Below are positions 1-64,000 of a DNA stretch of 64,000 nt, in pieces. A program made the position numbers and the translations under genes. Below the pieces are notes generated by a model. It was not told the DNA's origin, did not search any database, and was given only the letters and a program-made list of their open reading frames with translations. Source of the DNA: Elusimicrobiota bacterium (lineage in GTDB: Bacteria; Elusimicrobiota; Elusimicrobia; Elusimicrobiales; UBA9959); NCBI GenBank assembly GCA_026388155.1, contig JAPLKI010000022.1, positions 1 through 64,000 on the forward strand. The letters are read 5' to 3'. How positions within the stretch are numbered: the first letter of the stretch is position 1; every line of letters starts with the position of its first letter.

Positions 1-70
1 CGGGCAGGGCGATGGTGGCGAACAGCGCAAGCGGCGCTGCCGTGACGAGCAGTTTGATGGATGTACGCAT
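1..70 (-). CDS. N-terminus of an exported protein (cut by window edge)
   Basis: The minus strand opens with ATG at 68-70 and stays open to the window edge (23 codons). The peptide starts M-R-T-S-I-K followed by a long run of Leu, Ala, Val, Thr and Ile residues. This is the basic-then-hydrophobic layout of a Sec signal peptide, so the product is probably exported or membrane-anchored. Nothing more of the protein is visible. Local GC is higher than in the rest of the window. Confidence 0.5.
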   Translation of the reverse strand, partial: MRTSIKLLVTAAPLALFATIALP

Positions 71-765
71 GAGTCAAATCCCCGTTTTTGCCGGAAGCGA
101 GTTCGTCGCCGGCGTGATTGATTGTTCGCGACCCATGGGCACCGCATGGTTTCCTGCGGCGTCCCCGAGCGACCAGGGCAAAGACCCGATCGCATTTGCC
201 GGCCTTCGCCGCGCACGCATGAAGCGGCGCATCGACGTGCCGACAGGTGGCTAGACGGGGAAATTTCACCAGACCGGACACGGCCCGACAAAAAAGATCA
301 GGCCCGACACTGCGCGGATGCCGCTGCACCGGGGGCGCTGTGGCTATGCCGGTCTCGACCGCAGGAAAGCGTGCGCCGGTACAGGTCCGGCGAGGGATGT
401 GCCGGATGCTCTGTCAGGGTTGAATCGCCGCTGGCGGCCGAGCCGCGCGGGAAGGGCTGAAGAGGTGGGCGTGGGGAGATATGTTACACCGGAATGTTAC
501 ATTTCTTCCGCCGGCGCATCAGTGAGAGGTTCGAATAATATATCTATGTATCAAGTGTTTAATCTGGTTTTCTACAAGCCTCGCTGATCCGATGCGTGAA
601 AATTGCGGGCTGCGGGCTGCGGGCTGCGGGCTGCTCTCAGTTAAATGAGCATTTTTAAAATGCAATTTCAATAGTTTTTTCATTCTGACCAGCCATATTA
701 CTGATGCTGCGAGAAATGACTCATGCCATTTAATATATATCTATGAGTACCCACCAAAAATATAG
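71..765. other. Intergenic region, GC-rich then AT-rich, no gene recognised
   Basis: Positions 71-480 are GC-rich and contain overlapping open frames with no convincing start or composition. From about 480 the sequence turns AT-rich. Visible items are a direct repeat ATGTTAC at 480-500, four exact tandem copies of GCGGGCT at 605-632, and a palindrome with arms GCATTTT and AAAATGC at 649-663. A direct repeat AGCAAATCCAA occurs at 764-774 and 777-787. An 11-base match (CGGGGAAATTT) to 5030-5040 lies at 256-266. No promoter or RNA gene could be supported. Confidence 0.5.
605..632. repeat. Tandem repeat, four copies of a 7-mer
   Basis: GCGGGCT is repeated four times without mismatch, followed by a partial fifth copy. 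It is the same kind of short-word array seen in host intergenic regions at 56.7, 57.6 and 61.6 kb, which hints that this part is host DNA rather than phage. Confidence 0.8.
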
Positions 766-1170
766 CAAATCCAACCAGCAAATCCAAATTTATCAAAGCA
801 ATATAAAGGAATATCCATAACTGACGAAGAAGGCTCTCATGTGTTGCATAAGGCTTTTAACGAAGGTAACCTCCCTATCTGCGGCAACTTGCCCGAGGAG
901 AAAAACCATGCCAAAGAAGAAAAAGGTGCTCATTATGGAATTTACTATTCAGGTTTATTCAGATGGCGAGATTTTCTGGGATGCATTTGATAAATTCCTG
1001 TTCTGGAAATTGAATCAGAAGCCCAAAGAAGGATTTCTGCCTTATGTCCGAAAGCTGCACAGGCTTCAGAACGAGGCGGAAAAATCGCTGAAATAACAGG
1101 CCTTGACACAACTTCAAATGAGTTTTCGCCGACGAAGAAAGGCCTTGACTTCGCCCAGAATTCCTTGTAA
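766..1170 (+). pseudogene. Possible decayed gene with a double internal stop
   Basis: One plus-strand frame runs from after a TAG at 763-765 to a TAA at 1168-1170 and is interrupted only by TGA-TAA at 988-993. Both halves read like protein: the first contains ITDEEGSHVLHKAFNEGN, the second AEITGLDTTSNEFSPTKKG. No start codon with a ribosome-binding site was found. It overlaps the small gene at 908-1096 in another frame, so at most one of the two is likely to be translated. No family recognised. Confidence 0.25.
908..1096 (+). CDS. Small hypothetical protein
   Basis: A 62-residue basic protein that begins with several lysines (MPKKKK). A GAGGAG ribosome-binding site lies 7 bases upstream of the ATG, which decides the start over the in-frame ATG at 839. 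The C-terminal half is rich in aromatic and charged residues. No motif or family was recognised. It may be the first gene of the phage left arm, but a competing frame (766-1170) also looks protein-like. Confidence 0.35.
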   Translation: MPKKKKVLIMEFTIQVYSDGEIFWDAFDKFLFWKLNQKPKEGFLPYVRKLHRLQNEAEKSLK

Positions 1171-1173
1171 GGT
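1145..1173 (+). promoter_or_regulatory. Possible promoter for the left-arm operon
   Basis: A good -35 box TTGACT (1145-1150) is followed after 17 bases by TAAGGT (1168-1173), a poor -10 match. It precedes the strong GGAGG site of the gene at 1220. The weak -10 makes this tentative. Confidence 0.25.
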
Positions 1174-1219
1174 GATCCTGTAGAGTGATTCACCGACGGA
1201 GATAAGGAGGTAAAGCACT

Positions 1220-1438
1220 ATGAAGAATACGAAGAAAATAAGGAAAGGCGACCGGGTGCGCGACGCGAAATGGGGCGGCAAATACACCGGAACGGTGGTT
1301 CGCACTGCGGGTCAGGAGGTGTTCGTACAGTGGGACAACCTGGCGGTAGAAGATGAGCTGTTTATTGAAGATGTTACGGCCCTGGGGACGCGGGTTGAGG
1401 GCGACATCCCGACCGTGGTCAAGGCGGTCAAGCCATGA
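1220..1438 (+). CDS. Small basic protein, first gene of left-arm operon
   Basis: A 72-residue protein with a strong AAGGAGG site upstream of its ATG. The pattern of short beta strands with G-D-R-V near the start, G-T-V-V in the middle and Q-W-D-N later resembles small SH3-like or KOW-like barrels, which is an inference from residue pattern only. It overlaps the next gene by 4 bases, so the two are probably translationally coupled. Confidence 0.6.
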   Translation: MKNTKKIRKGDRVRDAKWGGKYTGTVVRTAGQEVFVQWDNLAVEDELFIEDVTALGTRVEGDIPTVVKAVKP

Positions 1439-1647
1439 GCCTCTATCAGCAGGTTATTGTTGAGGCGACGGCGGCCAGCGGGAAGGATGCTGACTACATT
1501 GAGGACATTATGCGCAACGACATCTTCCACTCCACGTTGGATTGGCTGTCGCGGGCGCAATTGGTGCGGGGCGCGCGGGCGGCGATGAAGATGTTGAAGC
1601 TTTACCGCGCTGATCCAGTTCTGGCAAAGCACTTCCCTAAGGCATAG
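1435..1647 (+). CDS. Small hypothetical phage protein
   Basis: A 70-residue, mainly helical protein whose ATG overlaps the previous stop (ATGA). It has alternating charged and Ala/Leu residues and no recognisable motif. It belongs to the tightly packed left-arm operon of small genes, as is common for phage early or accessory genes. Confidence 0.55.
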   Translation: MSLYQQVIVEATAASGKDADYIEDIMRNDIFHSTLDWLSRAQLVRGARAAMKMLKLYRADPVLAKHFPKA

Positions 1648-1651
1648 TTAT

Positions 1652-2170
1652 ATGGAGATAAAAAAATGCGGTGACGGGATTCCGAAAGAGCTATACGAGA
1701 AGGTCTGGAGCCTTCAGCCGGATATGCTGGCTCACCGTTTGGATTTGACAATCGGCGCGGCGGTCCGGATACACGCACTGGTAAAAAAGGAATTGGTCAA
1801 CGCAGGGATAATGACCCCGGACAATGTCCTGATTCGCCGCAAGGAGACAAAAATGAAAGTAATGCTGGAGGCAGAAGTTCAAGTGGGCGGTAACCGCCCT
1901 CGCGGCACGGGATGCATAGGTTATCTGCCGGAGGGCACACGCTACGAGGACCTTGTGCGCGTATTCGGCAAGCCGCTGGCGGGACTATCACCGGACGGCA
2001 AGGTCAAGGCGGAATGGTATGGGCGCATTAGCGGCCTGGAGTTTACCATCTACGATTATAAATCCAGCCTTGAGCCTGAAAAGAACACCGATTGGCATAT
2101 AGGTGGCCGGAATCAATTGGCCGCAGTCCTGTTGGTCGCATATTTCAAGGCCGCAAATATTGCGGTATAG
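1652..2170 (+). CDS. Hypothetical protein, left-arm operon
   Basis: A 172-residue protein. The N-terminal ~55 residues look helical with an HTH-like pattern (LAHRLDLTIGAAVRIHALV). The rest looks like a small alpha/beta domain ending in a long hydrophobic helix. The C-terminal part contains Y-G-R-I-S-G-L-E-F-T-I-Y-D-Y-K. An internal ATG at about 1853 (preceded by AAGGAGAC) could give a shorter product lacking the HTH-like part. No family recognised. Confidence 0.6.
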   Translation: MEIKKCGDGIPKELYEKVWSLQPDMLAHRLDLTIGAAVRIHALVKKELVNAGIMTPDNVLIRRKETKMKVMLEAEVQVGGNRPRGTGCIGYLPEGTRYEDLVRVFGKPLAGLSPDGKVKAEWYGRISGLEFTIYDYKSSLEPEKNTDWHIGGRNQLAAVLLVAYFKAANIAV

Positions 2171-2179
2171 GAGGCAGTA

Positions 2180-2641
2180 ATGAAAACGCTGACTCAAGAG
2201 GAACTGGAAAAGCGTATGAAGCACTGGATATCCAATCGTGACGAGATATTGGACTTCTATGTGAAGCTTGCAGACGAGCCTACCAAGCGCATGATTGAAC
2301 AGACCATCCGGCGCTACCGCCACATTATCCCCAGGAGCATAGTCCATAGGGCTGCTGAGCATGCCCGGAAGAAGAACATTAAATGCGCGTGTGGAAGCGA
2401 CCAGTTCAAAGCCCAAAAGGTAACGCTGAAACTGCGGGGTGTCCCCTGCGAGATAACGGCGGACGGCCCAGAGTATGACGATAAGGCGGCAGACTACTCT
2501 GAGGGTTGGGACTACAACAATGAGAGCCGGGTGACATGCATCGCCTGCGGGAAGGAATACGACATTGGGCAGGATGACAAGGCGGGTATATGCATGTGGC
2601 CAGTGTGGGATGAGTCATATGAAAATAGAAAAACGAGGTAG
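2180..2641 (+). CDS. Zinc-ribbon protein, left-arm operon
   Basis: A 153-residue protein behind a clear TAGGAGG site. The first half is helical and rich in Arg/Lys/Glu. The second half carries two cysteine pairs, C-A-C-G and C-I-A-C-G, about 50 residues apart, the pattern of a four-cysteine zinc ribbon. A nucleic-acid-binding role is therefore plausible but not shown. It overlaps the next gene by 23 bases. Confidence 0.6.
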   Translation: MKTLTQEELEKRMKHWISNRDEILDFYVKLADEPTKRMIEQTIRRYRHIIPRSIVHRAAEHARKKNIKCACGSDQFKAQKVTLKLRGVPCEITADGPEYDDKAADYSEGWDYNNESRVTCIACGKEYDIGQDDKAGICMWPVWDESYENRKTR

Positions 2642-2951
2642 GTATTGGGCGGTTTACGCAGATGACGGCGAACTGATTTGTGTTGCTGTCTACAAAAAGG
2701 GTGCGCAGGAGGTCGTGAAGCGCATCCCGGCCGCCTTTAAGAAGTCTGTCAGCACAATTAAGAATGGAAGCTGGCAGAACAATGTAAAACAGATCGGGTG
2801 GCGCGAGCGCGATGGGCTGAAAGGCCTGATTGAGACCATGACGGCAGCCGATGTGTCCCACAAGCTCGGCCTGGCCCACAAGACGGCAGAAGCCCTGTGC
2901 GAACTGGCATGGGCCGCGATTGAGGCCGGGGTAGAGGAGGAACGCGAATGA
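2619..2951 (+). CDS. Hypothetical protein, left-arm operon
   Basis: A 110-residue protein. The ATG at 2619 was chosen over the upstream in-frame ATG at 2565 because it follows a GGGATGAG site and begins a compact beta-strand pattern (RYWAVYADDGELICVAVYKKG). The C-terminal half is helical. Stop and next start overlap (ATGA). No family recognised. Confidence 0.55.
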   Translation: MKIEKRGRYWAVYADDGELICVAVYKKGAQEVVKRIPAAFKKSVSTIKNGSWQNNVKQIGWRERDGLKGLIETMTAADVSHKLGLAHKTAEALCELAWAAIEAGVEEERE

Positions 2952-3169
2952 AGATGCCACGTGAGGATGTTCTCAACGCCATAGTCACAGACTTGGTCGC
3001 TGATCAGGTCATCCGGGCGTTGCAGTTGGGTTATAGCCGCAAGGAAGTCGAGGCGGCTGTAGCTCGCGGTGTGTCCCATGGCGTTTATGAGTTCAGCCAG
3101 CGCCGGGTGGACGGGCGGGCTACGGAGCGGGTTATCGGGGCCATGAGCCCCAGGAGGAAAAAACAATGA
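2948..3169 (+). CDS. Small helical protein, left-arm operon
   Basis: A 73-residue basic helical protein with GGAGGAACGCGA before its ATG. The middle (YSRKEVEAAVARGVSHGVYEF) has amphipathic-helix spacing. It overlaps its neighbours by 4 bases at each end, which argues for coupled translation. Confidence 0.55.
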   Translation: MKMPREDVLNAIVTDLVADQVIRALQLGYSRKEVEAAVARGVSHGVYEFSQRRVDGRATERVIGAMSPRRKKQ

Positions 3170-3627
3170 AAGCAAGCGAAGCGAAAACAGGCGAGAAGTA
3201 TCTGTCCAAGACGGGCATTCCGGTCACGGTGACTGGTTCAAAGGCTGGCAAGGTTCTCATAAAGCTGGAGACCACCGGCACGACCATCATGGTGAACGGC
3301 GACTACGAGCTTAAGCCGTATGACGAAAAGGGTGTGGGCAAAGAGTCCAAACTCCTCTTGAAGGTCAACGGCAAGGGCAAGACGGGGGGGGATGCCAAAG
3401 CGAAGAACAGCGGTTCTCTGGCGGCCATCATTGACCCGATGCTTCTGGCTGGCGGCAAAACAACCCATGAGATTGCCGCCGAGCTTGCCAAGAAAGCCGG
3501 TGACGCGGGTAAAGGCAAAGACCTTGAAGCGAATGTGCGGGCGCGGTGTTGGACCTTCAAGAAAAAGGGCTGGCAGGTTGTCAAAGACGACAAAAAGCGG
3601 GTCAAAGTCATCCAGAAGAAGGCATAA
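3166..3627 (+). CDS. Hypothetical protein with beta N-terminus and basic C-terminus
   Basis: A 153-residue protein with an AGGAGGAAAAAACA leader. Residues 1-55 alternate hydrophobic and charged residues in the manner of a small beta domain. A Lys/Gly-rich linker follows at about 60-80. The C-terminal ~60 residues, with an E-I-A-A-E-L helix and a W-x-F-K-K-K-G-W segment, look like a winged-helix-type DNA-binding unit. That reading is inference. Confidence 0.55.
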   Translation: MKASEAKTGEKYLSKTGIPVTVTGSKAGKVLIKLETTGTTIMVNGDYELKPYDEKGVGKESKLLLKVNGKGKTGGDAKAKNSGSLAAIIDPMLLAGGKTTHEIAAELAKKAGDAGKGKDLEANVRARCWTFKKKGWQVVKDDKKRVKVIQKKA

Positions 3628-3631
3628 CCAC

Positions 3632-4126
3632 ATGAAGCCATACGCTGAGACGCTCAAGGCAGGCAAGGAAAGGATGCGGCAACTGTGTATTCAGGCGGCC
3701 CTGGCCAACACTCCGGTGGCGGTCAGGGTCGTCCGCATCCGCAGAACGCTGTCAGGCAGGGCTTATAGCACCGCAGAGATAGCGGCGCCGAGGCCGGTTA
3801 CCCGGCGGGCCCTGCACATTTTCCTGCATGAATGCGCCCATGTGGCCTTGGGGCACGTCTTTGGGCCCACGTTGCCCCACGGCGGCTCCGGGCAGGCCCA
3901 GGCGGCCTCAGGGCCAAGGATCAGGCGTAAACCCCGTCATGTAGAGGAATACGAGGCTGAACAGTGGGCCTTTGCCCGCATGCGGGAGTCCGGCATCCCT
4001 ATACCCCGGAAGTCGCTGAGGCGGGCCAAGAGCTATGTGGCGTTTAAGATTCGCCAAGCCCGGCGGCGTGGTGCCAAGGCGGTCGACCGGGTGGCCCAGC
4101 GGTGGGCCGGGAGCGGAACGCCATGA
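3632..4126 (+). CDS. Putative zinc metallopeptidase-like protein (HECAH)
   Basis: A 164-residue protein containing L-H-E-C-A-H-V-A-L-G-H around residue 70, a HExxH zinc-binding motif with a further histidine nearby. Downstream V-E-E-Y-E-A-E-Q-W-A-F could supply a third ligand Glu, as in the ImmA/IrrE-like and related small peptidases. The rest is very basic. ATG 3632 was chosen because it starts 5 bases after the previous stop and follows AAGG; the frame is open further upstream only as antisense-like composition. Phage-encoded proteases of this kind often cleave repressors, but that role is unproven here. Confidence 0.6.
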   Translation: MKPYAETLKAGKERMRQLCIQAALANTPVAVRVVRIRRTLSGRAYSTAEIAAPRPVTRRALHIFLHECAHVALGHVFGPTLPHGGSGQAQAASGPRIRRKPRHVEEYEAEQWAFARMRESGIPIPRKSLRRAKSYVAFKIRQARRRGAKAVDRVAQRWAGSGTP

Positions 4127-5007
4127 GCCCGGATGCCATGCTGGCCGGCTTTATGCAGCACCTACGGGTAGAGCGGGGGCTCTCTCCATGCACTTGGACC
4201 AGTTATGGTTACCAAATTCGGGGCTATCTGCGCTTCCTTGTGGGCCGGGGGAAGACTCCGGCCACGGCTACCCGCGATCATGTCATGGCATACCTGGAGG
4301 CCAGAAGGGATGCGCGGCTGGCGAGCAGCTCGCTCTTCGCGGCGGCCATCGCCATCCGCCAATTCCATCGGTTCCTGGCGGAGAGGGGTCATGCCAAAGC
4401 AGACCCGACCATTGGAATGAAGCTTCCTAAATTTAAGCAAAGGCTGCCGGAGCCGTTAAGCGTTCAAGAGATGGCAAGGCTTCTTGATGCGCCAGTGGAT
4501 GGTAAATTTAACCACGTTCGTAACAATGCGATGTTGGAACTCATGTACGCCACCGGCATGCGCGTGTCGGAACTACTGCGCATCACGCTGGATAAAGTCA
4601 ATCTGGAAGGATGCTGTGTGCGTATCTGCGGCAAAGGCGGAAAGGATCGCATCGTTCCGTTCGGGAAGAAAGCCAATGCCGCCATTCTCCGCTACCTGGT
4701 GGCAAGGAATCAGCGATTGCCTATAGCTCAAGCTACCCTTTTTGTGAATTCGCGGGGCCAGCCGATAAACAGGGGAACGTTCTGGTGGGAACTGAGGAGA
4801 ATGGCCGGGAGAGCCGGACTGCATGGCAGGATCACGCCGCATCAAATCCGGCATAGCGCCGCGACGCATTTGTTGGAGGGGGGCGCTGACTTGCGGGTTT
4901 TACAGGAAATGCTTGGACATTGCCAAATAACTACAACACAGCGATATACGCACGTCACCGCAGAATTTCTGAAAGCGACCTGTGGTAAGGCGCATCCGAG
5001 GTTTTAA
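4123..5007 (+). CDS. Tyrosine recombinase, XerD-like
   Basis: A 294-residue tyrosine recombinase, the usual XerC/XerD length. The N-terminal SAM-like core-binding domain spans roughly residues 1-100. The catalytic domain carries Arg in G-M-R-V-S-E-L-L, a Lys in C-G-K-G-G-K-D-R, H-Q-I-R-H, L-G-H and the nucleophile Tyr in T-Q-R-Y-T-H-V. All key residues are present, so it should be active. The ATG at 4123 overlaps the previous stop. It lies 13 bases before an inverted repeat (5020-5305) that may be its substrate. It could be a second integrase, a resolvase, or an invertase for that segment. Confidence 0.9.
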   Translation: MSPDAMLAGFMQHLRVERGLSPCTWTSYGYQIRGYLRFLVGRGKTPATATRDHVMAYLEARRDARLASSSLFAAAIAIRQFHRFLAERGHAKADPTIGMKLPKFKQRLPEPLSVQEMARLLDAPVDGKFNHVRNNAMLELMYATGMRVSELLRITLDKVNLEGCCVRICGKGGKDRIVPFGKKANAAILRYLVARNQRLPIAQATLFVNSRGQPINRGTFWWELRRMAGRAGLHGRITPHQIRHSAATHLLEGGADLRVLQEMLGHCQITTTQRYTHVTAEFLKATCGKAHPRF

Positions 5008-5019
5008 ATTGCAAAAACT

Positions 5020-5305
5020 CACATCTGTCCGGGGAAATTTTGCCGCATATCATCAAATTAGCCCTACACCGCCGTATTATGGCGCATTTTCCGTCGGAAA
5101 CCGTAATCTTTAACCGCTAAGACGCCTATTTACACTCTCCTTCCTCCAATCTGGACATGATTTTGTGTATCCCGTTTTCCCTACTTTCCCGGACAGCACT
5201 GCCAAACAACCCCAAAATCGCCTTTTCATAGGGGATTTAGTCTGTTCTGAAGTCCGACTCCGCTTACATCCAGCAGCCGTTTAAAACTTTCCCCGGACAG
5301 ATGTG
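5020..5305. repeat. Inverted repeat flanking a 250-base segment
   Basis: CACATCTGTCCGGGGAAA at 5020-5037 recurs exactly in inverse orientation at 5288-5305 (18 of 18), and the match continues into TTTT with one extra base. The repeats enclose about 250 bases and begin 13 bases after the tyrosine recombinase stop. The layout resembles a recombinase-controlled invertible segment or paired core sites. Confidence 0.75.
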
Positions 5306-5462
5306 GCAAAAACTGCCATTTTCATCGCGACACTACGTTGTCGCGTTGGTCTGCTATACTTTATTTGTGAAAAAGATCGTTATGGTGCACCTTATATTGA
5401 CGGATTCACGGTCTGCATCTACACGGCTGAAGTGATGGTGAGTCAAGGATAGTTGGGGAAAT

Positions 5463-5504
5463 TTGAGTTCGTCTTGTCGATTATGTATGATGTTCCCTAG
5501 GGAA
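5463..5504 (+). promoter_or_regulatory. Promoter with palindromic operator for the RM regulator
   Basis: TTGAGT (5463-5468) and TATGAT (5486-5491) are separated by 17 bases. The perfect palindrome TTCCCTAGGGAA (5493-5504) covers the expected transcription start. The first gene begins at 5522. The arrangement fits repression of the operon by a protein bound at the start site, perhaps the HTH protein itself. Confidence 0.55.
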
Positions 5505-5521
5505 TATCGCACGGGACATTT

Positions 5522-5716
5522 ATGAAGATTGAAAATTCACAGTATATAACGTCAGCTGAGGCTGCAAAGCTTTTGGGATATACAATTCAGCATACGCGGC
5601 TTTTGATTAGACAAAACAAGTTCCGGGGGCAAAAGCTTGGTCGTGATTGGCTTATACTACAGTCAGATCTGGAAAATTATTTGAAACACATTAGAACATC
5701 TATCGCAACGAGCTAG
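5522..5716 (+). CDS. Excisionase-family HTH protein (RM regulator or Xis)
   Basis: A 64-residue protein with the MerR-like excisionase fold: I-T-S-A-E-A-A-K-L-L-G-Y, then H-T-R-L-L-I-R-Q-N-K, G-R-D-W-L-I, and a final helix starting L-E-N-Y-L. It lies 13 bases upstream of the first methyltransferase and directly behind a palindromic promoter. That position is where RM systems usually place a controller protein, although classical C proteins are XRE-type. The alternative is a directionality factor for the tyrosine recombinase upstream. The fold call is firm; the role is open. Confidence 0.75.
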   Translation: MKIENSQYITSAEAAKLLGYTIQHTRLLIRQNKFRGQKLGRDWLILQSDLENYLKHIRTSIATS

Positions 5717-5729
5717 GATAATATTAAGA

Positions 5730-6614
5730 ATGCCCACAATACTTACAAAGCGGAAAGCAATCACAGACTTAAAACTGTTAGCCGCCCCGGACAATGGGAA
5801 AAAAGTGATAATTCCATTTCGCTATCCTGGTGGAAAGTACTATGCGCTATCTGGACTAAAGCGATTTTGGCAGGCATGTCCTCACGATGAATATCGCGAG
5901 CCATTTGTTGGGGGAGGTGCAGTATTCTTTGCAAAACCTAAAGCTAAATATAGTTGGATAAATGACTTTGATTCTGAGCTTGTAAATACTTACCAGGTAA
6001 TGGCCAATGCCAAGTTGAGGCCAGAATTAGTTGAGAGGCTTTCTAAAGAAATAGCTTCTAAAGAGAGATGGGCGGAAGTTCGATCCTATCAGCCCAAAAG
6101 CAGTCTTGATAGGGCATACAGATATTACTACATCAATAGGACCTCGTTTAGTGGGAAAATGGTAAGCCCAGGTTGGGGGTATCGCCCTAAACGCAGTTTG
6201 CCCCCTGAGCGTTGGAATGAGAGACTCAATCCTTGTGGCCAGAAGTTACGAGATGTTAAGATTACATGCCTTGATTTTGAAAAGGTAATAGCTTCCCCAA
6301 GTCGTGGCAAGGGTGTATTATTGTTCCTTGACCCGCCATACTATATGCCGCCTAAGCGTAAGCACTACAGTAATGGCTTTGAGACTTCAGATCACTTGAG
6401 GCTGGCATCTTTGCTGCAAAAAACCAAGCATTCATTCATATTAACCTATGAAGATCATCCCGACATTCGTAAATTATATGAATGGGCGAGTATATATCCT
6501 GTGGAATTTTTTTACCGTGTAGATAATTCACAGGAAAATGGGCCCTCAATAGCTGCTGGCCGAAGACGCAAAGGGTTTGAGTTGGTCATCTGTAACTTTA
6601 AGGTTTCAAAATGA
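5730..6614 (+). CDS. D12-class adenine-N6 DNA methyltransferase 1
   Basis: A 294-residue Dam/D12-class enzyme that transfers a methyl group from AdoMet to adenine N6. F-R-Y-P-G-G-K near residue 31 binds AdoMet (motif I region). E-P-F-V-G-G-G-A-V-F-F follows, and L-D-P-P-Y-Y near residue 205 is the catalytic DPPY. The second methyltransferase overlaps it by 4 bases and is a clear paralogue. Two enzymes are typically needed when the recognition site is asymmetric, with one methylating each strand. The region is more AT-rich than the phage operons, suggesting separate acquisition. Confidence 0.92.
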   Translation: MPTILTKRKAITDLKLLAAPDNGKKVIIPFRYPGGKYYALSGLKRFWQACPHDEYREPFVGGGAVFFAKPKAKYSWINDFDSELVNTYQVMANAKLRPELVERLSKEIASKERWAEVRSYQPKSSLDRAYRYYYINRTSFSGKMVSPGWGYRPKRSLPPERWNERLNPCGQKLRDVKITCLDFEKVIASPSRGKGVLLFLDPPYYMPPKRKHYSNGFETSDHLRLASLLQKTKHSFILTYEDHPDIRKLYEWASIYPVEFFYRVDNSQENGPSIAAGRRRKGFELVICNFKVSK

Positions 6615-7435
6615 TTGCACGACAATTAATGCTTCTTAATCCGCAGGCTGCTGCCAGGGTGAAGTCTCCTTTCCGATACCCAGGTGGGAAATTCTACGCG
6701 ATAAAATATATGGAGCATATTTGGAATCAGGTCCCACATGACGAATACCGTGAGCCTTTTGTAGGAGGTGGGCAGGTATTCTTTTCAAAAGAAAAAGTTC
6801 GATTTAATTGGTTGAATGATATATTCGTTGACTTAATTAATGCCTACCAGGTCATTCAAGATGACTCTTTGCGACCGAAGTTGATTTCACTCTTAAATCC
6901 TGAAACTGCCGACAAGGTTCGCCATGCGGAAATGAAGGAGTGGGGGCCGCAAGATAGTTTGTCGCAGGCTTATAGGTTTTATTATTTAAACCGCACATCA
7001 TATTCGGGTATTATGAAAAAACCAGCGTGGGGCTATGCGGTTGGAAAAAGTGCTCCACCAAAATCATGGGAGCCATTTATCACTTCTTCGGCAGAGAAAC
7101 TACGGGGTGTGAAGTTGACCTCGTTGGATTTTGAAGAGGTGATTATGACTAAACCGCAGGGGCGGAAAGTCTTTATATATCTTGACCCACCATATATTGA
7201 GGCAGATCAGACACGCGCTTATGTCCATTCATTCAGGATGCATGACCACGAACGGTTGGCTAAGGTACTGCAGAAAACAAGGCATAAATTTCTTTTGTCT
7301 TACGATGACTGTGAAACAGCGCGAAAACTATATAGTTGGGCGCATTTGAGCGCGGAGGAATGGTGGTATAACACTGCAAATGTTAAGACCGTCCGGAAAA
7401 AAGGAAAAGAGTTGTTGATTACAAATTTTATTTAG
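6611..7435 (+). CDS. D12-class adenine-N6 DNA methyltransferase 2
   Basis: A 274-residue paralogue of the preceding gene. It has F-R-Y-P-G-G-K near residue 21, E-P-F-V-G-G-G-Q-V-F-F, and L-D-P-P-Y-I near residue 194. The first ~110 residues align closely with the neighbour (both have H-D-E-Y-R-E-P-F-V-G-G-G), indicating duplication followed by divergence of target recognition. Its stop overlaps the tail of the convergent nuclease gene by 8 bases. Confidence 0.92.
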   Translation: MIARQLMLLNPQAAARVKSPFRYPGGKFYAIKYMEHIWNQVPHDEYREPFVGGGQVFFSKEKVRFNWLNDIFVDLINAYQVIQDDSLRPKLISLLNPETADKVRHAEMKEWGPQDSLSQAYRFYYLNRTSYSGIMKKPAWGYAVGKSAPPKSWEPFITSSAEKLRGVKLTSLDFEEVIMTKPQGRKVFIYLDPPYIEADQTRAYVHSFRMHDHERLAKVLQKTRHKFLLSYDDCETARKLYSWAHLSAEEWWYNTANVKTVRKKGKELLITNFI

Positions 7436-8702
7436 GTAATTCTGTCCATTGCTTTGCCCATGCGTCATTAATCCTATATCGTTGCATTTTAGAATATCTA
7501 AGCTTTTGCATGGAATTTATCCTTCGAGGATATTTCTGATGCGCGATAAGTTCTGATACAGGGATTGAATAAAACTCCCAAGAAACATCATCCTTGGGAT
7601 TGCGGCCTCCGCTTCTACATAAGTTGATTTGGTATGCCAGTTGAGGCTCAATACAAACGATTACCCCTTCAAAATCTGTTTTTAAATAGAGACGACTTTG
7701 AGTCGGGTGATCGTTTGCCCTGCCGCGCGAGAGTTGTGTCTCAACACCAATTATAGGATCTGTTTGGTTGAAATCGCATGCCCCAACAGTCGGCCCTTTT
7801 ACCTGGAAGTGTTCACAGCCATTTCCAACCCTTCTAAGCAGTGCTATGTCGGCTTTATCAGCCCTAGGCCTTGAACAGTGGCTAACATCATACGCTACGA
7901 CACGTTGATCTTTAAGAAAGAATCTAAATGCATGCTCTCTCGCAAAACCACGCATGTTCATATCCCAAATTCGGAAGTTCTCTTCTTGAATAATGGTGTC
8001 AACAATTATTTCAGAACTTAACTCTGTAAGTTTAGATGTGCGTGGCAGTAAAGATGTTTTCGGATGAGTGTGGCTACTCATCACTTCTAAATCTAGTTTT
8101 TTTATCCCTAGCCGATTAAAGGCTCCTAGTCCGGAATGCAGACTCCAATTGATGGTGAATGGACTAAGTATGCGTTTTCTATCTTTCGGATGTGTGGGTA
8201 ATTCATCCCTACCTAAAATCATAATCCTTAGTGGGGTATATGTGATTAGCCCTACAAGAAAATCAGCGAAGGAGTCCGCCCCATGGTAGTATTCCAGAGA
8301 TTCTTGTTCTGATTTCGCTCCGTGTGTCTTGTGAGTTTTATATTGAACTTCAGTTTCTCTGGTCCCAGACCGTGTCGGGGTCTTAAGTTGGAGAGTGTGC
8401 CCATTTAGAACCTGATCTATATCTGTGTCCCCACCACGTTTTTCGATGGTATGGCCATTTCTTGCCAGTAAAATCTGGAAGAAAGTCTCAAAGGCGTGGC
8501 CTTGGACTGTGCGCAGGACAGGAGAATTGTCGGCTATAAGTGCATCGAGTTGTTCAGGGCTAAAATCAAGAACATAACAGAGAGTATTAAGTTTATCTTT
8601 TTCAGAAATAGAGTCTAGGGAATCAACTTTATGTCTGTGCTTAAGCCCTTTTATCACATCCCCGATGCGACCGAACCCGAAATCCTTGCGAGTGAATGGC
8701 AT
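7428..8702 (-). CDS. Predicted type II restriction endonuclease with two PD-(D/E)XK-like motifs
   Basis: A 424-residue protein convergent with the two methyltransferases. Around residues 69-107 it reads G-H-A-F-E-T-F-F, then D-T-D-I-D, then Q-L-K. Around 256-302 it reads E-H-A-F-R-F-F, then A-D-I-A-L-L, then F-Q-V-K. Each block looks like a PD-(D/E)XK core (acidic residue, then Q-x-K), and each ends in a P-T a few residues later. This suggests an internally duplicated nuclease that could cut both strands as a monomer, or one active and one DNA-binding copy. The role as the restriction subunit is inferred from linkage. RBS GGAG lies 7 bases before the ATG. Confidence 0.7.
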   Translation of the reverse strand: MPFTRKDFGFGRIGDVIKGLKHRHKVDSLDSISEKDKLNTLCYVLDFSPEQLDALIADNSPVLRTVQGHAFETFFQILLARNGHTIEKRGGDTDIDQVLNGHTLQLKTPTRSGTRETEVQYKTHKTHGAKSEQESLEYYHGADSFADFLVGLITYTPLRIMILGRDELPTHPKDRKRILSPFTINWSLHSGLGAFNRLGIKKLDLEVMSSHTHPKTSLLPRTSKLTELSSEIIVDTIIQEENFRIWDMNMRGFAREHAFRFFLKDQRVVAYDVSHCSRPRADKADIALLRRVGNGCEHFQVKGPTVGACDFNQTDPIIGVETQLSRGRANDHPTQSRLYLKTDFEGVIVCIEPQLAYQINLCRSGGRNPKDDVSWEFYSIPVSELIAHQKYPRRINSMQKLRYSKMQRYRINDAWAKQWTELPK

Positions 8703-8740
8703 CTCTAATCTCCGAATAAATTTGAATCTGAATTCTTTTT

Positions 8741-8770
8741 ATCATAGCACTTTGCTTCTAAAGGAAACAA
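8741..8770 (-). promoter_or_regulatory. Promoter of the restriction endonuclease gene
   Basis: On the minus strand TTGTTT (8765-8770) and TATGAT (8741-8746) are 18 bases apart. The GGAG ribosome-binding site and ATG of the nuclease follow about 40 bases later. The nuclease therefore does not depend on read-through from the phage late operon. Confidence 0.5.
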
Positions 8771-8790
8771 AGTTGTTTTGTAGCAGGTTC

Positions 8791-9369
8791 CTAAAAATTC
8801 GTTCTCAATCCAATCCCAAAGCGAAGCTTCGCACCCCATCCAAGACCGGCGAGACCTTGGAGTTCCAAATTCTGAAAAGGTGTAAAATCGTCAATATGGC
8901 GTGAAAGACCAATCCCGCCGAACAGCGGCGTTATCCCGGCGGTAAGGCTATAACGTCCCCAATATGCCCACTTGAAGTCGACCAGTGGCAGTAGCTTGCC
9001 AGAATAGACAAGACCGCCACCCAGCCGTCGGGTGAAACCACGATCCTTAACCACCACTTCCGGCGGCTTATCCGGCTGGTCCACCTTGCTTACGACCTCG
9101 ACATGGCCCTCAGGAGGCAGGTAGCGGTCTCTGTATTCAATCTTTGTTGGTCCATCTCGCAACTTGGTGACGACCCGGTCGCGGTAAATCGTGACCACCT
9201 GCTTCGTATTCGGCGGCAGGCCCTCAATCTTTGCCGTGAGTTGCTCTGCCCGGCCAGTCTCGCGCTTGAGTTGCCAATACAGAACCGCCAGCATTAAAGC
9301 TAACAGGATAATGGCGGCCTCTTGTGGCCGCCGGATGATAAACCCGAAAATCTTAGTCAGAAGCGCCAT
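8791..9369 (-). CDS. Membrane-anchored protein of the lysis module
   Basis: A 192-residue protein. A transmembrane helix (A-A-I-I-L-L-A-L-M-L-A-V-L-Y-W) lies near residues 13-29, followed by a charged, probably coiled segment and a glycine/aromatic-rich C-terminal half with beta-strand alternation ending in -N-F. The last residue Phe and strand pattern resemble outer-membrane beta proteins. Position after the holin-like gene suggests a spanin-type role linking inner and outer membranes, which is inference. ATG 9369 was chosen because GGAGG is 8 bases upstream. Confidence 0.5.
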   Translation of the reverse strand: MALLTKIFGFIIRRPQEAAIILLALMLAVLYWQLKRETGRAEQLTAKIEGLPPNTKQVVTIYRDRVVTKLRDGPTKIEYRDRYLPPEGHVEVVSKVDQPDKPPEVVVKDRGFTRRLGGGLVYSGKLLPLVDFKWAYWGRYSLTAGITPLFGGIGLSRHIDDFTPFQNLELQGLAGLGWGAKLRFGIGLRTNF

Positions 9370-9646
9370 TTTCATCTCCTCCGGGCGGCTTGTGGTTCCC
9401 GTTGCCGTTCCCGTTTTTGACCTTCTCGTAGGTTTTGGTGAGGACGTAGCCCGCAAACACAACGCTGACGATGCCGCCGGTGACGGTGATGGCGGTCGAA
9501 AGGTGTTCCGGATGATATAGCGCAGTCCAGACGCACAGGAAGACGTATAGGGCGAGATAGACGTAATATGTGATGGCCGCGCTTATGTCACGTAGCCAGC
9601 GAAAGTCATTGGGTTTCCTTGGGATATCACCTTCTGGACGCAACAT
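9353..9646 (-). CDS. Holin-like membrane protein
   Basis: A 97-residue protein with two hydrophobic stretches (about residues 23-44 and 50-68) and a charged, Gly/Asn-rich C-terminal tail, the layout of small phage holins. It carries an AGGGAC/GGAGGG site before the ATG, precedes the membrane-anchored protein by a 17-base overlap, and was next to the endolysin before the RIT element inserted between them. Holin families are diverse, so the call rests on size, topology and position. Confidence 0.55.
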   Translation of the reverse strand: MLRPEGDIPRKPNDFRWLRDISAAITYYVYLALYVFLCVWTALYHPEHLSTAITVTGGIVSVVFAGYVLTKTYEKVKNGNGNGNHKPPGGDENGASD

Positions 9647-9665
9647 AATAAAGTCCCTCCGTCCT

Positions 9666-10664
9666 CTACAGCAATTTCAAGAATGCCATGACCCCACGGT
9701 TATCGCGCCACTGTGCCCTGGGCAGGGTTGCTGTCTGAATTTCGCAATGAGCGAGGGCATTGGCCTTCATTTCGAGATCAATCTCGGCGTAAATATGCGT
9801 TGTGTCGAGGGACACATGCCCCAGCCAGGCCCGGATGGTGTTGATGTCCACCCCGGCGCGAAGCAGGTGTACTGCCGTCGTATGGCGGAGCGTATGCGCA
9901 GTTATCTGTTTGGTCGCCATAGAAGGAATGTGGCGGCTCGCTTTGTCGGCGTAACGTTTAACCAAAGTGTTGATTCCGAAACGCGTAATACTCTGCTTGA
10001 GACGGTTCAGGAAAGCCATCGTGGCGGTTTCCCGACTGCATATGAGATCGGCCATCACTTTGGCTGTCGAGGGCCAAAGCGGACAATGACGCACTTTTCC
10101 AGCCTTCCCCACGAGCTTAACCGACGCAGATCCATTCAAGTTCAAATCGGCAACAGTAACGTGGGCAGCCTCGCTGGCTCGAGCCCCTGTGTTGTAAAGG
10201 AAAAGCAGGAGGGCGTAATCCCGGAGTCCCTGTGACGTGCTGCGATCAGGGGCCTCAAGAATGGCATCCATTTCGGCCTTCTCGAGGTAACACATCACCG
10301 GCTTGGAAGATTTCTTAAGCGGAATCGAGCGGACCTCGGCGCACCAAGCAATATGTTCCGGGCTATGCTCGGCAATGAATTTTGCTAACGCGTGGATAGC
10401 CGCCAGCCGCTGATTGCGAGTAGCGATGGAGCACTTCCGGTCTTGCTCAAGGTGAAGCAGGAAAGATCGGACTACTTCAGGCGAGATGTTCTCGATAGTG
10501 AGCTTATCCACGGACCTGTTCACTTTCGCGGCAGCGAACGGAAGCAAGAGAGCCAGTGTATCGCGATAGCTTGTCTGAGTGTTGCGCGCGAGATTCCGTT
10601 CAGCCACTATGTGCTCCATGAGAAACCGACGAACCCAATGACCGATTAGCGTTGCATTAAACAT
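9666..10664 (-). CDS. ritC: RIT recombinase, third of trio
   Basis: A 332-residue tyrosine recombinase. Residues of the active site are visible: Arg in N-T-G-A-R-A-S-E, then H-T-L-R-H-T-T-A-V-H, W-L-G-H and Tyr in T-H-I-Y-A-E-I-D. The start overlaps the preceding recombinase by 8 bases. In RIT elements all three recombinases are retained together, implying they act as a complex. Its stop lies about 10 bases from the left end of the element. Confidence 0.85.
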   Translation of the reverse strand: MFNATLIGHWVRRFLMEHIVAERNLARNTQTSYRDTLALLLPFAAAKVNRSVDKLTIENISPEVVRSFLLHLEQDRKCSIATRNQRLAAIHALAKFIAEHSPEHIAWCAEVRSIPLKKSSKPVMCYLEKAEMDAILEAPDRSTSQGLRDYALLLFLYNTGARASEAAHVTVADLNLNGSASVKLVGKAGKVRHCPLWPSTAKVMADLICSRETATMAFLNRLKQSITRFGINTLVKRYADKASRHIPSMATKQITAHTLRHTTAVHLLRAGVDINTIRAWLGHVSLDTTHIYAEIDLEMKANALAHCEIQTATLPRAQWRDNRGVMAFLKLL

Positions 10665-11604
10665 GACTCACCTCCGGGAAGGCATAACATTCGAAGCGAT
10701 GGTTCGCTGCCTGCAGCAATTCCATCGTCATGGTCAGGTATCGCTGGGTAAAGGCGATGTCGACGTGGCCGAGATAGGTGGACAGTTTGGGCAGGAGCCG
10801 CTGAACATCGGCTCCCTGGCGGTACCAAGCTTCCATCCTGTGCACGGCAAAGGTATGGCGGATATCATGGATTCTCGGCTGGTAACGCGCCTCGCGCTCG
10901 CGATGGATACTGGTCTTGTCACGCAGCCACCGAAAAGTCTTATCAGCCTGACTGACCGCAATGCCAGTACCCTTACGCGTGGCAAAGAAGGTAGAGTCTT
11001 CGCCCGCCGGGCATGGCAGCGCCTGCCGCCGTCTTTTAATATAGGCATCCAGTTCGGTGGTCAGACGGGGACCGATGGGTACCAGCCTGGTTTTGAAGAA
11101 TTTGCTGTCACGGATATGCAGTAGGCTCGCCGACAAATCCACGTCGGCCAATGTAAGCGACACAGCCTCGCCGATACGGAGCCCGGCTCCATAGAGGAGA
11201 AGCAGAAGTGTGCGGAAAATGACAGGACGCAGAGGATTGAGACGGTCGGAAAGTCGTGACGTTGCCTCCAATAGATGGCGCAGTTCATCGATGGTATATA
11301 TGTAGGGCGCCATACTGGCCGGTCGTTTGGGTAGTATTGTAGGCAATGGGGATGATGATACATAGCCTCTGGAGACAGCGAAGGCATAGAAACCTTTGAG
11401 TATGATGAACTTTTGGTGCCAGAAGGTTGTAACGGGTCCTTTCCCTGCGAGGAAGGTGATCACGGAGGATTGTTTCACCTCCCCGGCGTCGAGGTCTCCT
11501 ATCGCCCGGCAGAAGCCCTTGAGGATCACTGGCTCCGTTAAGAAGCGCATACCGAGGGAGCGTTTGAACTTTATGTACTCATCCGTAAGCTGTGTGAGTT
11601 TCAT
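10657..11604 (-). CDS. ritB: RIT recombinase, second of trio
   Basis: A 315-residue tyrosine recombinase with Arg in G-A-G-L-R-I-G-E, H-D-I-R-H-T-F-A-V-H, L-G-H and Tyr in T-Q-R-Y-L-T-M. Between the H-x-x-R and G-H boxes it has the longer spacer (A-W-Y-R-Q-G-A-D-V) seen in this subtype. The ATG overlaps the stop of the first recombinase (ATGA), so translation is coupled. Confidence 0.85.
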   Translation of the reverse strand: MKLTQLTDEYIKFKRSLGMRFLTEPVILKGFCRAIGDLDAGEVKQSSVITFLAGKGPVTTFWHQKFIILKGFYAFAVSRGYVSSSPLPTILPKRPASMAPYIYTIDELRHLLEATSRLSDRLNPLRPVIFRTLLLLLYGAGLRIGEAVSLTLADVDLSASLLHIRDSKFFKTRLVPIGPRLTTELDAYIKRRRQALPCPAGEDSTFFATRKGTGIAVSQADKTFRWLRDKTSIHREREARYQPRIHDIRHTFAVHRMEAWYRQGADVQRLLPKLSTYLGHVDIAFTQRYLTMTMELLQAANHRFECYAFPEVSHV

Positions 11605-12848
11605 GGAAGCCCCCCTATATCGAAGGCGGCCACCTCTCGTAGGCCCGTCAGATCCACTTTGGCATAAATTCTGGTGGCCGAGGAGGTACGATGTCCCAAA
11701 AGATCGCCAATTTCCTTAAGCGAAAAGCCTTGAGAAACGAGATGAGTGGCGCACGCATGCCGCAACGCATGCGGGCCCCTGTGAGGCAGATGAATCCCCA
11801 GTCCCATGGCCTGTTCGCTGATCGTATGATAAAGAGTCCCTTGGGAGATGGGCCGGAAGGGAGCTGTAGACGCCAGGAACACCTCTCGACGGGAGCAATG
11901 GGGACGGACAGCTTGCAAGTATTGGAGGATGGCATTCCCCACGACAGGCACGAGCGGGTAGGTTTGAGCTCGTCGGAGTTTGGGTCGTCGGATCAATATC
12001 TGGTCATGTTCCCAGTCGATATCTTCGAGCTTAAGTTGCGAGACCTCGCCTACACGCAGCCCGTATATGGACAGGAGCATTATGGCGGCCCGATTCCTAA
12101 TATCGATCGGCTTATCCGTATCCAAGCTGGCAATAAGGCGTTGCACATCCTCCCATGTCGGTCCCGAGGGGAGATTTTCCTGGGAGAATATCCGAGGCCC
12201 TCGAATAGCATCCGCTATCGATGTCAGGCACCAGCCTCGCATTCCGCCGAACCTAAAAAAAGCCTTGAGTGCACGGGCGTTGTTGACCACGCTTACCCGA
12301 GTCCAGTGACTAGCACCATGTTCGGTCAAATAGGCATCAATATCAGCGATCTGGATGTCGGACATGGGATGTCCTTTTGCCTCATACCAGCGCAGGAATT
12401 GTCTGATATACCGGTACCGCCTCCAGATAGTCGTTGGAGACAGCCCTCGCGCGCTTTTCATCCACGCGGCGAATTCGTCGATCATGCCAGACGAAGATGC
12501 CGATATTTGAGGCGGCTTATACAGGCGGCCAAGAAAACGAAGCCATTGTGTCGCCACCACCCAGAAAAGTTTATACGAGGATTTGCCAAAGCGCGCGCGT
12601 CCAATGCGCCGCTGCCGCCGGGCCCATCGGGCTGCTACCATTTTAATCTGGTCAGAAGTCATCATCAATTCACCTGCACTACCAAGTTCGCGAACCACAA
12701 TAAGAAGCTCCGAGGACAGCGAGAACAGTGTGCTACGCGCATACCCTTCCTGGGCGCGTTGTGCAAGAAAGTCTTCACGCTCTTTACTATACGGGGCATC
12801 TTTGTGGCGACAGATGGTTCTATGGTCTGTGTAGAGTTGCTCAAACAT
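11601..12848 (-). CDS. ritA: RIT recombinase, first of trio
   Basis: A 415-residue tyrosine recombinase, the largest of the three. The catalytic set is present: Arg in Y-G-L-R-V-G-E, H-A-L-R-H-A-C-A-T-H, L-G-H and Tyr in R-I-Y-A-K-V-D. An N-terminal extension of about 90 residues precedes the core-binding domain. ATG 12848 was chosen over 12875 because AAGGAGG sits 7 bases upstream. About 100-160 bases upstream are palindromes that may be its binding sites. Confidence 0.85.
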   Translation of the reverse strand: MFEQLYTDHRTICRHKDAPYSKEREDFLAQRAQEGYARSTLFSLSSELLIVVRELGSAGELMMTSDQIKMVAARWARRQRRIGRARFGKSSYKLFWVVATQWLRFLGRLYKPPQISASSSGMIDEFAAWMKSARGLSPTTIWRRYRYIRQFLRWYEAKGHPMSDIQIADIDAYLTEHGASHWTRVSVVNNARALKAFFRFGGMRGWCLTSIADAIRGPRIFSQENLPSGPTWEDVQRLIASLDTDKPIDIRNRAAIMLLSIYGLRVGEVSQLKLEDIDWEHDQILIRRPKLRRAQTYPLVPVVGNAILQYLQAVRPHCSRREVFLASTAPFRPISQGTLYHTISEQAMGLGIHLPHRGPHALRHACATHLVSQGFSLKEIGDLLGHRTSSATRIYAKVDLTGLREVAAFDIGGLP

Positions 12849-12978
12849 AGTTGGACCTCCTTTTGGGATATCCAACTATACTGACAGGATGTTGCGCTTA
12901 TGTGGCGTCGCATTTATAAAAGCTCATGAAATACAAAGCTCTTTGCTTTCTACGTAACATAAGTGCGGCCATCACATA
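12849..12978. other. RIT upstream region
   Basis: Non-coding leader of the recombinase trio. It includes an imperfect palindrome starting TTATGTGGCG at about 12898 and the left part of the palindrome at 12952-12984. No canonical promoter could be assigned with confidence, although TATAGT at about 12885 on the minus strand is a candidate -10. Confidence 0.4.
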
Positions 12979-13005
12979 TTACGTTTTATGTGCTGCCGCA
13001 CATAA
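12952..13005. repeat. Palindromic pair at the right end of the RIT element
   Basis: Two adjacent palindromes: 12952-12984 with outer arms ACGTAA and TTACGT, and 12986-13005 with perfect arms TTATGTGC and GCACATAA around TGCC. They share the core GTGCGGC and CACATA. Spacing and symmetry suggest recombinase-binding sites at the element end. Confidence 0.7.
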
Positions 13006-13119
13006 GACGTAGTTCCAGGTAGTTCGAAGCGACTTGAGGTCCCGCATCAGGTTCTGCGCGAAGTCGCTTTCGAAGGTATTCTTTGCCAGCGCCAGTGTCA
13101 GTCGTTTTATTCTGTCCAT
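12979..13119 (-). pseudogene. Small phage lysis-module gene truncated by the RIT element
   Basis: Starts with ATG overlapping the endolysin stop (ATGA) and a GAGAGGA site. It reads 38 plausible phage codons beginning M-D-R-I-K-R-L-T-L-A-L-A-K, then enters the RIT palindrome and stops after 46 codons. The final residues (L-C-A-A-A-H-K-T) are encoded by RIT DNA. The lost C-terminus is not found on the left side of the element. Original function unknown; short lysis-module membrane or antiholin proteins are typical at this place. Confidence 0.65.
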
Positions 13120-13691
13120 CACAGTTCCTCTCTAAAAAGACTCATGTCCCAGCATTTTCCGGGACAGGATTTCTGTCTGGGCACTCCGAGCCGGTCGAAT
13201 ACTTCCCAGTGCCCGATTACATGACTGGCCGGTATGCGGAAGGCTTCCATAAAGGCGCGCGTCAGTTGTAGGTTGAATTCCCAATGCTCAGGTTTGGGCG
13301 GGGCTTTATCAAAATCTCCAACAGCACACAGGCCTAAGTAGTCTGTGTTGTAAATATTTGACGCTCCTTTGACACCGGCGTGAGCGCCGATTTGGCTGAG
13401 CGGCCTGCCCCAGTTGTAAACTACCTGGCCGTTTACCCATTCTGTCCCGCCGTGGTATGCAATATCGATCCAGGGCGGCTGGAACGACTTGCCAAGTCCG
13501 GTTGCCAACCGCCGCTTATAGTCGGCTTCGGAAACGATGCTGCCGTCTATGCGGTATGATGTGTGGTAGCGGCGTATGGCATCCCAGTCCCGCGCTACCC
13601 CGTCCGGACTGGCCGAATGATGCCAGACTATGCCGGTCCAAGGTCTGGACCGGCATACATCAATATTCAGCGCTAGTTTTGGCTTGTTCAT
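13119..13691 (-). CDS. Endolysin, N-acetylmuramoyl-L-alanine amidase
   Basis: A 190-residue protein of the amidase_2/PGRP fold, which cuts the bond between MurNAc and the stem peptide. I-V-W-H-H-S-A near residue 22 gives the first zinc-ligand His, V-I-G-H-W-E-V-F near residue 158 the second, and C-P-G-K at about 177 the third ligand Cys, as in T7 lysozyme-type amidases. D-I-A-Y-H and G-A-H-A-G-V-K-G segments are also typical. No signal peptide, so it would need the holin. AGGAGG lies 5 bases before the ATG. Confidence 0.88.
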   Translation of the reverse strand: MNKPKLALNIDVCRSRPWTGIVWHHSASPDGVARDWDAIRRYHTSYRIDGSIVSEADYKRRLATGLGKSFQPPWIDIAYHGGTEWVNGQVVYNWGRPLSQIGAHAGVKGASNIYNTDYLGLCAVGDFDKAPPKPEHWEFNLQLTRAFMEAFRIPASHVIGHWEVFDRLGVPRQKSCPGKCWDMSLFREEL

Positions 13692-13738
13692 AAATACCTC
13701 CTAAGCTATAAACGGGATTCCGGCCGGCTTTGACGCGG

Positions 13739-16156
13739 TCAGATCTCCGTTACCTCTGCCTCTATTGTGTACCCGGCGTTCTTGAATACGTCGCTGTAAG
13801 CAAACGGTAAGGACTCAATCTTCCATCCGACATCAAAAAGGTCTCTTGGCCTGGCTTTGGGCTCCGGCCAAAACGTAATAAGCGGGTTTTGCTTAAAAAT
13901 CAGCTCAACAGTGTCCTTGGAGGGGGAATCCGTTAGTATTATTCGCCACTTGCCTGCGTATTTGTTCTTCCCGCGATAAGCGATGAGCTTGCCGCCCAAT
14001 GTCCTGAAACTGCCGGATTCAAAAAGCTCCCTTTGCGGCGTGTATGAGTCAAAATTGGGCAACGCGATAAGAATCTGTCCGCAGTAAAGCTCGCCTATCT
14101 TCTTATTCTGGTTGGGAACTTTCGTAGTCTTAGCCTCTAACTGAACGACCGGCATCGTTACCGTTGGAAAGGGGATTATCACGTCATCGTCCAGAATCTC
14201 TCCGTCAAAAAAGGTAGTGATACCGGCATGAACTCTCAAGTTCTTTATGTTCGTGTTCCGCAGAATTACAGCGTTGTATGTCCTTACATCGCCGCCCCCA
14301 GCCGGGGTCAAAAAGCTGACCTGTAAAGTTGCCGATGTCGCGTCCGAGGCATTCAACGAGGTCCACGGTGTATCGGTATCTCCATCCATAAGCTTTCGTG
14401 TGTTTGAGGTTTCGCTTAAGCCTTCCTCGCTGGAGGTTACCATCGCAAGCCCCGGACCTGCCTCGTCCAGCGAGAGAATTATCGGTTGATCCTCATCCAC
14501 AGCCAGCGGGGTTGTTGTGAAATCAAACGAATTCAGCAGCGGGCTTGGGCTGGCTTTTACGAACTCAAGCTTTATGTCGAATAACAATCCCGGCGCTATG
14601 GTTACGTCTCCCGTCTCCACATTCCCAGCGACAGTGCCCCCGGGTAAGTCGCTAAACGGAGTGGCCTGGAGCGCCGCAAGGGTATCTCCAGACCGAGCTT
14701 TTATGTTTATCTTGGAGCCTGCCGTTGGCAGTATGCGGTTCATCGTGTATTTGGTGACCTTGGTCTTAATTGGATAAGTCCGGCGCAGAATGACCTCGCC
14801 GGAGTCTGGTTCAATTACCGCGCCCGAGAGTTTAAAGTAGTCATACTTGGTGCGGCCACCGTCCGAGTTCGCTGCATGAGCGAGCTGTAGGTGGTAGTTA
14901 TCAAGCTGGCGTATTGCGGGGCTGGTTCCGGTCTGGAAAATAATCTGCGCCGGGTTGTCGTTTTTATAAGCCTTAATTATTATCCCTTGCCCGTTGATTT
15001 CGCATTTCAGTGTTATAGGAATATTCGCCGGATTACTTAGGAAAATTCCCTGTCGCATTGCTGCTCCCGGATCTTGTATCCATTGATTTGTTGATTGGCT
15101 CCACCAGTATCTAATTCCATTGGCCCCATAGCAAAACGGAAGGAAGGATAAAAAATTAGTGTAAGGGCACCAATTGGTCCAGCACTCCCATATCAGTCGG
15201 CTTTCCCGGTCAACATCTGTCAGGGGAGGTGAATTAATGTTGCCGCCAAGTATTGCGGGGCCAAAAGGAACGAAGTAGTCCGAGTAAGGCGGCATAGTAT
15301 TGGAAATTGTTTCGCAGATAAAGCGGGTTTCCAGTTCTATGGACCCTCGTGAGGAATTAAATATGGTTTCGTTGCTGATGGTCGGTGAGCTATTGTAATC
15401 GAACTGTAGGAACCCCCCAGTTTCTATCGGCTGTGTATTTGCCACTGACTCATAAAGTTGGAAATCAAAATCCAGGATCTGGCCCGCCGCAGTCCATGAC
15501 GCGCCCGCATCGAGTGATATGACTGCCCTGCCGTTGGGGTAATTGCTGCCTGCGGCGCCGTATTCGGCATACATGCATACAGGGAATTGATTGAAATCTG
15601 TCTGCGACAAACGCATAACAATGGCGTAGGATATACCGGCCTGCAGTTGGACAGACTGCGGAAAGTCAAAGGTCGTGAAATAAACGATAGGCGGCGTGCC
15701 TCCCAGAAACCTTAAGGTATTTGCAGGCACAGGGTTTGCCGTTGCCAAAACAACGTTTGTCGGAATTTCTGCGCCTGCCGCGCCGCTGGTTGTGCGGATT
15801 TCTACTATGATATTACCCGGAGCGGAGTATGCTGGATAAGATGACATCCTGAGTCCGATTCTCGAAATGCCCTTGTTGGCGGTAAGCTTGAGAATTTGCG
15901 CGAAGTGATAGCTTGTGTTATGAAGCCCGTAACCTGCTGCTGCGACATTCGGTACCACCTGCAGGAATAACTGCGGGGCAGACTGTGAAGGCGCAGTTAT
16001 CCAGCGCGGGTCTTTGGCGCCGTCATTAAAATTATCCACTTCATCAAGCGTAAATATCTGCTGGAGCTTAATTGGCATAACCGTCAGGTCCAGTCCGGTT
16101 GCCCCGGCGTTATTCTGGAACTGCGCTGCTTGGCTTAAAGTTTCTTTGGTGGCCAT
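13739..16156 (-). CDS. Large distal tail protein with carbohydrate-binding-like domains
   Basis: An 805-residue protein downstream of the tail hub. Residues ~85-220 form a beta-rich domain. Around 560-650 a segment with D-G-D-T-D-T-P-W-T-S-L-N followed by strands resembles a discoidin (F5/8 type C) domain. The last ~150 residues recall C-terminal modules of siphovirus distal tail proteins. A role in host recognition or baseplate is inferred from order (tape measure, hub, this, endolysin). RBS GGAG, 2 bases after the previous stop. Confidence 0.6.
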   Translation of the reverse strand: MATKETLSQAAQFQNNAGATGLDLTVMPIKLQQIFTLDEVDNFNDGAKDPRWITAPSQSAPQLFLQVVPNVAAAGYGLHNTSYHFAQILKLTANKGISRIGLRMSSYPAYSAPGNIIVEIRTTSGAAGAEIPTNVVLATANPVPANTLRFLGGTPPIVYFTTFDFPQSVQLQAGISYAIVMRLSQTDFNQFPVCMYAEYGAAGSNYPNGRAVISLDAGASWTAAGQILDFDFQLYESVANTQPIETGGFLQFDYNSSPTISNETIFNSSRGSIELETRFICETISNTMPPYSDYFVPFGPAILGGNINSPPLTDVDRESRLIWECWTNWCPYTNFLSFLPFCYGANGIRYWWSQSTNQWIQDPGAAMRQGIFLSNPANIPITLKCEINGQGIIIKAYKNDNPAQIIFQTGTSPAIRQLDNYHLQLAHAANSDGGRTKYDYFKLSGAVIEPDSGEVILRRTYPIKTKVTKYTMNRILPTAGSKINIKARSGDTLAALQATPFSDLPGGTVAGNVETGDVTIAPGLLFDIKLEFVKASPSPLLNSFDFTTTPLAVDEDQPIILSLDEAGPGLAMVTSSEEGLSETSNTRKLMDGDTDTPWTSLNASDATSATLQVSFLTPAGGGDVRTYNAVILRNTNIKNLRVHAGITTFFDGEILDDDVIIPFPTVTMPVVQLEAKTTKVPNQNKKIGELYCGQILIALPNFDSYTPQRELFESGSFRTLGGKLIAYRGKNKYAGKWRIILTDSPSKDTVELIFKQNPLITFWPEPKARPRDLFDVGWKIESLPFAYSDVFKNAGYTIEAEVTEI

Positions 16157-16158
16157 CG

Positions 16159-18909
16159 TTATATCTCCAGCAGGTCCATCTCAGTCCTGAAATTCATTAA
16201 GTCATGCGCTATACCGATAATCCTGGCATCGAACGCTTCTCCGATTTGCCGAGGGTCTGGGATGTTCAGCCTGACCCGGTCACTCAGTTCCATCTCTGGC
16301 ATAAACCTGGTCGTAAGCGTTGCCCGGCGCTTCGGCTCCTTGTAGCGGCTGAAATATCGCTTTGCCATTACGGTCGCCAGATCTACGTCGGCCTGGAATA
16401 ACATCCCGCCGCCGCCTACTGACAACGGCCTGATCCCAAAGCGCTGGTTTGATGTGGGTGCAGGGTCTCCCTCGGTCTGTGAGTCCGCCGTTTTAACGAA
16501 CTCGCCGAAGTTCGCTCTGATGCTGTTGTAAACCCTGTCCCAGCCGGGACTGATGCTTTGGACCTTCTCTATGTTTGAGCCGTCCAGGGTAATCAAAGGA
16601 GAGGCGATTGTTGTCTTGTTCCTGAAAAAGAACCGGCCATCACCGTCAAGGCCGAGGTCAAAGTCGGCTATTCTTGCCAGCTCCTTGATTACATCCAGCA
16701 CCGACCGGCTGCCGAAGTTTGCCATCGTGATGAGGATGTCTCTGGTGGTCAGCGTAATGATGCTTAGCGTGTGCGCGGGGGGAACTACTCCAGCTGTGTT
16801 TAGCAGCGTAATAAAAGCCATCTTAGGTGGCATCCCGAAGCCGTTGGATACAGCGAACTCGTCGGAGATTATTGTGTCATTCGGCCCCAGCGCCCGGTGG
16901 TAGCCATAGCCTGACATCGTAAGCGGCGTGACAACTGCAGTAAATCTCTGGACGGTGCCGTTGTTTGGAATAACCGCTGCCTTCCAGGTATCCCAGGAAG
17001 CTATCCCTGAGCCGCCATCAATTGCCGGTGAGACCGCGATAGCTGGCAGCCATACCCGTTTAACGCCATAAGGGAGTGACTCAAGGGTGTCAGTTAAAAC
17101 AATTTTGAGCGTTATATACCTGGGAGAATGAACATTTGTCCAGTTCCCGATATTTCCGCCATTGAGGACAGGCATTTCTGTGGGGTAAGAATAGGTGTCG
17201 TTGCCCCAACACCAGTAAAACTGGGCTCCCGCCGGTAAGCCTTGCAACTCTGCGAAGAACGGCCCTAAGGTGGTTATAAGCGCGAATGTCGTTAGGCCAG
17301 AGAGAACTACTCCATAATCCACCCAAAGAGTTATCTGCCCTGTCGCTGGGGTCGGGCTTATGCCGTTATAGCGGATAAAGTCTATGCTGAAAGTGCTATT
17401 CGTGCCTGTGCTTGATTGAAGCCGGACTCCGGAAGTGCCGCCGGAGAGCGTTCCCAGCGTTCCAGAAAGAACCTGCGTACCGTCAATAAACAGTGCCCAG
17501 GTCCCAGCTGATACGCTTGTCATGGTAAGTGCGAGACGAAATGTATGGAACTGCGTAAGATCCACATTGTAACCGGGACTAAGTGTGGCAGACCGAACTT
17601 TTACTTTGTTTAGGTCTGTTATTTCAATTTGTGCGCCTCGATAAGGGGATTGTCCTACCATTGTTCCCAGTGTGATGGTCCCGTGGACTGCTGAGAATCT
17701 CATTCTGGCGCAAACGCATCTTGATAGCCCAAACTCTTCGGCCTGGTTGTAGAGCATGTAATCCGCGCCGCCGTTGTGTGTCACCGTTCTTATGCTATCG
17801 GCAAGTGTGGCTGTCGAACCTGTTGGCAAGGTTTCCGACCAGGGGAATGTGTAATCGCCCTCAACCGTGCCTTTCTCTAGAGCCGGTGCGTAGTCGCCTT
17901 CATATTGCGAAGTCCATTTTGGATGAATCCCGTCTTTTATCCGGCGGAAATTTATGCGGTTGACATTTAACACCGCTTCCCATTCAGCCTGTGTGTCATA
18001 CGGATTGATAGTAAGCTGCCCATCGCCCTCTGGCGGCTCTGCTTCAGCTACAACTGCCGCCCGGTGTAAACTGTAAGACGCGAAGTCCACTAACTGTGTG
18101 TGCAGTATTTCGCGCTGGGCGGGCGGCTCGAACTGTACGGTTTCAATCGCCGCTGTCTGGACCTGTGGTACTGAGGCAATAAGGTCGCTTGCTACGCTGT
18201 GGATTCGCTGGTCCCGTTTCCAGGTCACATAATCTGCCCGCACCTCCGCGCCGAGGGGCGGCTGAACGGTTTCAAATTTAATTACAGCGGTCTTTGTTGG
18301 GTCATTTAAGCCTGTAGCGCTCCATCTGGTGCCAGGGCGCATCACCTCGCCGCCGACGCGCACAGCTTTCACGGCTCCTACAGGTGTGTTGGCGAGTGCA
18401 AACTCAGCTTTTAAGCCATCGCCAATGCCAAGAAGCTCATTAGTTACGAGGATGGCCGCTTTGTCAGCGTCGGCATCTTCAAGCAGTTGGTCTGTCGATT
18501 GGATGTCCAGTTGCAGTGTGGGTGTGCCGGAGTCCTCTATGGTGTCCTCAATGACCCCGGTGAAGGTCGGGAAGGTCTCGTCAGCGCCGGAGACCTTAAG
18601 CCCTAAAGATACTCTGATTTTGGAATGAAATCGCTGGAATCCCGCGAAGCGGCCTGCCGATCCGGCGTCCCATTGCCGCTTTGCGTTTTCTACTTCTATG
18701 CGGATGTTGGAGGCCTTATATTCGTTTAATGCCTCTGTATCCAGCTTCCAGGAAAGCCGGTCAAGCCTGACGACTTCGGTGGTAATATCAATGGGAGTGG
18801 TCTCCCAGCTTGAGCCGTCTGCCAGCCTTCGAAAAAGCTCAACTTTCCTGACCGGATAAATCAGGTTTGAGGTCTGTGCAGCTTTGTATCCTGCTGAAGT
18901 GGTCTTCAT
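16159..18909 (-). CDS. Tail hub / tail-associated protein
   Basis: A 916-residue protein whose ATG overlaps the tape-measure stop, the standard place for distal tail or hub proteins. The N-terminal ~240 residues (Y-P-V-R-K-V-E-L-F-R-R, then V-E-V-E-N-A-like strands) look like the hub fold that attaches to the tail tube end. Residues ~370-520 look like a LamG/concanavalin-type jelly roll. The C-terminal ~250 residues return to hub-like sequence, suggesting the lectin-like part was inserted. Family membership not proven. Confidence 0.6.
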   Translation of the reverse strand: MKTTSAGYKAAQTSNLIYPVRKVELFRRLADGSSWETTPIDITTEVVRLDRLSWKLDTEALNEYKASNIRIEVENAKRQWDAGSAGRFAGFQRFHSKIRVSLGLKVSGADETFPTFTGVIEDTIEDSGTPTLQLDIQSTDQLLEDADADKAAILVTNELLGIGDGLKAEFALANTPVGAVKAVRVGGEVMRPGTRWSATGLNDPTKTAVIKFETVQPPLGAEVRADYVTWKRDQRIHSVASDLIASVPQVQTAAIETVQFEPPAQREILHTQLVDFASYSLHRAAVVAEAEPPEGDGQLTINPYDTQAEWEAVLNVNRINFRRIKDGIHPKWTSQYEGDYAPALEKGTVEGDYTFPWSETLPTGSTATLADSIRTVTHNGGADYMLYNQAEEFGLSRCVCARMRFSAVHGTITLGTMVGQSPYRGAQIEITDLNKVKVRSATLSPGYNVDLTQFHTFRLALTMTSVSAGTWALFIDGTQVLSGTLGTLSGGTSGVRLQSSTGTNSTFSIDFIRYNGISPTPATGQITLWVDYGVVLSGLTTFALITTLGPFFAELQGLPAGAQFYWCWGNDTYSYPTEMPVLNGGNIGNWTNVHSPRYITLKIVLTDTLESLPYGVKRVWLPAIAVSPAIDGGSGIASWDTWKAAVIPNNGTVQRFTAVVTPLTMSGYGYHRALGPNDTIISDEFAVSNGFGMPPKMAFITLLNTAGVVPPAHTLSIITLTTRDILITMANFGSRSVLDVIKELARIADFDLGLDGDGRFFFRNKTTIASPLITLDGSNIEKVQSISPGWDRVYNSIRANFGEFVKTADSQTEGDPAPTSNQRFGIRPLSVGGGGMLFQADVDLATVMAKRYFSRYKEPKRRATLTTRFMPEMELSDRVRLNIPDPRQIGEAFDARIIGIAHDLMNFRTEMDLLEI

Positions 18910-20888
18910 ACCGCTTCCTTGGACAGCCGTCCCTGCTTTGAGATGATGGATTTAACAAGCTCTGCGCCCTCGGCTGTGCCGGAACGGGTAACCTCGGACA
19001 TGCGCCGCATTAACTGTTTTACCTGCTCATCGCCTACACCGGTGACCGTAATAGTGTTGTGTTGTATGACCGACACGTTTACGTCCCCGCCAGATATGTT
19101 CCCGCCAGGTGCATCCCCGGTAAACTTGTCTAACTGGTCAAGCGGGATGACTGCTTCAGGGCCGCTTTCCGCAATTGTTGCCAGGACAGGCTTTGTGACG
19201 ATAGCGCCGTCGGCAAATCCAAAAATCTTCTTCAATCCTTTAGAGACCGATGGTGCGATAGCCATGAAACCGGCAGTTAAAAGCCCTCCACCAATGCCAC
19301 CAGAGGCTGCTCCCGCAGATGAGGCTGCGGAATCTGCCAAGGCTCTCTCTACGGCGATGCGGGTGAATGTTTCAATGGCTGTTCTTAAGACCGTATTCAT
19401 TACGGCCTTCCAGGCATCCTCAAAACTTTTGCCTTGCAGGATCATGTCCGCCACGGCACCGGAGAATGAAGAGGCAAAGGCTTCAGATACAGCCTTTTGA
19501 GTGTCGTGTACCATTATAAGGTCGCCGTTTATAGCATCCCTTGCCTTCTGGGATTCCGCAATAGAAATGGCGGTCGCGTTCATCCTGGCGGCGGTAAGTT
19601 CGTCCTCGGTTATCAGGCCCTTGGTTCGTAAATCCTCAAATTGCTGCAGCCGTTGAGTCTTCTCTTGCTCAATGAGCATCAGCCTGGACTCCAGGCTCTG
19701 CCCCTCGGATTACAGGCGTTCCGCGTCAAGCTGGATTAGTTTGTCATGCGCGTCCTGCGCCTGGCGCTTTTTCTCGTCGGCCTCTTTTTGCGAGTCTTCT
19801 ATCGATTTCTCGGTAACTCTGGCTTTAAGTTCAACTTCCTGTGTAATCAGCTCTTGGCGCTCATCTGAATAACGCTTGTGAACCTCGGCTGCCTGCTCAA
19901 CTGAGGCTTCCTCTATGGCCTGCATCTTTACATTGGCATCCTGCACGATATCCGGCAGCCGGTCGAATTGCCCTTTAAAGATAGCGCCCCAGCCGCTGGC
20001 AGTCTGCTCAATGATTACCATGGCCTTGGCACCCCAGTTAGCCATGACGACCCCGAGGACCTCGAAGAACTGTGTCCCTTTTAGGAGCGCGGCAAGCAGG
20101 AAGTTGAAAACTGGTAACACACCCATGCCGACTACCTCTTTGAAATCGTCCAGCCGATTTCGTGAGGTTGCGAGTTGCTGTGCAAAACCAGATTCCCTTT
20201 CTGCTGCTCCAAGAAACTTTTTAGAAAGGGCATCTATTACTTCCTGCGAAGTGTTCGCATCACCTATGAACGCGCCAAACTCGGTCTTAAGCGCCCGCAT
20301 GCGGCTGGCGTCGCCATTGAGAATCGGGCCAAGGAGTTCTAAAACTTGGTTGAAGTCTTTGCCAGACGCGGACGCAAGTCCAAATGCCAGCTTTGTAGCC
20401 TGCATGGCTTGCCCGGCATCGCCAGTAATCCTTGTAAGCTTACTGAGTGCCTCATAAGTGTCTGTATCTGAAAACCTGGTCAGGGCCTGCTGCTCTTGCG
20501 CGAACGCCATGATGCGTTCTTTTTCCTTGCCAAAAGAGCCGCCGGTTGCCTCGACCGCAAACTGGAGCCGTCTTAATGCGTCCTCTTCGCCTGAGGCCGC
20601 GTCCGCTGCGGATTTAAAGAAAGCAGCTATACCGGCGACTGTGGCAAAGCCCGCCAGCTGATTTATAAGCTGGCCTGCCGCGCCTTGGACAGCCGACATC
20701 GATTGCGCCGCTGCGTTAACTTTGGGGGGGAGCGCCGTAAAGGCTTTATCAGCCCGCGCCGTGGATTTTTCAATTAAGCCCGCGAATTTATCGGAGCGTT
20801 GCGCGGCGTCAAGGAGTTGTTGCGACAGCCGCTGGATGGCGGGCGAGGCCTGGTCTACGGCCTCGAATATTATCTCGAAGCCGGGCAT
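18906..20888 (-). pseudogene. Tail tape-measure protein interrupted by an in-frame TAA
   Basis: One reading frame from ATG 20888 to 18906 (about 660 codons) encodes a tape-measure-like protein: an N-terminal Ala/Gln-rich helical region (A-V-D-Q-A-S-P-A-I-Q-R-L), a hydrophobic centre, a long charged coiled coil, and a C-terminal Gly/Ala part with I-A-E-S-G-P-E-A-V-I-P-L, a motif common in tape-measure proteins. A TAA at 19710-19712 breaks the coiled coil; both sides stay in the same frame. An ATG at 19679 with GGAG 9 bases upstream could restart translation. Either the gene is dead, it makes two polypeptides, or the base is a sequencing error. ATG 20888 chosen for AAAGGCGG. Confidence 0.8.
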
Positions 20889-20890
20889 GG

Positions 20891-21268
20891 TTAAACCGCC
20901 TTTGGTATGCAATCAAGGGTAAAATTTATTATCTCGACAAAAAGCCCGACCGCGAGCGGATATTCGGCAATAATTGCGTCCACCGGCACCGCGTCACGAT
21001 CCCCGTCACCAACTCCGATTTTGGGTGAGATTATTCCGTATAAAAGCACACGCCGGAACTGCGGCAGCTTGGGATTGGATATAAGCTCATTTATGCGCTT
21101 GGCCAGCGCGTCCCGGCCTTCCCGCGCGATAGCCCAGAAATCGGCGGTCTCGTCACCTAAAAACAGCAGCGGCACGCGGCGTATGCGGAAACACAAACCG
21201 CAGACTTCCACGGTTTTCTCTTTGTTGAGCCGCTCCTTGAGCATGTTTACGGAAACTGGTTCATACAT
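20891..21268 (-). CDS. Putative tail assembly chaperone
   Basis: A 125-residue protein between the tail tube and tape-measure genes, the conserved place of tail assembly chaperones. It is mixed alpha/beta with a helical C-terminus. No slippery frameshift motif was seen, so only one product is expected. ATG 21268 was chosen because AGGA lies 8 bases upstream; it overlaps the tube gene stop region. Call is positional. Confidence 0.5.
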   Translation of the reverse strand: MYEPVSVNMLKERLNKEKTVEVCGLCFRIRRVPLLFLGDETADFWAIAREGRDALAKRINELISNPKLPQFRRVLLYGIISPKIGVGDGDRDAVPVDAIIAEYPLAVGLFVEIINFTLDCIPKAV

Positions 21269-21270
21269 AA

Positions 21271-22233
21271 TCAATATCCTGACACCGCGTTGGTGAGCGC
21301 TGCTTGCAGGCTGTAGCCCAATGCAGGGTCCAGCTCCGCCTGGAATGATACGGCAGAGCCGAACAGCCCCTCCAGCGTGCCGAAGGCATAGGCGGTGTAT
21401 TTGGCTTTCGGAACGCTAAGTTCCAGCTTGTTCTTGAAAGTGTCTTCTATGATATCGCCGGTCAGGGCTAAATCAATGGCCTGCGGCAGGTTATCCAGAA
21501 ATTTCTGCCGGTTGGCTTCGGTCTCGAAATAGATTTCATAGCCGCCCTCGATGGAGAATTTGCCGGATGAGATTATGTCCTTCGCGTCCCTTGACTGGCT
21601 TAAGGTCCGATGTGCCGCCGATGCGTTGTCGATGCTTAGCGTCCAGCTTTTAACGTCCTGGTTAAGAATCCCGTCCAGCTTGAATTCTGTCTGAAAGAAC
21701 ATCAGCGGCTTCGGCGTACCGAATACCGCCGAGAACGCCGATGCCGTTTCCTCGGTCTTAAACAACACGTCCGCCGATACCTGCCCCTTGCCGTCAACAG
21801 AGCCGGTCATTGTCAGCTTCTTTATTACGGTGAGCGGGTAACGCTTGATACCAAGTCCCCGGTCAACGAAATAAGTGAATGATGGGAACTGCACCTTATT
21901 GTCGGGCTTGAAAACATGCCTGAACACGGTTGGCGAGTTAGCTGCGTCCGGCTGTGTGGTTGTCACCTTGCCGAGGCAGCCGTATAGCAGATCGCCCAGC
22001 GTGTCCGCTTCAAGGTCAATAGCGGGCAGCGAGCCGCCGCCTTCGCGTATTCCGGCGGCCGAGGGGTAAGATTCCTTGGAGCCGCGTATCTTGTCGTCCG
22101 CGATAAGCAGCGATTTATAATCCAGCAGGGCTTCCGCGCCGACCGCAAGGAACTTCTGCGGCGCGGCTTCGGCTATCCCGCGGGTTGTTTCTTTTTTGAA
22201 TCCATATTTCTGGCTTTCAATTGCTGACGGCAT
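21271..22233 (-). CDS. Tail tube protein
   Basis: A 320-residue beta-rich protein starting M-P-S-A-I-E-S-Q-K-Y-G-F-K-K-E, with segments such as A-I-D-L-E-A-D-T-L-G-D-L-L-Y-G and K-L-T-M-T-G-S-V-D-G-K-G typical of phage tail tube proteins. These pack as hexameric rings forming the tail lumen. Order (connector genes, this, chaperone, tape measure) supports the call. AAGGAGG site upstream. Confidence 0.75.
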   Translation of the reverse strand: MPSAIESQKYGFKKETTRGIAEAAPQKFLAVGAEALLDYKSLLIADDKIRGSKESYPSAAGIREGGGSLPAIDLEADTLGDLLYGCLGKVTTTQPDAANSPTVFRHVFKPDNKVQFPSFTYFVDRGLGIKRYPLTVIKKLTMTGSVDGKGQVSADVLFKTEETASAFSAVFGTPKPLMFFQTEFKLDGILNQDVKSWTLSIDNASAAHRTLSQSRDAKDIISSGKFSIEGGYEIYFETEANRQKFLDNLPQAIDLALTGDIIEDTFKNKLELSVPKAKYTAYAFGTLEGLFGSAVSFQAELDPALGYSLQAALTNAVSGY

Positions 22234-22245
22234 ACGATTGCCTCC

Positions 22246-22737
22246 TTATTTGCGGCTTGTGGTTTCCACTGTAAATACCAGCGCGGCGGCTGTCAGATTG
22301 GCGTTTATTGTCGCCACGAGATTATCCTCCGGCGGCTCCCATTCAATAGCTTTCAGGCTTGAGAACAATACCTGCCCGTTCGGCAGAGCCAGCCCGTCCA
22401 AATCAACGTTGTCTATCAGCAGTTCGGCTATTTTCTGGGTCTCGGCGGTTTTTGTCTTTATTATCTCCTCGCTTGGGCTGAACGGCTTTACGAACACCAG
22501 CCGGAAGTGATAGACGATGCGGTAAGTCTGTCCCGTAGTTATGCGCTCAAGATTTGTGGCCGGAGCCGGCTTCACGAACACAGCGGGCATGTTATCCGAC
22601 AGGTTTTCCAGAGCAGGGAAGAACTCAAGCGCGCCTATGGCGATTACCTTAAGTCCCATCTGGTCGGCCAGGTGCTGGTCGATAAGTTCCACTATCCGAT
22701 CGGCGATAAGCGTTTCGTGCAGTCTTGGCGCGGGCAT
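22246..22737 (-). CDS. Putative tail terminator / minor tail protein
   Basis: A 163-residue protein whose ATG overlaps the stop of the gp10-like gene. It starts with a helix (L-H-E-T-L-I-A-D-R-I-V-E-L-I-D) and continues as beta strands (Y-R-I-V-Y-H-F-R-L-V-F-V), the layout of gpU-like tail terminator proteins. Position just before the tail tube gene supports this; sequence evidence is weak. Confidence 0.5.
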   Translation of the reverse strand: MPAPRLHETLIADRIVELIDQHLADQMGLKVIAIGALEFFPALENLSDNMPAVFVKPAPATNLERITTGQTYRIVYHFRLVFVKPFSPSEEIIKTKTAETQKIAELLIDNVDLDGLALPNGQVLFSSLKAIEWEPPEDNLVATINANLTAAALVFTVETTSRK

Positions 22738-23225
22738 CAGGTTTCGCCTCCCGCCTGCTGTAAGGCTTCCAGAACACGCGACTGGAAAATGGTTTGAATC
22801 CGTGGCGTTGCGCTCAATAACGCTGGCTTCAGATACGGCTGGGCCCTGAATCCGCGCCGTTTGATGGCTCTGGCTACCACAAAGGCCAGCCGTTCGTCGC
22901 CCAGTTTGCGCCGCGCCCAGGTCCGCAGGTCGCCAGACGGCGGCGGCATAGCGCCGGACCACGGGTTCCGGCCTTCCTCTATTACCGAAGCGTAAGGCAG
23001 GCCTGAGCCCACCTCGCCGATTATGCGGTTGCCTTCTTCTGTTACGTTCTGTGCTATGGAAACGCGCAACAGGCCCCTGAATACCGGCGCGTAGAGCTTG
23101 GCGTAGCTTTGCAGGAGAACCGCCGATTCCCGCATGGCGCGGACGATGGCGTTATGCAGCCGCTGCGGCAGTTGCGGCAGCGTCTTTATCAGCCCGTCTT
23201 TGTCCCTCAGGATGATGCGGATCAT
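22737..23225 (-). CDS. HK97 gp10-like head-tail component
   Basis: A 162-residue protein with an N-terminal helix followed by Y-A-P-V-F-R-G-L-L-R-V-S-I and Y-A-S-V-I-E-E-G, then Q-P-Y-L-K-P-A-L near the end. This is the characteristic pattern of the HK97 gp10 family (x-A-P-x-x-T-G-x-L, Y-A-x-x-x-E-x-G, and a final P-x-x-x-P-A). It would act in joining head and tail. Confidence 0.75.
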   Translation of the reverse strand: MIRIILRDKDGLIKTLPQLPQRLHNAIVRAMRESAVLLQSYAKLYAPVFRGLLRVSIAQNVTEEGNRIIGEVGSGLPYASVIEEGRNPWSGAMPPPSGDLRTWARRKLGDERLAFVVARAIKRRGFRAQPYLKPALLSATPRIQTIFQSRVLEALQQAGGET

Positions 23226-23545
23226 TTTTTCTCCTCAAGAGTGGCTTCCAGGTGGTGATTCCAGAAATTCTTAACGTCGGTTACCGTGAACACACTATTA
23301 TCGGACTCCAGGACGACCTCGTAGTTCTCTTTAAGGTCTGTCGTGTTCACGAACAGCCGGAACGCGTGTTTCGGCGTCTGGCCCAGTACGTTCCGGTTTG
23401 ATGCCGTCCCGCCCGGGTTGAATCGCGCTTTTACGCCGGTGGTTAATACCACATAATCAAACACGGGCTGTTTCGTGCCGGTCACGAACCGCTGGACAGG
23501 CTTGCGGATGGTGATGGTTTCGTTCAACAGCCGTTTTTCAATCAT
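23222..23545 (-). CDS. Head closure protein
   Basis: A 107-residue beta-rich protein starting M-I-E-K-R-L-L-N-E-T-I-T-I-R, typical of SPP1 gp16/HK97-type head closure (head-tail stopper) proteins that begin with a strand describing T-I-x-R. The ATG overlaps the upstream stop (ATGA), and its stop overlaps the next start. Call from size, strand pattern and position. Confidence 0.6.
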   Translation of the reverse strand: MIEKRLLNETITIRKPVQRFVTGTKQPVFDYVVLTTGVKARFNPGGTASNRNVLGQTPKHAFRLFVNTTDLKENYEVVLESDNSVFTVTDVKNFWNHHLEATLEEKK

Positions 23546-24135
23546 AATGTCGATATTCTGAACCGCTTGCCGAGCGCGGCCCACGCCCTATCCAACTCGT
23601 CGTTCAGCTTCTTGAAACTGCGCGTCTGCGAGAAATCGCCTATATTCTCGCTGTCCACAAGCGGTTCTAACCTGGCCGATAGCACGGTTTTTGCAACTAT
23701 GAGTGTGGCTATCTTCTGGACTAAAGCCGGGACTTTGACGTAGCCGTGAATGCCGCTGACGATTACATTGGCTATGCCGTACGGTATCAGTCGGCTTTTA
23801 AGCTTTATAATCCCTGTCGCCTTTTTGAGCGCGTATTCTTTCTGCTGAATTTCGTCGCCGTCCAGTTCAAACGAGTCAATCTGCAGGATCGGGAAGCAAT
23901 CCAAAAAAACAGCGTCGGAACCGTCGCCATCCAACACATTCGTGAACTGCTTGGTCCGGAAGCACATGCCGGAACGCCGGTCAATCTCTTCGGTGGCGGC
24001 CTCTATCCACTCTGGCAGGATGTCTTCCTCCGGCACTTCACCGCCGGTCATCTTGGAAACGAGCGCTGGTGTCGTGTAGGCGGTCGGAATAACAGCCATG
24101 ACCGCCTGTGAGAGTAAAGAGGCCAGCGTCGCCAT
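23542..24135 (-). CDS. Head-tail adaptor (gp6-like)
   Basis: A 197-residue protein with helical N-terminus (P-E-E-D-I-L-P-E-W-I-E-A-A-T-E-E-I-D-R), F-R-T-K-Q-F-T-N-V-L-D-G-D-G-S, and a helical C-terminal half, the pattern of phage head-tail connector proteins (HK97 gp6 family). ATG 24135 was preferred over 24186 because of AAAGGGGG upstream and overlap avoidance with the preceding gene. Confidence 0.65.
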   Translation of the reverse strand: MATLASLLSQAVMAVIPTAYTTPALVSKMTGGEVPEEDILPEWIEAATEEIDRRSGMCFRTKQFTNVLDGDGSDAVFLDCFPILQIDSFELDGDEIQQKEYALKKATGIIKLKSRLIPYGIANVIVSGIHGYVKVPALVQKIATLIVAKTVLSARLEPLVDSENIGDFSQTRSFKKLNDELDRAWAALGKRFRISTL

Positions 24136-24136
24136 C

Positions 24137-24460
24137 TTACACAACCCCCTTTCGCCGCCTGTCATACTCGGCCAGTTTATCCTCAAAGTTCCTGCTCAGT
24201 TCATCGATAGCGTCCTTGTTGGCCTTCCGTATTGACTCACGGCGCTCCAATGAAAGCTCGCAGATGGCGGCGAAGTATTCAAAAAATGCCAGCGCTTCGT
24301 TCAGCCGGGCATAGTTGTTTTTCAGGTTTTTGATGAACCGTGCGCGCTTGGCCTCAGCCGGGGTCAAGGGGCGCTGTGTTTTGTCAAGAAACACAATCGC
24401 CCTGGGCGCTTGCCCCGGTTTGTTAACGTGCAGAACAGCATTGTCGTTGTCCTCTGCCAT
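24137..24460 (-). CDS. Small coiled-coil protein
   Basis: A 107-residue protein. After a short beta part (P-R-A-I-V-F-L-D-K-T) residues 33-107 form a charged helix with heptad-like Leu/Ile/Ala spacing. It lies between an FN3-domain protein and the head-tail adaptor. GGGAGA site upstream. Function unknown. Confidence 0.55.
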   Translation of the reverse strand: MAEDNDNAVLHVNKPGQAPRAIVFLDKTQRPLTPAEAKRARFIKNLKNNYARLNEALAFFEYFAAICELSLERRESIRKANKDAIDELSRNFEDKLAEYDRRRKGVV

Positions 24461-24466
24461 GAGAGG

Positions 24467-25798
24467 TTATCTCCCACCCGTGCCGTCGCCAGTGCCTGAG
24501 GTCTTGGAAGCGCTTGTGTCCAGCGTGGGTATATTGGAAGTGCCGTCCGTCCAGTAACTTGTGGTATCCTCGGCTTCAACCTTGTAGCTATAGGTCTGGC
24601 CGTCCTGCGGATAGGGCACTTGAGCGGAAGGCCTGCGATTGGACGCATTGCCCGCGCTGTCGTCAAAGCTCACCCTGCCGGTCCCTTTCGCTATAAGCGT
24701 TGAGTTGACCTTGAGCGCCTGCGCGGGGTCGAATGACGAGCCGGGCGCGCGGAAGATGTTGTAGCCGTTCACGTTTGAATCGGTGACCGCGTCCCATGAA
24801 ACTGCCACCTTGTTTGAGGAAACCTCGGTCGCCAGGTTCTGCGGCACAGTGGGAATCAGTTCCACGAACGCGAGATGCGGGTTCTGCGTCATCACCTCGC
24901 TGGACAGGTTGGAGGCGTTGCCCTGATCGTCAACGGCAAACAGGTAATAAGTGAAGTCTTTTCCGTTGTCCGGGTCTAGCGGCGTCTGGTCCTGAAACGA
25001 GGTGGCGGTTGACAGAATTGCCGAACTAACGGCGGAAACGCCGGAGGCTGCCAGTACGTTCGTCTTTGTCGGAACCGATACCGGCGCGTTGCCCGGCACG
25101 CGGTAAAGCTCGTAATGGTCAAGGTCCTGCAGGGTGGCCTGATAGCGTATGGCGATCCGGTTGCCTGCGGTGAACCCGCCTGCAAGTTCCGTCAGAACGC
25201 CTGTAGATAGGTCAAGAGTGTAATGCGTTGACAGAGTCTTGGTAACCACAACAGTCTGCTTGACCACAGCTCCCGAAGCATGCGGATAGAAAAGCCCGTC
25301 CGTGAGAGTGATGTCGCCGGTGGACGTATTCACCGCCTTCACGCTCGCATACTCTTCTTTATTGGTCACCCCGTCGTCTATAACTATCTTGGCGCCGACT
25401 ATGATATCGGCAGGAACCGGCGTGCCTATGTTTATGATGCGCTGGCCATGAACCGTTGAGGCCGTAAGCGTCTTTGTGTTGGATGATGCGGAGGTTCTTT
25501 CATACACGGTAAACGAGCCAGCCGCAATAGGGTCGAACTGCGTTTCATGAAGGGCGGCGGCTGCGCCGTCCGCGAGATCCGGTGTGCCGTCCGGGTTTTT
25601 GAACAGCTCACCGCCGGTAAACTCGTTTTTTGTCGGGGCGGTCCAGTTAAGCGTTATACGCGTCTTGCCTTTCGGCGTCGGGCCGTCAATAAACTGGCTG
25701 GCCTGTATAAGCCCCAGTATAGCGGGCTCTGCCGACAGGATGTCGGCCGCGAGGTTTCCCAGGACCTGCTGCGATAGTTGGGATTCAAGAGTTGCCAT
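24467..25798 (-). CDS. Virion surface protein with fibronectin-III-like domains
   Basis: A 443-residue protein. At least two FN3-like units are visible: D-H-Y-E-L-Y-R-V-P-G with F-T-Y-Y-L-F-A-V-D-D-Q-G near residues 225-300, and V-P-Q-N-L-A-T-E-V with V-A-V-S-W-D-A-V and Y-N-I-F-R-A-P-G near 320-350, ending Y-S-Y-K-V-E-A-E-D. The C-terminus is Gly/Thr-rich. The position among head/connector genes suggests a head decoration or fibre. GGAGAAATAA site before the ATG. Confidence 0.65.
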   Translation of the reverse strand: MATLESQLSQQVLGNLAADILSAEPAILGLIQASQFIDGPTPKGKTRITLNWTAPTKNEFTGGELFKNPDGTPDLADGAAAALHETQFDPIAAGSFTVYERTSASSNTKTLTASTVHGQRIINIGTPVPADIIVGAKIVIDDGVTNKEEYASVKAVNTSTGDITLTDGLFYPHASGAVVKQTVVVTKTLSTHYTLDLSTGVLTELAGGFTAGNRIAIRYQATLQDLDHYELYRVPGNAPVSVPTKTNVLAASGVSAVSSAILSTATSFQDQTPLDPDNGKDFTYYLFAVDDQGNASNLSSEVMTQNPHLAFVELIPTVPQNLATEVSSNKVAVSWDAVTDSNVNGYNIFRAPGSSFDPAQALKVNSTLIAKGTGRVSFDDSAGNASNRRPSAQVPYPQDGQTYSYKVEAEDTTSYWTDGTSNIPTLDTSASKTSGTGDGTGGR

Positions 25799-25820
25799 AA
25801 GTTATTTCTCCTTTTTACTG

Positions 25821-27410
25821 TCAGACGTTGTTTACCGGAGTCCCGCCGGTGTATGAGGTGAATCCGACGTTGCCGGTTACTGTTATAAGCGTGCCATACG
25901 CATTGATTGCTCCATTGCCCGAGTTCAGCGCCACGTTGCCTGTGACCGATATGTTCGTCGCGGTTATTCCAGCCGTGCTGACCGATTCTGTGGTCGTGCC
26001 CGACTCGCGGTAAAACCTGTTGTGCGCCACGATGCCGGTATACATTTTGATCAGATACGTGACGTTGCTGGACAGAAGATGAAACTCGTTGGCGATTATG
26101 GCTACCCTGCCGTTGTTATTCGTGCCCGGGCTGCCGTGGATGAGCGTGATATCGCCGGAAGAAGCGCGGAATACGCAGCCCTGGATAAGCACGGAGTTCG
26201 CTGAAATATATCCGTTCCCGCAGGCAGGCCCCGCTGAGCCCATATCGCCCATAGCCTGAAACTCGCAATCACGGATTACCGAGCCGCCTACGGCACTTGA
26301 ACCGCAGACCAGCCGTATCGCGGAATACGCGCCTGTGGAAGCTGTGTGGCCGATCAGTCCAATCCGTTCAAGGCGTGTCAGACGTCCGCTAAGCGAGATA
26401 TCGTTAGACGCAACCGCCCCGCGCCCCGAAAAAAAACAGTTGACCTTGAAGTCCCTAAGCTCAATATAGGTGCCATTCCCGATGTGGCTGATTATCGGAA
26501 CCGCCCCAAGGGCGGCATCGGCCTTGATTATAGTGGCGTTTATTCCCTGCCCCTTAAGTATCGTGTTATCTGGGATGTTCAAGGTGGCGTTAATAATGTA
26601 TGTTCCTTCCCGCAAAACGACGGTGCTCGCTCCTGTATAAACGCCTTTGGCATTCAAGGCTGTCTGGATATTGGCCGTGTCGGTTGCGGCTACGCCAGTG
26701 GGCGCGGGCACCACGGTTGTTGAGTAACCGCCGCCGCCCGCAGCCGCCTGCCATGCGGCGAGGCCGTTGGCATCAGACATCAGTACTTTGCCGCTGCCCT
26801 GCTGGCCATCCACTATCTTTATCTGGCCGGTTAAGGTCAGTAATCCGCTGGCTTTCGTAAATTTGAGCTTGTCATTGCCGCTTATTGCTCCGGCATCGTT
26901 GAAAATCACGTGTTCATTTGAACCTGCTATGGAAGCCGTGTTGGCGGTTGGAACCGATATGGCTGGATTGGTCGCGGTATTTCCAGTGTCCGTATATGTA
27001 ACCGTGGATTCTCCAGAAACGGAGGCGAGGAATTTCTCCTGGTCTGTGGCTGTGGACTTGTAAATCTTGTATCCCGTAGCGCCTTTTGCGATTTCCCATT
27101 GGATAATAACCGGCAGAGGCGTTGTGGGCTGGGTTACCTGCGCCTCAACGGTTGCAGGGATTTTGCCTTCCGTGGTTTCGCCTGCAGCGTTGACAGCCGT
27201 CACCTTGTAGAAATAAGCCGTGTTGCCTAATAGGTTCGCGCCTGCGGCTCCGCTGCCGAGCGTGGCGAGCGTAGTTCTCGGCGGCCTTAAAAAAGCCTGC
27301 TGGACATGCGCGTCTATGGCTTCCAGATTGGCGTTCGCGCCCTGGCCCCAGTTAAGGTCGCCGGTATCGCGCTTTGAAAGTTTCAGTTTGTCTGTAAAAG
27401 TTTCTGCCAT
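25821..27410 (-). CDS. Parallel beta-helix fibre protein
   Basis: A 529-residue protein. Residues ~60-150 contain an FN3-like unit (Y-F-Y-K-V-T-A-V-N-A-A-G-E). From about 255 on it shows the pectate-lyase-like pattern of a right-handed beta-helix: I-Q-T-A-L-N-A-K-G, V-V-L-R-E-G-T-Y, L-N-I-P-D-N-T-I-L-K-G-Q-G, then repeats of I-x-D-C-x-F and N-x-x-x-x-x-x-N. Such domains are common in phage fibres and tailspikes and may bind or cut polysaccharide. Its place inside the head module rather than the tail is unusual. Confidence 0.7.
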   Translation of the reverse strand: MAETFTDKLKLSKRDTGDLNWGQGANANLEAIDAHVQQAFLRPPRTTLATLGSGAAGANLLGNTAYFYKVTAVNAAGETTEGKIPATVEAQVTQPTTPLPVIIQWEIAKGATGYKIYKSTATDQEKFLASVSGESTVTYTDTGNTATNPAISVPTANTASIAGSNEHVIFNDAGAISGNDKLKFTKASGLLTLTGQIKIVDGQQGSGKVLMSDANGLAAWQAAAGGGGYSTTVVPAPTGVAATDTANIQTALNAKGVYTGASTVVLREGTYIINATLNIPDNTILKGQGINATIIKADAALGAVPIISHIGNGTYIELRDFKVNCFFSGRGAVASNDISLSGRLTRLERIGLIGHTASTGAYSAIRLVCGSSAVGGSVIRDCEFQAMGDMGSAGPACGNGYISANSVLIQGCVFRASSGDITLIHGSPGTNNNGRVAIIANEFHLLSSNVTYLIKMYTGIVAHNRFYRESGTTTESVSTAGITATNISVTGNVALNSGNGAINAYGTLITVTGNVGFTSYTGGTPVNNV

Positions 27411-27419
27411 TGTATTGCC

Positions 27420-27845
27420 TCAAAATCCGTATGTCTCCGCGCCGAACGGCGCTTCGCCAAAACCTCTGACCGGCGCGCCCCAAGGCCTTGAATTAAACGG
27501 CATCAGGTGAAAGCCGCCGGGATCGGGCTGGCCGTACGGGCCAACGCCGAATAAGCCGTCGCCCCAGCCGGAGTCTTCAACTGCGACCATGGTGTAAAAC
27601 CTATCAGGACCAGCATCAGCTTCATGGTCATCATAATGGAATACTCCCGTGCCCAAAATTTTCTCATCGGCTATTCGCCGGCCTAATTCATTCTTGACTG
27701 CCGATTTGTAAAGCCGGAATCCTCGTAACCGGCGGTTTGCCTTAAACTCCGCCGGATAATCGGACCAGGTAAGCCGTATATACGTCGGCTCCACTTGCGC
27801 CACCCTGAAATTGGGTGGCGGCGGCAGGGGGAAAGGATGTGCCAC
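27420..27845 (-). CDS. FN3-like small virion protein
   Basis: A 141-residue protein starting at GTG with GGAGATAG upstream. The pattern P-P-P-P-N-F-R-V-A, Y-I-R-L-T-W-S-D, G-F-R-L-Y-K-S and F-Y-T-M-V-A-V-E-D is a single fibronectin-III-like domain, followed by a Gly/Pro-rich tail (G-P-Y-G-Q-P-D). It is the third FN3-bearing gene in a row, so these are probably cofunctional surface proteins. Confidence 0.6.
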   Translation of the reverse strand: MAHPFPLPPPPNFRVAQVEPTYIRLTWSDYPAEFKANRRLRGFRLYKSAVKNELGRRIADEKILGTGVFHYDDHEADAGPDRFYTMVAVEDSGWGDGLFGVGPYGQPDPGGFHLMPFNSRPWGAPVRGFGEAPFGAETYGF

Positions 27846-27848
27846 TGG

Positions 27849-28061
27849 CTATCTCCTCTTGTTTTCCTTCCCGTTCGGTTTTGCCGGTGCGTCTGCGGGT
27901 AATTCCGTGTAGCCGGTTTTAAGCAGCCGGTCCTTGGTTTCCGGCAATTTAACCTCACAGAGTCCGTCCACAACCTCTACAGTGCCTTCGGCGTAAGAGG
28001 CCTCTATGACTGGCGCGTCCTTAGTGCCGAAGGGGGGATACAGTTTTTTAAGCCTGAACAT
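27849..28061 (-). CDS. Small protein next to major capsid gene
   Basis: A 70-residue protein with AAGGAGG before its ATG, between capsid and FN3 genes. It has a beta-like middle (G-T-V-E-V-V-D-G-L-C-E-V-K-L-P) and a basic tail. Size and position would fit a minor head or decoration protein. No family recognised. Confidence 0.5.
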   Translation of the reverse strand: MFRLKKLYPPFGTKDAPVIEASYAEGTVEVVDGLCEVKLPETKDRLLKTGYTELPADAPAKPNGKENKRR

Positions 28062-28070
28062 CCGGCCTCC

Positions 28071-28973
28071 TTATAGGGTCACACCGGCCAGCCTCGACGC
28101 TTTGATATCATTGGCCAGGACCAGCGTGATGTCCTCAAAGATGTCGAACTCGCTGCCCTGCGAGGATTTCTGCGCCAGCCGGAGCATCTTAAGCGGCGTT
28201 AATTCGCCTATCCAGACGGCGGAGGTGTCCAACACGAAAATGTCCGTGCAGTTGGTGGCGGTCCCCTGCGTCTGCGCGTCCGATATCCAGATTGACCGGA
28301 ATATCGGGATGCCGTTGTAGCTCTGAACCCGGAACCCGCCTTTGACCTCCATTGTGTCAGTGAACCGCTGCTGCGCCTGCAAAAGCCCATTCAGCTTACG
28401 GTTGGCTTTCTTGGACATGATGAGCATGCTGGGATTGCCCCTGTTCATGTCGATGGCCGCGTCCAGCAGTTCGAGCGTCAGTGGCGCGCCGTTCGCACCG
28501 GCTATCGCCATCTGTCCCGGAGGAATGAGCTTCCGGATGCCGTTGAACTGTTTGTTATTGACGGAAGAGTCGCCGTTTATGAGGGCGTTCTCTTCGGTGT
28601 CTCGCACGTTCTGCAGGCCGTTCTCGACTTCCTCGGCTTCCACGTCCAGCATACTCTTGCCTACCGCCTGGAGCTTGCGGGTTATCTTCCTGCGGTCCAG
28701 AATGCTCGCATAGGGGAACGTCTTTTGCGCGACGCCACCCTGCGTTTCCGTGGGCTCCTCGCTGTCGTTCACGAAACTGGCGCCCGCGCCTCTTGATGTG
28801 CGCTGGTTCAGTATCCACGCGGAGCCGGAGCCCGGCTTGCGGGGCAGGTTCACGCGCAGCGGGTTATTTACCTCGATGAGTTCCTGCAGCACCTTGTCCA
28901 CCATGGGCTGCTGGAGCGCGCCGCCCGCGTTCGCCATGTCTAACGCCTTCTTGAGTTGTTCCAAATCGTTCAT
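28071..28973 (-). CDS. Major capsid protein (HK97 fold)
   Basis: A 300-residue protein downstream of the protease/scaffold gene. An N-terminal helical part is followed by P-G-S-G-S-A-W-I-L-N-Q-R, then the E-loop-like segment with A-S-I-L-D-R-R-K-I-T-R-K, a spine-helix region (E-V-E-N-G-L-Q-N-V-R-D-T-E-E-N), and a C-terminal P-domain strand (F-D-I-F-E-D-I-T-L-V-L-A). These features and the gene order give a confident HK97-type call. GGAGGAAC site upstream. Confidence 0.8.
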   Translation of the reverse strand: MNDLEQLKKALDMANAGGALQQPMVDKVLQELIEVNNPLRVNLPRKPGSGSAWILNQRTSRGAGASFVNDSEEPTETQGGVAQKTFPYASILDRRKITRKLQAVGKSMLDVEAEEVENGLQNVRDTEENALINGDSSVNNKQFNGIRKLIPPGQMAIAGANGAPLTLELLDAAIDMNRGNPSMLIMSKKANRKLNGLLQAQQRFTDTMEVKGGFRVQSYNGIPIFRSIWISDAQTQGTATNCTDIFVLDTSAVWIGELTPLKMLRLAQKSSQGSEFDIFEDITLVLANDIKASRLAGVTL

Positions 28974-28985
28974 TATTAGTTCCTC

Positions 28986-29486
28986 CTATTTGCTTTCTCG
29001 AACTGCCAGTACCGCCCGGAGCTTTTTCTCTGGGGGCAGGCTGTCGAACTGCTTCCTGAGTTCCTCGGCCTCGCTGTCCGGCTGGACGAGTCCTTTGCGC
29101 AGGGTGGGAACCGCTTTTAGCGCGGCTTCCAGCTGCTTGGCGACCTCGCCCGCAACCAATTTGGCCAGGTCCGCCGGTTCGACCGGCTTGACTGCCGCCG
29201 GGGCCGGTTCAATGGCTGGCGGCTTGAGCAGCGTTTTAAGCTGCTGCGCGATGACGCCGGAGTGGCCGCCAATGCTTATCAGCTTGTCCAGCAGGCCGCC
29301 GACGTTCGATTTCTGGATTTCAGCAGGTTTCTGCGCCTGTACCTGCGCGACTGTGTCGTCAGGCTTGGGTTTCTCTTCCGGGGCCGGTGCAGCGGCCTTT
29401 GGCGTGGCAGGCGGCTCGGCTGCCAGCTGCGGCGCGGGATTTGCGTCATGCGCCGGTAATTCCTCTATAATCACTTCATCTGGCAT
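28986..29486 (-). CDS. Nested scaffold protein, internal start in protease gene
   Basis: An in-frame ATG at 29486 is preceded by AAGGAG with 8 bases spacing, a better ribosome-binding site than that of the full gene. It would give a 166-residue protein starting M-P-D-E-V-I-I-E-E, with a Pro/Ala-rich linker and two helical regions, the usual makeup of a scaffold. Nested scaffold genes inside proteases are known from lambda (C/Nu3). Confidence 0.6.
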   Translation of the reverse strand: MPDEVIIEELPAHDANPAPQLAAEPPATPKAAAPAPEEKPKPDDTVAQVQAQKPAEIQKSNVGGLLDKLISIGGHSGVIAQQLKTLLKPPAIEPAPAAVKPVEPADLAKLVAGEVAKQLEAALKAVPTLRKGLVQPDSEAEELRKQFDSLPPEKKLRAVLAVRESK

Positions 29487-30017
29487 TGTTTTGTCTCCTT
29501 GTTCTTCTGTTTCCTTAAGGGCTTTCGCTATATACCACCCGATAGCCTTTGCCTCCGGGTTCGCGGGGACTGATACAAGCGATACTTCAACCAGGCTCAT
29601 GCGCTGGATAATATTGACCATGCGGTCGTGTTCGGTGGAGAATTTGCGCTCTCGTTCCAGCACCTGCCCGCGAATGGAAAATTTATTAAGGACGCCTTCC
29701 TTGATTTTCTGGATGATGTCCTGTTCGGTCTTTGAAATGAGCGCGTCTATCAGAAGGCCATGCTGGTCGAACTCGACCTTAGTCACCTTGCCGATGGGCA
29801 GCTTCATGTCGTGGTTGAGCAGCACGGTGGAGTTTTTTAGCAGGTCCAGCGATGATGCTTTTAATGCCTCCTCGGTTATGATGTCGCCCTGCAAATCGAA
29901 GTCGCTTGTGGCGGCGTAACCGACAACGTGGAACTCACCGGCTTCCTCGGCAAATTTCAATACCTGTACCGGGAACGCGAATCCGACTTTTTCCAGCAAT
30001 GTGTTTTCGTCTTTCAT
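28986..30017 (-). CDS. Prohead protease fused to scaffold
   Basis: A 343-residue protein. Residues ~1-160 form an HK97-type prohead (S78/U35) serine protease: L-L-N-H-D with the catalytic His, K-F-S-I-R-G with the catalytic Ser, and V-E-V-S-L-V-S-V-P-A-N-P following. Residues ~177-343 are a Pro/Ala-rich then helical scaffold. ATG 30017 was chosen; it lies only a few bases after an intrinsic-terminator-like hairpin and lacks a clear ribosome-binding site, which is odd. A nested start (29486) can make the scaffold alone. Confidence 0.8.
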   Translation of the reverse strand: MKDENTLLEKVGFAFPVQVLKFAEEAGEFHVVGYAATSDFDLQGDIITEEALKASSLDLLKNSTVLLNHDMKLPIGKVTKVEFDQHGLLIDALISKTEQDIIQKIKEGVLNKFSIRGQVLERERKFSTEHDRMVNIIQRMSLVEVSLVSVPANPEAKAIGWYIAKALKETEEQGDKTMPDEVIIEELPAHDANPAPQLAAEPPATPKAAAPAPEEKPKPDDTVAQVQAQKPAEIQKSNVGGLLDKLISIGGHSGVIAQQLKTLLKPPAIEPAPAAVKPVEPADLAKLVAGEVAKQLEAALKAVPTLRKGLVQPDSEAEELRKQFDSLPPEKKLRAVLAVRESK

Positions 30018-30021
30018 AATT

Positions 30022-30094
30022 GCCCAAAACAAAAAAGCGCTGCCGGTCCCTATGTATTGGGACCAACAGCGCTTCGACTCAGTTCGACAGCGCT
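30022..30094 (-). promoter_or_regulatory. Attenuator-like pair of alternative hairpins
   Basis: On the minus strand three AGCGCT segments occur in order at 30089-30094, 30068-30073 and 30036-30041. The second and third form a long stem (AGCGCTG, then GGTCCC, with the matching arms) followed by TTTTTTGTTTT, an intrinsic terminator. The first can instead pair with the second, with TCGA/TCGA extending the stem, which would block the terminator. It lies between the stop at 30104 and the protease start at 30017. Confidence 0.6.
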
Positions 30095-30103
30095 AAGAGA
30101 TTG

Positions 30104-30280
30104 TTATTCCTTCAAACCGTGCATATCCTTTACGAGAACAGTTTCGTGCTTTTTAACCCGCACAAGCCGTCCGTCCTGATAATGCACTTCCAGTGTGCCG
30201 TAGAAACGCTCCCGACGGAGCTTCACTTGAAGTTCTTCAAATCGGGACTCTAAAGTTTCCGGCTTTTGCGTTTCCAGCAT
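30104..30280 (-). CDS. Small YezD/DUF2292-like protein
   Basis: A 58-residue protein. A helical start (E-T-L-E-S-R-F-E-E-L) is followed by F-Y-G-T-L-E-V-H-Y-Q-D-G-R-L-V-R-V and K-K-H-E-T-V. The pattern G-x-(V/L)-x-(I/V)-x-x-x-D-G-x-(L/V)-x-x-(I/V) near the end of a ~60-residue protein is that of the DUF2292 (YezD) family, whose function is unknown. It sits between the double methyltransferase and the attenuator-like hairpins. Confidence 0.55.
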   Translation of the reverse strand: MLETQKPETLESRFEELQVKLRRERFYGTLEVHYQDGRLVRVKKHETVLVKDMHGLKE

Positions 30281-30333
30281 ATACTCAATTGTAATGCATC
30301 GATTGGTGTTTGTCCATAAACTGTTTAAATAGT

Positions 30334-32349
30334 TTACGCCGTCGGATTGCTGCTGATAACCTCAGTATGCTTCTCGCCGGACTCCTGTAATTTCTCGAAG
30401 TAAAGATTCAATGGCTTGAGTGGGAAGTTCGAGACAAGGAGTTCGTATTTATGACGCACTCCCAATTGGTGCATGCCGGTCCACAAGGTTTTTACGCGAT
30501 AGGTTTTGAAGCCTTTGAAAAGCCCCAGTTTTTCCAGTTCGTAGCTCAGGATGAATTTCCCTTTAATACTTTTGAGTGCCGGGATTAAATCCTCCTCTTT
30601 GAAGAATTTAGCGCCGTGGTCTCCGTGCTCCTTGGGCCAGTGAATGGGATAGGGCGGGTCAAGGTAGAAAAACGTATTGTCGCCATCATACTCTTTGAGA
30701 ATATCCTGCCAATCCCAGGAATGCAACGTGACATTTTTTAGTCTCTCCTGAATGTCGGGCAGTTTAAGCGGCAGTTTGATGTGGTAGCCTTCGCCGTTCC
30801 TGCCCGTCCTTACTCCTTCCCATGCGTCAGACCTGCCCCAGTAGGTCGCTTTATTTAGATAGGCGAAGCGGTAAAATCTTTCTCTTGGCGTTTTGGGTTG
30901 GCTCTCAAACAGTTTCCGTGCCAGGGTTCTGTGTATAACCCATTCCTGTTTTTTTAGCCAGTCTAAATCCTCCGGCGTCATGCTCTTGATGAACCGATAT
31001 GAGAATATAAGGTCGGAATTAACGTCGTTGATTACTTCCGCGTCAGACCGCTTCTTATGGAAGAATACCTGCGCTCCGCCGCAGAACGCCTCAACGAATG
31101 TTTTGTGCTCCGGGATAAGCGCCAGGATTTTCTTGTATAGCCGGTATTTGCCGCCTGGGCTTTTGAAAGCGCCGTGAACCTTCTCCAGGTCCGGCGCGTC
31201 CTCAAGCTGTGGCAGGAATGGCGGCGCTTTATCCTCCATGCCTTCCGGCTCGGCTTCCAGTCCCTTCTCAATGTAAAGATTAAGCGGCTTTAATGGGAAA
31301 TTGGAGGCCATCATCTCCGTGACCCACTCTTGGTTGCCGCCCGGGCCCCGCATCTGGTTCCTGCGCTTGACGATATATACGTTGTATCCTTTGAACACTT
31401 TGACTCGTTCGGAGGGATAAGAAATTATCCACTTTGCCTTCAGGCCCTTAACGGCTTTTAGAAAATCCTCTTCCTTGAACCCGAAGTCAAAAAGGTTGAA
31501 TTTGCCGGGATACGGCGGGTCCATGTAGAAGAACGTCTCCGGGCTGTCGTAGTCTTTGAGCACCTGCAAATAGTCTTTGTTGGTGACCGCCACGTTGCGC
31601 AGCCGTTCTTGCGCACGATTCACGGTATTCGGGAAGTCTATCTTTACGCCCTCGTTGGCGGGGTTAAAGGAGCCGCCCCGCATTTTGCCGTAGGACGACC
31701 GGGTCAGATAGAATGACTTATAGAAACGGTCGCGGTCGGTTTCCGGTTTCATGGCTTTAAGGCGCTCATGGGTTTCCCTGAGGATTGTCCATTCGCGTTT
31801 TGCCAGCGCGTTACTATCCTCCGGACTGTGGTCCCGGATAAATTTATGCATGAAGGCAATCTCCGCGTCGCGGTCGTTTAATGCTTCCTGCGGTGATGGG
31901 TCCTTGGCGTAGAGCACAGCCGCGCCGCCCGCGAACGGCTCGACATAGGTGCGATGGTGGGGAATATACGAAGCTATGCGGTGAGCCAGATAGCGCTTGC
32001 CGCCGTATGAGCCGAACGCTTGGCGCACGCCTTTTTCCGTGTCTTCCTCCACGCCCGCTTCTGCGGCATCTTCCGCAATCATGGCCAGTGTCTGCTCCTG
32101 CAAAGCGTCTTGTATGGTATTCTGGAAGCCACGGCGGGTCATCTCCAACTGAACTACGATATGTAGTGCCAGGATATCCTGTGCGTCCCATGCGGTGGTT
32201 TCGTCGAATACTTTATGTCCGGCCTGCAGCATGGCCCATGCCCTGTGCAGGATGAAGTCCATAGACAACAGCTCTTGGTCCGGCAGCTTGACTGGGTCCG
32301 TCCTGAACATTTCACCGTAATCCGCAAAGTTAATTTTTATTGTTTCCAT
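30334..32349 (-). CDS. Double-domain D12-class adenine methyltransferase
   Basis: A 671-residue protein made of two full D12-class adenine-N6 methyltransferase domains. Domain 1 has F-G-S-Y-G-G-K near residue 112 and M-D-P-P-Y-P; domain 2 has F-K-S-P-G-G-K near residue 405 and L-D-P-P-Y-P. Each domain ends with the same S-N-F-P-L-K-P-L-N-L-Y, showing tandem duplication. The first ~110 residues are a helical extension. Placement between portal and protease genes suggests methylation of phage DNA at an asymmetric site, or at two sites, as protection. Confidence 0.85.
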   Translation of the reverse strand: METIKINFADYGEMFRTDPVKLPDQELLSMDFILHRAWAMLQAGHKVFDETTAWDAQDILALHIVVQLEMTRRGFQNTIQDALQEQTLAMIAEDAAEAGVEEDTEKGVRQAFGSYGGKRYLAHRIASYIPHHRTYVEPFAGGAAVLYAKDPSPQEALNDRDAEIAFMHKFIRDHSPEDSNALAKREWTILRETHERLKAMKPETDRDRFYKSFYLTRSSYGKMRGGSFNPANEGVKIDFPNTVNRAQERLRNVAVTNKDYLQVLKDYDSPETFFYMDPPYPGKFNLFDFGFKEEDFLKAVKGLKAKWIISYPSERVKVFKGYNVYIVKRRNQMRGPGGNQEWVTEMMASNFPLKPLNLYIEKGLEAEPEGMEDKAPPFLPQLEDAPDLEKVHGAFKSPGGKYRLYKKILALIPEHKTFVEAFCGGAQVFFHKKRSDAEVINDVNSDLIFSYRFIKSMTPEDLDWLKKQEWVIHRTLARKLFESQPKTPRERFYRFAYLNKATYWGRSDAWEGVRTGRNGEGYHIKLPLKLPDIQERLKNVTLHSWDWQDILKEYDGDNTFFYLDPPYPIHWPKEHGDHGAKFFKEEDLIPALKSIKGKFILSYELEKLGLFKGFKTYRVKTLWTGMHQLGVRHKYELLVSNFPLKPLNLYFEKLQESGEKHTEVISSNPTA

Positions 32350-32352
32350 AGT

Positions 32353-34314
32353 TTATTTTTCCTCCAGTACGCTTACCCATGTGCAGCGGCAGTTTGGATG
32401 CGCGGGCAGTATGTCTGACGCTTCATCCAATGCCATGATCTTGCCGAGCTTCTCACCGGGTGCTGTCTCGGCCGCATCCGCGCACTCAAGACAGGCGTCG
32501 CCCGCGAGCAGCCATTGGACTTTTTCAATTCCGGCCTGCTTAAGCGCGTCCAGATTGCCTGCATTATACGCGCGGTTCGCCTCGGTGCGGGCTATTACCT
32601 CGGCCAGAACGTCCTTGCCGATTACCCGGCTGCTCGTCTCTCTTATAATATTCCCTTCGGTATCAGTGGCCGGCTTGACTGTAATGGACTGGCTGCCGAC
32701 CCAGTTCTCGATGCGCCGCATAAGCTGTGGAATAGTTTCATTGGCCGTAATCCCTGCCGACAGCTCCTCCCGGAGCCGGTCAACCATGCCGCTTGCTAAA
32801 TTATCTGCCAACGCGGCTGCCTCGCTTTTGATTCTCTCCTGTATACCGGGGCTTAGGTCATCTACGTTTTCAAGCCCGCTTCTCTGTGCGGCCAGCGCAA
32901 GACCCTTACGTGCTGCCTCCAAAGTGAACTTCTCTATGGTTCTAGCGATGCCGTCTTTATTAACCAGCTGGAGCAGTACCTCTAAATCGCCCTCGCGCTT
33001 GATGCCCGGCAGTTTTGCTTTGACCGCGTCGCCGATTTTGCGGAACATGCCTCGCACAGCCTCAACGAACTTGTTCTCAAGCGACACTATGGCCCGCGTG
33101 GCATTGGCTATGGTCTCACGGGGATTCAGTGATTTCTGCATCTCCGGCATTCTGGGTGCTACTATCCTGCGCACCTCATCAGGACTGAACACACTGTTTT
33201 GCAAGTAGATATTGAAAATCTCAGCCTGGTCTTTTTCGTCTATGGCACGCTTGTTAAACTGGAATGACCAGTCGTTTATGCCGAAGCCCTGTCGAATGAC
33301 GTGTTTTGTCAGCTTCTCCGCCAGCCGCATCTGGAAGGGGGAAATCGTCTCATCATAAAACGTGGCCGTCTGATGGTCGCCTGTGCCCGCGCCGATATTG
33401 CCGGTCTCGATGATGGACACCTTGCTCGGCGGAACGCCGTAGACTGCCAGTATTTCGTTTCTGGTGAACTCCCGGAGCTCCAGGAACTCCATGTCTTTCT
33501 GTGTCGTGCTTATCTGCTTGAACTCTATGTCGCCTTCAAGCACCAGATCCGAATGCGCCATATCAGGGCTCTTGGCTCTGGCCGCCATATACTCGCGGTT
33601 TCGCTCAACCTGCTCCGGGGCCGCGTCCTTCATAATAAACGCACCCCTGATTTTTGCGCCGTTCAGGAAAAACGCCCTGTTGTATATCTGCGCGTATTTA
33701 TCCACCGTCACCGGTAGGATTAATGAAGCCAGCGGGGAAAGGCCGTAGAGGGTAGCCCCCTTGGTTCCCAGTTTGAAGTGGATAACTTCTCTGGGTGTGA
33801 ATTCGACCTTTCCCGGCTGGCTCCTGGAGACTTGAATATAGCCTGCAATGGAACCGTGTTCATCGGCTATAACCCGCATTGTGGTCGCGTCAAGATTCCA
33901 TAACTCCCTGGGCTTGCCGTCCGCGCCGTAAACCACCTCAAGGAACGCGTTGCCGAATACATAAACGTCGCGGGCGATATCGTCCAGTATCTCAAGGAGC
34001 GTGTCGTTTGGGTTGCAGCCGTCAAAAAAGGACTGAAGCATTTCTGCGTTTTTGGGATCGGCATTCGGTTTGGCAGGCGCCAGGCCGTAGCCTCGGGCCG
34101 TTACCGCCTTGCAGATGACGCCCACAACGGCGCGGACCCATGACGTCTGCTCATACATCTGGTTGAAAATCTCAAAGTCTATGTCCGGCAGGATGCCCTC
34201 AGTTGACGACGGCAATCCCGTCACATAAGAGATTATCTGCTTCGACGATTTTTCGACCTCGGCCCGGATTACGCTGCCGAACAACGCATTTATCAGCCGT
34301 TCCCTTATTCCCAT
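32353..34314 (-). CDS. Portal protein fused to MuF-like head morphogenesis domain
   Basis: A 653-residue protein. Residues 1 to ~420 are a HK97-type portal (D-V-Y-V-F-G-N-A-F-L-E-V-V-Y, H-F-K-L-G-T-K-G-A-T-L-Y-G-L-S-P-L). The C-terminal ~130 residues are MuF-like: A-R-T-E-A-N-R-A-Y-N-A-G, C-L-E-C, and H-P-N-C-R-C-T-W at the end. Portal and MuF are usually separate adjacent genes, so this is a fusion. ATG 34314 chosen because GGGAGA lies 8 bases upstream. Confidence 0.85.
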   Translation of the reverse strand: MGIRERLINALFGSVIRAEVEKSSKQIISYVTGLPSSTEGILPDIDFEIFNQMYEQTSWVRAVVGVICKAVTARGYGLAPAKPNADPKNAEMLQSFFDGCNPNDTLLEILDDIARDVYVFGNAFLEVVYGADGKPRELWNLDATTMRVIADEHGSIAGYIQVSRSQPGKVEFTPREVIHFKLGTKGATLYGLSPLASLILPVTVDKYAQIYNRAFFLNGAKIRGAFIMKDAAPEQVERNREYMAARAKSPDMAHSDLVLEGDIEFKQISTTQKDMEFLELREFTRNEILAVYGVPPSKVSIIETGNIGAGTGDHQTATFYDETISPFQMRLAEKLTKHVIRQGFGINDWSFQFNKRAIDEKDQAEIFNIYLQNSVFSPDEVRRIVAPRMPEMQKSLNPRETIANATRAIVSLENKFVEAVRGMFRKIGDAVKAKLPGIKREGDLEVLLQLVNKDGIARTIEKFTLEAARKGLALAAQRSGLENVDDLSPGIQERIKSEAAALADNLASGMVDRLREELSAGITANETIPQLMRRIENWVGSQSITVKPATDTEGNIIRETSSRVIGKDVLAEVIARTEANRAYNAGNLDALKQAGIEKVQWLLAGDACLECADAAETAPGEKLGKIMALDEASDILPAHPNCRCTWVSVLEEK

Positions 34315-35078
34315 AAGCTGTCTCCCTTTGAAATCCCAGCGGAGTGCCGGAACTGCCCCGACCCCTTGAGTGTGGGACACTCAAAGCTCTCTCTTGAGCC
34401 CTCCTCCGCATCAATCCACCACTTTAGGTCGCAGTGCTTGGGATAACTGCTGCGCCAGTTAAACGGCGATTCCTTGAGCAGCGCCTTCCTGAGTTTGTGC
34501 GAGCACATAAATTTGCAGTATCTGAACTGAAAGCCCGAAATCTTGCTCAGACCAATGCTGCGGGTGAATCCGTTGGCTCTGGTCCCATAGCGGGTTATCA
34601 AAAATCTGGGATGGACAACCTCGCCGTCTGCTGTGCAGTAAAACTGGCTTTTGATAAAACCGCCGTAAAGCCAGTTCGCCGATTGGTAAACATAACCGGG
34701 CTTGCCGCGCAGGCCGTCAGCCCAACTAAACAAAACATGGACACCGGGAAAGTCCTGCTGTATCCGCTGGCCGCATAATTTCAAAAACATGCTTTCAGTA
34801 TTGCGTGGCATCTCGTCCAGCACGCAAAACCTGTTCAACTCCAGGTAATTATTCACTCCGAGCGAGGGGAACAGCCTGCGTATGGTGTGCATGGGCCGAG
34901 TGCCAAAACCCCAGAGCGCAACGCCGACCAGTTTCTCGCCTTTGAAGAGGCCATAGGTTATCTTCGTTATGGGCGGGCAGATGACGGCGTAATGATGTGC
35001 CGCAACAAACTCCCGGCCCGTTGTATTGCTGATGGGCGTTATGGATAAAGTGATATCGCTCGTTTCAGAGATAGTCAT
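34305..35078 (-). CDS. Mom-like adenine modification enzyme
   Basis: A 257-residue protein with a GNAT-like fold matching the phage Mu Mom family, which converts adenine in DNA to a carbamoylmethyl form that blocks restriction. Visible Mom signatures are Y-G-L-F-K-G-E-K-L-V-G-V-A, L-E-L-N-R-F-C-V, and F-S-W-A-D followed 10 residues later by Tyr in Y-V-Y-Q-S-A-N-W-L-Y-G-G, equivalent to the Asp and Tyr known to matter in Mu Mom. It overlaps terminase and portal genes, so it is expressed with packaging genes. The C-terminal extension is basic. Confidence 0.75.
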   Translation of the reverse strand: MTISETSDITLSITPISNTTGREFVAAHHYAVICPPITKITYGLFKGEKLVGVALWGFGTRPMHTIRRLFPSLGVNNYLELNRFCVLDEMPRNTESMFLKLCGQRIQQDFPGVHVLFSWADGLRGKPGYVYQSANWLYGGFIKSQFYCTADGEVVHPRFLITRYGTRANGFTRSIGLSKISGFQFRYCKFMCSHKLRKALLKESPFNWRSSYPKHCDLKWWIDAEEGSRESFECPTLKGSGQFRHSAGISKGDSLWE

Positions 35079-36483
35079 TGTATCTGCTCTGTCCAAAATC
35101 CGAGACATACTTGATATTCGGCGCTACTTTCTTCTTCCGTACGACTTCAAGTGCCAGCCAGAGCGCGTCCAATAAATCATCATCGCCCACTGGAAAGTGC
35201 AACAGTTCTTCCTCAAGTTCCGGCAAGGTGTTCGGCAGGCGGATTGCCCTGTTCTCAAAAAGCAGCGCCATCCCTCTTATGCGCCTTTGTTTATCGCCTT
35301 GTGAGGTGAGGCCCTTTATGTGCAGCTTCGATGTTTCCTCATCTACCCGTAAAAACTGAAGCATCGACTGCTGGTAGGCATTGTTCTCAATGCCCATTTC
35401 GGTAGGCTCATAAAACTTGTAGAGCCATTTGATGGTTTTGACCTGTTCAGGGAACTGTATGCTGTCCTTATGCGCCGCCAAAATATAAGCGTCCTTGTCG
35501 CCCTTTGGGATGCCCAAGACCACATAGGCGAATTTAGAATGGGCTTCCGTACTGCCGGTGGCCAGGTCCACGCCGATGTAAATATTCATGTCCTTCGGTT
35601 TTTCCGTGTAGCGGCAGGCGGTGAGCCACTCGATCTTGAAATCAGAGCCTTCCAACCCGGCGACGTCGTTTAACATCTGCGTCCGATATGCCAGGCTGCC
35701 CATATTGGATTTATATCTATCCAAAACGTCAGCCGGCCACTTCTCTGGGAATAGTATCTTCCGATTGCCGTTTTCATCGGTCCATTCCGCCCGCTGCTCG
35801 ATTATGCGCCAGTTCTTGAAGCCGGGGTCGGACATGATGTGTCCGGCCAAGTCGTCCTTATGCCAGCGGGTCATACAAACTATCAACTGGCCGGACGGCT
35901 CAAGAATAGGCATAACCGTTTGCTGGAACCAGGTGATGATCTTCTTTCGCTGGTGCGGGGTCTGGCTGTTCTTTTCGCTGTGCGGGTCGTCTATTACTAC
36001 CAGGTCGGCATGCTGGCTTACTATGGTGCCCAAAACGCCAGCTGCGGATATACTGGGCTCTTTTAAGACCTTATCCCGTGGAATCAGTATCTTCTCAGCC
36101 GTCCACATGCTGCTCAGTGTGTCCCAGTGGCCGTAGAGTTCCTGGAACTTCTCGCTGGAGATATGTGCCTTGATGGTTTGCAGGATGTCCTTGGCATTAC
36201 CCAGTACCTCGTTTAAAATAGAGATGCGCAGGTTCCGGTCCTGGGTAAGCCGCCACAGTGAATAGCCCACCGTGACAGCCGAAGTCTTTAGGTGTCCCCG
36301 GGGGCTCAAGAGCAGGATGAACCGGTGGTCCAGCAGTTCTTTATACCAGCGCAGGTGCAGATTGCTGATGTCGTGATATCCCAATACGTCTCGCGCAAAG
36401 CCAAAGAGGTCAAATAGCTTCTGCTGGACGCCGTTGCTGTCCAGGTGGGGGAAGGGCCCTTGATTGAGAATCTGTTTGCTCAT
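35065..36483 (-). CDS. terL: Terminase large subunit
   Basis: A 472-residue packaging motor. The ATPase part has L-S-P-R-G-H-L-K-T-S (Walker A variant) near residue 60 and L-V-V-I-D-D-P (Walker B) near 160, followed by the coupling region. The nuclease part has G-V-D-L-A-T-G-S near 310 and G-D-D-D-L-L-D-A-L-W near 440, the conserved acidic residues of the RNase H-like fold. It lies downstream of the putative small subunit. No strong ribosome-binding site, so coupling to the preceding small frame is likely. Confidence 0.9.
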   Translation of the reverse strand: MSKQILNQGPFPHLDSNGVQQKLFDLFGFARDVLGYHDISNLHLRWYKELLDHRFILLLSPRGHLKTSAVTVGYSLWRLTQDRNLRISILNEVLGNAKDILQTIKAHISSEKFQELYGHWDTLSSMWTAEKILIPRDKVLKEPSISAAGVLGTIVSQHADLVVIDDPHSEKNSQTPHQRKKIITWFQQTVMPILEPSGQLIVCMTRWHKDDLAGHIMSDPGFKNWRIIEQRAEWTDENGNRKILFPEKWPADVLDRYKSNMGSLAYRTQMLNDVAGLEGSDFKIEWLTACRYTEKPKDMNIYIGVDLATGSTEAHSKFAYVVLGIPKGDKDAYILAAHKDSIQFPEQVKTIKWLYKFYEPTEMGIENNAYQQSMLQFLRVDEETSKLHIKGLTSQGDKQRRIRGMALLFENRAIRLPNTLPELEEELLHFPVGDDDLLDALWLALEVVRKKKVAPNIKYVSDFGQSRYNDYL

Positions 36484-36680
36484 AGGAACCGTTTTGCCGC
36501 AAAAAAATTAGAAGTCCCGCTGAAACCAGACTGTCGCAAAATACGCAAAAGGGGAGCGTACCGAGTTCCGGCCTCAAAATTTACGCTATTTTTTCCATGT
36601 CCTGCCATCTTCATTCCTCGTCGGTAAAACCTGACATAATGGTGCATTATGTCAGGTGAATACTGCGCTTCCTTGCGCAT
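36480..36680 (-). CDS. Small frame between terminase subunits
   Basis: A 66-codon frame that fills the gap exactly: its ATG abuts the upstream stop and its stop overlaps the terminase start (ATGA). An internal ATG at 36608 has GAGGA upstream and would give 42 residues. The sequence is basic with no recognised domain. The perfect packing argues that ribosomes cross this region; whether the peptide matters is unknown. Confidence 0.35.
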   Translation of the reverse strand: MRKEAQYSPDIMHHYVRFYRRGMKMAGHGKNSVNFEAGTRYAPLLRILRQSGFSGTSNFFAAKRFL

Positions 36681-37223
36681 TCACTCGCCATTCGTGCCCT
36701 CAGGCGGCACGCTTGTCCCCTCGCCCGGATCAGTTTCCAAAGCGTCGGCTTTGCCCTCGCCCAGGTTAGCTTCTTGCCCCTGCTCAACAGACGCAATGGG
36801 AACCACTTCTCCCTTTATGAAGCGACCGAACCGCAGGATGGTTTCGTCGGTGAATTGAATCAGCGACCCACGTGAACCCGTCACGGAAGTGGTCATGAGC
36901 GCTTTGAGTTTCACAGCGGATTCGAGCATGGCCGCAACTTCCTTCGGCGCGGCCTGCGTGGCTTTCTGGATTCCCTGACGCAGATTGGCTTCCACGAACC
37001 GCCAAAAGAGCCGCTCGCGTTGCGTTGCCTTTTTGTCCTTGATTGTTCGCTTAGCCTGTTCGGTAATCTGCCCCGGTGCCCGTGCGCTATCGGCGCAGCG
37101 AAGTATGGAAGTGCGCGGTCTATTGAATTCCGTTGACAAGGCAGACGGGCTTTCACCTGCGGCGAGCCTCGCCACAATCTCGTTGGTTTCCTCTTGCGAA
37201 TATTTCGGTTTTCTTCCCTTCAC
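36681..37223 (-). CDS. Putative terminase small subunit
   Basis: A 180-residue protein. Residues 1-55 form a helix-turn-helix domain (S-Q-E-E-T-N-E-I-V-A-R-L-A-A-G-E-S followed by S-T-E-F-N-R-P-R-T-S-I). A central helical part (A-M-L-E-S-A-V-K-L-K-A-L) could be the oligomerisation core, and the tail is acidic and Gly-rich. HTH plus oligomerisation core and location just upstream of the large subunit are the hallmarks of TerS. Confidence 0.65.
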   Translation of the reverse strand: MKGRKPKYSQEETNEIVARLAAGESPSALSTEFNRPRTSILRCADSARAPGQITEQAKRTIKDKKATQRERLFWRFVEANLRQGIQKATQAAPKEVAAMLESAVKLKALMTTSVTGSRGSLIQFTDETILRFGRFIKGEVVPIASVEQGQEANLGEGKADALETDPGEGTSVPPEGTNGE

Positions 37224-37405
37224 TGTTCAATCTCCTGTATCCAGTCTTCTTTCAACTGCTTCCTGGTCTGGCGCTCATACTCACGATGGTATTTGCGTTC
37301 ATAGTCTCTGCGCCATTTACGTCCGCACTTCGTGTGGAACCGCTGATTTGCATATGTTGGCGTAAACGGCTCGTTGCAGTATTTGCAAAATTTGACTCTA
37401 TACAT
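37220..37405 (-). CDS. Small zinc-finger-like protein
   Basis: A 61-residue protein starting M-Y-R-V-K-F-C-K-Y-C-N-E-P-F. The pair C-K-Y-C followed by R-F-H-T-K-C-G gives a likely C2HC zinc site, after which the protein is a very charged Arg/Glu/Lys helix. Overlaps the terminase small subunit start (ATGA). Similar tiny zinc proteins occur next to phage packaging genes; role unknown. TTTCAGGAGG precedes the ATG. Confidence 0.6.
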   Translation of the reverse strand: MYRVKFCKYCNEPFTPTYANQRFHTKCGRKWRRDYERKYHREYERQTRKQLKEDWIQEIEQ

Positions 37406-37540
37406 TTTGGTTGGTTTCCTCCTGAAAGTCCATAAAACTGTTTAAACTGTTTAAGCGGCATTCGTCTGTTTTACGTCGAGCACAGTGGTTGTGCCGTCCG
37501 CTTTGTGAATTGGGAAGTTTCATATCATTGCGTTGCTGTT

Positions 37541-37954
37541 TTATAATGGTCTGCCCTGCACACGGCCTTTGGTAATCACCTGCACGCTTATTTCGCTGGC
37601 AAGTTTCGGTAATGCATCCCGGAGAGTCTCAAGAACGTCATTAGCCCACAAGTCCCGAAACGATTGTTCAGAGAGCGTCCTTCGGACATCATCCCGAACC
37701 AGGTGCTGAAACTCCTTGGTGCGGATAAACTCTTTGATCTGATTTTCCACAGCGTCGTTGAGGGTGTCCCATCCGATGCCCTTGATCATTGCCTCGCCGA
37801 ACATATAGGCGGCATCGTAAGAGAAGCGGTCCAGAACGACGCTTTTGTCTTCATCGTGCTTTTCTTGTTTTTGCGCCTTCGTCGTTGTATTCATCATTAT
37901 CACGTGTTCCGATGCTGTCCTACCCCACATCCCGTGTGTCCCTTTTTTCAACAT
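37541..37954 (-). CDS. Hypothetical helical protein
   Basis: A 137-residue protein starting M-L-K-K-G-T-H-G with AAAGGAGAA upstream, which decides the start over in-frame codons further up. After a Lys/Thr-rich part it is amphipathic helix with many Asp/Arg residues. It partly overlaps the preceding nuclease gene. No family recognised. The 135 bases after it (37406-37540) contain a repeated AAACTGTTTA and a possible 41-codon frame I cannot support. Confidence 0.5.
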   Translation of the reverse strand: MLKKGTHGMWGRTASEHVIMMNTTTKAQKQEKHDEDKSVVLDRFSYDAAYMFGEAMIKGIGWDTLNDAVENQIKEFIRTKEFQHLVRDDVRRTLSEQSFRDLWANDVLETLRDALPKLASEISVQVITKGRVQGRPL

Positions 37955-38300
37955 AGTGTTCTCCTTTCGTATCCACGATAGTTGGCTGTTGGTCAAGCCG
38001 GTGAATTCTGTAGATGCCGCGCAAAACAAATTCCCATACCTCCGCCTGCGGCCAGACCGAGAATGTCTTGTTGCGCCGGACCGCCACCGCGCCTGAGGTT
38101 ACCTGGATGAACCTTACCTCACTTGGCTGCCGGAGCGCGACAATATCAAACGCGCCGAAAAGGTCGCGTGCGCAGAATACAATGCCCCGGCCCGGTATCC
38201 AGCCCGGCTTGCCGAAGCTGCGCTCGACCAGATAGCCTTGCGTTTTGAGGTAGTCCGCGACCTTTTTCTCATGCATGTTGCCCTTTGACCGATTGCTCAT
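37920..38300 (-). CDS. Small PD-(D/E)XK-like nuclease
   Basis: A 126-residue protein starting M-S-N-R-S-K-G-N-M-H-E-K-K-V-A-D-Y-L. The core G-A-F-D-I-V-A-L-R followed by R-F-I-Q-V-T-S-G matches the D-...-(E/Q)-x-K layout of PD-(D/E)XK nucleases, but the Lys position is Thr, so activity is uncertain. Related proteins act as Holliday junction resolvases or single-strand nucleases in phage replication modules. Start overlaps the primase stop (ATGA). Confidence 0.6.
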   Translation of the reverse strand: MSNRSKGNMHEKKVADYLKTQGYLVERSFGKPGWIPGRGIVFCARDLFGAFDIVALRQPSEVRFIQVTSGAVAVRRNKTFSVWPQAEVWEFVLRGIYRIHRLDQQPTIVDTKGEHYVEKRDTRDVG

Positions 38301-41300
38301 ACGATTCCTCCTGTGACTGGTGTTGGGATTTGTGATAGCCTGGCAGCGGAAGCCGAGACCATGCCTGTGGGGGGATATTCAAACTCAAGATCACTGCCCA
38401 TGACGTCTCGTACTCTGGCCCGGAAATAGGGGGTATCTGCGGCAACTAAGGCTCTGGACCAGTTGTGGTGTCCGCCTTCTGCGCTGTTGCGAGGCCGGAA
38501 CCGAATTATGGCAGCTTCAGTGTTTCCAAACCGAACCAGTCGCGCTTGATTTTTGGCATTTTTATCGCCTATTTCAGATGGTTGCAAAAGGGTAATATGA
38601 TCTATTTCCCATTTGCAACCATCTGAAACGCTGTCCTTAAGTTCTCGAAAAGTTGATGTTTTTGCAGCACTTTCTGATGGATAGAGGTCGGGCCATAGGC
38701 CTGATATGCGTCCTGCTGCAAGCGGCAATCCGCACCGCGCCCTGCGGTATGCCTGCTCCAGTTTAGATCCCTCGTTATTAAGTATCTCCGCGAAGCCAGA
38801 TAAACGATCCACATCGATATCCAGCGGCACCTTGCAGAGGATATAAACATCCTTCATGCTGTCCGGATGAATAAGGCGTATGCGGTCTATGGCTTGGAGA
38901 GACTCCCGTTCGCGTTTAAGCTCCAGCACCCGCTGAACGCGCGGGTCCGGGTGAATGTCCACCTCTACGCCCAGCTTGGTCCCGCCGCGCATTCTATAGC
39001 CGCGCGGCGCTTTGGCGTACTCGCCCGGCAGATTGAGTGGTATAGGGTCGTCATCCCAGACTGAGCGTGCCATAGCCTCCACCGCCAGAGGCGGCGGTTG
39101 CTCCCGGCCTATGGTAAGGCTGGCTTCATAGTCCTTCCAGTCGTCCACGCCTCGTATGCGCCCGAAATGCGAGATGGTAGCGCCTTCCCATTCGCATGAA
39201 AGCGGTAAGCGCGTGGCAGTTTCGCCTGTAATGGCTTTCCGGACCGGCAATGGACAGACCACGAGTAGGCGGGTGGACTTGGCGAGCTTGCGGATGATGA
39301 GTTTGACGTGTTCAAGCCTTTTTGCGGCCTTGGCGTTGAAATCTGCCGCCGCACCGTCAAAGCCGAGTAACGATTGCCGGGAGAAGTTGGATGTGTGGCA
39401 CTGCGTGACGACGGCGTTTCTCCGGACCGGGATGGCGACGTGCTCCAGCTGCCCGCCAAACAGCCGTTTGGTTATCTCCTCGTCTGCGTCCGCGTCAATA
39501 ACCAGAAGCGGCCTAGTCCGGCCTATGAGTACCTTCCGCCGCCACCGGACGCTTACCCGGTTCTGACGCTCGGGCTTGCCGTTCACTAAGACGGCGACGT
39601 TGCGCTGCAACTCTACGGCATGAGAGGTGTCGCGTGGGAGGTTTATCTCTTTGGCCAGTTGCCGCAGGAGCCGCGCAATCTTCTCGCGCTCAGATTCTTC
39701 CAGTGCGCTGAGGCGTTCAAGTGCTTCAGCCTCCGGCATATCCGGTGTTATGCCGGTGTCGCCATCCTCGCTGCCCTCCGCGATGTCTGCCGCCTTGGCG
39801 ATGGCCTCGCGAGTGAGGCCCTTTGCCCTGAGCGCCGCGAGCGCGGGCCCACCCGCAGACAGCGCCGCGTAGATGTCCGCCAGGCAGTGAGTAAGCACTT
39901 CAACCTCACCGCCACCTGCCCAGCCAGGTACCTCGGTCAGCCGGTCGGGTGCAAATTGCAGGCCGCCAGCCAGTACCTCAACAACAGACTCGTCGCAGAT
40001 GACCATATCCGGTGGCGGATAGTCGGAAAGCATAGGCAGGTGTAAATATTCATGCGACCATATTCTCACGCCCGGCCCGTGGCTCTCCCATTGTTTGATC
40101 CATGGGCAGTGGTAGAAGTAAGCGCAGTGTTCCGCGTCCGAATTGCAAAGCGTTTTATAGACGTTGAGCCCAAGGCGGCCGGCTGCGTCAGCCGCGTCGG
40201 GTTTGCGGCACATGGTCTTGTGCTCGTGTGGCCGCCGCACTTCCATAGCCAGGGCGAGTCTGCCGCGCATAACGCGCACATTTGGCCCGGCCTCGCAAGA
40301 AAGCTCCGCAAACTGCTCCGCCAGGCGGTCGGCCAGGTCGATGGTGGGGACCATAATCCAAATGCGCAGGTCCCAGACTTCTTTGCGAGCCATTATCTCC
40401 TGCACCACCTGCATGGTTTTGCCCAAGCCCGCAGCCGCCTGGACCGCCAGCCTTGGCGCATCGCGCAGGTTGTCTATGCCGTACTGTGCTTTGACCGTTG
40501 CGCGGAGTTCTTCGGCAACTGCCGGTGGCAGCTTCCTGCCGAATCTGGCGCGGTGGCGGCGGGCGAGTTCCTTACGCGCCTGCGCAAGTGGCACAGCGCG
40601 GTTGAACCAACCAGATATAACGGATTTGAGTTGCGCAGATGCGTCGTCGCGGGCGAGTGGTTTAGAATCATAGCCAGGCTGGACGTTTGGAATAAGCCGC
40701 GCGGCCTTTCGGACGTTGCCGAAGCCTTTACGTCTGGCTCCGCTTATCATGGCCGCGACTTCGTCACGGGTCTGCTCTGCGGTCCAGCCGGGCAAAGTGT
40801 GCTTTTCACTTCGCGCAAGGATGTCTTGGTCCGGCCAACCGCAGGCCACCATCCTTGCGACCGCCCGTAGCATTGGCAGATGCCAGTTATTCGGGCATAG
40901 CTGGGCCATGAGCGCGTCTATGCCGGGTGAGGGGCCGCGAATGACGGTTGCAGGTGCGGCTGTCGGCAGAACCGGTTGTTCAGCCGGAAATGCCGCTTCA
41001 AGCTCTTCCGGCGCATAGCGATGCGGCGCGATTGCTTCAAACGTAGTAATCTCGGCCACGCGGCCCTTTTTACGCGGCCAGGCAACCGAGCCTCCCATGC
41101 GCATGACGCGCCCGGTATTAAAAACGGCTGTGTCTCCGCCTAACGCGACGGCTATGGCGCGGTTTATCCTGCGACAGGCCTCGGCATCGCGTAGCGGCTC
41201 CTGTAGCCGCCACCACAATTGCCCGCGTGAATATGGATGGTGACCGGTGATAACCTTGGCGGTGGGGGGAACTCCCTTCTCGGTGCACAACCTTTCAGCC

Positions 41301-41629
41301 TTGTCCAGAGCGCCCTCATCGTCGAAATCGGCGTATAAGGCAGTGAGCGCGTGAAAATCGGCGTCTGCTGCCCGCCTGTTTCGCGGCGTGTCTATCCGCC
41401 GCAGTGCCGCGCCGAGGTATAGGTTCTGCCCTGCCACGGAGTTCCGGGAGGCCGCGAAATCCGCAATGCTGTCCAGTTCCTGCGGGCAGAATAGCCGGGC
41501 GTGGCGCAGGCGGCCATCTGATGCGTCTGCCCAGGCCAACTCAACCAATGCGTCAGTCACCTGGCCAAATAAATGTCGCAGATGTGCGGCTATAGCCACC
41601 TTGTTTGGCCGGAGGAGTGGCTCGCTCAT
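38297..41629 (-). CDS. Primase-helicase
   Basis: A 1110-residue fusion. The N-terminal ~230 residues are an archaeo-eukaryotic primase-type (prim-pol) domain: L-Y-A-D-F-D with catalytic acids, V-I-T-G-H-H-P-Y-S-R-G-Q-L-W-W-R, and N-T-G-R-V-M-R-M-G-G-S. Around residue 435 the helicase/ATPase part has A-A-A-G-L-G-K-T (Walker A) and later M-V-I-C-D-E-S (Walker B). A Cys/His cluster (C-A-Y-F-Y-H-C) lies between them. It would prime and unwind phage DNA. ATG 41629 chosen for GGAG 6 bases upstream and ATGA overlap. Confidence 0.8.
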   Translation of the reverse strand: MSEPLLRPNKVAIAAHLRHLFGQVTDALVELAWADASDGRLRHARLFCPQELDSIADFAASRNSVAGQNLYLGAALRRIDTPRNRRAADADFHALTALYADFDDEGALDKAERLCTEKGVPPTAKVITGHHPYSRGQLWWRLQEPLRDAEACRRINRAIAVALGGDTAVFNTGRVMRMGGSVAWPRKKGRVAEITTFEAIAPHRYAPEELEAAFPAEQPVLPTAAPATVIRGPSPGIDALMAQLCPNNWHLPMLRAVARMVACGWPDQDILARSEKHTLPGWTAEQTRDEVAAMISGARRKGFGNVRKAARLIPNVQPGYDSKPLARDDASAQLKSVISGWFNRAVPLAQARKELARRHRARFGRKLPPAVAEELRATVKAQYGIDNLRDAPRLAVQAAAGLGKTMQVVQEIMARKEVWDLRIWIMVPTIDLADRLAEQFAELSCEAGPNVRVMRGRLALAMEVRRPHEHKTMCRKPDAADAAGRLGLNVYKTLCNSDAEHCAYFYHCPWIKQWESHGPGVRIWSHEYLHLPMLSDYPPPDMVICDESVVEVLAGGLQFAPDRLTEVPGWAGGGEVEVLTHCLADIYAALSAGGPALAALRAKGLTREAIAKAADIAEGSEDGDTGITPDMPEAEALERLSALEESEREKIARLLRQLAKEINLPRDTSHAVELQRNVAVLVNGKPERQNRVSVRWRRKVLIGRTRPLLVIDADADEEITKRLFGGQLEHVAIPVRRNAVVTQCHTSNFSRQSLLGFDGAAADFNAKAAKRLEHVKLIIRKLAKSTRLLVVCPLPVRKAITGETATRLPLSCEWEGATISHFGRIRGVDDWKDYEASLTIGREQPPPLAVEAMARSVWDDDPIPLNLPGEYAKAPRGYRMRGGTKLGVEVDIHPDPRVQRVLELKRERESLQAIDRIRLIHPDSMKDVYILCKVPLDIDVDRLSGFAEILNNEGSKLEQAYRRARCGLPLAAGRISGLWPDLYPSESAAKTSTFRELKDSVSDGCKWEIDHITLLQPSEIGDKNAKNQARLVRFGNTEAAIIRFRPRNSAEGGHHNWSRALVAADTPYFRARVRDVMGSDLEFEYPPTGMVSASAARLSQIPTPVTGGIV

Positions 41630-43218
41630 TGCTTTCTCCGCCATAGCCAGGCCTTTGCGATTGCTACGGTTAAGAGGTCTGACGCTTCACCGGCTCTTAT
41701 CCCGCTATGCACGGGGATGCGCCATTTGGCCAGAGCGGCCAGTAGTTTCTCTGATGCGGGCTTGCGCCGCCAGAATGCGTTCTCGGCTGCCAGTTGTGTG
41801 GCTGATGCGCGGCGGATGTAGTCCTCGCCGATGCCCTGCGCCAGTTCAAGGTCCACTGGTTGGGACTCAAGTGTGGTAGACGCTGCGAAGCGGTTCTTTG
41901 GCGACACTTCAACAACCCAGCCGTCACCTGAGCGTATAAGCAGCACCGTGCCCCGATCACCGGCTGAGGCGGCATAAAAAGTATTTGCGGCGGATATCCA
42001 GTGGAACTGCCGTGGGCAGGGAACAACGCGGTTGGCGCGGACTAAAGAAGAGACCAGCGCGGTCTCGCGGTCTCTTACTTCGAGCGCTTCGGTTACTGTA
42101 TTTTCCTCTGCCTCGTCCGGGTCCAGGCCGAATAGCACGGGCGCTTGGATGAGTTTATGCTTACGCGATGCGCCCGCGAGGTCGATTATCAGGCAGTCTT
42201 CCTTGCCGGGGAAGATTCTGGTGCCGCGCCCTATCATCTGGAGGTAGAGTGTCTTGGACTGCGTGGGGCGGGCGATTATGATGGCATCAATGGACGGCTC
42301 GTCAAAACCCTCGGTCAGGACGGCGCAGTTGGCCACGACCATAGTCTCGCCGGTCTTTAAGCGGGTTAGAATTGCCCTGCGCTCTTCAATAGGCGTTTCC
42401 CCGCATAACCATTCAGCCGCCTCACCACGATTTTTAAGCGTTTCGGCTGTGCGCCGCGCCTGATCCACGGTAACCGTGAAGATTAAAGCTTTGCGGCCTT
42501 TTGCATGGTCTTGGTAGGCGTTGGCGGTTGCCTCGGCTGCCCCGGCGCGGAGCATGGCATCGCCAAGTTCGCCCTGATTGTAGTCGCCGTGTACTGTGGC
42601 GATAGCATCCATGTCGAAGTCCAGCGCGACTTGCTTTAAGCGCAGGTCCACAAGCCAGCCGTCCTTGATGGCTTGCAGCAATTGCATCTGGTAAACGATT
42701 CCCTCGAAGGATTCGTCGAGTCCCAGGCTGTCGCCGCGCTCGACGGTAGCTGTAAGCCCTAATGCAGGCGTGCCGCCTGGTTTGAAGCAGCCGAGTGCGT
42801 CCATAGTCCGGAGGTAGCTGTCGGCGGCTGCGTGATGCGCTTCGTCAACCACGATCTGGTCGAAGCCGGACAGGCTCTTAAGGCGGTTTTGTCGTGAGAC
42901 TGTCTGTATTGAGGCGAATACAACCTGCGCGTCTGTCTCGTTACGTTCCGCCTTAACTACGCCGGTGGAAGCCTCGGGCCACACGGCGCGGATGGCGCGT
43001 AACGGCTGCTCGATAAGTTCGTCGCGGTGCGCGAGCCACAAGGTCCGTCCTCCCATACGCTTTGCGATTGAGAGACCAGTTAGGGTCTTGCCGCAGCCCG
43101 TGGGCAGGTTAATTATCCCGCGCCTAAGGCCGCCATCCAGCTTGCTATTCCAAGCCTGGATGGCGGCCTCCTGGTAGGGGCGAAGGACAATGCCGGTGTC
43201 TTGCTGGTCGTTTTCCAT
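41626..43218 (-). CDS. DEAD/DEAH superfamily 2 helicase
   Basis: A 530-residue SF2 helicase. Motif I is P-T-G-C-G-K-T-L-T near residue 42, motif II V-D-E-A-H-H, motif III G-L-T-A-T, and motif VI Q-M-I-G-R-G-T-R near residue 310. The layout matches phage and restriction-type DNA helicases that open forks or remodel DNA. The C-terminal ~150 residues are unique. No good ribosome-binding site precedes ATG 43218; an upstream in-frame ATG at 43257 is an alternative. Confidence 0.85.
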   Translation of the reverse strand: MENDQQDTGIVLRPYQEAAIQAWNSKLDGGLRRGIINLPTGCGKTLTGLSIAKRMGGRTLWLAHRDELIEQPLRAIRAVWPEASTGVVKAERNETDAQVVFASIQTVSRQNRLKSLSGFDQIVVDEAHHAAADSYLRTMDALGCFKPGGTPALGLTATVERGDSLGLDESFEGIVYQMQLLQAIKDGWLVDLRLKQVALDFDMDAIATVHGDYNQGELGDAMLRAGAAEATANAYQDHAKGRKALIFTVTVDQARRTAETLKNRGEAAEWLCGETPIEERRAILTRLKTGETMVVANCAVLTEGFDEPSIDAIIIARPTQSKTLYLQMIGRGTRIFPGKEDCLIIDLAGASRKHKLIQAPVLFGLDPDEAEENTVTEALEVRDRETALVSSLVRANRVVPCPRQFHWISAANTFYAASAGDRGTVLLIRSGDGWVVEVSPKNRFAASTTLESQPVDLELAQGIGEDYIRRASATQLAAENAFWRRKPASEKLLAALAKWRIPVHSGIRAGEASDLLTVAIAKAWLWRRKQ

Positions 43219-43234
43219 GGGGGGAAGCCTATGC

Positions 43235-43810
43235 TCAGAATGGGACGGAGCCCCCATTGGCCGCCCCGGTGCGGTCCGTTTGTTTGTCCTTGGCCGGCTG
43301 CTGCACGTTCTTGCGCGGCGCAGGCAGCTCGTCATTGGCGGGTTCGGGGTGTTTGTCGGTGTAGATTTCTTCGATGAAGTTCTTCTCGTTCGTATATGTC
43401 CGACCATTTACGACTTTGTCATACGTCGCCACACCCAAAAGCGCGCGAAAGGTTCGCCCCTGCAGGTCGGACTCTTCAAACGAGAACTCGCCGTCGTATT
43501 GCAGCCCGATGGCGTGGAGGAAATGCACAGCCATACCGTGGCCCGGGTTGGCTTTCTCGCCGTTGCCGCGCGGGACCCATACCACGTTATGCCAGACGCG
43601 TTTGCCGAAGTGCTCGCCCTCGTCGGCTATCTCGCATTGCAGCTTGGTAAGAGGCGTGCCGGGGTTCTTGCCGCCTTGCGTGACCTCACCGTCCGAGTGG
43701 TCGGCTATCTGCAGCGTGTAGATGCCGCGTGGCGCAGGAGTGAACTGTGCGCCCCCGCCCTGTCCTGCGCTTTCTGCTTCCGCGTCACCCTTGTAGTTGA
43801 TGCGTGCCAT
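43235..43810 (-). CDS. DUF669-like ssDNA-binding protein
   Basis: A 191-residue protein starting M-A-R-I-N-Y-K-G-D-A-E with GGAGG 7 bases upstream. Strand pattern Y-T-L-Q-I-A-D-H, L-T-K-L-Q-C-E-I, K-R-V-W-H-N-V-V and F-R-A-L-L-G-V-A-T-Y resembles the DUF669 family found beside phage recombination and replication genes. The C-terminal ~35 residues are Pro/Lys/Asp-rich, like a single-strand binding protein tail ending V-P-F. Located between Sak4-like ATPase and helicase genes, it probably coats ssDNA. Confidence 0.65.
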   Translation of the reverse strand: MARINYKGDAEAESAGQGGGAQFTPAPRGIYTLQIADHSDGEVTQGGKNPGTPLTKLQCEIADEGEHFGKRVWHNVVWVPRGNGEKANPGHGMAVHFLHAIGLQYDGEFSFEESDLQGRTFRALLGVATYDKVVNGRTYTNEKNFIEEIYTDKHPEPANDELPAPRKNVQQPAKDKQTDRTGAANGGSVPF

Positions 43811-43811
43811 G

Positions 43812-44684
43812 TTATTTGCCTCCTTTGGTTTTGGCTGCCGGTTTCTTCTCTGGTTCCTTCGCGGATTCGGCTGTTTCTGACATCGCTGCCTTCTCAGTAA
43901 ATAGAGCCGCAAAAGACTTGTATGGATTGTCGCCATCGAGCTTGATCGTTTTGTCGCTGAGCTCCTCAACGCGGGACCCCCAGCGTCCAGCAACACCACC
44001 TTGGAACGTAAGGCAGTATTCTGTTTTACCGCCGACCTCGCGCTTGAATGTGTAGCCGATCATGTCTGCGGCGAAGGCCAGCTTGTCGCCGCTCTTACCC
44101 GGCACGTTAATGCCAGCGGGGGTGATGACCTTGTTGTTGTCGTCGAGTTTCGGCTCGCGTAGGTGGGCATTCAGGATGAACAGCTTGCCGCTCTTCTTGA
44201 AGAGATTAATCATGCCGTCGATGCGCGCTCCGAGCTCGCCCCAGAGAGAGAAGCCATCGACACCTGGTAGCCGGTCTGTGATCTTGGATAGCCCAGCTTT
44301 GTTGGCTATCTCATCGCAGATGTTCTCTACGAGCGTGTCGATTGTGTCAATAACGATTACCTCAATACTCGGGTCCTTAATCGCGACCATAAGGGCCTCG
44401 CGGAAATTATCGAGCTTGGTCTTAACGATATTGCCGTGAGCGTCCACGACATCCTCGATATCCTCGATGCGGCCATCGATGTGATCAGCATCACCGCAGT
44501 CCATATTGAGGACATACGAGTTGGGGAATGAAGCAGTGAACTTGCTTTTCCCAGTCTTGGGGTAACCCACGATGATGCAAATGCCGGACTTTGGCATTCC
44601 AGTCTTTTTCTTCTTGCGCGAGCTCACCAGTTGATGGGCGGGCGGTGTCTGCGGCGGTGTCTCTTGTCTCTCTGTGGTAGTCAT
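43812..44684 (-). CDS. RecA/Sak4-like ATPase
   Basis: A 290-residue P-loop ATPase: V-G-Y-P-K-T-G-K-S-K near residue 40 (Walker A) and V-I-V-I-D-T-I-D-T-L near 115 (Walker B). The compact AAA_24 architecture is that of phage NTP-binding proteins and Sak4-type single-strand annealing ATPases, which work with an SSB; a DUF669 gene follows 1 base later. The N- and C-termini are low-complexity. GGAGAAATAC site upstream. Confidence 0.75.
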   Translation of the reverse strand: MTTTERQETPPQTPPAHQLVSSRKKKKTGMPKSGICIIVGYPKTGKSKFTASFPNSYVLNMDCGDADHIDGRIEDIEDVVDAHGNIVKTKLDNFREALMVAIKDPSIEVIVIDTIDTLVENICDEIANKAGLSKITDRLPGVDGFSLWGELGARIDGMINLFKKSGKLFILNAHLREPKLDDNNKVITPAGINVPGKSGDKLAFAADMIGYTFKREVGGKTEYCLTFQGGVAGRWGSRVEELSDKTIKLDGDNPYKSFAALFTEKAAMSETAESAKEPEKKPAAKTKGGK

Positions 44685-44698
44685 GTATTTCTCCTTTT

Positions 44699-45265
44699 TT
44701 AGATGTGCTTCCAGCTTTTTCTATTAACGATACTTGCGATAGGAGTAGATCCCATCCCAAATTTGACGGCCAGGCTGTGGTATCCATATTGGCCGGTGGC
44801 GTGGAGCCTTCTAATTTCGCGCACCTGTTCTTCTGTTAATTTTGCGTTGTAATGAGAACTGCCTCGGCTGAGCCTTTCTGGATGCAGTCTGTTAGGATGC
44901 CGTTCCCCACGAAGTAGGCGTTCTGGATATAGGCGAGATCCATTGCTTGCGCCTTTGGCTTGACGATTTTTAGCATCTCGGTCCTTGATGTTGTCGAGAT
45001 TCGTGCCGATCCAGAGATGGTCTGGCCGGACGCAGGGGGGATTGTCGCAGTGGTGTAGAACGCAAAGTCCTTCCGGGACAGGGCCTTTTTCGAATTCCCA
45101 TGCGACGCGATGTGCTCCAATAGTTTTTCTATTCATCTTGAATTTGCCATACCTGTGCTTTCCGAGTTTGCGGCCTGCTTGCCATTCCCAACAGCCAGGC
45201 CCTTTTTGGACATGAGTCCAGAAACGTTGTTCTGCAGATATTCGTGGAAACACGCCTTTTGGCAT
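44699..45265 (-). CDS. HNH endonuclease (homing type)
   Basis: A 188-residue protein. C-V-L-H-H-C-D-N-P-P-C-V-R-P-D-H-L-W-I-G-T is a textbook HNH_3 nuclease core near residues 70-90. The C-terminal ~50 residues (L-T-E-E-Q-V-R-E-I-R-R-L-H) form a NUMOD-like HTH that binds target DNA. Its ATG overlaps the stop of the RecB-like gene. Such genes behave as free-standing homing endonucleases in phage genomes. Confidence 0.85.
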   Translation of the reverse strand: MPKGVFPRISAEQRFWTHVQKGPGCWEWQAGRKLGKHRYGKFKMNRKTIGAHRVAWEFEKGPVPEGLCVLHHCDNPPCVRPDHLWIGTNLDNIKDRDAKNRQAKGASNGSRLYPERLLRGERHPNRLHPERLSRGSSHYNAKLTEEQVREIRRLHATGQYGYHSLAVKFGMGSTPIASIVNRKSWKHI

Positions 45266-46104
45266 CAGAACCCCAGTGCCGAGGGGGTGCTCTTTTTCTT
45301 AACGGACACCGGCGACTCGACCGCGCGGACTGATTTAGTGCAGAAACTCTGTTCACCTATCAACTGAACATCACCACTTTTCGTTAGCGCGACTGCGGAA
45401 AGGAATCCAGCGGTGGCGGCCGGTAGGTCTGTCACGGCACGCGATTCTGAGGTAAATGGCGCGGTTTTTCCGAAACGCACGATTTCACCCCATACGACAT
45501 CGATGCCATATTGCTCCCGCAAGGCAGCGGCATAGCCGCCGACTTGATAAGAATATTCGTTCCCATATTCCAGGGATTTAGAGGTTTTATAGTCGACAAT
45601 TCCAAATCCTCCACGGGTTTTTGAGTGCCCGACGGCGTCCAGCCGTCCGCCGAACCGGTAATCGAGGGATGCGACAGGAAGCTCAAGAGCGACGATCTCG
45701 ATGTCACTCTGCATGCGCCAGCGCTTGAAGTCGAGTGTAGGCTCAACGAGTTCGTTGGGTATCATTTCCGGTTCCTTGCCTTGGATTATGGCCTGGAAAA
45801 TCTCATGGCATTTAGAGCCAAGGTCCGCTGCATCATTAGCCTTGCGGCGGTGCGCCCCGGCGGCGTCCTTTGCTATCTGGTCGAGCATGGCCGGATCAAG
45901 CGCGGTGCGCCCAAGACGGAGTAGTTCTGTTTTGAAGTAATTGGCGGCCTCTCTCGCACTCCATGCTATCAACGCTGGTTTTGCAATGATGCCGAGAATA
46001 CTGGTCACGGATTTAAGCGGCCCGATAGTCTCGCCACTGGGGAGCAGGATGCTGTACTTGTGGTTGACATCGCTCACTGTGTATTTTGGATTGGGGAGTT
46101 TCAT
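45265..46104 (-). CDS. RecB-like PD-(D/E)XK exonuclease
   Basis: A 279-residue protein with the RecB nuclease set: G-S-K-C-H-E-I-F-Q near residue 97, F-G-G-R-L-D-A-V-G near 150, G-I-V-D-Y-K-T-S-K near 168, and Y-S-Y-Q-V-G-G-Y-A-A-A-L near 184 (motif with Gln and Tyr). This is the Cas4/RecB family, here likely the phage exonuclease that resects DNA for the Sak4-like annealing system. Overlaps the previous gene by 4 bases. Confidence 0.8.
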   Translation of the reverse strand: MKLPNPKYTVSDVNHKYSILLPSGETIGPLKSVTSILGIIAKPALIAWSAREAANYFKTELLRLGRTALDPAMLDQIAKDAAGAHRRKANDAADLGSKCHEIFQAIIQGKEPEMIPNELVEPTLDFKRWRMQSDIEIVALELPVASLDYRFGGRLDAVGHSKTRGGFGIVDYKTSKSLEYGNEYSYQVGGYAAALREQYGIDVVWGEIVRFGKTAPFTSESRAVTDLPAATAGFLSAVALTKSGDVQLIGEQSFCTKSVRAVESPVSVKKKSTPSALGF

Positions 46105-46379
46105 GATTTGTCCTTTGAAAGTAGTCGTTCAATTGTGAAGCTCTCTTCGCCCAACTGCCGGATCATCAGCCCTGTGAAAACCTGCGCGATATGCTCGCCT
46201 ACGGCACTGGACACGTCTATTACCGCTTTGTCGGCTGCGGCAGAATATGCGGCATGTAACCGCACTTTGGCTTGGCCGTAAACGCATTCAGCGGTAATAA
46301 TGGCCAAAGCGATGCGTTCCTCTATGTCTTCTTTGCGCAGGGGTTGCTTGAAACTGAATTTGCATATCTCGGCCATCAT
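46101..46379 (-). CDS. Small hypothetical protein
   Basis: A 92-residue helical protein. ATG 46379 follows GGAGG by 5 bases; another ATG comes directly after it. It is Ala/Glu-rich with no motif. Lies between sigma factor and RecB-like nuclease at the start of the replication module. Confidence 0.5.
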   Translation of the reverse strand: MMAEICKFSFKQPLRKEDIEERIALAIITAECVYGQAKVRLHAAYSAAADKAVIDVSSAVGEHIAQVFTGLMIRQLGEESFTIERLLSKDKS

Positions 46380-46432
46380 TTTTTCCTCCAGAGCGTCTAT
46401 ACAGCTTTTTTTTGAAAACACTTAACCCCGAT

Positions 46433-47008
46433 TTAAATATCGCGCAAGTTTTGCTTTTCAAAGACGGCCCTTATGCGCTTTATTTCCCTATAGAGGGTTA
46501 GCTCAGAGATTTTTAGTGACCTACTGGCTGCGGCCATACTTAAGCCCTCTTCGCCTAGCAAACGGCAAACCACCTGCTGCCGTTCTGATAGCGCGGAAAT
46601 GGATATTTTTATATTCAGCTTGAGTTCAATAGCGGCCAGTAAATCAGGGGCGGGGATGCGTTCTATAAGTGCTGGTAGTTCATCGTCACCATCTGGTGGT
46701 TGGTCTAAAGACACCGACTTTTCCGCTATGATCCGCTTATCGGATAAGAGGTTGTCTTTAACATTAAGGAGATGGTTTCGTATGACGACCGCCATGAAAG
46801 TGGATAAGGACGCGTCGGACTTTTCGTTATACTTGTCTTTAGCCGTCCACCACTTCACCAGGCAGGACTGCAGGAGATCATCAAAGTCCTCTTTCTCCAA
46901 GCATGTCCATTGTCTTCGGATTTCGTTTATTAGGTTCTTTACGACACTAATTTCCAGGTCTGTGAAAAGACCTTGGTATTCCAGCTTTTTGTTTGCAAGT
47001 TCAGTCAT
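46433..47008 (-). CDS. Sigma-70 family (ECF-like) RNA polymerase sigma factor
   Basis: A 191-residue protein. Region 2 is visible as D-F-D-D-L-L-Q-S-C-L-V-K-W-W with A-S-L-S-T-F-M-A-V-V-I-R-N-H-L near residues 41-80. Region 4 is seen as L-S-E-R-Q-Q-V-V-C-R-L-L-G-E-E-G-L-S-M-A-A-A-S-R-like HTH near 140-170. It is the first gene of the long minus-strand phage operon and probably redirects polymerase to phage promoters. Translation start is flanked by an 8-base hairpin (47009-47040). Confidence 0.75.
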   Translation of the reverse strand: MTELANKKLEYQGLFTDLEISVVKNLINEIRRQWTCLEKEDFDDLLQSCLVKWWTAKDKYNEKSDASLSTFMAVVIRNHLLNVKDNLLSDKRIIAEKSVSLDQPPDGDDELPALIERIPAPDLLAAIELKLNIKISISALSERQQVVCRLLGEEGLSMAAASRSLKISELTLYREIKRIRAVFEKQNLRDI

Positions 47009-47040
47009 GAGACACCTCCGCTTTATTTTTTCGGTGTCTC
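47009..47040 (-). promoter_or_regulatory. RBS-adjacent hairpin of the sigma gene
   Basis: GAGACACC (47009-47016) and GGTGTCTC (47033-47040) form a perfect 8-bp stem just upstream of the ATG (47006-47008). The GGAGG site (47015-47019) lies partly in the stem and loop, so folding would hinder ribosome access. Confidence 0.55.
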
Positions 47041-47085
47041 GGACTTAACCCCAACAACATGGTACGCCTTGGCGGATGTAAACGA

Positions 47086-47107
47086 AATCACGGAGGGCTC
47101 CGTGATT
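47086..47107. promoter_or_regulatory. Palindromic operator-like site
   Basis: A perfect inverted repeat with 10-base arms AATCACGGAG and CTCCGTGATT and a 2-base centre. It lies between two divergent units (sigma operon and the unknown cassette), as expected for a repressor binding site. Confidence 0.5.
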
Positions 47108-47133
47108 ATTGGATTTCACGTCGGGAACCCTAG

Positions 47134-47169
47134 AAAAAACAAAAACCGCCTTTCGGCGGTTGATTTTTA
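47134..47169 (-). terminator. Intrinsic terminator
   Basis: AACCGCC (47144-47150) and GGCGGTT (47155-47161) around a TTTC loop. On the minus strand the stem is followed by TTTTTGTTTTTT, a strong terminator; on the plus strand by GATTTTT, a weaker one. It would insulate the sigma operon from transcription entering from the right. Confidence 0.75.
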
Positions 47170-47261
47170 AAGCTATTGGCCTGCGCATGGGCAGCCTTTT
47201 GCCAAAGAATTAAGGAATTATGGGGTGGGAAGTGCTAAAATTGCTTTATGGGGGATACAAT

Positions 47262-48368
47262 ATGACAAAACACAGGTCGTTTAAATTGGATAAATTTCTT
47301 AAGGCTGTGGACCCACAACTGAGGACGCAGTTTTTTGCGACATATAAGATTACCTTCCCCCTCGTTGTTAATTTTGAGGACAACAGTTTGGAAGAATTTT
47401 GGGAAACTATTCTGGAAGCCGAAAGAGCTAAGATTGAAGAGCGTCTTCACTGCATTAACGATACCGCCGATCACGCCCGCGACTGCTTAGAGCAGGCTTG
47501 CCGGGAATATAAAATTGGGAAACAAGAGGACGAAACGTCCGAGACGACCGCAATGCGGGTTTACTTGCATAGTGAGGAAGCGTTCTCCCTGGCATTTGAT
47601 GCGTATCTTTATTACATACTTTCCGAAAAGGTGAGTCGCCATAGGTTTCAGAAAGCTACTCCTGATTTTAGCGATGGGCAGTTCCCGCAGTTTAAGTCAG
47701 CGGTGGAGGTGTATTTTAAGGACTGCGGCAAAAGCTTTCATTGTGACATTCGCCATCGGATTGAGGGTGATAATCACATTATACTGATCGCGCGCGGCGA
47801 TTTTATGAAAACACAGCTGGTGTTTAAAGACCAGGATGTTAAGACTAGAATTGAATCGTTCAGACCGGCAAAAGAAGATATGCTGGTTTTTAATACGACC
47901 AACAATGTTCTGAGCATGAGCCTAAGCAGCCGGAGCGATGATGACAAAAAGAAATATCTTGAGATGGTCGGCGGCGCTTTTCTTGGAGTCGCACAAATAG
48001 ACGAGGAAACATTAAATAATTCCCTTGTGGATATCAGCCCGATCAAAAAGCGCACTTTCGACTTCAAGGGCAATGAACAAATCGAGTCAGTGAAGCTCAC
48101 CGAGGTGAATGCAAAGGTCGGCAATGGTTCATTGCGGCTAATATTAAAATCAAACGACCTCTCCAGCATGGAAGCATATGGCATTGGTCCTGACGGCGGG
48201 GCCGAGTTCGTGTCCGCAAAGTTGAAGTTCTTTATTAAGCGAGAGGGTAAAAAAAGCAAGGGTTTCATTGTCGAGATAAGGCCGCCTGAAAACAGCAAGA
48301 TTCAGCATAAAAAAGAGAGGCAGATTATCGAGACATATCTGCGGGCACAAGGGGTTTTACTTGACTGA
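47262..48368 (+). CDS. Unknown protein, first gene of cargo cassette
   Basis: A 368-residue protein with GGGGG 7 bases before the ATG. The first ~150 residues are helical with many acidic and aromatic residues. The rest alternates strands and helices, with the hydrophobic I-I-L-I-A-R-G strand after H-R-I-E-G-D-N-H and a basic end (K-F-F-I-K-R-E-G-K-K-S-K-G-F-I-V-E-I-R). No enzymatic motif seen. The stop overlaps the next start by 8 bases, so it is tightly coupled to the second gene. It lies opposite in strand to the phage operon and next to the integrase, a place where phages carry defence cargo. Confidence 0.65.
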   Translation: MTKHRSFKLDKFLKAVDPQLRTQFFATYKITFPLVVNFEDNSLEEFWETILEAERAKIEERLHCINDTADHARDCLEQACREYKIGKQEDETSETTAMRVYLHSEEAFSLAFDAYLYYILSEKVSRHRFQKATPDFSDGQFPQFKSAVEVYFKDCGKSFHCDIRHRIEGDNHIILIARGDFMKTQLVFKDQDVKTRIESFRPAKEDMLVFNTTNNVLSMSLSSRSDDDKKKYLEMVGGAFLGVAQIDEETLNNSLVDISPIKKRTFDFKGNEQIESVKLTEVNAKVGNGSLRLILKSNDLSSMEAYGIGPDGGAEFVSAKLKFFIKREGKKSKGFIVEIRPPENSKIQHKKERQIIETYLRAQGVLLD

Positions 48369-49449
48369 TAAATTGCTCGCATATTTACTCAAGCACCTTG
48401 AGGGATTGCCCGATGCAACGTTCTACGAGAGCGAGCTGGCCTGTATCTCATCGTCCGGTTTTTCTGCTCTAAAAAAACAGAAGTATTTGCTCTTTGACCA
48501 GTATGATTTTGAGCAGGAGACTTACTGTGATAAGCGCGGTAATGAACGCTTCGTCCAGAAGGTGAATGGTCGGTGGATTGCGACTTCGACAGAGGATTCT
48601 GGAATATCGCCGGTATACCTCAAAGAACAGGATCTCAACCGATACGCTTTCAATGTCCAGCCGTTGCTTGCCAACATTAAGACAGGAAACGACCTTACAA
48701 AGAATGTCGATGCCGTTACTTCACGGATATGGTTTATCGGTGAGGCAACGGTTATTCAGAATAATATCGGCGTGTTCATGGCTTTCGTATCGGATGATGA
48801 GCAGGCGAGGGCCGAACTTTTGGGGTTAAAAGCAAAAATTGGGAAGATGGACGGAATCCTGGTTCTCTGCCCCAGCTATGTGATTAAATCACAGGATTTG
48901 TTGAGCAAGCTGGCCGGACAGAATATAGTGTGTCTGACCTTTAAAGAGGCGTTTAGGAAGAAGGACTACGCGATTGATTACAGCAAGGCGCGATTCGGCC
49001 AAGCATCTGGCCAGTCATCGCCGAAACTGACTGCGCGGCAAACGGCGGATTATACGAAGTATAAGTATAAGTGCTATGACAAACTGCATATTTCCGGCAC
49101 AGCCCCGATGAAGCGCAGTAATAGCATCATTGTTAATGGCCACACGATAAAAATGCCGGATGAGGCGTTCAGACTGATAATCGAACTTGTGGTTGAATTG
49201 AAGAAAAGAAAGGGCGGCTGGTTGACCAAGAAAATGGAAGAAGGAAAATATCAAATATTTGACCGTGTCAGGAAGCCTTTGGAGGGGAGTCTGCAGGATA
49301 AGGATGGGAAAAAATTCATTGAGAACGATGGCTCAAAACACTATCGCATTTCGACGCATCCGGATTTTGTGACTTATGAACTCCGTAATTTAAAAAAACA
49401 TGCGGATTCAGTGGTTAGTGGGTTTGCGAAAAGAATGCTGAAGCCGTAG
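48361..49449 (+). CDS. Unknown protein with winged-helix-like C-terminus
   Basis: A 362-residue protein that starts at TTG (AAGGGG 6 bases upstream), overlapping the previous gene. The middle has alternating strands such as G-I-L-V-L-C-P-S-Y-V and N-I-V-C-L-T-F-K-E-A-F, like a Rossmann-type or nuclease-like fold without visible catalytic residues. The last ~110 residues (I-I-V-N-G-H-T-I-K-M-P-D-E-A-F-R-L) have the pattern of a winged HTH seen in response-regulator effectors. No family recognised. Confidence 0.65.
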   Translation: MTDKLLAYLLKHLEGLPDATFYESELACISSSGFSALKKQKYLLFDQYDFEQETYCDKRGNERFVQKVNGRWIATSTEDSGISPVYLKEQDLNRYAFNVQPLLANIKTGNDLTKNVDAVTSRIWFIGEATVIQNNIGVFMAFVSDDEQARAELLGLKAKIGKMDGILVLCPSYVIKSQDLLSKLAGQNIVCLTFKEAFRKKDYAIDYSKARFGQASGQSSPKLTARQTADYTKYKYKCYDKLHISGTAPMKRSNSIIVNGHTIKMPDEAFRLIIELVVELKKRKGGWLTKKMEEGKYQIFDRVRKPLEGSLQDKDGKKFIENDGSKHYRISTHPDFVTYELRNLKKHADSVVSGFAKRMLKP

Positions 49450-49475
49450 GGCATCTGGTAATTACAGGTAAATTT

Positions 49476-50924
49476 ATGGGCGACATTTACAAAAGCGAAG
49501 AGTATGGCGGCGGGGGCTTTAATCCACGACAACTCTTTATCCACTTATCATTGTTGCCCCAGGATGTTTTCGACATAAATAATCAATTACGTCCTGCCAC
49601 AAATATTGTTTGGGGATTGATTCTGCACGAGTATTTCCATTATTTGCAAACCATTTCTTCGCCCGTTTTCATAACGGTCTTTAATAATTGGTTCGGATAT
49701 CAGACAGATGTGGCGAAAATATTTTCTGGGACCACAAAAACTAGTTTTCCGTTAGCAAACAATAAAGCCCCAGAGATCCAATGCTATATTCAAGGCTTTC
49801 AAACCCTATCAGATGAGATCCAGGCAGTCTATGACATCTACACTCCGTTGCAAAAATCCAAACTTCCGATGACTTCAGCATGGGAGTTCTTTGATAAAAG
49901 TATTACGCTGGCAAATTATTCAAGGACAGTGCCGATGAAATATATGCTGGTTCCTGAAGGGAATCAGCTATTTGAAGTGCCATTAATTCCATCTGCATTC
50001 GCTGAAGGTATGTCTACATCAATCCAATGGTACATCGAAACTGATGGAAAATGGAGCGATTCTCTTCTTGATAGTTATCCAGTGGCTGCCCCAAAAATAT
50101 TTTATAGTGTTGTTACTCGATGGGTAATTCATCATTTTAGGGAAACCCCACCATTTTGGATTGTGGCATCAATTTGTGATGCGTGTCTTTGTACGTATGA
50201 CCCTGGACACATGTTTTCTATTATCGCGGACGATTTAATAAAAGCGCCGCCATCCTTGAGAAATACCGAGGATATTCTTCTGTTGCGTTCAAGGCTTCAA
50301 AACCTTTATCCGATTCGTGCCGATTTAATAAAAACACTTACTAGGCTTAATGATTTAGATGGCCAATTATCATTGGCTGGACCTAGAGAAGCAGCTGCGG
50401 ATATGCGGAAAGTAATTATTAGGATGAAGTCGGCAGTTACTGCCCGGCTTTTTGACCACAATTACTTTATACATCCTGCTAATCCAAAAGATATGCTGAG
50501 TCATTTTGTGTCAATATTCGGAGCTCCTCTCACAGGTATAGGGCAAGTTAATGCCGAAGACCAAATATATAGCTTAGCCGATGATAAAGAATTTGAGCGC
50601 ACGACAATGCTTCTAAAGGCAATTTTCCACATAATGGAAGATTCTATTAAAAACGACAGAATATCTCCGTGCCCATTTTACCCGAATCAATGTAAGTCGA
50701 CTCAAGGTAAATATTGTTTATCCAACCCGTTATGGGCACCAATTAGTAATTCTGCCGGGTGTGTAATGGCTTACGCTGCTTTTACATTGTGTGCTCATAA
50801 AAAGGGGCTAAGCCCATTCACTCTCCAAGAAACGGCATATTTTAATTGGCTTTCTCGATGCAATCCAACTGGTGACGATTGGACAGACTGGTTCCATGCG
50901 GAGCAAGAATTGTCCGAAGAATAA
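49476..50924 (+). CDS. HEYFH metallopeptidase-like protein, third gene of cargo cassette
   Basis: A 482-residue protein. L-I-L-H-E-Y-F-H-Y-L-Q-T near residue 52 is a HExxH zinc-peptidase motif inside a hydrophobic helix. The region around F-A-E-G-M-S-T-S-I-Q near residue 174 contains a downstream Glu that could be the third ligand, as in gluzincin-like enzymes. Four cysteines near the C-terminus (C-P-F-Y-P-N-Q-C and C-L-S-N and C-V-M) may form another metal site. The gene is AT-rich compared with its neighbours, a sign of separate origin. It starts 26 bases after the second gene. Confidence 0.65.
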   Translation: MGDIYKSEEYGGGGFNPRQLFIHLSLLPQDVFDINNQLRPATNIVWGLILHEYFHYLQTISSPVFITVFNNWFGYQTDVAKIFSGTTKTSFPLANNKAPEIQCYIQGFQTLSDEIQAVYDIYTPLQKSKLPMTSAWEFFDKSITLANYSRTVPMKYMLVPEGNQLFEVPLIPSAFAEGMSTSIQWYIETDGKWSDSLLDSYPVAAPKIFYSVVTRWVIHHFRETPPFWIVASICDACLCTYDPGHMFSIIADDLIKAPPSLRNTEDILLLRSRLQNLYPIRADLIKTLTRLNDLDGQLSLAGPREAAADMRKVIIRMKSAVTARLFDHNYFIHPANPKDMLSHFVSIFGAPLTGIGQVNAEDQIYSLADDKEFERTTMLLKAIFHIMEDSIKNDRISPCPFYPNQCKSTQGKYCLSNPLWAPISNSAGCVMAYAAFTLCAHKKGLSPFTLQETAYFNWLSRCNPTGDDWTDWFHAEQELSEE

Positions 50925-50990
50925 TTTATTACACTAGCGTAATTTCACCTATCTCGCATGTAATATTCTTGGCTGTGTTTTTAGTCGCAG

Positions 50991-51027
50991 TTAACCTTTT
51001 CCATTTCTGCGCTGTATATACGCAGTA
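50991..51027 (+). promoter_or_regulatory. Promoter with inverted repeat, leaderless start
   Basis: TTAACC (50991-50996) and TATATA (51015-51020) are 18 bases apart. The -10 lies within an inverted repeat with arms CTGCG and CGCAG (51008-51025), and the expected transcription start coincides with the ATG at 51027. The mRNA would have little or no leader. Confidence 0.4.
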
Positions 51028-51227
51028 TGGAAAAACAAGATAACCCTGCGGTAAATTCAAAAGATATTCTTCACGAAGAACGCCTGGACGCCTTAGCGGA
51101 TGTCTTTGCCGAAGCGTTCGTTTATCTGGGTCAGCGGGGGCTGCTGCCACTCACTGATGACCCGGCCCCGGCCGCGCCAGAACAGCCTAAAAAAGTGAAG
51201 AAGCGGAATGTACTTAAAAGCTCTTGA
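51027..51227 (+). CDS. Small acidic protein upstream of the integrase
   Basis: A 66-residue protein with an acidic helix (H-E-E-R-L-D-A-L-A-D-V-F-A-E-A-F) and a Pro/Ala then Lys-rich end. It is followed 45 bases later by the serine recombinase and may be a regulator or directionality factor, which is only positional inference. No ribosome-binding site is present, consistent with the leaderless promoter. Confidence 0.45.
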   Translation: MEKQDNPAVNSKDILHEERLDALADVFAEAFVYLGQRGLLPLTDDPAPAAPEQPKKVKKRNVLKSS

Positions 51228-51272
51228 TTGTTCCGCGAGAACACCGTATCATTCAATGACAGAGGAGATGTT

Positions 51273-52964
51273 ATGCCCGAAGAAGTAAGTACTTTGAACG
51301 CATCGAAGGTGAAGCGCATTGCTATCTACACTCGAAAATCAAATGACGAGAACCTGACGAATGGCGTCACGTCTTTAGATAGCCAAAAATCCTGTTGCAG
51401 AAGTTTTATAGAAATAAATAAGTGCAACGGCTGGGAAGAATACCAGGAAGTGTTTGACGATCCCGCCGAAAGCGGAAAGTCATTGAAGCGCCCGGCGATG
51501 CAGCGGCTATTAAAACGCATCGCGGAGGGCAAGATTGATGGCGTAATTGTTTACAAGCTTGACCGGCTTACGAGAAACTCGAAAGATTTTCATGGCCTTT
51601 TGGAACTATTCGAAAAGCATAATGTGGCATTCATAAGTAGCACCGAAAGCATCGATACAAAAAGCCCTGCTGGCCGTTTGATGACGGCGATTATGGTCCA
51701 GTTCGCCCAATACGATAGAGAGCTGGATGTTGTACGGTCCATAGATTTTCACCTTAGCCGCGCTAAAAAGGGTCTATGGACTGGCGGCCTGGCTCCGCTG
51801 GGGTATGATGCTAAGGATAAGCACCTAGTCGTAAACGAGAAAGAAGCCGAGCTTGTGAACCGGATATTTAAAATGTACCTGGAGTATCAGTCCACCGTTA
51901 GGATTGCGCAGGAATTGAATGACCTTGGCTTTAGGCGGAAGCTCTATACCTCAGCGGGTGGTAACACCTTCGGCGGGAAGCCATTCGACATGGATTCCAT
52001 CGTGCTTATATTACAGCGTCGGGCATATCTCGGCTATGTGCAAAATACTCGAAGCAAGCAAGAGTTTCAGGGACAGCACAAGCCCATCATAGATAAAGAG
52101 CTTTTCGACGAAGTCCAAAAACTGCTGGAGCTGCGTAATCATCGCGGTGGGGAAATCCATGTCGCCAGCAACAAACACGGCTTCCTGCTTAAAGGTTTGC
52201 TTACATGCGGAGAGTGCGGTTCTGCGATTGTCCCGACATTTCGTAATAAAAAAGGGCATTACTACCTTTATTATAAGTGCTTGGCACAAAAGGGCGGAAT
52301 GCCGCACCGGTGCGCCATAACGCCGCTTGGTGCCCGGAAATTTGAATCTTTCATCGTGGAGAATCTTGCGGCGATTGGGTGGGACAGGCCCTTCCTCGAA
52401 AGAATCGTTGCTAAGGCACAGAAGCTGGCCAAGGAAAGCCTTACGCCTCTGGACAAGGAGCGTCAGGCGCTTGAAGTACAGCTTAAGACCATCAAGGGCG
52501 AGGCTCAGCAGCTACTTAGCCTGGTGAAGTCCGGGAACTCCGCGAGTGAGGTCGTTGAGGAGATTCAGCGCCTGGAGGTGGTCAAGAAAGACCTCGCTGA
52601 CCGTATTCTTAAAATTGAAGCACTGGCATCGCATAGCCAGAAGGCCGTCTACGATGTCGAAGTGATTCAGGGAGGCTTCCAGCGCTTCGCCGTCTTAATC
52701 AACCGGATACCGGTAGAGCATCAGGTTAAGGTTATTCGGACTATTGTTCAGGAAATAATCATCTACAAGAATCGCGTGAAAATTATAGTTCCAGAAATCT
52801 CCGTCGAGGAAATCCAAAAGGTGCTAAATGAAAAGTTGGCTTTTGGGGTGGGTGTGTCACCAGAAGAATGGGGGGTAAAAACGAACTTTACGCAAAACAA
52901 CCGCCGAATTGGGGCGGTTGTAGTGAAAAAAGATTGGCGCCCCCAAGGGGATTCGAACCCCTGA
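51273..52964 (+). CDS. Large serine recombinase (phage integrase)
   Basis: A 563-residue large serine recombinase. The catalytic domain has I-A-I-Y-T-R-K-S-N with the following S-L-D-S-Q, D-G-V-I-V-Y-K-L-D-R-L-T-R, and R-L-M-T-A-I-M-V-Q-F-A-Q. The nucleophile lies in the S-x-D-S-Q region. Then come the recombinase domain, the zinc ribbon (C-G-E-C-G ... C-L-A and C-A-I), and a coiled coil near residues 395-460. It probably integrated this prophage. ATG 51273 was chosen for GAGGAG 6 bases upstream. The last residues (W-R-P-Q-G-D-S-N-P) are encoded by the 3' part of the tRNA-Glu gene on the other strand. Confidence 0.9.
   Translation: MPEEVSTLNASKVKRIAIYTRKSNDENLTNGVTSLDSQKSCCRSFIEINKCNGWEEYQEVFDDPAESGKSLKRPAMQRLLKRIAEGKIDGVIVYKLDRLTRNSKDFHGLLELFEKHNVAFISSTESIDTKSPAGRLMTAIMVQFAQYDRELDVVRSIDFHLSRAKKGLWTGGLAPLGYDAKDKHLVVNEKEAELVNRIFKMYLEYQSTVRIAQELNDLGFRRKLYTSAGGNTFGGKPFDMDSIVLILQRRAYLGYVQNTRSKQEFQGQHKPIIDKELFDEVQKLLELRNHRGGEIHVASNKHGFLLKGLLTCGECGSAIVPTFRNKKGHYYLYYKCLAQKGGMPHRCAITPLGARKFESFIVENLAAIGWDRPFLERIVAKAQKLAKESLTPLDKERQALEVQLKTIKGEAQQLLSLVKSGNSASEVVEEIQRLEVVKKDLADRILKIEALASHSQKAVYDVEVIQGGFQRFAVLINRIPVEHQVKVIRTIVQEIIIYKNRVKIIVPEISVEEIQKVLNEKLAFGVGVSPEEWGVKTNFTQNNRRIGAVVVKKDWRPQGDSNP
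52935..52964. other. Probable prophage attachment site in tRNA-Glu
   Basis: The integrase coding sequence continues into the 3' end of the tRNA gene and stops inside its T-arm, the sign that this stretch came from recombination at attB/attP. No matching copy of the tRNA 3' end was found in the first 1.2 kb, so the other end is either outside the window or shares only a few bases, as serine recombinases allow. Confidence 0.6.
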
Positions 52965-53010
52965 TCTCTGCCTTGAAAGGGCAGCGTCCTAACCGCTAGA
53001 CGATGGGGGC
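52935..53010 (-). tRNA. tRNA-Glu(UUC)
   Basis: A 76-base tRNA including CCA. Acceptor GCCCCCA pairs with TGGGGGC, the anticodon arm CTGCC-CTTTCAA-GGCAG gives anticodon TTC, and the T-arm has GGTTCGAATCC. The discriminator is G. The CCA at 52935-52937 is encoded, unlike in the tRNA-Leu at 60.6 kb, so it may stem from the integrated element. A run of six T follows on its 3' side. Confidence 0.9.
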
Positions 53011-53067
53011 GCAGAAAATAAATCAGCATATGCCGCTTAAAAAGCGCGATTTATTTTGTAAAATATG

Positions 53068-53097
53068 AGTCTATCAATTACGACGGACAATTGTCAA
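53068..53097 (-). promoter_or_regulatory. Promoter of tRNA-Glu
   Basis: On the minus strand TTGACA (53092-53097, perfect consensus) is followed after 18 bases by TAGACT (53068-53073). The tRNA begins about 50 bases after the predicted start. Confidence 0.55.
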
Positions 53098-53246
53098 ATT
53101 GGACTGCTTCGCTGCAAGTGAAAGATTTTATAAGCCCGCGCGATTACTTTCGTTAGTGAGCGCGGGTACCATATAAGAGAGGTTCAGAGAGCGGGCCGCC
53201 AAAGGCGGCTTAGCGAGCGACGAAGGGGAGCTTAGCTCCCCTCGTA

Positions 53247-53321
53247 GAGCACCGCCCGCTACCTTGTAAAGGGCGGCGTTAATCGCCCCGTGCGCTGTGC
53301 AGTGCGCGCGGGGTGCGACAA
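53247..53321 (+). repeat. Dispersed intergenic repeat, copy A
   Basis: 75 bases from GAGCACCGCCCG to GTGCGACAA. A copy with about 7 mismatches lies at 60500-60574. The sequence can fold (GGGCGG/CCGCCC arms). It ends exactly where the ribosome-binding site of the gene at 53336 begins. Upstream, 53150-53245, more hairpins (GGGGAGC/GCTCCCC) follow the same order as upstream of copy B. Confidence 0.75.
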
Positions 53322-53335
53322 GGGAGGTAATCGCT

Positions 53336-54175
53336 TTGGAAGAACAAAAAAATGATATTCCCGCCGGCGAAGCGGAATTGCGCAGGGAATTGGAACTTGT
53401 ACGGGGCCGTCAAAAGCTGTTGAAAATAGGCGCCGTTATCGTTGCCGTAATATTTCTTGCGGGCGCTGTTTTCGCCTTTGTGTTTTATAGAAAAATTTCA
53501 GCCGCCAGCCAGGCCTTTAAAGCGATGGAACAGTCTTTTCCCTCGTCAGGGCTCGTTAAAACGGGGCGGGAAAATAATATAAACGCTTCGACATCAGGTC
53601 TATTTCTCTCAAGCGGTTCCGTTTCTTCTTCACTTACGATTTTTAACGGCGCATCCTTTCCCGAAGCTGCGGGCGGGCCGGGGGAAATGCCCGCGGGCGC
53701 TACAGAGGTCTACAAGGCGCTGCTGAAATATGCCGACCGCCCGATAGTGAAGGATTTTATCGCTGAGCTTAAGAAAGATCCCTCTTACAGAGAGGCGCTT
53801 GCGAATACAGGCAGTAACAACCCCATGAAAGTCATCGCCAATATCCACAACATAAAAGGCATGGATAAAATCATAGCAAAATTCACCTTCAGGCCGGATT
53901 TTATGAAACTTATGATGGAGGTGGTGGCGGACCCTGAACTTAAACCGCTTCTAAGCGGCATGCCTCAGCTGGGCCGGTTGCCGGCGGCGGGGGCAGGCAT
54001 GGCTATTCCTCAGATACCGGCCGCTATGCCTTTACCCGCAGGGACGCAGGAACGTAATCCTGTGGGGCCGGGTTCCGACACCGAGATTAAATTCGACCCA
54101 TCGGCCATAAACGGCGGCGCTCAAAGCGATTCTGTCGCGGTAAAACGGAAAGCTCCTCCGCCGGTAGGGAACTAG
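53336..54175 (+). CDS. Single-pass membrane protein of unknown function
   Basis: A 279-residue protein starting at TTG 53336, decided by GGGAGG 8 bases upstream. A charged N-terminus is followed by one transmembrane helix (I-G-A-V-I-V-A-V-I-F-L-A-G-A-V-F-A) near residues 30-50. The rest should be periplasmic: a Ser/Gly-rich linker, a helical part with Y-K-A-L-L-K-Y-A-D-R-P-I-V-K-D-F near 130, and a Pro/Ala-rich tail. No family recognised. Confidence 0.65.
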   Translation: MEEQKNDIPAGEAELRRELELVRGRQKLLKIGAVIVAVIFLAGAVFAFVFYRKISAASQAFKAMEQSFPSSGLVKTGRENNINASTSGLFLSSGSVSSSLTIFNGASFPEAAGGPGEMPAGATEVYKALLKYADRPIVKDFIAELKKDPSYREALANTGSNNPMKVIANIHNIKGMDKIIAKFTFRPDFMKLMMEVVADPELKPLLSGMPQLGRLPAAGAGMAIPQIPAAMPLPAGTQERNPVGPGSDTEIKFDPSAINGGAQSDSVAVKRKAPPPVGN

Positions 54176-54471
54176 GAGCCATCAGCCGGTTGAAAGAATG
54201 CATGGGGGGGGGCGGTTTAAGACCTAAAAAGTGCAATTTTTTTGTAACAGTCTTTTCATATAATCTTGTAATAGTGAAGTATTCCAAGGTAAAGGTATAA
54301 GGGCGTAAAGAGGGTTTGGAAAATTAAGAATCGCGGCAGCCGTTGTTTCGGTTATCGTTACGTCATCAGCCCCGCTTTTTTGCGCTATATCCGGGTCTAT
54401 AGGCACAGTCTCGTTAATAACCGGTGGTTTTGTGCCAAAAAGGCGGGGTTAGTTTGGTATAATTATACTCT
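54176..54471. other. Intergenic region before the M23 peptidase gene
   Basis: About 300 bases. It holds a possible 60-codon minus-strand frame (54224-54406) and the palindrome GTATAATTATAC at 54457-54468, which offers a TATAAT box in both directions. The plus-strand box ends 8 bases before the ATG at 54472. No -35 at proper spacing was seen. Confidence 0.45.
54224..54406 (-). CDS. Possible small gene, divergent from M23 peptidase
   Basis: A GTG-started 60-codon frame reading V-P-I-D-P-D-I-A-Q-K-S-G-A-D-D-V-T-I-T, then I-L-N-F-P-N-P-L-Y-A-L-I-P-L-P-W. Composition looks protein-like and a divergent TATAAT lies upstream, but there is only a weak ribosome-binding site (ACGAG). It may be the tail of a lost gene. 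Confidence 0.3.
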   Translation of the reverse strand: MPIDPDIAQKSGADDVTITETTAAAILNFPNPLYALIPLPWNTSLLQDYMKRLLQKNCTF

Positions 54472-55449
54472 ATGTGGCTCAGGAACTTTTTGCGTTTACT
54501 AAAGAGAGCGGGCAAGCCTATCAGCATTTTTATTATTCCGCATAACGGCCTGCCATCGCTTCGTTTTAACCTGCCTGTGTTCTTCTTTATTCTGTTCGGG
54601 GGGGCATGGACGTTTGCCACCATTTGGGCCGGTTACACGGCCAGCAGGCATTTTGACTATTATGTCACCAAACTGGATAATAGGATGCTCAGAACCAAAA
54701 TGGCCTCGGTTTCGGAACAGGTGGAGCAGGGAATGGCCTACCTGGAGATGACCAAAAAAACCGACAATCAGCTGCGTAAAATGCTCGGCATGCGCACCGA
54801 ACTTCAAGGCGAGGTTGATTCTCTCGGGGGCGCGGGAGCCGCCGATCTGTCGGATTTCAGAAAAATGCTTTCCCGTAAGGCTGACGAGATAAAGGAAAAA
54901 ACGCTCAGCGGTTCCATCACTAAAATGCAGGAGGAATCCCGCAAGCGCCTTTCCAGCTACTCCGAAATTACCTGGTATATGGCAAACCGCCATAACTCCG
55001 CGCGCGCCACGCCTTCCATATGGCCCGCTCAGGGCCGCATCACTTCCCCTTTCGGCTACCGCATGGCGCCTTTAAGAGCCGCGAGCGAGTATCATACCGG
55101 AATAGACGTAGCCAACGAAGCCGGCACGCCGGTACATGCTACGGCTGACGGCGTGGTGCGCCATTCCGGCTGGGCTCAGGGCTATGGTATGTGCGTGGTT
55201 GTGGACCACGGTTTCGGCTATTCCACCCTTTACGGGCACATGAGCGAACTTTCGGTTAAGGAAGGCGCAATTCTGAAACGCGGACAACTGGTGGGCCGCA
55301 TGGGCTCCACCGGCACTTCAACGGGCAATCACCTGCATTACGAGGTTTGGGTGGCCGGCATACCTAAAGATCCCATGCGTTTCCTTGAGGTCAGGGTAAA
55401 AAACAGCAATTTCGGCGGTATTTTTGACGGCATTTTCGGAAGTTTGTAG
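54472..55449 (+). CDS. M23 family peptidase (cell-wall endopeptidase)
   Basis: A 325-residue protein. A transmembrane helix (F-F-F-I-L-F-G-G-A-W-T-F-A-T-I-W-A) near residue 40 is followed by a coiled coil (residues ~65-160). The M23/LytM domain near 195-310 has Y-H-T-G-I-D-V-A, G-H-M, and H-L-H-Y-E, the zinc-binding His and Asp. It cleaves peptidoglycan cross-links or, with the coiled coil, activates amidases. The TATAAT box ends 8 bases before the ATG and no ribosome-binding site is visible, so the message may be leaderless. A bactofilin gene follows 100 bases later. Confidence 0.88.
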   Translation: MWLRNFLRLLKRAGKPISIFIIPHNGLPSLRFNLPVFFFILFGGAWTFATIWAGYTASRHFDYYVTKLDNRMLRTKMASVSEQVEQGMAYLEMTKKTDNQLRKMLGMRTELQGEVDSLGGAGAADLSDFRKMLSRKADEIKEKTLSGSITKMQEESRKRLSSYSEITWYMANRHNSARATPSIWPAQGRITSPFGYRMAPLRAASEYHTGIDVANEAGTPVHATADGVVRHSGWAQGYGMCVVVDHGFGYSTLYGHMSELSVKEGAILKRGQLVGRMGSTGTSTGNHLHYEVWVAGIPKDPMRFLEVRVKNSNFGGIFDGIFGSL

Positions 55450-55552
55450 AGCCAGGGCACAAAGGGACAGAGGCGCATAAGTTATAAGTAACTTCTTCAC
55501 TTGTGCCTGTGTGCCTTTAAAACTTTATCACTTCTCATAAATAAAGGAATAT

Positions 55553-55954
55553 ATGGGGCTTTTTAAGAATACCGGAATTTCGTTTGAATCCAAAAATGGC
55601 GACACTATCATAGGGAATGCCGCTTATTTTCAGGGAACGCTTACGGCCAAAGGCTCGCTTAAAATTGACGGGCGCGTTGACGGCTCCATAGTGGACGCGA
55701 AGATAGTTACTATCGGCAAAACCGGAAAGATAAAGGGCGATATTTCCTGTGAGATCTGCTATGTTTGCGGCGACGTTAAAGGAAATATTACGGCCCTTGA
55801 CCACATTGAAGCTGTTGTCGGGGCCCGCATAGACGGAGATTTGCGCGCCCCGAAGATAATACTTGAAGACGGAGCGGTTTTTAACGGCAATTGCCGGATG
55901 GAAAGCGGCAAAGATGTTAAAAAAGAAAAGCCCGAAAGAATTGAGTCCAGATAA
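55553..55954 (+). CDS. Bactofilin
   Basis: A 133-residue polymer-forming cytoskeletal protein. The beta-helix core shows the repeat hydrophobic-G-x-x-x-G pattern (L-K-I-D-G-R-V-D-G-S-I, G-K-I-K-G-D-I-S, G-D-V-K-G-N-I-T, I-D-G-D-L-R-A). The N-terminus is short and the tail is Lys/Glu-rich. Bactofilins often localise cell-wall hydrolases, and the M23 peptidase gene is directly upstream, a known pairing (as in the CcmA/Csd type of shape module). Confidence 0.92.
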   Translation: MGLFKNTGISFESKNGDTIIGNAAYFQGTLTAKGSLKIDGRVDGSIVDAKIVTIGKTGKIKGDISCEICYVCGDVKGNITALDHIEAVVGARIDGDLRAPKIILEDGAVFNGNCRMESGKDVKKEKPERIESR

Positions 55955-56014
55955 GGCTTAAGCCGGATATTTTGCACAGCCTTGCGACAGGCGGAACATC
56001 AAGGAGCGCGGAAA

Positions 56015-56710
56015 ATGATATCTTTCTTTTCAAAACATAAAAGAATATTTTTCATCATAATTTCGGTGGTGTTTTTGGGTTCCATTTTTTTCATAAGCGG
56101 CCAGATCTTCAGTTCCTCGGCGTCCGCCGCAGTGGCCGATGTGGGCGGGAAAAAAATCCCCTACCAGCAGTTCAGGATGCAGGTTAACAGAATATTGGCC
56201 AATTTCAGGGAATCCGGCACCGAAACAAATGACGCTATGATGAAAAGCGTCAAGCAGGAAGTTTTCCGCGATATGGTTGTTGAAGAGCTTTTCTCGTCCC
56301 AGGCGGAAAAAATGGGGATGCGGGTGCCGGACTTCGAGGTGGCGGTTGAAATACAAAACACTCCACAGTTCAGGGAAGGTTCGGGCTTCAGTCCCAGGCG
56401 CTATTACCAGACGATCTATAACGAGTTCCAGATGTCTCCCGCCGAGTATGAAGCCTGGCGAAAAAAGGCCCGGCTTGCCTCCAAGTTCAAACAGTTCATA
56501 TACACGACCGTGAAAGTTACCCCTGACGAGGCAAAGGCTTATTACTTGACGAAGAACAAGGGCCTTAAAGACTTTGAGAAAGATAAAGCCAAGTATGCCG
56601 AAGAGCTTTCAAAAGACAAGTTCGCGAACCTTGCCAACTATATGCTGCGTCAGTTGACTTCGCAGATAGAAATAAAGAGCTACATGGAACTGCGGGAACA
56701 GGGCCGGTAA
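56015..56710 (+). CDS. SurA N-domain periplasmic chaperone-like protein
   Basis: A 231-residue protein. An N-terminal signal anchor (I-F-F-I-I-I-S-V-V-F-L-G-S-I-F-F) is followed by a SurA_N-like helical domain: V-A-D-V-G-G-K-K-I-P-Y-Q-Q-F, then R-D-M-V-V-E-E-L-F-S-S-Q-A-E-K-M-G and P-Q-F-R-E-G-S-G-F-S, as in PpiD/SurA. No peptidyl-prolyl isomerase domain is present, so it may act as a chaperone only. ATG 56015 chosen for AAGGAGCG upstream. Confidence 0.78.
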   Translation: MISFFSKHKRIFFIIISVVFLGSIFFISGQIFSSSASAAVADVGGKKIPYQQFRMQVNRILANFRESGTETNDAMMKSVKQEVFRDMVVEELFSSQAEKMGMRVPDFEVAVEIQNTPQFREGSGFSPRRYYQTIYNEFQMSPAEYEAWRKKARLASKFKQFIYTTVKVTPDEAKAYYLTKNKGLKDFEKDKAKYAEELSKDKFANLANYMLRQLTSQIEIKSYMELREQGR

Positions 56711-56837
56711 CAGGGGTTAGCGAAATAGTGAATAGCGAACAGCGAAGTAGCGAAGTGGCGAATAAAAACTGTCGAAATCCGTTTTTCCGCCCCTCTTCGC
56801 TGTTTCCCTGTTCGCTATTTCGCTGTCTCTCTATCCA
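56711..56837. repeat. Intergenic word-repeat array (GCGAA type)
   Basis: The word GCGAA recurs five to six times (about 56727-56763) and its complement TTCGC recurs from 56794 to 56822. The two halves can fold back on each other. The same architecture with other words is found at 55450-55552, 57567-57649, 59315-59345 and 61603-61684. Confidence 0.7.
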
Positions 56838-57566
56838 ATGATCAAAATCCAACACCTCACTAAAACCTTCGGCGCCTGCAAAGCCGTGGATAATCTGAGC
56901 CTTAATGTGGCGGCCGGAGAGATTTTCGGTTTTTTGGGCCCGAACGGCGCGGGCAAAACCACCACCGTAAAAATTCTTTCGGGCATTATGGCCCCCACTT
57001 CCGGCAGGGTGCTGGTGGCGGGTTTTGACATAGCGCGGCAGCCGCTTGAAGCCAAACGTCTTATCGCCTATATACCGGACGAGCCTTTCATTTATCCAAA
57101 ACTTACCGGCTTTGAGTTTTTACGGTTTTTGGGCGATCTCTATGATGTGCCGCATGGCGAGCAAATGCGGCGCATCCCTGAACTGCTTGAAACCTTTGAG
57201 CTTTCGGCCCAGAGAGGGGAATTGCTGGAGAGCTATTCCCACGGGATGAAACAAAAACTGCTTATCGCCGGAATGCTCCTTCGCAAACCCCGAGTCGTGC
57301 TTTTTGACGAACCCACTGTCGGGCTTGACCCGAAAAGCATCCGCCGCTTCAAAATACTGCTCTCCGAGATGGTCAAAAACGGGGCAGCGGTTTTTATGTG
57401 CACGCACATCCTTGAAATGGCGGAGAAGCTCTGCACCTCGGTGGGTATTATTCATAATGGCCGGCTGATAGCCAAAGATACGGTGTCCGCCGTAAAACGG
57501 CTTGTGGCCGGGTCCGACCAGAAATCACTCGAAGACGTGTTCTTGGAGTTAACCAGTGAGCCATAA
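56838..57566 (+). CDS. ABC transporter ATP-binding protein
   Basis: A 242-residue ABC ATPase of the ABC-2 exporter type. Walker A G-P-N-G-A-G-K-T-T near residue 38, Q-loop region, signature Y-S-H-G-M-K-Q-K (a variant of LSGGQ) near 136, Walker B V-V-L-F-D-E-P-T near 155 with D-P after it, and an H-loop I-L-E-M. The permease follows after 83 bases. No ribosome-binding site is visible; the repeat region ends directly upstream. Confidence 0.92.
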   Translation: MIKIQHLTKTFGACKAVDNLSLNVAAGEIFGFLGPNGAGKTTTVKILSGIMAPTSGRVLVAGFDIARQPLEAKRLIAYIPDEPFIYPKLTGFEFLRFLGDLYDVPHGEQMRRIPELLETFELSAQRGELLESYSHGMKQKLLIAGMLLRKPRVVLFDEPTVGLDPKSIRRFKILLSEMVKNGAAVFMCTHILEMAEKLCTSVGIIHNGRLIAKDTVSAVKRLVAGSDQKSLEDVFLELTSEP

Positions 57567-57649
57567 AACAGTAATCGGTAACCGGTAGTCGGTATTCAGT
57601 AACTGGTTACCGGACACTGGTTACTGATTACCGGTTACTGTCCCTGCCT
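57567..57649. repeat. Intergenic word-repeat array (AACCGGTAAC type)
   Basis: Variants of GGTAACCGGT and its complement TTACCGGTTACTG alternate across the gap between the ATPase and permease genes. They could form a long hairpin. Related words recur at 59315-59345, inside the deacetylase gene, and at 60165-60195. Confidence 0.75.
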
Positions 57650-59314
57650 ATGCCCCTGCTTCTTCGACGAAAATTTATTTGCGCCGTGAATACCCTGAAA
57701 GGTCTGCGCGGCTGGAAACTGGTAAAAAACCTGCTTTTCATCGGCGTGGGTCTGCTGATGCTTTCCATTATGTACGCGGGGTTCTGGCGCCTGCTGCGAT
57801 ACCTTGAAGCGGTTCAGTTGATAGGCCCCATACTTTCCTGGAAGCTCACCTCCATGGTATTGCTCATGACTTTTTCCATGATCGTGGTTTCCTCCATAAT
57901 AATTTCAATGACCACGCTTTATTATTCTTCCGACCTGAAATTTCTTTTTTCCTGCCCGCTGCCTGAGCGCTCTATTTTCCTTGACAAGGCGGGCGAGACG
58001 GTATTTTACTCGTCCTGGACGCTGCTGCTTGCCATACTGCCCTATATACTGGCGCTGGGCAGGGTTAAAGGCCTTGGCGCCGGTTTTTATCTTTCTTACG
58101 CGGCGCTGATGGTTCCTTTCGTTCTGCTCGCGGGGGCGTTCGGCATTATTTTCAGCATGCTGGTTATGTACGCTTTCCCCTCGTCCCGCACGCGCGATAT
58201 TACCTGGCTGCTTGGCAGCGTTTCTGTGGCCTTCGTTTACATGATGGTCCGTTTCTCAAAGCCGGAAAAACTCATCCGCCCCGACGCGCTTGCCGTGGTG
58301 GCGCAATATATTGAATACCTTCAGTCTCCGACGGCCAAATACCTGCCTTCCTGGTGGGTGACCAAGGCCATGATCGCCTACTCAAGCGGTCATTGGGCGG
58401 ATTTCGGGCTTTATGCCATAGCCCTGTTCGCCGCGGGACTCGCGCTTTACGGTTTCATGTATTACCTGGCCGGGTTTGTTTACGCCCGGGGTTTTAGCGG
58501 GGCGCAGAGTTCGGCAAGATTTCATGGAAAAAATAAAATGCTTTGGGAACAGAGCCTGGCGCTTAAAAGCGTGCGGTTTAAAACTGCGCTCACGCTTTAC
58601 TGGAAAGACCGCCTTCTTCTGCTGCGCGACGCCCGCTATTGGTCGCAGATAATACTCATAGCCGCGCTTATTGTGGTTTACCTTTTCAGCGTCCGGCAGC
58701 TTCCCTTAGAAACCCCGGACCTGAAGAGTCTCATCTCGTTCCTGAATATAGGAGTGGCCGGTTTTGTGGTCGCAGCCATAGGCCTGCGGTTTACCTTTCC
58801 CGCAATAAGTCTTGAGGGAGGCAGTTTCTGGCTGCTAAAGGCCGCTCCGGTTACCGCTTCCGGGATAATGACAGAAAAACTTCTGCTATCGGCCGTCCCC
58901 TCCATGCTGCTGGGATTTGTTTTGATAAGTTTTTCAAACTATCTCCTTAACGCCGACAGGTTCGTATCGGCGCTTTCTGTTTTCACTATAGTCACAGCCG
59001 CGCTGGTACTTTCGGTTATGGGGATAGGCCTTGGGGCGCTGTTCCCGGATTTCAAAGTGGAAAATATACACCAGCTGGAATCCTCTTACGGCGGTTTTAT
59101 CTACATGGCAGCCTCCATGGGTTATTTGGGGCTGGTGGTCGCAATCGAGGCCTGGCCGGTGCAGATGCACTTTGCCGAACACTTCGGGCGGAAAAACCCC
59201 TGGGATTTCAGAATAATCGGCTTTTGCGCGCTGATGTTCTTACTGATAAATGCCGCGGCGTTGATCGTTCCATGGAAACTGGGGCTGAGAAATCTGGAAA
59301 AGCAGGAAGTGTAG
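57650..59314 (+). CDS. ABC-2 type permease
   Basis: A 554-residue protein with many hydrophobic segments, by inspection about 12, including L-L-F-I-G-V-G-L-L-M-L-S and L-L-L-A-I-L-P-Y-I-L-A-L. An amphipathic cytoplasmic stretch lies near residues 290-330. It is the membrane partner of the ATPase upstream. Length suggests a two-half permease. Substrate unknown. Confidence 0.85.
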   Translation: MPLLLRRKFICAVNTLKGLRGWKLVKNLLFIGVGLLMLSIMYAGFWRLLRYLEAVQLIGPILSWKLTSMVLLMTFSMIVVSSIIISMTTLYYSSDLKFLFSCPLPERSIFLDKAGETVFYSSWTLLLAILPYILALGRVKGLGAGFYLSYAALMVPFVLLAGAFGIIFSMLVMYAFPSSRTRDITWLLGSVSVAFVYMMVRFSKPEKLIRPDALAVVAQYIEYLQSPTAKYLPSWWVTKAMIAYSSGHWADFGLYAIALFAAGLALYGFMYYLAGFVYARGFSGAQSSARFHGKNKMLWEQSLALKSVRFKTALTLYWKDRLLLLRDARYWSQIILIAALIVVYLFSVRQLPLETPDLKSLISFLNIGVAGFVVAAIGLRFTFPAISLEGGSFWLLKAAPVTASGIMTEKLLLSAVPSMLLGFVLISFSNYLLNADRFVSALSVFTIVTAALVLSVMGIGLGALFPDFKVENIHQLESSYGGFIYMAASMGYLGLVVAIEAWPVQMHFAEHFGRKNPWDFRIIGFCALMFLLINAAALIVPWKLGLRNLEKQEV

Positions 59315-59426
59315 GGGGGAATTAGTAACCGGTAGCCGGTAATCAGTAACCAGTGAAGAGCGAATGTTAAGCGGTAGATGAAAGATGTCAGGTAAGTGGA
59401 GTGTCCACAAAAGAGGAAAAATCTTA
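59315..59426. other. Intergenic region with word repeats
   Basis: Contains the AGTAACCGGTAGCCGGT array (59325-59355) and then an unremarkable leader with AGAGGA before the deacetylase ATG. The first ~42 codons upstream of 59427 in frame are unlikely to be translated. Confidence 0.5.
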
Positions 59427-60185
59427 ATGGTAAAAATAAAATTTACAGTGATTTCCATCCACCGGTTACCGGTTACCGGTTACTGGTCACTGGTTCTCGG
59501 GTGCTGTTTACTCTTTACCGGCTACTGTTTCGCGGCCAACCCCTGCGCCGGCAAGTTTTACGCGCAGGGTGACGCGAAAAAGCCGTTCTTCGCCCTTACC
59601 TTTGACGACGGACCCGGCTATATAACCATGGACCTTTTAAAGCTGCTTGAAAAATACGGCGTTAAAGCCTCTTTCTTTATGCTGGGTTCCGCGGCTAAAA
59701 CCTATCCGGAACGGGCGAGGGCCGTGGCGAAAGCGGGACATCTTGTGTGTAATCACACCTTTGCCCATAAAAATTATTTCAAGCTGGATAAGTCGCCTGA
59801 TAAGGAAAAAATACTGGACTCGGAAATTATAAAAGCGCAAAAGGAAATAGAAGGCGCTTCCGGAGTCAGGCCTGTGTTTCTTAGAATGCCGAACGGCTAC
59901 AACAGGGGCTGGGTGGCTAAAGTGGCGTCCAAAAACGGCTATACCCTGGTTAACTGGACGTACGGAAGCGACTGGACAAAGATTTCTGAGGAGCAAATGA
60001 CGGCCCAATACCTTAAAAATCTTGCGCCGGGAGCAATTTTCCTGCTGCACGACGGCGGGGGGGAAGTAAAGGGAAAAAATTTGCGTATTGTCGAAAAACT
60101 TCTGCTGGAAGCGCAAAAAAAAGGGCTGAAAGCCATAAGGCTGGACGAGTTATTGGGAATAAGGCAGGTAACCGGCAACCAGTGA
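59427..60185 (+). CDS. Polysaccharide deacetylase (NodB family)
   Basis: A 252-residue exported enzyme. The signal peptide (to about residue 36, ending Y-C-F-A) precedes a NodB domain: F-A-L-T-F-D-D-G-P-G with the catalytic Asp and metal Asp, C-N-H-T-F-A-H with the two metal His, and R-M-P-N-G-Y near residue 150. L-L-H-D-G-G-G lies near 210. It deacetylates N-acetylated sugars of cell wall or capsule. Both the signal peptide (P-V-T-G-Y-W) and the last residues (Q-V-T-G-N-Q) are encoded by the AACCGGTAAC word family. ATG 59427 chosen for the AGAGGA site. Confidence 0.9.
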   Translation: MVKIKFTVISIHRLPVTGYWSLVLGCCLLFTGYCFAANPCAGKFYAQGDAKKPFFALTFDDGPGYITMDLLKLLEKYGVKASFFMLGSAAKTYPERARAVAKAGHLVCNHTFAHKNYFKLDKSPDKEKILDSEIIKAQKEIEGASGVRPVFLRMPNGYNRGWVAKVASKNGYTLVNWTYGSDWTKISEEQMTAQYLKNLAPGAIFLLHDGGGEVKGKNLRIVEKLLLEAQKKGLKAIRLDELLGIRQVTGNQ

Positions 60186-60499
60186 CCGGTAAACAGTTTG
60201 GCGTAAATAACAGCGGTAATCGTGACTGGCAAATGTTGTAGAATAGTCCTCGAGAAATATTTCTTGAATAAGCCCGCGTGCAGTGCGAGCGGGGTGCGAG
60301 AAGTTGACATTACCTTATTGTTCAGGAATTACAGCTCGGGAGGTTTAACAAGCGACAAGACTGTGACAGTGCCGTATCAAGGCCTATGGCCGACAGACGG
60401 CCTGAACGAAGTGAAGGTAGCGAGTGAACACAAGGAGGGGAAACCGCAATGCGGTGTCCCCTCAGTAGTTGGGAAAGGGTGCAGAGCCCGTCCTTGTGG
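60186..60499. other. Intergenic region upstream of tRNA-Leu
   Basis: Contains a shorter copy of part of the dispersed repeat (TGCAGTGCGAGCGGGGTGCG at 60279-60298, repeated at 60551-60570), a TTGACA at 60304-60309, and several hairpins including GGGGA/TCCCC arms around 60437-60462. Open frames here have no credible start. A structured RNA cannot be excluded. Confidence 0.4.
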
Positions 60500-60574
60500 G
60501 AGCACCGCCCGTCACCTTATAAAGGGCGGCGTTAATCGCCCCGCACGCTATGCAGTGCGAGCGGGGTGCGACAA
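60500..60574 (+). repeat. Dispersed intergenic repeat, copy B
   Basis: 75 bases, about 91% identical to 53247-53321. It ends 1 base before tRNA-Leu, so as with copy A it directly abuts a functional gene start. Confidence 0.75.
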
Positions 60575-60575
60575 T

Positions 60576-60660
60576 GGGCAAGTGGCGGAACTGGTAGACG
60601 CGCAGGTCTCAAAAACCTGTTTGCCTCTGGCGAGTGAGGGTTCGACTCCCTCCTTGCCCA
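60576..60660 (+). tRNA. tRNA-Leu(CAA)
   Basis: An 85-base type II tRNA. Acceptor GGGCAAG pairs with CTTGCCC, discriminator A, anticodon arm CAGGT-CTCAAAA-ACCTG giving CAA, a variable arm (GCCTCTGGCGAGTGA region), and T-arm GGTTCGACTCC. No CCA is encoded, so it is added after transcription. Confidence 0.92.
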
Positions 60661-60812
60661 TTTTCATAAAGCGGGGCGAGGTAAGGCAGAGTATAGAAAC
60701 AACAGGTAATTCAGTATAGGTTCAGGCAGAGTGAAAAATTGCAGTTGTTTTACCCGGGCTTTTACCTTTATCTGCTGTTTATGCTTTGATCGGGTTTTTT
60801 TATGAGGTTGAA

Positions 60813-61187
60813 ATGAGCGATAAAAAAAAAGTGCTTATAGTTGATGATGATTCTAATTTCAGCACCATGCTTAAATGTGCGCTTGAGGATGATTTTAGCG
60901 TTATTACCGCGTTTGATGGCCGGGAAGGGGTGGAGAAAGCTGTGACTGAAGTTCCCAGCCTGATAGTAATGGATGTGATGATGCCGAATATCTCCGGCCT
61001 GGAAATGCTCAGGATGCTTCTTGCTGAGGAAGCAACCCGCGGTATACCTGTTCTGGTAGCTACCGGCAGCAACTATGCCTCACTGGAGTCGATTTTTAAA
61101 CAGGAGATCAATGTCCGCGAGGTTATTTCCAAAACAACCCCTATCACCGAGATACTTGCTATAGTGAAAAATATACTTGGCGCCTGA
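60813..61187 (+). CDS. Single-domain response regulator (CheY-like) 1
   Basis: A 124-residue receiver domain without output domain. V-L-I-V-D-D-D near the start gives the acidic pair, L-I-V-M-D-V-M-M-P the phosphorylated Asp, V-L-V-A-T-G-S the Thr switch. The usual Lys after the fifth strand appears in S-K-T-T-P. ATG 60813 was chosen for GAGG upstream. The second receiver follows 25 bases later and is a paralogue; no histidine kinase is near. Confidence 0.9.
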   Translation: MSDKKKVLIVDDDSNFSTMLKCALEDDFSVITAFDGREGVEKAVTEVPSLIVMDVMMPNISGLEMLRMLLAEEATRGIPVLVATGSNYASLESIFKQEINVREVISKTTPITEILAIVKNILGA

Positions 61188-61212
61188 TATCGGTGAAAAT
61201 AAAAGGCGGCAC

Positions 61213-61602
61213 ATGCCTGAAAAAATGAAAGTGTTGTTGGTTGACGATAATATAAATTTTCTTCAGCTGGCCCAGATGGCTTTGAGCTCGGAGGAGTATC
61301 AGGTTTTTACCGGCGCCAACGGACAGGAAGGGTTCGATTTTGCCATTGCCCAGCACCCGGACGTAATACTTACCGATGTCATGATGCCGAAAGTATCCGG
61401 CCTGGAATTCCTGCGCATGCTGCTTTCAGAGGAAGAAACCAAAAATATCCCGGTTATTGTAATGACAGCCAGCCACTTTGATCCCTCCACCGAAATGATG
61501 TTCAAGCAGGAGACCAATGTTAAAGGTTTCCTTCAAAAACCCTGCCCTCTGAATATAATGAAAGACGCTATCGCGCAGGCGTTAAAAAAACAGACGCCAT
61601 AG
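61213..61602 (+). CDS. Single-domain response regulator (CheY-like) 2
   Basis: A 129-residue receiver domain: V-L-L-V-D-D-N, I-L-T-D-V-M-M-P with the phosphorylated Asp, I-V-M-T-A-S-H, and Q-K-P-C-P with the Lys. It shares G-L-E-(M/F)-L-R-M-L-L-(A/S)-E-E-(A/E)-T with its neighbour, so the pair arose by duplication. AAAGGCGG lies 5 bases before ATG 61213. Confidence 0.9.
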   Translation: MPEKMKVLLVDDNINFLQLAQMALSSEEYQVFTGANGQEGFDFAIAQHPDVILTDVMMPKVSGLEFLRMLLSEEETKNIPVIVMTASHFDPSTEMMFKQETNVKGFLQKPCPLNIMKDAIAQALKKQTP

Positions 61603-61684
61603 GCTATAGGCTTTATGCCATAGGCTTTTAAGGGAAAGTTTCCTTATGGGGCTTATGGCTTCAAGCTTACGGCTTATGGCGTTG
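61603..61684. repeat. Intergenic word-repeat array (ATAGGCTT type)
   Basis: ATAGGCTT, GGCTTATGG and near variants recur about six times between the convergent receiver and permease genes. Confidence 0.65.
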
Positions 61685-62764
61685 TCACGTATACGGTATG
61701 CTTATCCGCGTGGGTTCCGGCTTCGGTTTCCAGCGGAATTCGGTTTCCTGAAGTTCCACGGCTATCTGCACTATTTCTTTTATGACGCAGGTCACGGGTA
61801 TGGAAAAAACAAGTCCCCATAAACCGCCCAATTCCCCGCCGGCGAGCAGGGCGAAAAGTATCACCGCGGGGTTCAGCTTTACCGCTTTTTTCATGATATA
61901 GGGTTGAAGCACCCAGTCGTCGGTAAAGCGCAGGCCCGCGAAAAAAATAAGGATTTTTATTATCGGGATAAAAGTCCCGAATTGGAAATACGCCACAACG
62001 GACGAAACCACGGCGCCCACTATCGCTCCCAGGTAAGGCACCAGGCTTGAAATCCCGATAAGGATGGCGATAAAAGCCGAGTAATTAAGACCCAGCATCA
62101 TAAGACCGGCGAACGCGATCAGGAAAATAATAAACGCCTCAGTCAGTATTCCCCGAAGGTAATTGCCGAGCGAGGCGTCAATTCTTGAAGCGATATGCAG
62201 CACCAGTTCCGCGTGCTGTGCGGGAATATGGTCAAGCAGGTAATCTATAAGCCCTGCGCCGCCCAGAAGTATGAAGAAAGTGATAAAGGGGACCACAAAT
62301 AAAAGCGTCAGCGCGGGTAAAAGGCCGATCAGAAAAGGCGGTACCGCCTCCATGTAATGCATAAGTTTCTCGTCCAGCTTCAGCGAGGCCGCGAAAGGGT
62401 ATTTATTTATAAGCGTGGCGTTGAAATTAACCATGAATTTTTGTATGCGCTCCGCGTAAAGCGGCCACGACTGCTGCAAGGTTTCAATTTCAAATGAAAG
62501 GAAATGGAAGAGGAGGTAAATGATGACAAAGATGGCGGTTCCCGCCGTAAGGTATAGCCCGATCACGGCGTAACTCCGTTTGATGCCGCGCACTTCGAAA
62601 TATTTTATCACTGGGCTTAATATATAGGCGAGGGCGGCGCTTAAAATAAACGGAAATACCGCGCCCCTGGCCAGCACGATCAAAGCTAATCCGGCCAGCA
62701 CCAAAAATATCGGCAGCAGGTATTCCGAATAGCTTTTTTTCTGTGTTGTCGTTTCGCTTGTCAT
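61685..62764 (-). CDS. AI-2E family transporter (PerM/TqsA-like)
   Basis: A 359-residue membrane protein with about eight hydrophobic segments. L-V-P-Y-L-G-A-I-V-G and L-Q-P-Y-I-M, near residues 245 and 290, are the hallmarks of the AI-2E transporter superfamily. Family members move signalling molecules or ions by a mechanism still debated. It overlaps the cyclic-nucleotide-binding gene by 4 bases, which suggests linked regulation. Confidence 0.88.
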   Translation of the reverse strand: MTSETTTQKKSYSEYLLPIFLVLAGLALIVLARGAVFPFILSAALAYILSPVIKYFEVRGIKRSYAVIGLYLTAGTAIFVIIYLLFHFLSFEIETLQQSWPLYAERIQKFMVNFNATLINKYPFAASLKLDEKLMHYMEAVPPFLIGLLPALTLLFVVPFITFFILLGGAGLIDYLLDHIPAQHAELVLHIASRIDASLGNYLRGILTEAFIIFLIAFAGLMMLGLNYSAFIAILIGISSLVPYLGAIVGAVVSSVVAYFQFGTFIPIIKILIFFAGLRFTDDWVLQPYIMKKAVKLNPAVILFALLAGGELGGLWGLVFSIPVTCVIKEIVQIAVELQETEFRWKPKPEPTRISIPYT

Positions 62765-63252
62765 CGGGCGGGCGGCCTGTCTATATAGGTCCGGAGCCTG
62801 GCGGACAGTATCTTTGCCAACTGTGAAGCTATAACCACGCCTATTTTCGGCCTGGCAAAAAACAGCGACTCCAGTTTTATCTTAAACAGCATAAACACCC
62901 TGGTTTCCTCAAGGGCGCAGGCGGTTGCGGTGCGGGGCATTTCCTCCAAAAGCGCCATCTCGCCGAAAAATTCCCCGGGCTGCACCTCCGCTATCAGCTC
63001 GTTTTTTTGTGTTACCGGGTCCAGGCGTGACAGGGCGATCTTTCCGGAAAAAACTATGAACAGCGCGCGGCCTATATCGCCCTGCGTGAATATGATCTCT
63101 CCCTTAAGGTAAGTCCGCTCCTGCAGATTTTCAAGCACATGTATCAGACTGCGCTTGTTTATGCCTTCAAAAAGACGTATGCGCTTTAAGAAGACCAGTT
63201 TTGAGAGGACATCTTCGTCGTAAAGCTTGTTGAAAAAGTTGAATATTTTCAT
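62761..63252 (-). CDS. Cyclic-nucleotide-binding domain protein
   Basis: A 163-residue protein consisting of a cNMP-binding domain only. G-E-I-I-F-T-Q-G-D, F-S-G-K-I-A-L, F-F-G-E-M-A-L-L-E-E-M-P-R-T-A-T-A form the ligand-binding cassette, with the Glu and Arg that grip cyclic nucleotide present. No HTH follows, so it is not a CRP-type regulator by itself. It may gate or sense for the membrane protein encoded next. Confidence 0.88.
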   Translation of the reverse strand: MKIFNFFNKLYDEDVLSKLVFLKRIRLFEGINKRSLIHVLENLQERTYLKGEIIFTQGDIGRALFIVFSGKIALSRLDPVTQKNELIAEVQPGEFFGEMALLEEMPRTATACALEETRVFMLFKIKLESLFFARPKIGVVIASQLAKILSARLRTYIDRPPAR

Positions 63253-63500
63253 TTTTTTGTGAATAGCCCGTAAACCGCCTGAGCTATCCTGAACCAGCCC
63301 GAAGCAACGCCGCTTGAAACTGTTTTTACGGCGTTGACAATAGGGTCAAGCGCGGTCAGTTTGCTGTCGGCGTTCAAGGCCAGGTATTCCACGGCCCTGG
63401 CGGTGTTCCTTACCTGCGCGAGTGTAAGTATAGCCTGCACGGCCAGCGCCACGAACATGACAGTGACTGTAACGGCGCAAATAACCAAAGTGATCGACAT
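63249..63500 (-). CDS. Small single-pass membrane protein
   Basis: An 83-residue protein with a transmembrane helix (I-T-L-V-I-C-A-V-T-V-T-V-M-F-V-A-L-A) at the N-terminus and an amphipathic helix after it, ending in Lys. This resembles DUF948-type proteins. ATG 63500 was chosen over 63533 because GGGAG lies 7 bases upstream. First gene of a three-gene operon with the cNMP and permease genes. Confidence 0.6.
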   Translation of the reverse strand: MSITLVICAVTVTVMFVALAVQAILTLAQVRNTARAVEYLALNADSKLTALDPIVNAVKTVSSGVASGWFRIAQAVYGLFTKK

Positions 63501-63592
63501 GTGTACGCTCCCAAAAAGCAGATTTGGTTCCATTATTCAAAGTATATAAAATAAATCAGGGGGCGGAACACTTTTTATAAGGGCGGGCGCGG

Positions 63593-64000
63593 TCAGGGTT
63601 CCCTTGAAAGTTCTTTCTCGGAAACGGCGCAGCGGAAGCCTATGTCGTCGTTAGGCTGGCGCGTGCTGGCCCTGTTGCCGGACCGCGCCGAGTTTGCGTC
63701 GGAAGCCCAGGAGCCGCCCCTTATGACGTGTTCGCGTCCTGTTTTCGGGCCCTGGGGGTTTGTGACGAAGCGCAGGGCGTAATAATTCTTATCGTAGAAG
63801 TCGGATACCCACTCCCATACATTGCCGTTCATGTCGCTCAGGCCGTAATTGTTAGGCTTCCTGGTTCCCACGGGATGAGGCACTTCCCCGGAATTGGTTT
63901 CCAGCCAGGCAAATCCCTCCGCCGAGTATGGGGAGTCGCCGAATGAGTAGGCCTCATTCGAACCGGCGCGGGCTGCGGCCTCCCATTCCGCCTCGGTGGG
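63593..64000 (-). CDS. Formylglycine-generating-enzyme (SUMF1) family protein, partial
   Basis: The frame is open to the window edge; 135 C-terminal residues are visible. P-T-E-A-E-W-E-A-A-A-R, N-x-Y-G-L-S-D-M-N-G-N-V-W-E-W-V-S-D and V-I-R-G-G-S-W near the end, then I-G-F-R-C-A-V, are the signature of the SUMF1/FGE fold. Members either oxidise a sulfatase Cys or serve in other roles such as adhesins; catalytic Cys residues of true FGE are not seen in this part. Its N-terminus is outside the window. Confidence 0.9.
   Translation of the reverse strand, partial: PTEAEWEAAARAGSNEAYSFGDSPYSAEGFAWLETNSGEVPHPVGTRKPNNYGLSDMNGNVWEWVSDFYDKNYYALRFVTNPQGPKTGREHVIRGGSWASDANSARSGNRASTRQPNDDIGFRCAVSEKELSREP

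Follow-up and report, generated by a model that had tools for sequence, protein, structure and literature searches.

Gene content of the cassette

The window (the whole 64,000-nucleotide stretch of Elusimicrobiota DNA analysed here) carries a compact cassette in which a small HTH gene is followed by two methyltransferase genes, M1 and M2, and by a convergent gene for a putative nuclease, R (Table 1). To judge from their sequences, these genes form a complete Type II restriction–modification (RM) unit. The start of M2 and the stop of M1 overlap in ATGA, with the two genes translationally coupled, and the ends of the convergent M2 and R genes overlap by 8 nt. The initial annotation had described an RM cassette of these four open reading frames; its coordinates and gene content are correct, and its functional assignment is supported both by the D12 matches of the methyltransferases and by relatives in which R, M1 and M2 recur in an unchanged order.

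The 64-amino-acid HTH protein may be a regulator of the cassette, or else a phage gene. A role as a conserved C protein (an RM controller) was considered and rejected, as the protein is HTH_17/excisionase-like and not HTH_3, and tblastn found no homologue at five related loci. Among those loci, an HTH_3 gene lies immediately ahead of R only in Planktothrix.

Table 1 Features of the cassette and its prophage surroundings (window coordinates unless another contig is given)
Feature	Position	Strand	Basis
HTH protein, 64 aa (HTH_17/excisionase-like)	5522..5716	+	PF12728 E 3e-9; TIGR01764 E 1e-8
M1, D12-class N6-adenine DNA methyltransferase, 294 aa	5730..6614	+	PF02086 E 8e-29; FVGGG and DPPY motifs; M1 clade in six systems
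M2, D12-class N6-adenine DNA methyltransferase, 274 aa	6611..7435	+	PF02086 E 2e-28; same motifs; M2 clade
R, putative restriction endonuclease, 424 aa, two predicted PD-(D/E)XK cores	7428..8702	-	Invariant motif sets; model; fold matches
R core 1 (predicted), residues ~60-107: helix with E72, D92/D96, Q105-x-K107	8382..8525	-	Conservation; model; sub-threshold Mrr_cat
R core 2 (predicted), residues ~240-302: helix with E256, D282/D285, Q300-x-K302	7797..7985	-	Conservation; fold of second half alone
Cargo segment, low GC (~0.42)	5357..8790	.	Composition; flank alignment to L026; HsdM, HsdS, HsdR in L026
Integrase	4102-5007		One side of cassette
Amidase endolysin (prophage late gene)	13119-13691		Other side of cassette
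Tape-measure-like genes (prophage late genes)	18906-20912		Other side of cassette
Tyrosine recombinases of RIT-like element	9666-10664, 10657-11604, 11601-12875	- (all)	
Complete Type I RM system (HsdM, HsdS, HsdR), in the slot of the window's Type II cassette	L026 2550-8922 (G025:C27)		

A prophage slot for restriction cargo

The cassette lies inside a prophage, between the integrase and the late genes, as an island with a GC content of 0.42 against about 0.55. The same prophage, at 81–86% identity, is present in a genome from another genus of the same family (G025), where Type I HsdM, HsdS and HsdR genes take the place of the cargo segment. This slot looks like a site of exchangeable restriction or defence cargo; because restriction cargo is exchanged there, a defence function for the R cassette gains support.

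Other mobile DNA is found nearby. A recombinase-in-trio (RIT)-like element of three overlapping tyrosine recombinase genes occupies 9561–12984, bounded by 57-nt inverted repeats of 81% identity; the G025 prophage is without it, window positions 9559 and 13028 being about 22 nt apart in L026. Just past the integrase stop, a 286-bp MITE-like insertion (5020–5305) is bounded by terminal inverted repeats of 22 nt (95%), and a target duplication of 9 bp (GCAAAAACT) flanks it at 5011–5019 and 5306–5314. Its site is empty in L026 and it is the sole copy in the genome. The prophage flanks have another, more diverged counterpart (68–72% identity) around 101024–122035 of another contig of the same genome (G000:C7), which makes it probable that two or more related prophages reside in the host.

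Two ancient methyltransferase paralogues

Both methyltransferases belong to the D12 class: M1 and M2 match PF02086 (MethyltransfD12) at 101 and 100 bits against a cut-off of 22, and motif I (FVGGG) and motif IV (DPPY) are intact in each. They are about 46% identical and have the entire D12 core in common. Across six systems the M1 and M2 clades split in all of 200 bootstrap trees, which indicates that the paralogues predate the spread of the system. By these comparisons M1 and M2 are ancient paralogues that are always retained as a pair, in agreement with the two paralogous D12 enzymes first proposed at this locus.

Thirteen alignment columns are fixed within the M1 clade and within the M2 clade but differ between them, for which different specificities would be the simplest reading. 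It is natural to predict an asymmetric target whose strands are served by different methyltransferases, a non-palindromic sequence in which M1 would N6-methylate an adenine of one strand and M2 an adenine of the other.

Conserved motifs of the nuclease

R had no above-threshold match in Pfam, NCBIfam, PADLOC, PHROGs or the PDB sequences. Residues 63–125 align with Mrr_cat (PF04471) at 13.5 bits, below the gathering cut-off of 21 and thus short of membership, and sub-threshold matches to this profile occur in four of the six family members (best score, 17.3 bits; best E value, 0.005). These six proteins, 41–55% identical except for one near-identical pair, align over 424 columns, of which 109 (26%) are invariant. 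The invariant residues include E72, D92, D96, Q105 and K107 in the first predicted core and D282, D285, Q300 and K302 in the second; E256 is kept in five proteins, with Q at this position in the Planktothrix homologue (L005). Two basic loops are also strongly conserved, KTHKTHGAK (122–130) and RGRxNDHxTQSR (326–337).

The initial annotation had read R as one layout given twice, with HAFxxFF, an acidic strand, QxK and then P-T in each half. The two acidic/QxK sets (D96...Q105-L-K107 and D285...Q300-V-K302) are indeed invariant, but the literal HAFxxFF repeat was overstated, as HAFETFF (69–75) and HAFRFFL (257–263) differ in spacing. The second HAF was rejected as a repeat element: no relative has it (REAILNQ, REHVLTK, RQQAFEK and REVVFQE are found instead), and in a profile alignment the counterpart of GHAFE (68–72) is GFARE (252–256), about four residues away from it. 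The P-T that follows the second QxK is not conserved in the relatives either. By alignment, then, the HAFxxFF repeat is a coincidence of the window's sequence, whereas the layout that it indicated is real.

Predicted fold and the relation between the two halves

An AlphaFold2 model of R built from five sequences has a mean pLDDT of 71 and a pTM of 0.78, with some loops near both active sites below a pLDDT of 50. Its first part contains a helix (60–81) and strands at 86–88, 97–99 and 102–107, then at 148–154 and 159–164; the second has a helix (240–265) and strands at 286–289 and 296–302, then at 346–351 and 376–381. The full-length model has its best PDB fold match in I-Ssp6803I, then in Hjc and EcoRV. 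Residues 226–424 modelled alone match I-Ssp6803I again, and more clearly (2ost; E 2e-3, probability 1.00), followed by a SPARDA chain, Hjc, EcoRV and PvuII. Because none of these matches reaches E 0.001, they support membership of the PD-(D/E)XK superfamily and not a closer kinship; I-Ssp6803I itself is a PD-(D/E)XK homing endonuclease with a single core and 11–16% identity to R.

When modelled alone, core 2 (226–424) has the features of a PD-(D/E)XK nuclease, namely a helix and a beta-meander with the acidic residues and (E/Q)xK on adjacent strands. For core 1 (60–165) the same fold is predicted from an order of secondary structures that fits PD-(D/E)XK, together with the invariant motif and the sub-threshold Mrr_cat matches. 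The proposal of two PD-(D/E)XK-like cores on one chain is supported by two invariant motif sets, two modelled helix-plus-strands cores and the fold matches of core 2.

A profile alignment of the N-terminal and C-terminal halves pairs GHAFE with GF(A/I/S)RE, D96 with D285 and QxK with QxK. Its score of 24.6 exceeds the maximum of 23.5 over 300 column shuffles (0 of 300 as high), although hhalign rates the similarity as weak (P 0.004, probability 8%). Rotation of the profiles does not serve as a control here, since most rotations leave the matching block intact. With the motifs in register in this weak alignment, a single core was probably duplicated to give the two halves. We put at about even odds the fuller proposal that R represents a new family of restriction endonucleases (REases), a compact single-chain, strand-by-strand cutter derived by internal duplication of a QxK core and not, like Mva1269I and BtsCI, by fusion of different nucleases.

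Relatives and distribution

Five homologous systems were found, in MAGs of Ruminiclostridium (L001), Gemmiger (L002) and a rumen Clostridia (L003), on the Planktothrix agardhii NIES-204 plasmid AP017993 (L005) and on a viral contig (L006). The three genes therefore occur in three Clostridia MAGs, one Planktothrix plasmid and one viral contig, and all five loci keep the order R–M2–M1 with R convergent on the methyltransferases. R, M1 and M2 each group L001–L003 together and L005 with L006, as would be expected if the three genes were inherited together.

The R family is rare. Within the window's phylum the system was found in 1 of 341 genomes, that of the window itself, and the class that contains L001 and L003 has two clear cases in 391 genomes plus one decayed fragment. 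Searches of phages gave no further R homologue, and those of viral contigs gave one in total. The fragment, in the class of L001 (G449:C3:25867-26040, L015), is a possible remnant of an R C terminus with three stop codons (E 8e-4).

On two Acinetobacter plasmids (L008 3995–5650 and L009 2489–4144), a single D12 methyltransferase that is 45% identical to M2 stands beside a convergent, overlapping gene for a 266-amino-acid hypothetical protein with a GKAFE motif (read in L008). This protein is likely to be an unannotated restriction enzyme that works with one methyltransferase. It was considered as a possible one-core ancestor of R, but profile comparison yielded no more than a brief GKAFE-like match (38 columns, probability 1.6%), too little to claim such a descent.

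A proposed Type IIT plan

The defining feature of Type IIT REases is a pair of different catalytic sites, and these enzymes can be converted to nickases (PMC4081073); single-chain examples are Mva1269I, BtsCI, AciI, BsrI, BssSI and BsrBI (PMC4081073). They generally have two methyltransferases, one per strand (PMC4081073, PMC6097692). R has the two sites by prediction, with two E/D...D...QxK sets in its sequence and two cores in its model. The other marks of the class, an asymmetric recognition sequence and cleavage inside it or close to one side, are predictions for R, and its membership in the class rests on the two-site feature, itself predicted in silico. In the scheme that we propose, R would be a single polypeptide with two PD-(D/E)XK (E...D...QxK) catalytic cores, probably active as a monomer, and on DNA left unmodified by M1 and M2 each core would cut a single strand, at the site or close to it.

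The initial annotation had regarded such an arrangement as an unusual type II design. This is not supported, as a single chain with two sites served by two methyltransferases is the established Type IIT plan. R differs from the known enzymes in its cores. By description, Mva1269I combines two unlike cores (EcoRI-like and FokI-like) and those of BtsCI carry SD-X6-E-X14-QR and PD-Xn-EXK, whereas both cores of R have D...QxK and can be aligned with each other. AciI, BsrI, BssSI and BsrBI share with R the single-chain, two-site organization (PMC4081073); the AciI system has two fused methyltransferases and a control protein (PMC4081073), unlike the separate D12 enzymes of the window.

BbvCI also follows the plan proposed for R, as it recognizes an asymmetric site and has a catalytic site for each strand (PMC6326814). 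Its R1 and R2 subunits superpose, and a fused or tethered single-chain version is active (PMC6326814), but the natural enzyme is a heterodimer or heterotetramer, unlike the single-chain R, and PDB sequence searches detected no similarity between the two. Systems of the FokI and MhoVII type resemble the cassette in having two N6A methyltransferases, which there act one per strand (PMC4081073, PMC12898733). FokI, in contrast to the scheme proposed for R, cuts both strands by dimerizing (PMC12898733), and the FokI and MhoVII methyltransferases are fused, M1.MhoVII being YhdJ-like and not D12, whereas those of the window are separate D12 proteins.

Alternative readings

The two cores need not both be catalytic. 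A nuclease fold can be recruited for binding, and it is conceivable, if unlikely, that only one half of R cleaves while the other recognizes DNA or is structural, with both strands cut by dimerization as in Type IIS or IIP enzymes. The change of E256 to Q in the Planktothrix protein would fit such a division of labour, and the conserved basic loops at 122–130 and 326–337 could serve recognition. However, the D...QxK of both halves is invariant in six divergent proteins in which just 26% of columns are, and a degenerate core is therefore not expected.

A pair of methyltransferases can also be devoted to a single symmetric site, DpnII being an example, which counts against a Type IIT reading. 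In that case the target of M1 and M2 could be symmetric or redundant, for instance DNA in double-stranded form for one enzyme and in single-stranded or hemimethylated form for the other, with R a Type IIP-like enzyme that has an internal duplication. Of the closest solved structures, 7m6b and M.DpnII, the latter is a GATC enzyme, in agreement with this, as is the full D12 core that M1 and M2 share despite being only about 46% identical; the 13 positions fixed differently in the two clades, and the constant pairing of the genes, make it quite improbable. Least credible, with very little probability, is that there is no restriction system, the methyltransferases serving a phage in epigenetic or anti-restriction roles while R acts in another process. 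The cassette does sit inside a prophage, and phages without an R-type nuclease carry relatives of M2 in the D12 class. Against this reading, R, M1 and M2 stay together on a plasmid, on chromosomal contigs of MAGs and on a viral contig, and the same prophage slot in G025 holds a Type I RM system. We favour, with a probability of roughly 0.7, a complete Type II RM system of the Type IIT plan that is part of a prophage's defence cargo and in which R acquired its two cores by probable duplication.

Significance

The R cassette does not alter how Type II restriction is understood in general. The R family is without a name in the libraries searched, its design is already established, and the duplication of one and the same core would be a modest novelty. 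With it, the Type IIT class would gain a rare single-chain, two-site family in which both cores are apparently of one ancestry. In single-chain enzymes with two sites, mutation of one site can yield strand-specific nickases, and a comparison of the two halves of R would show how one core was adapted to each strand of an asymmetric target.
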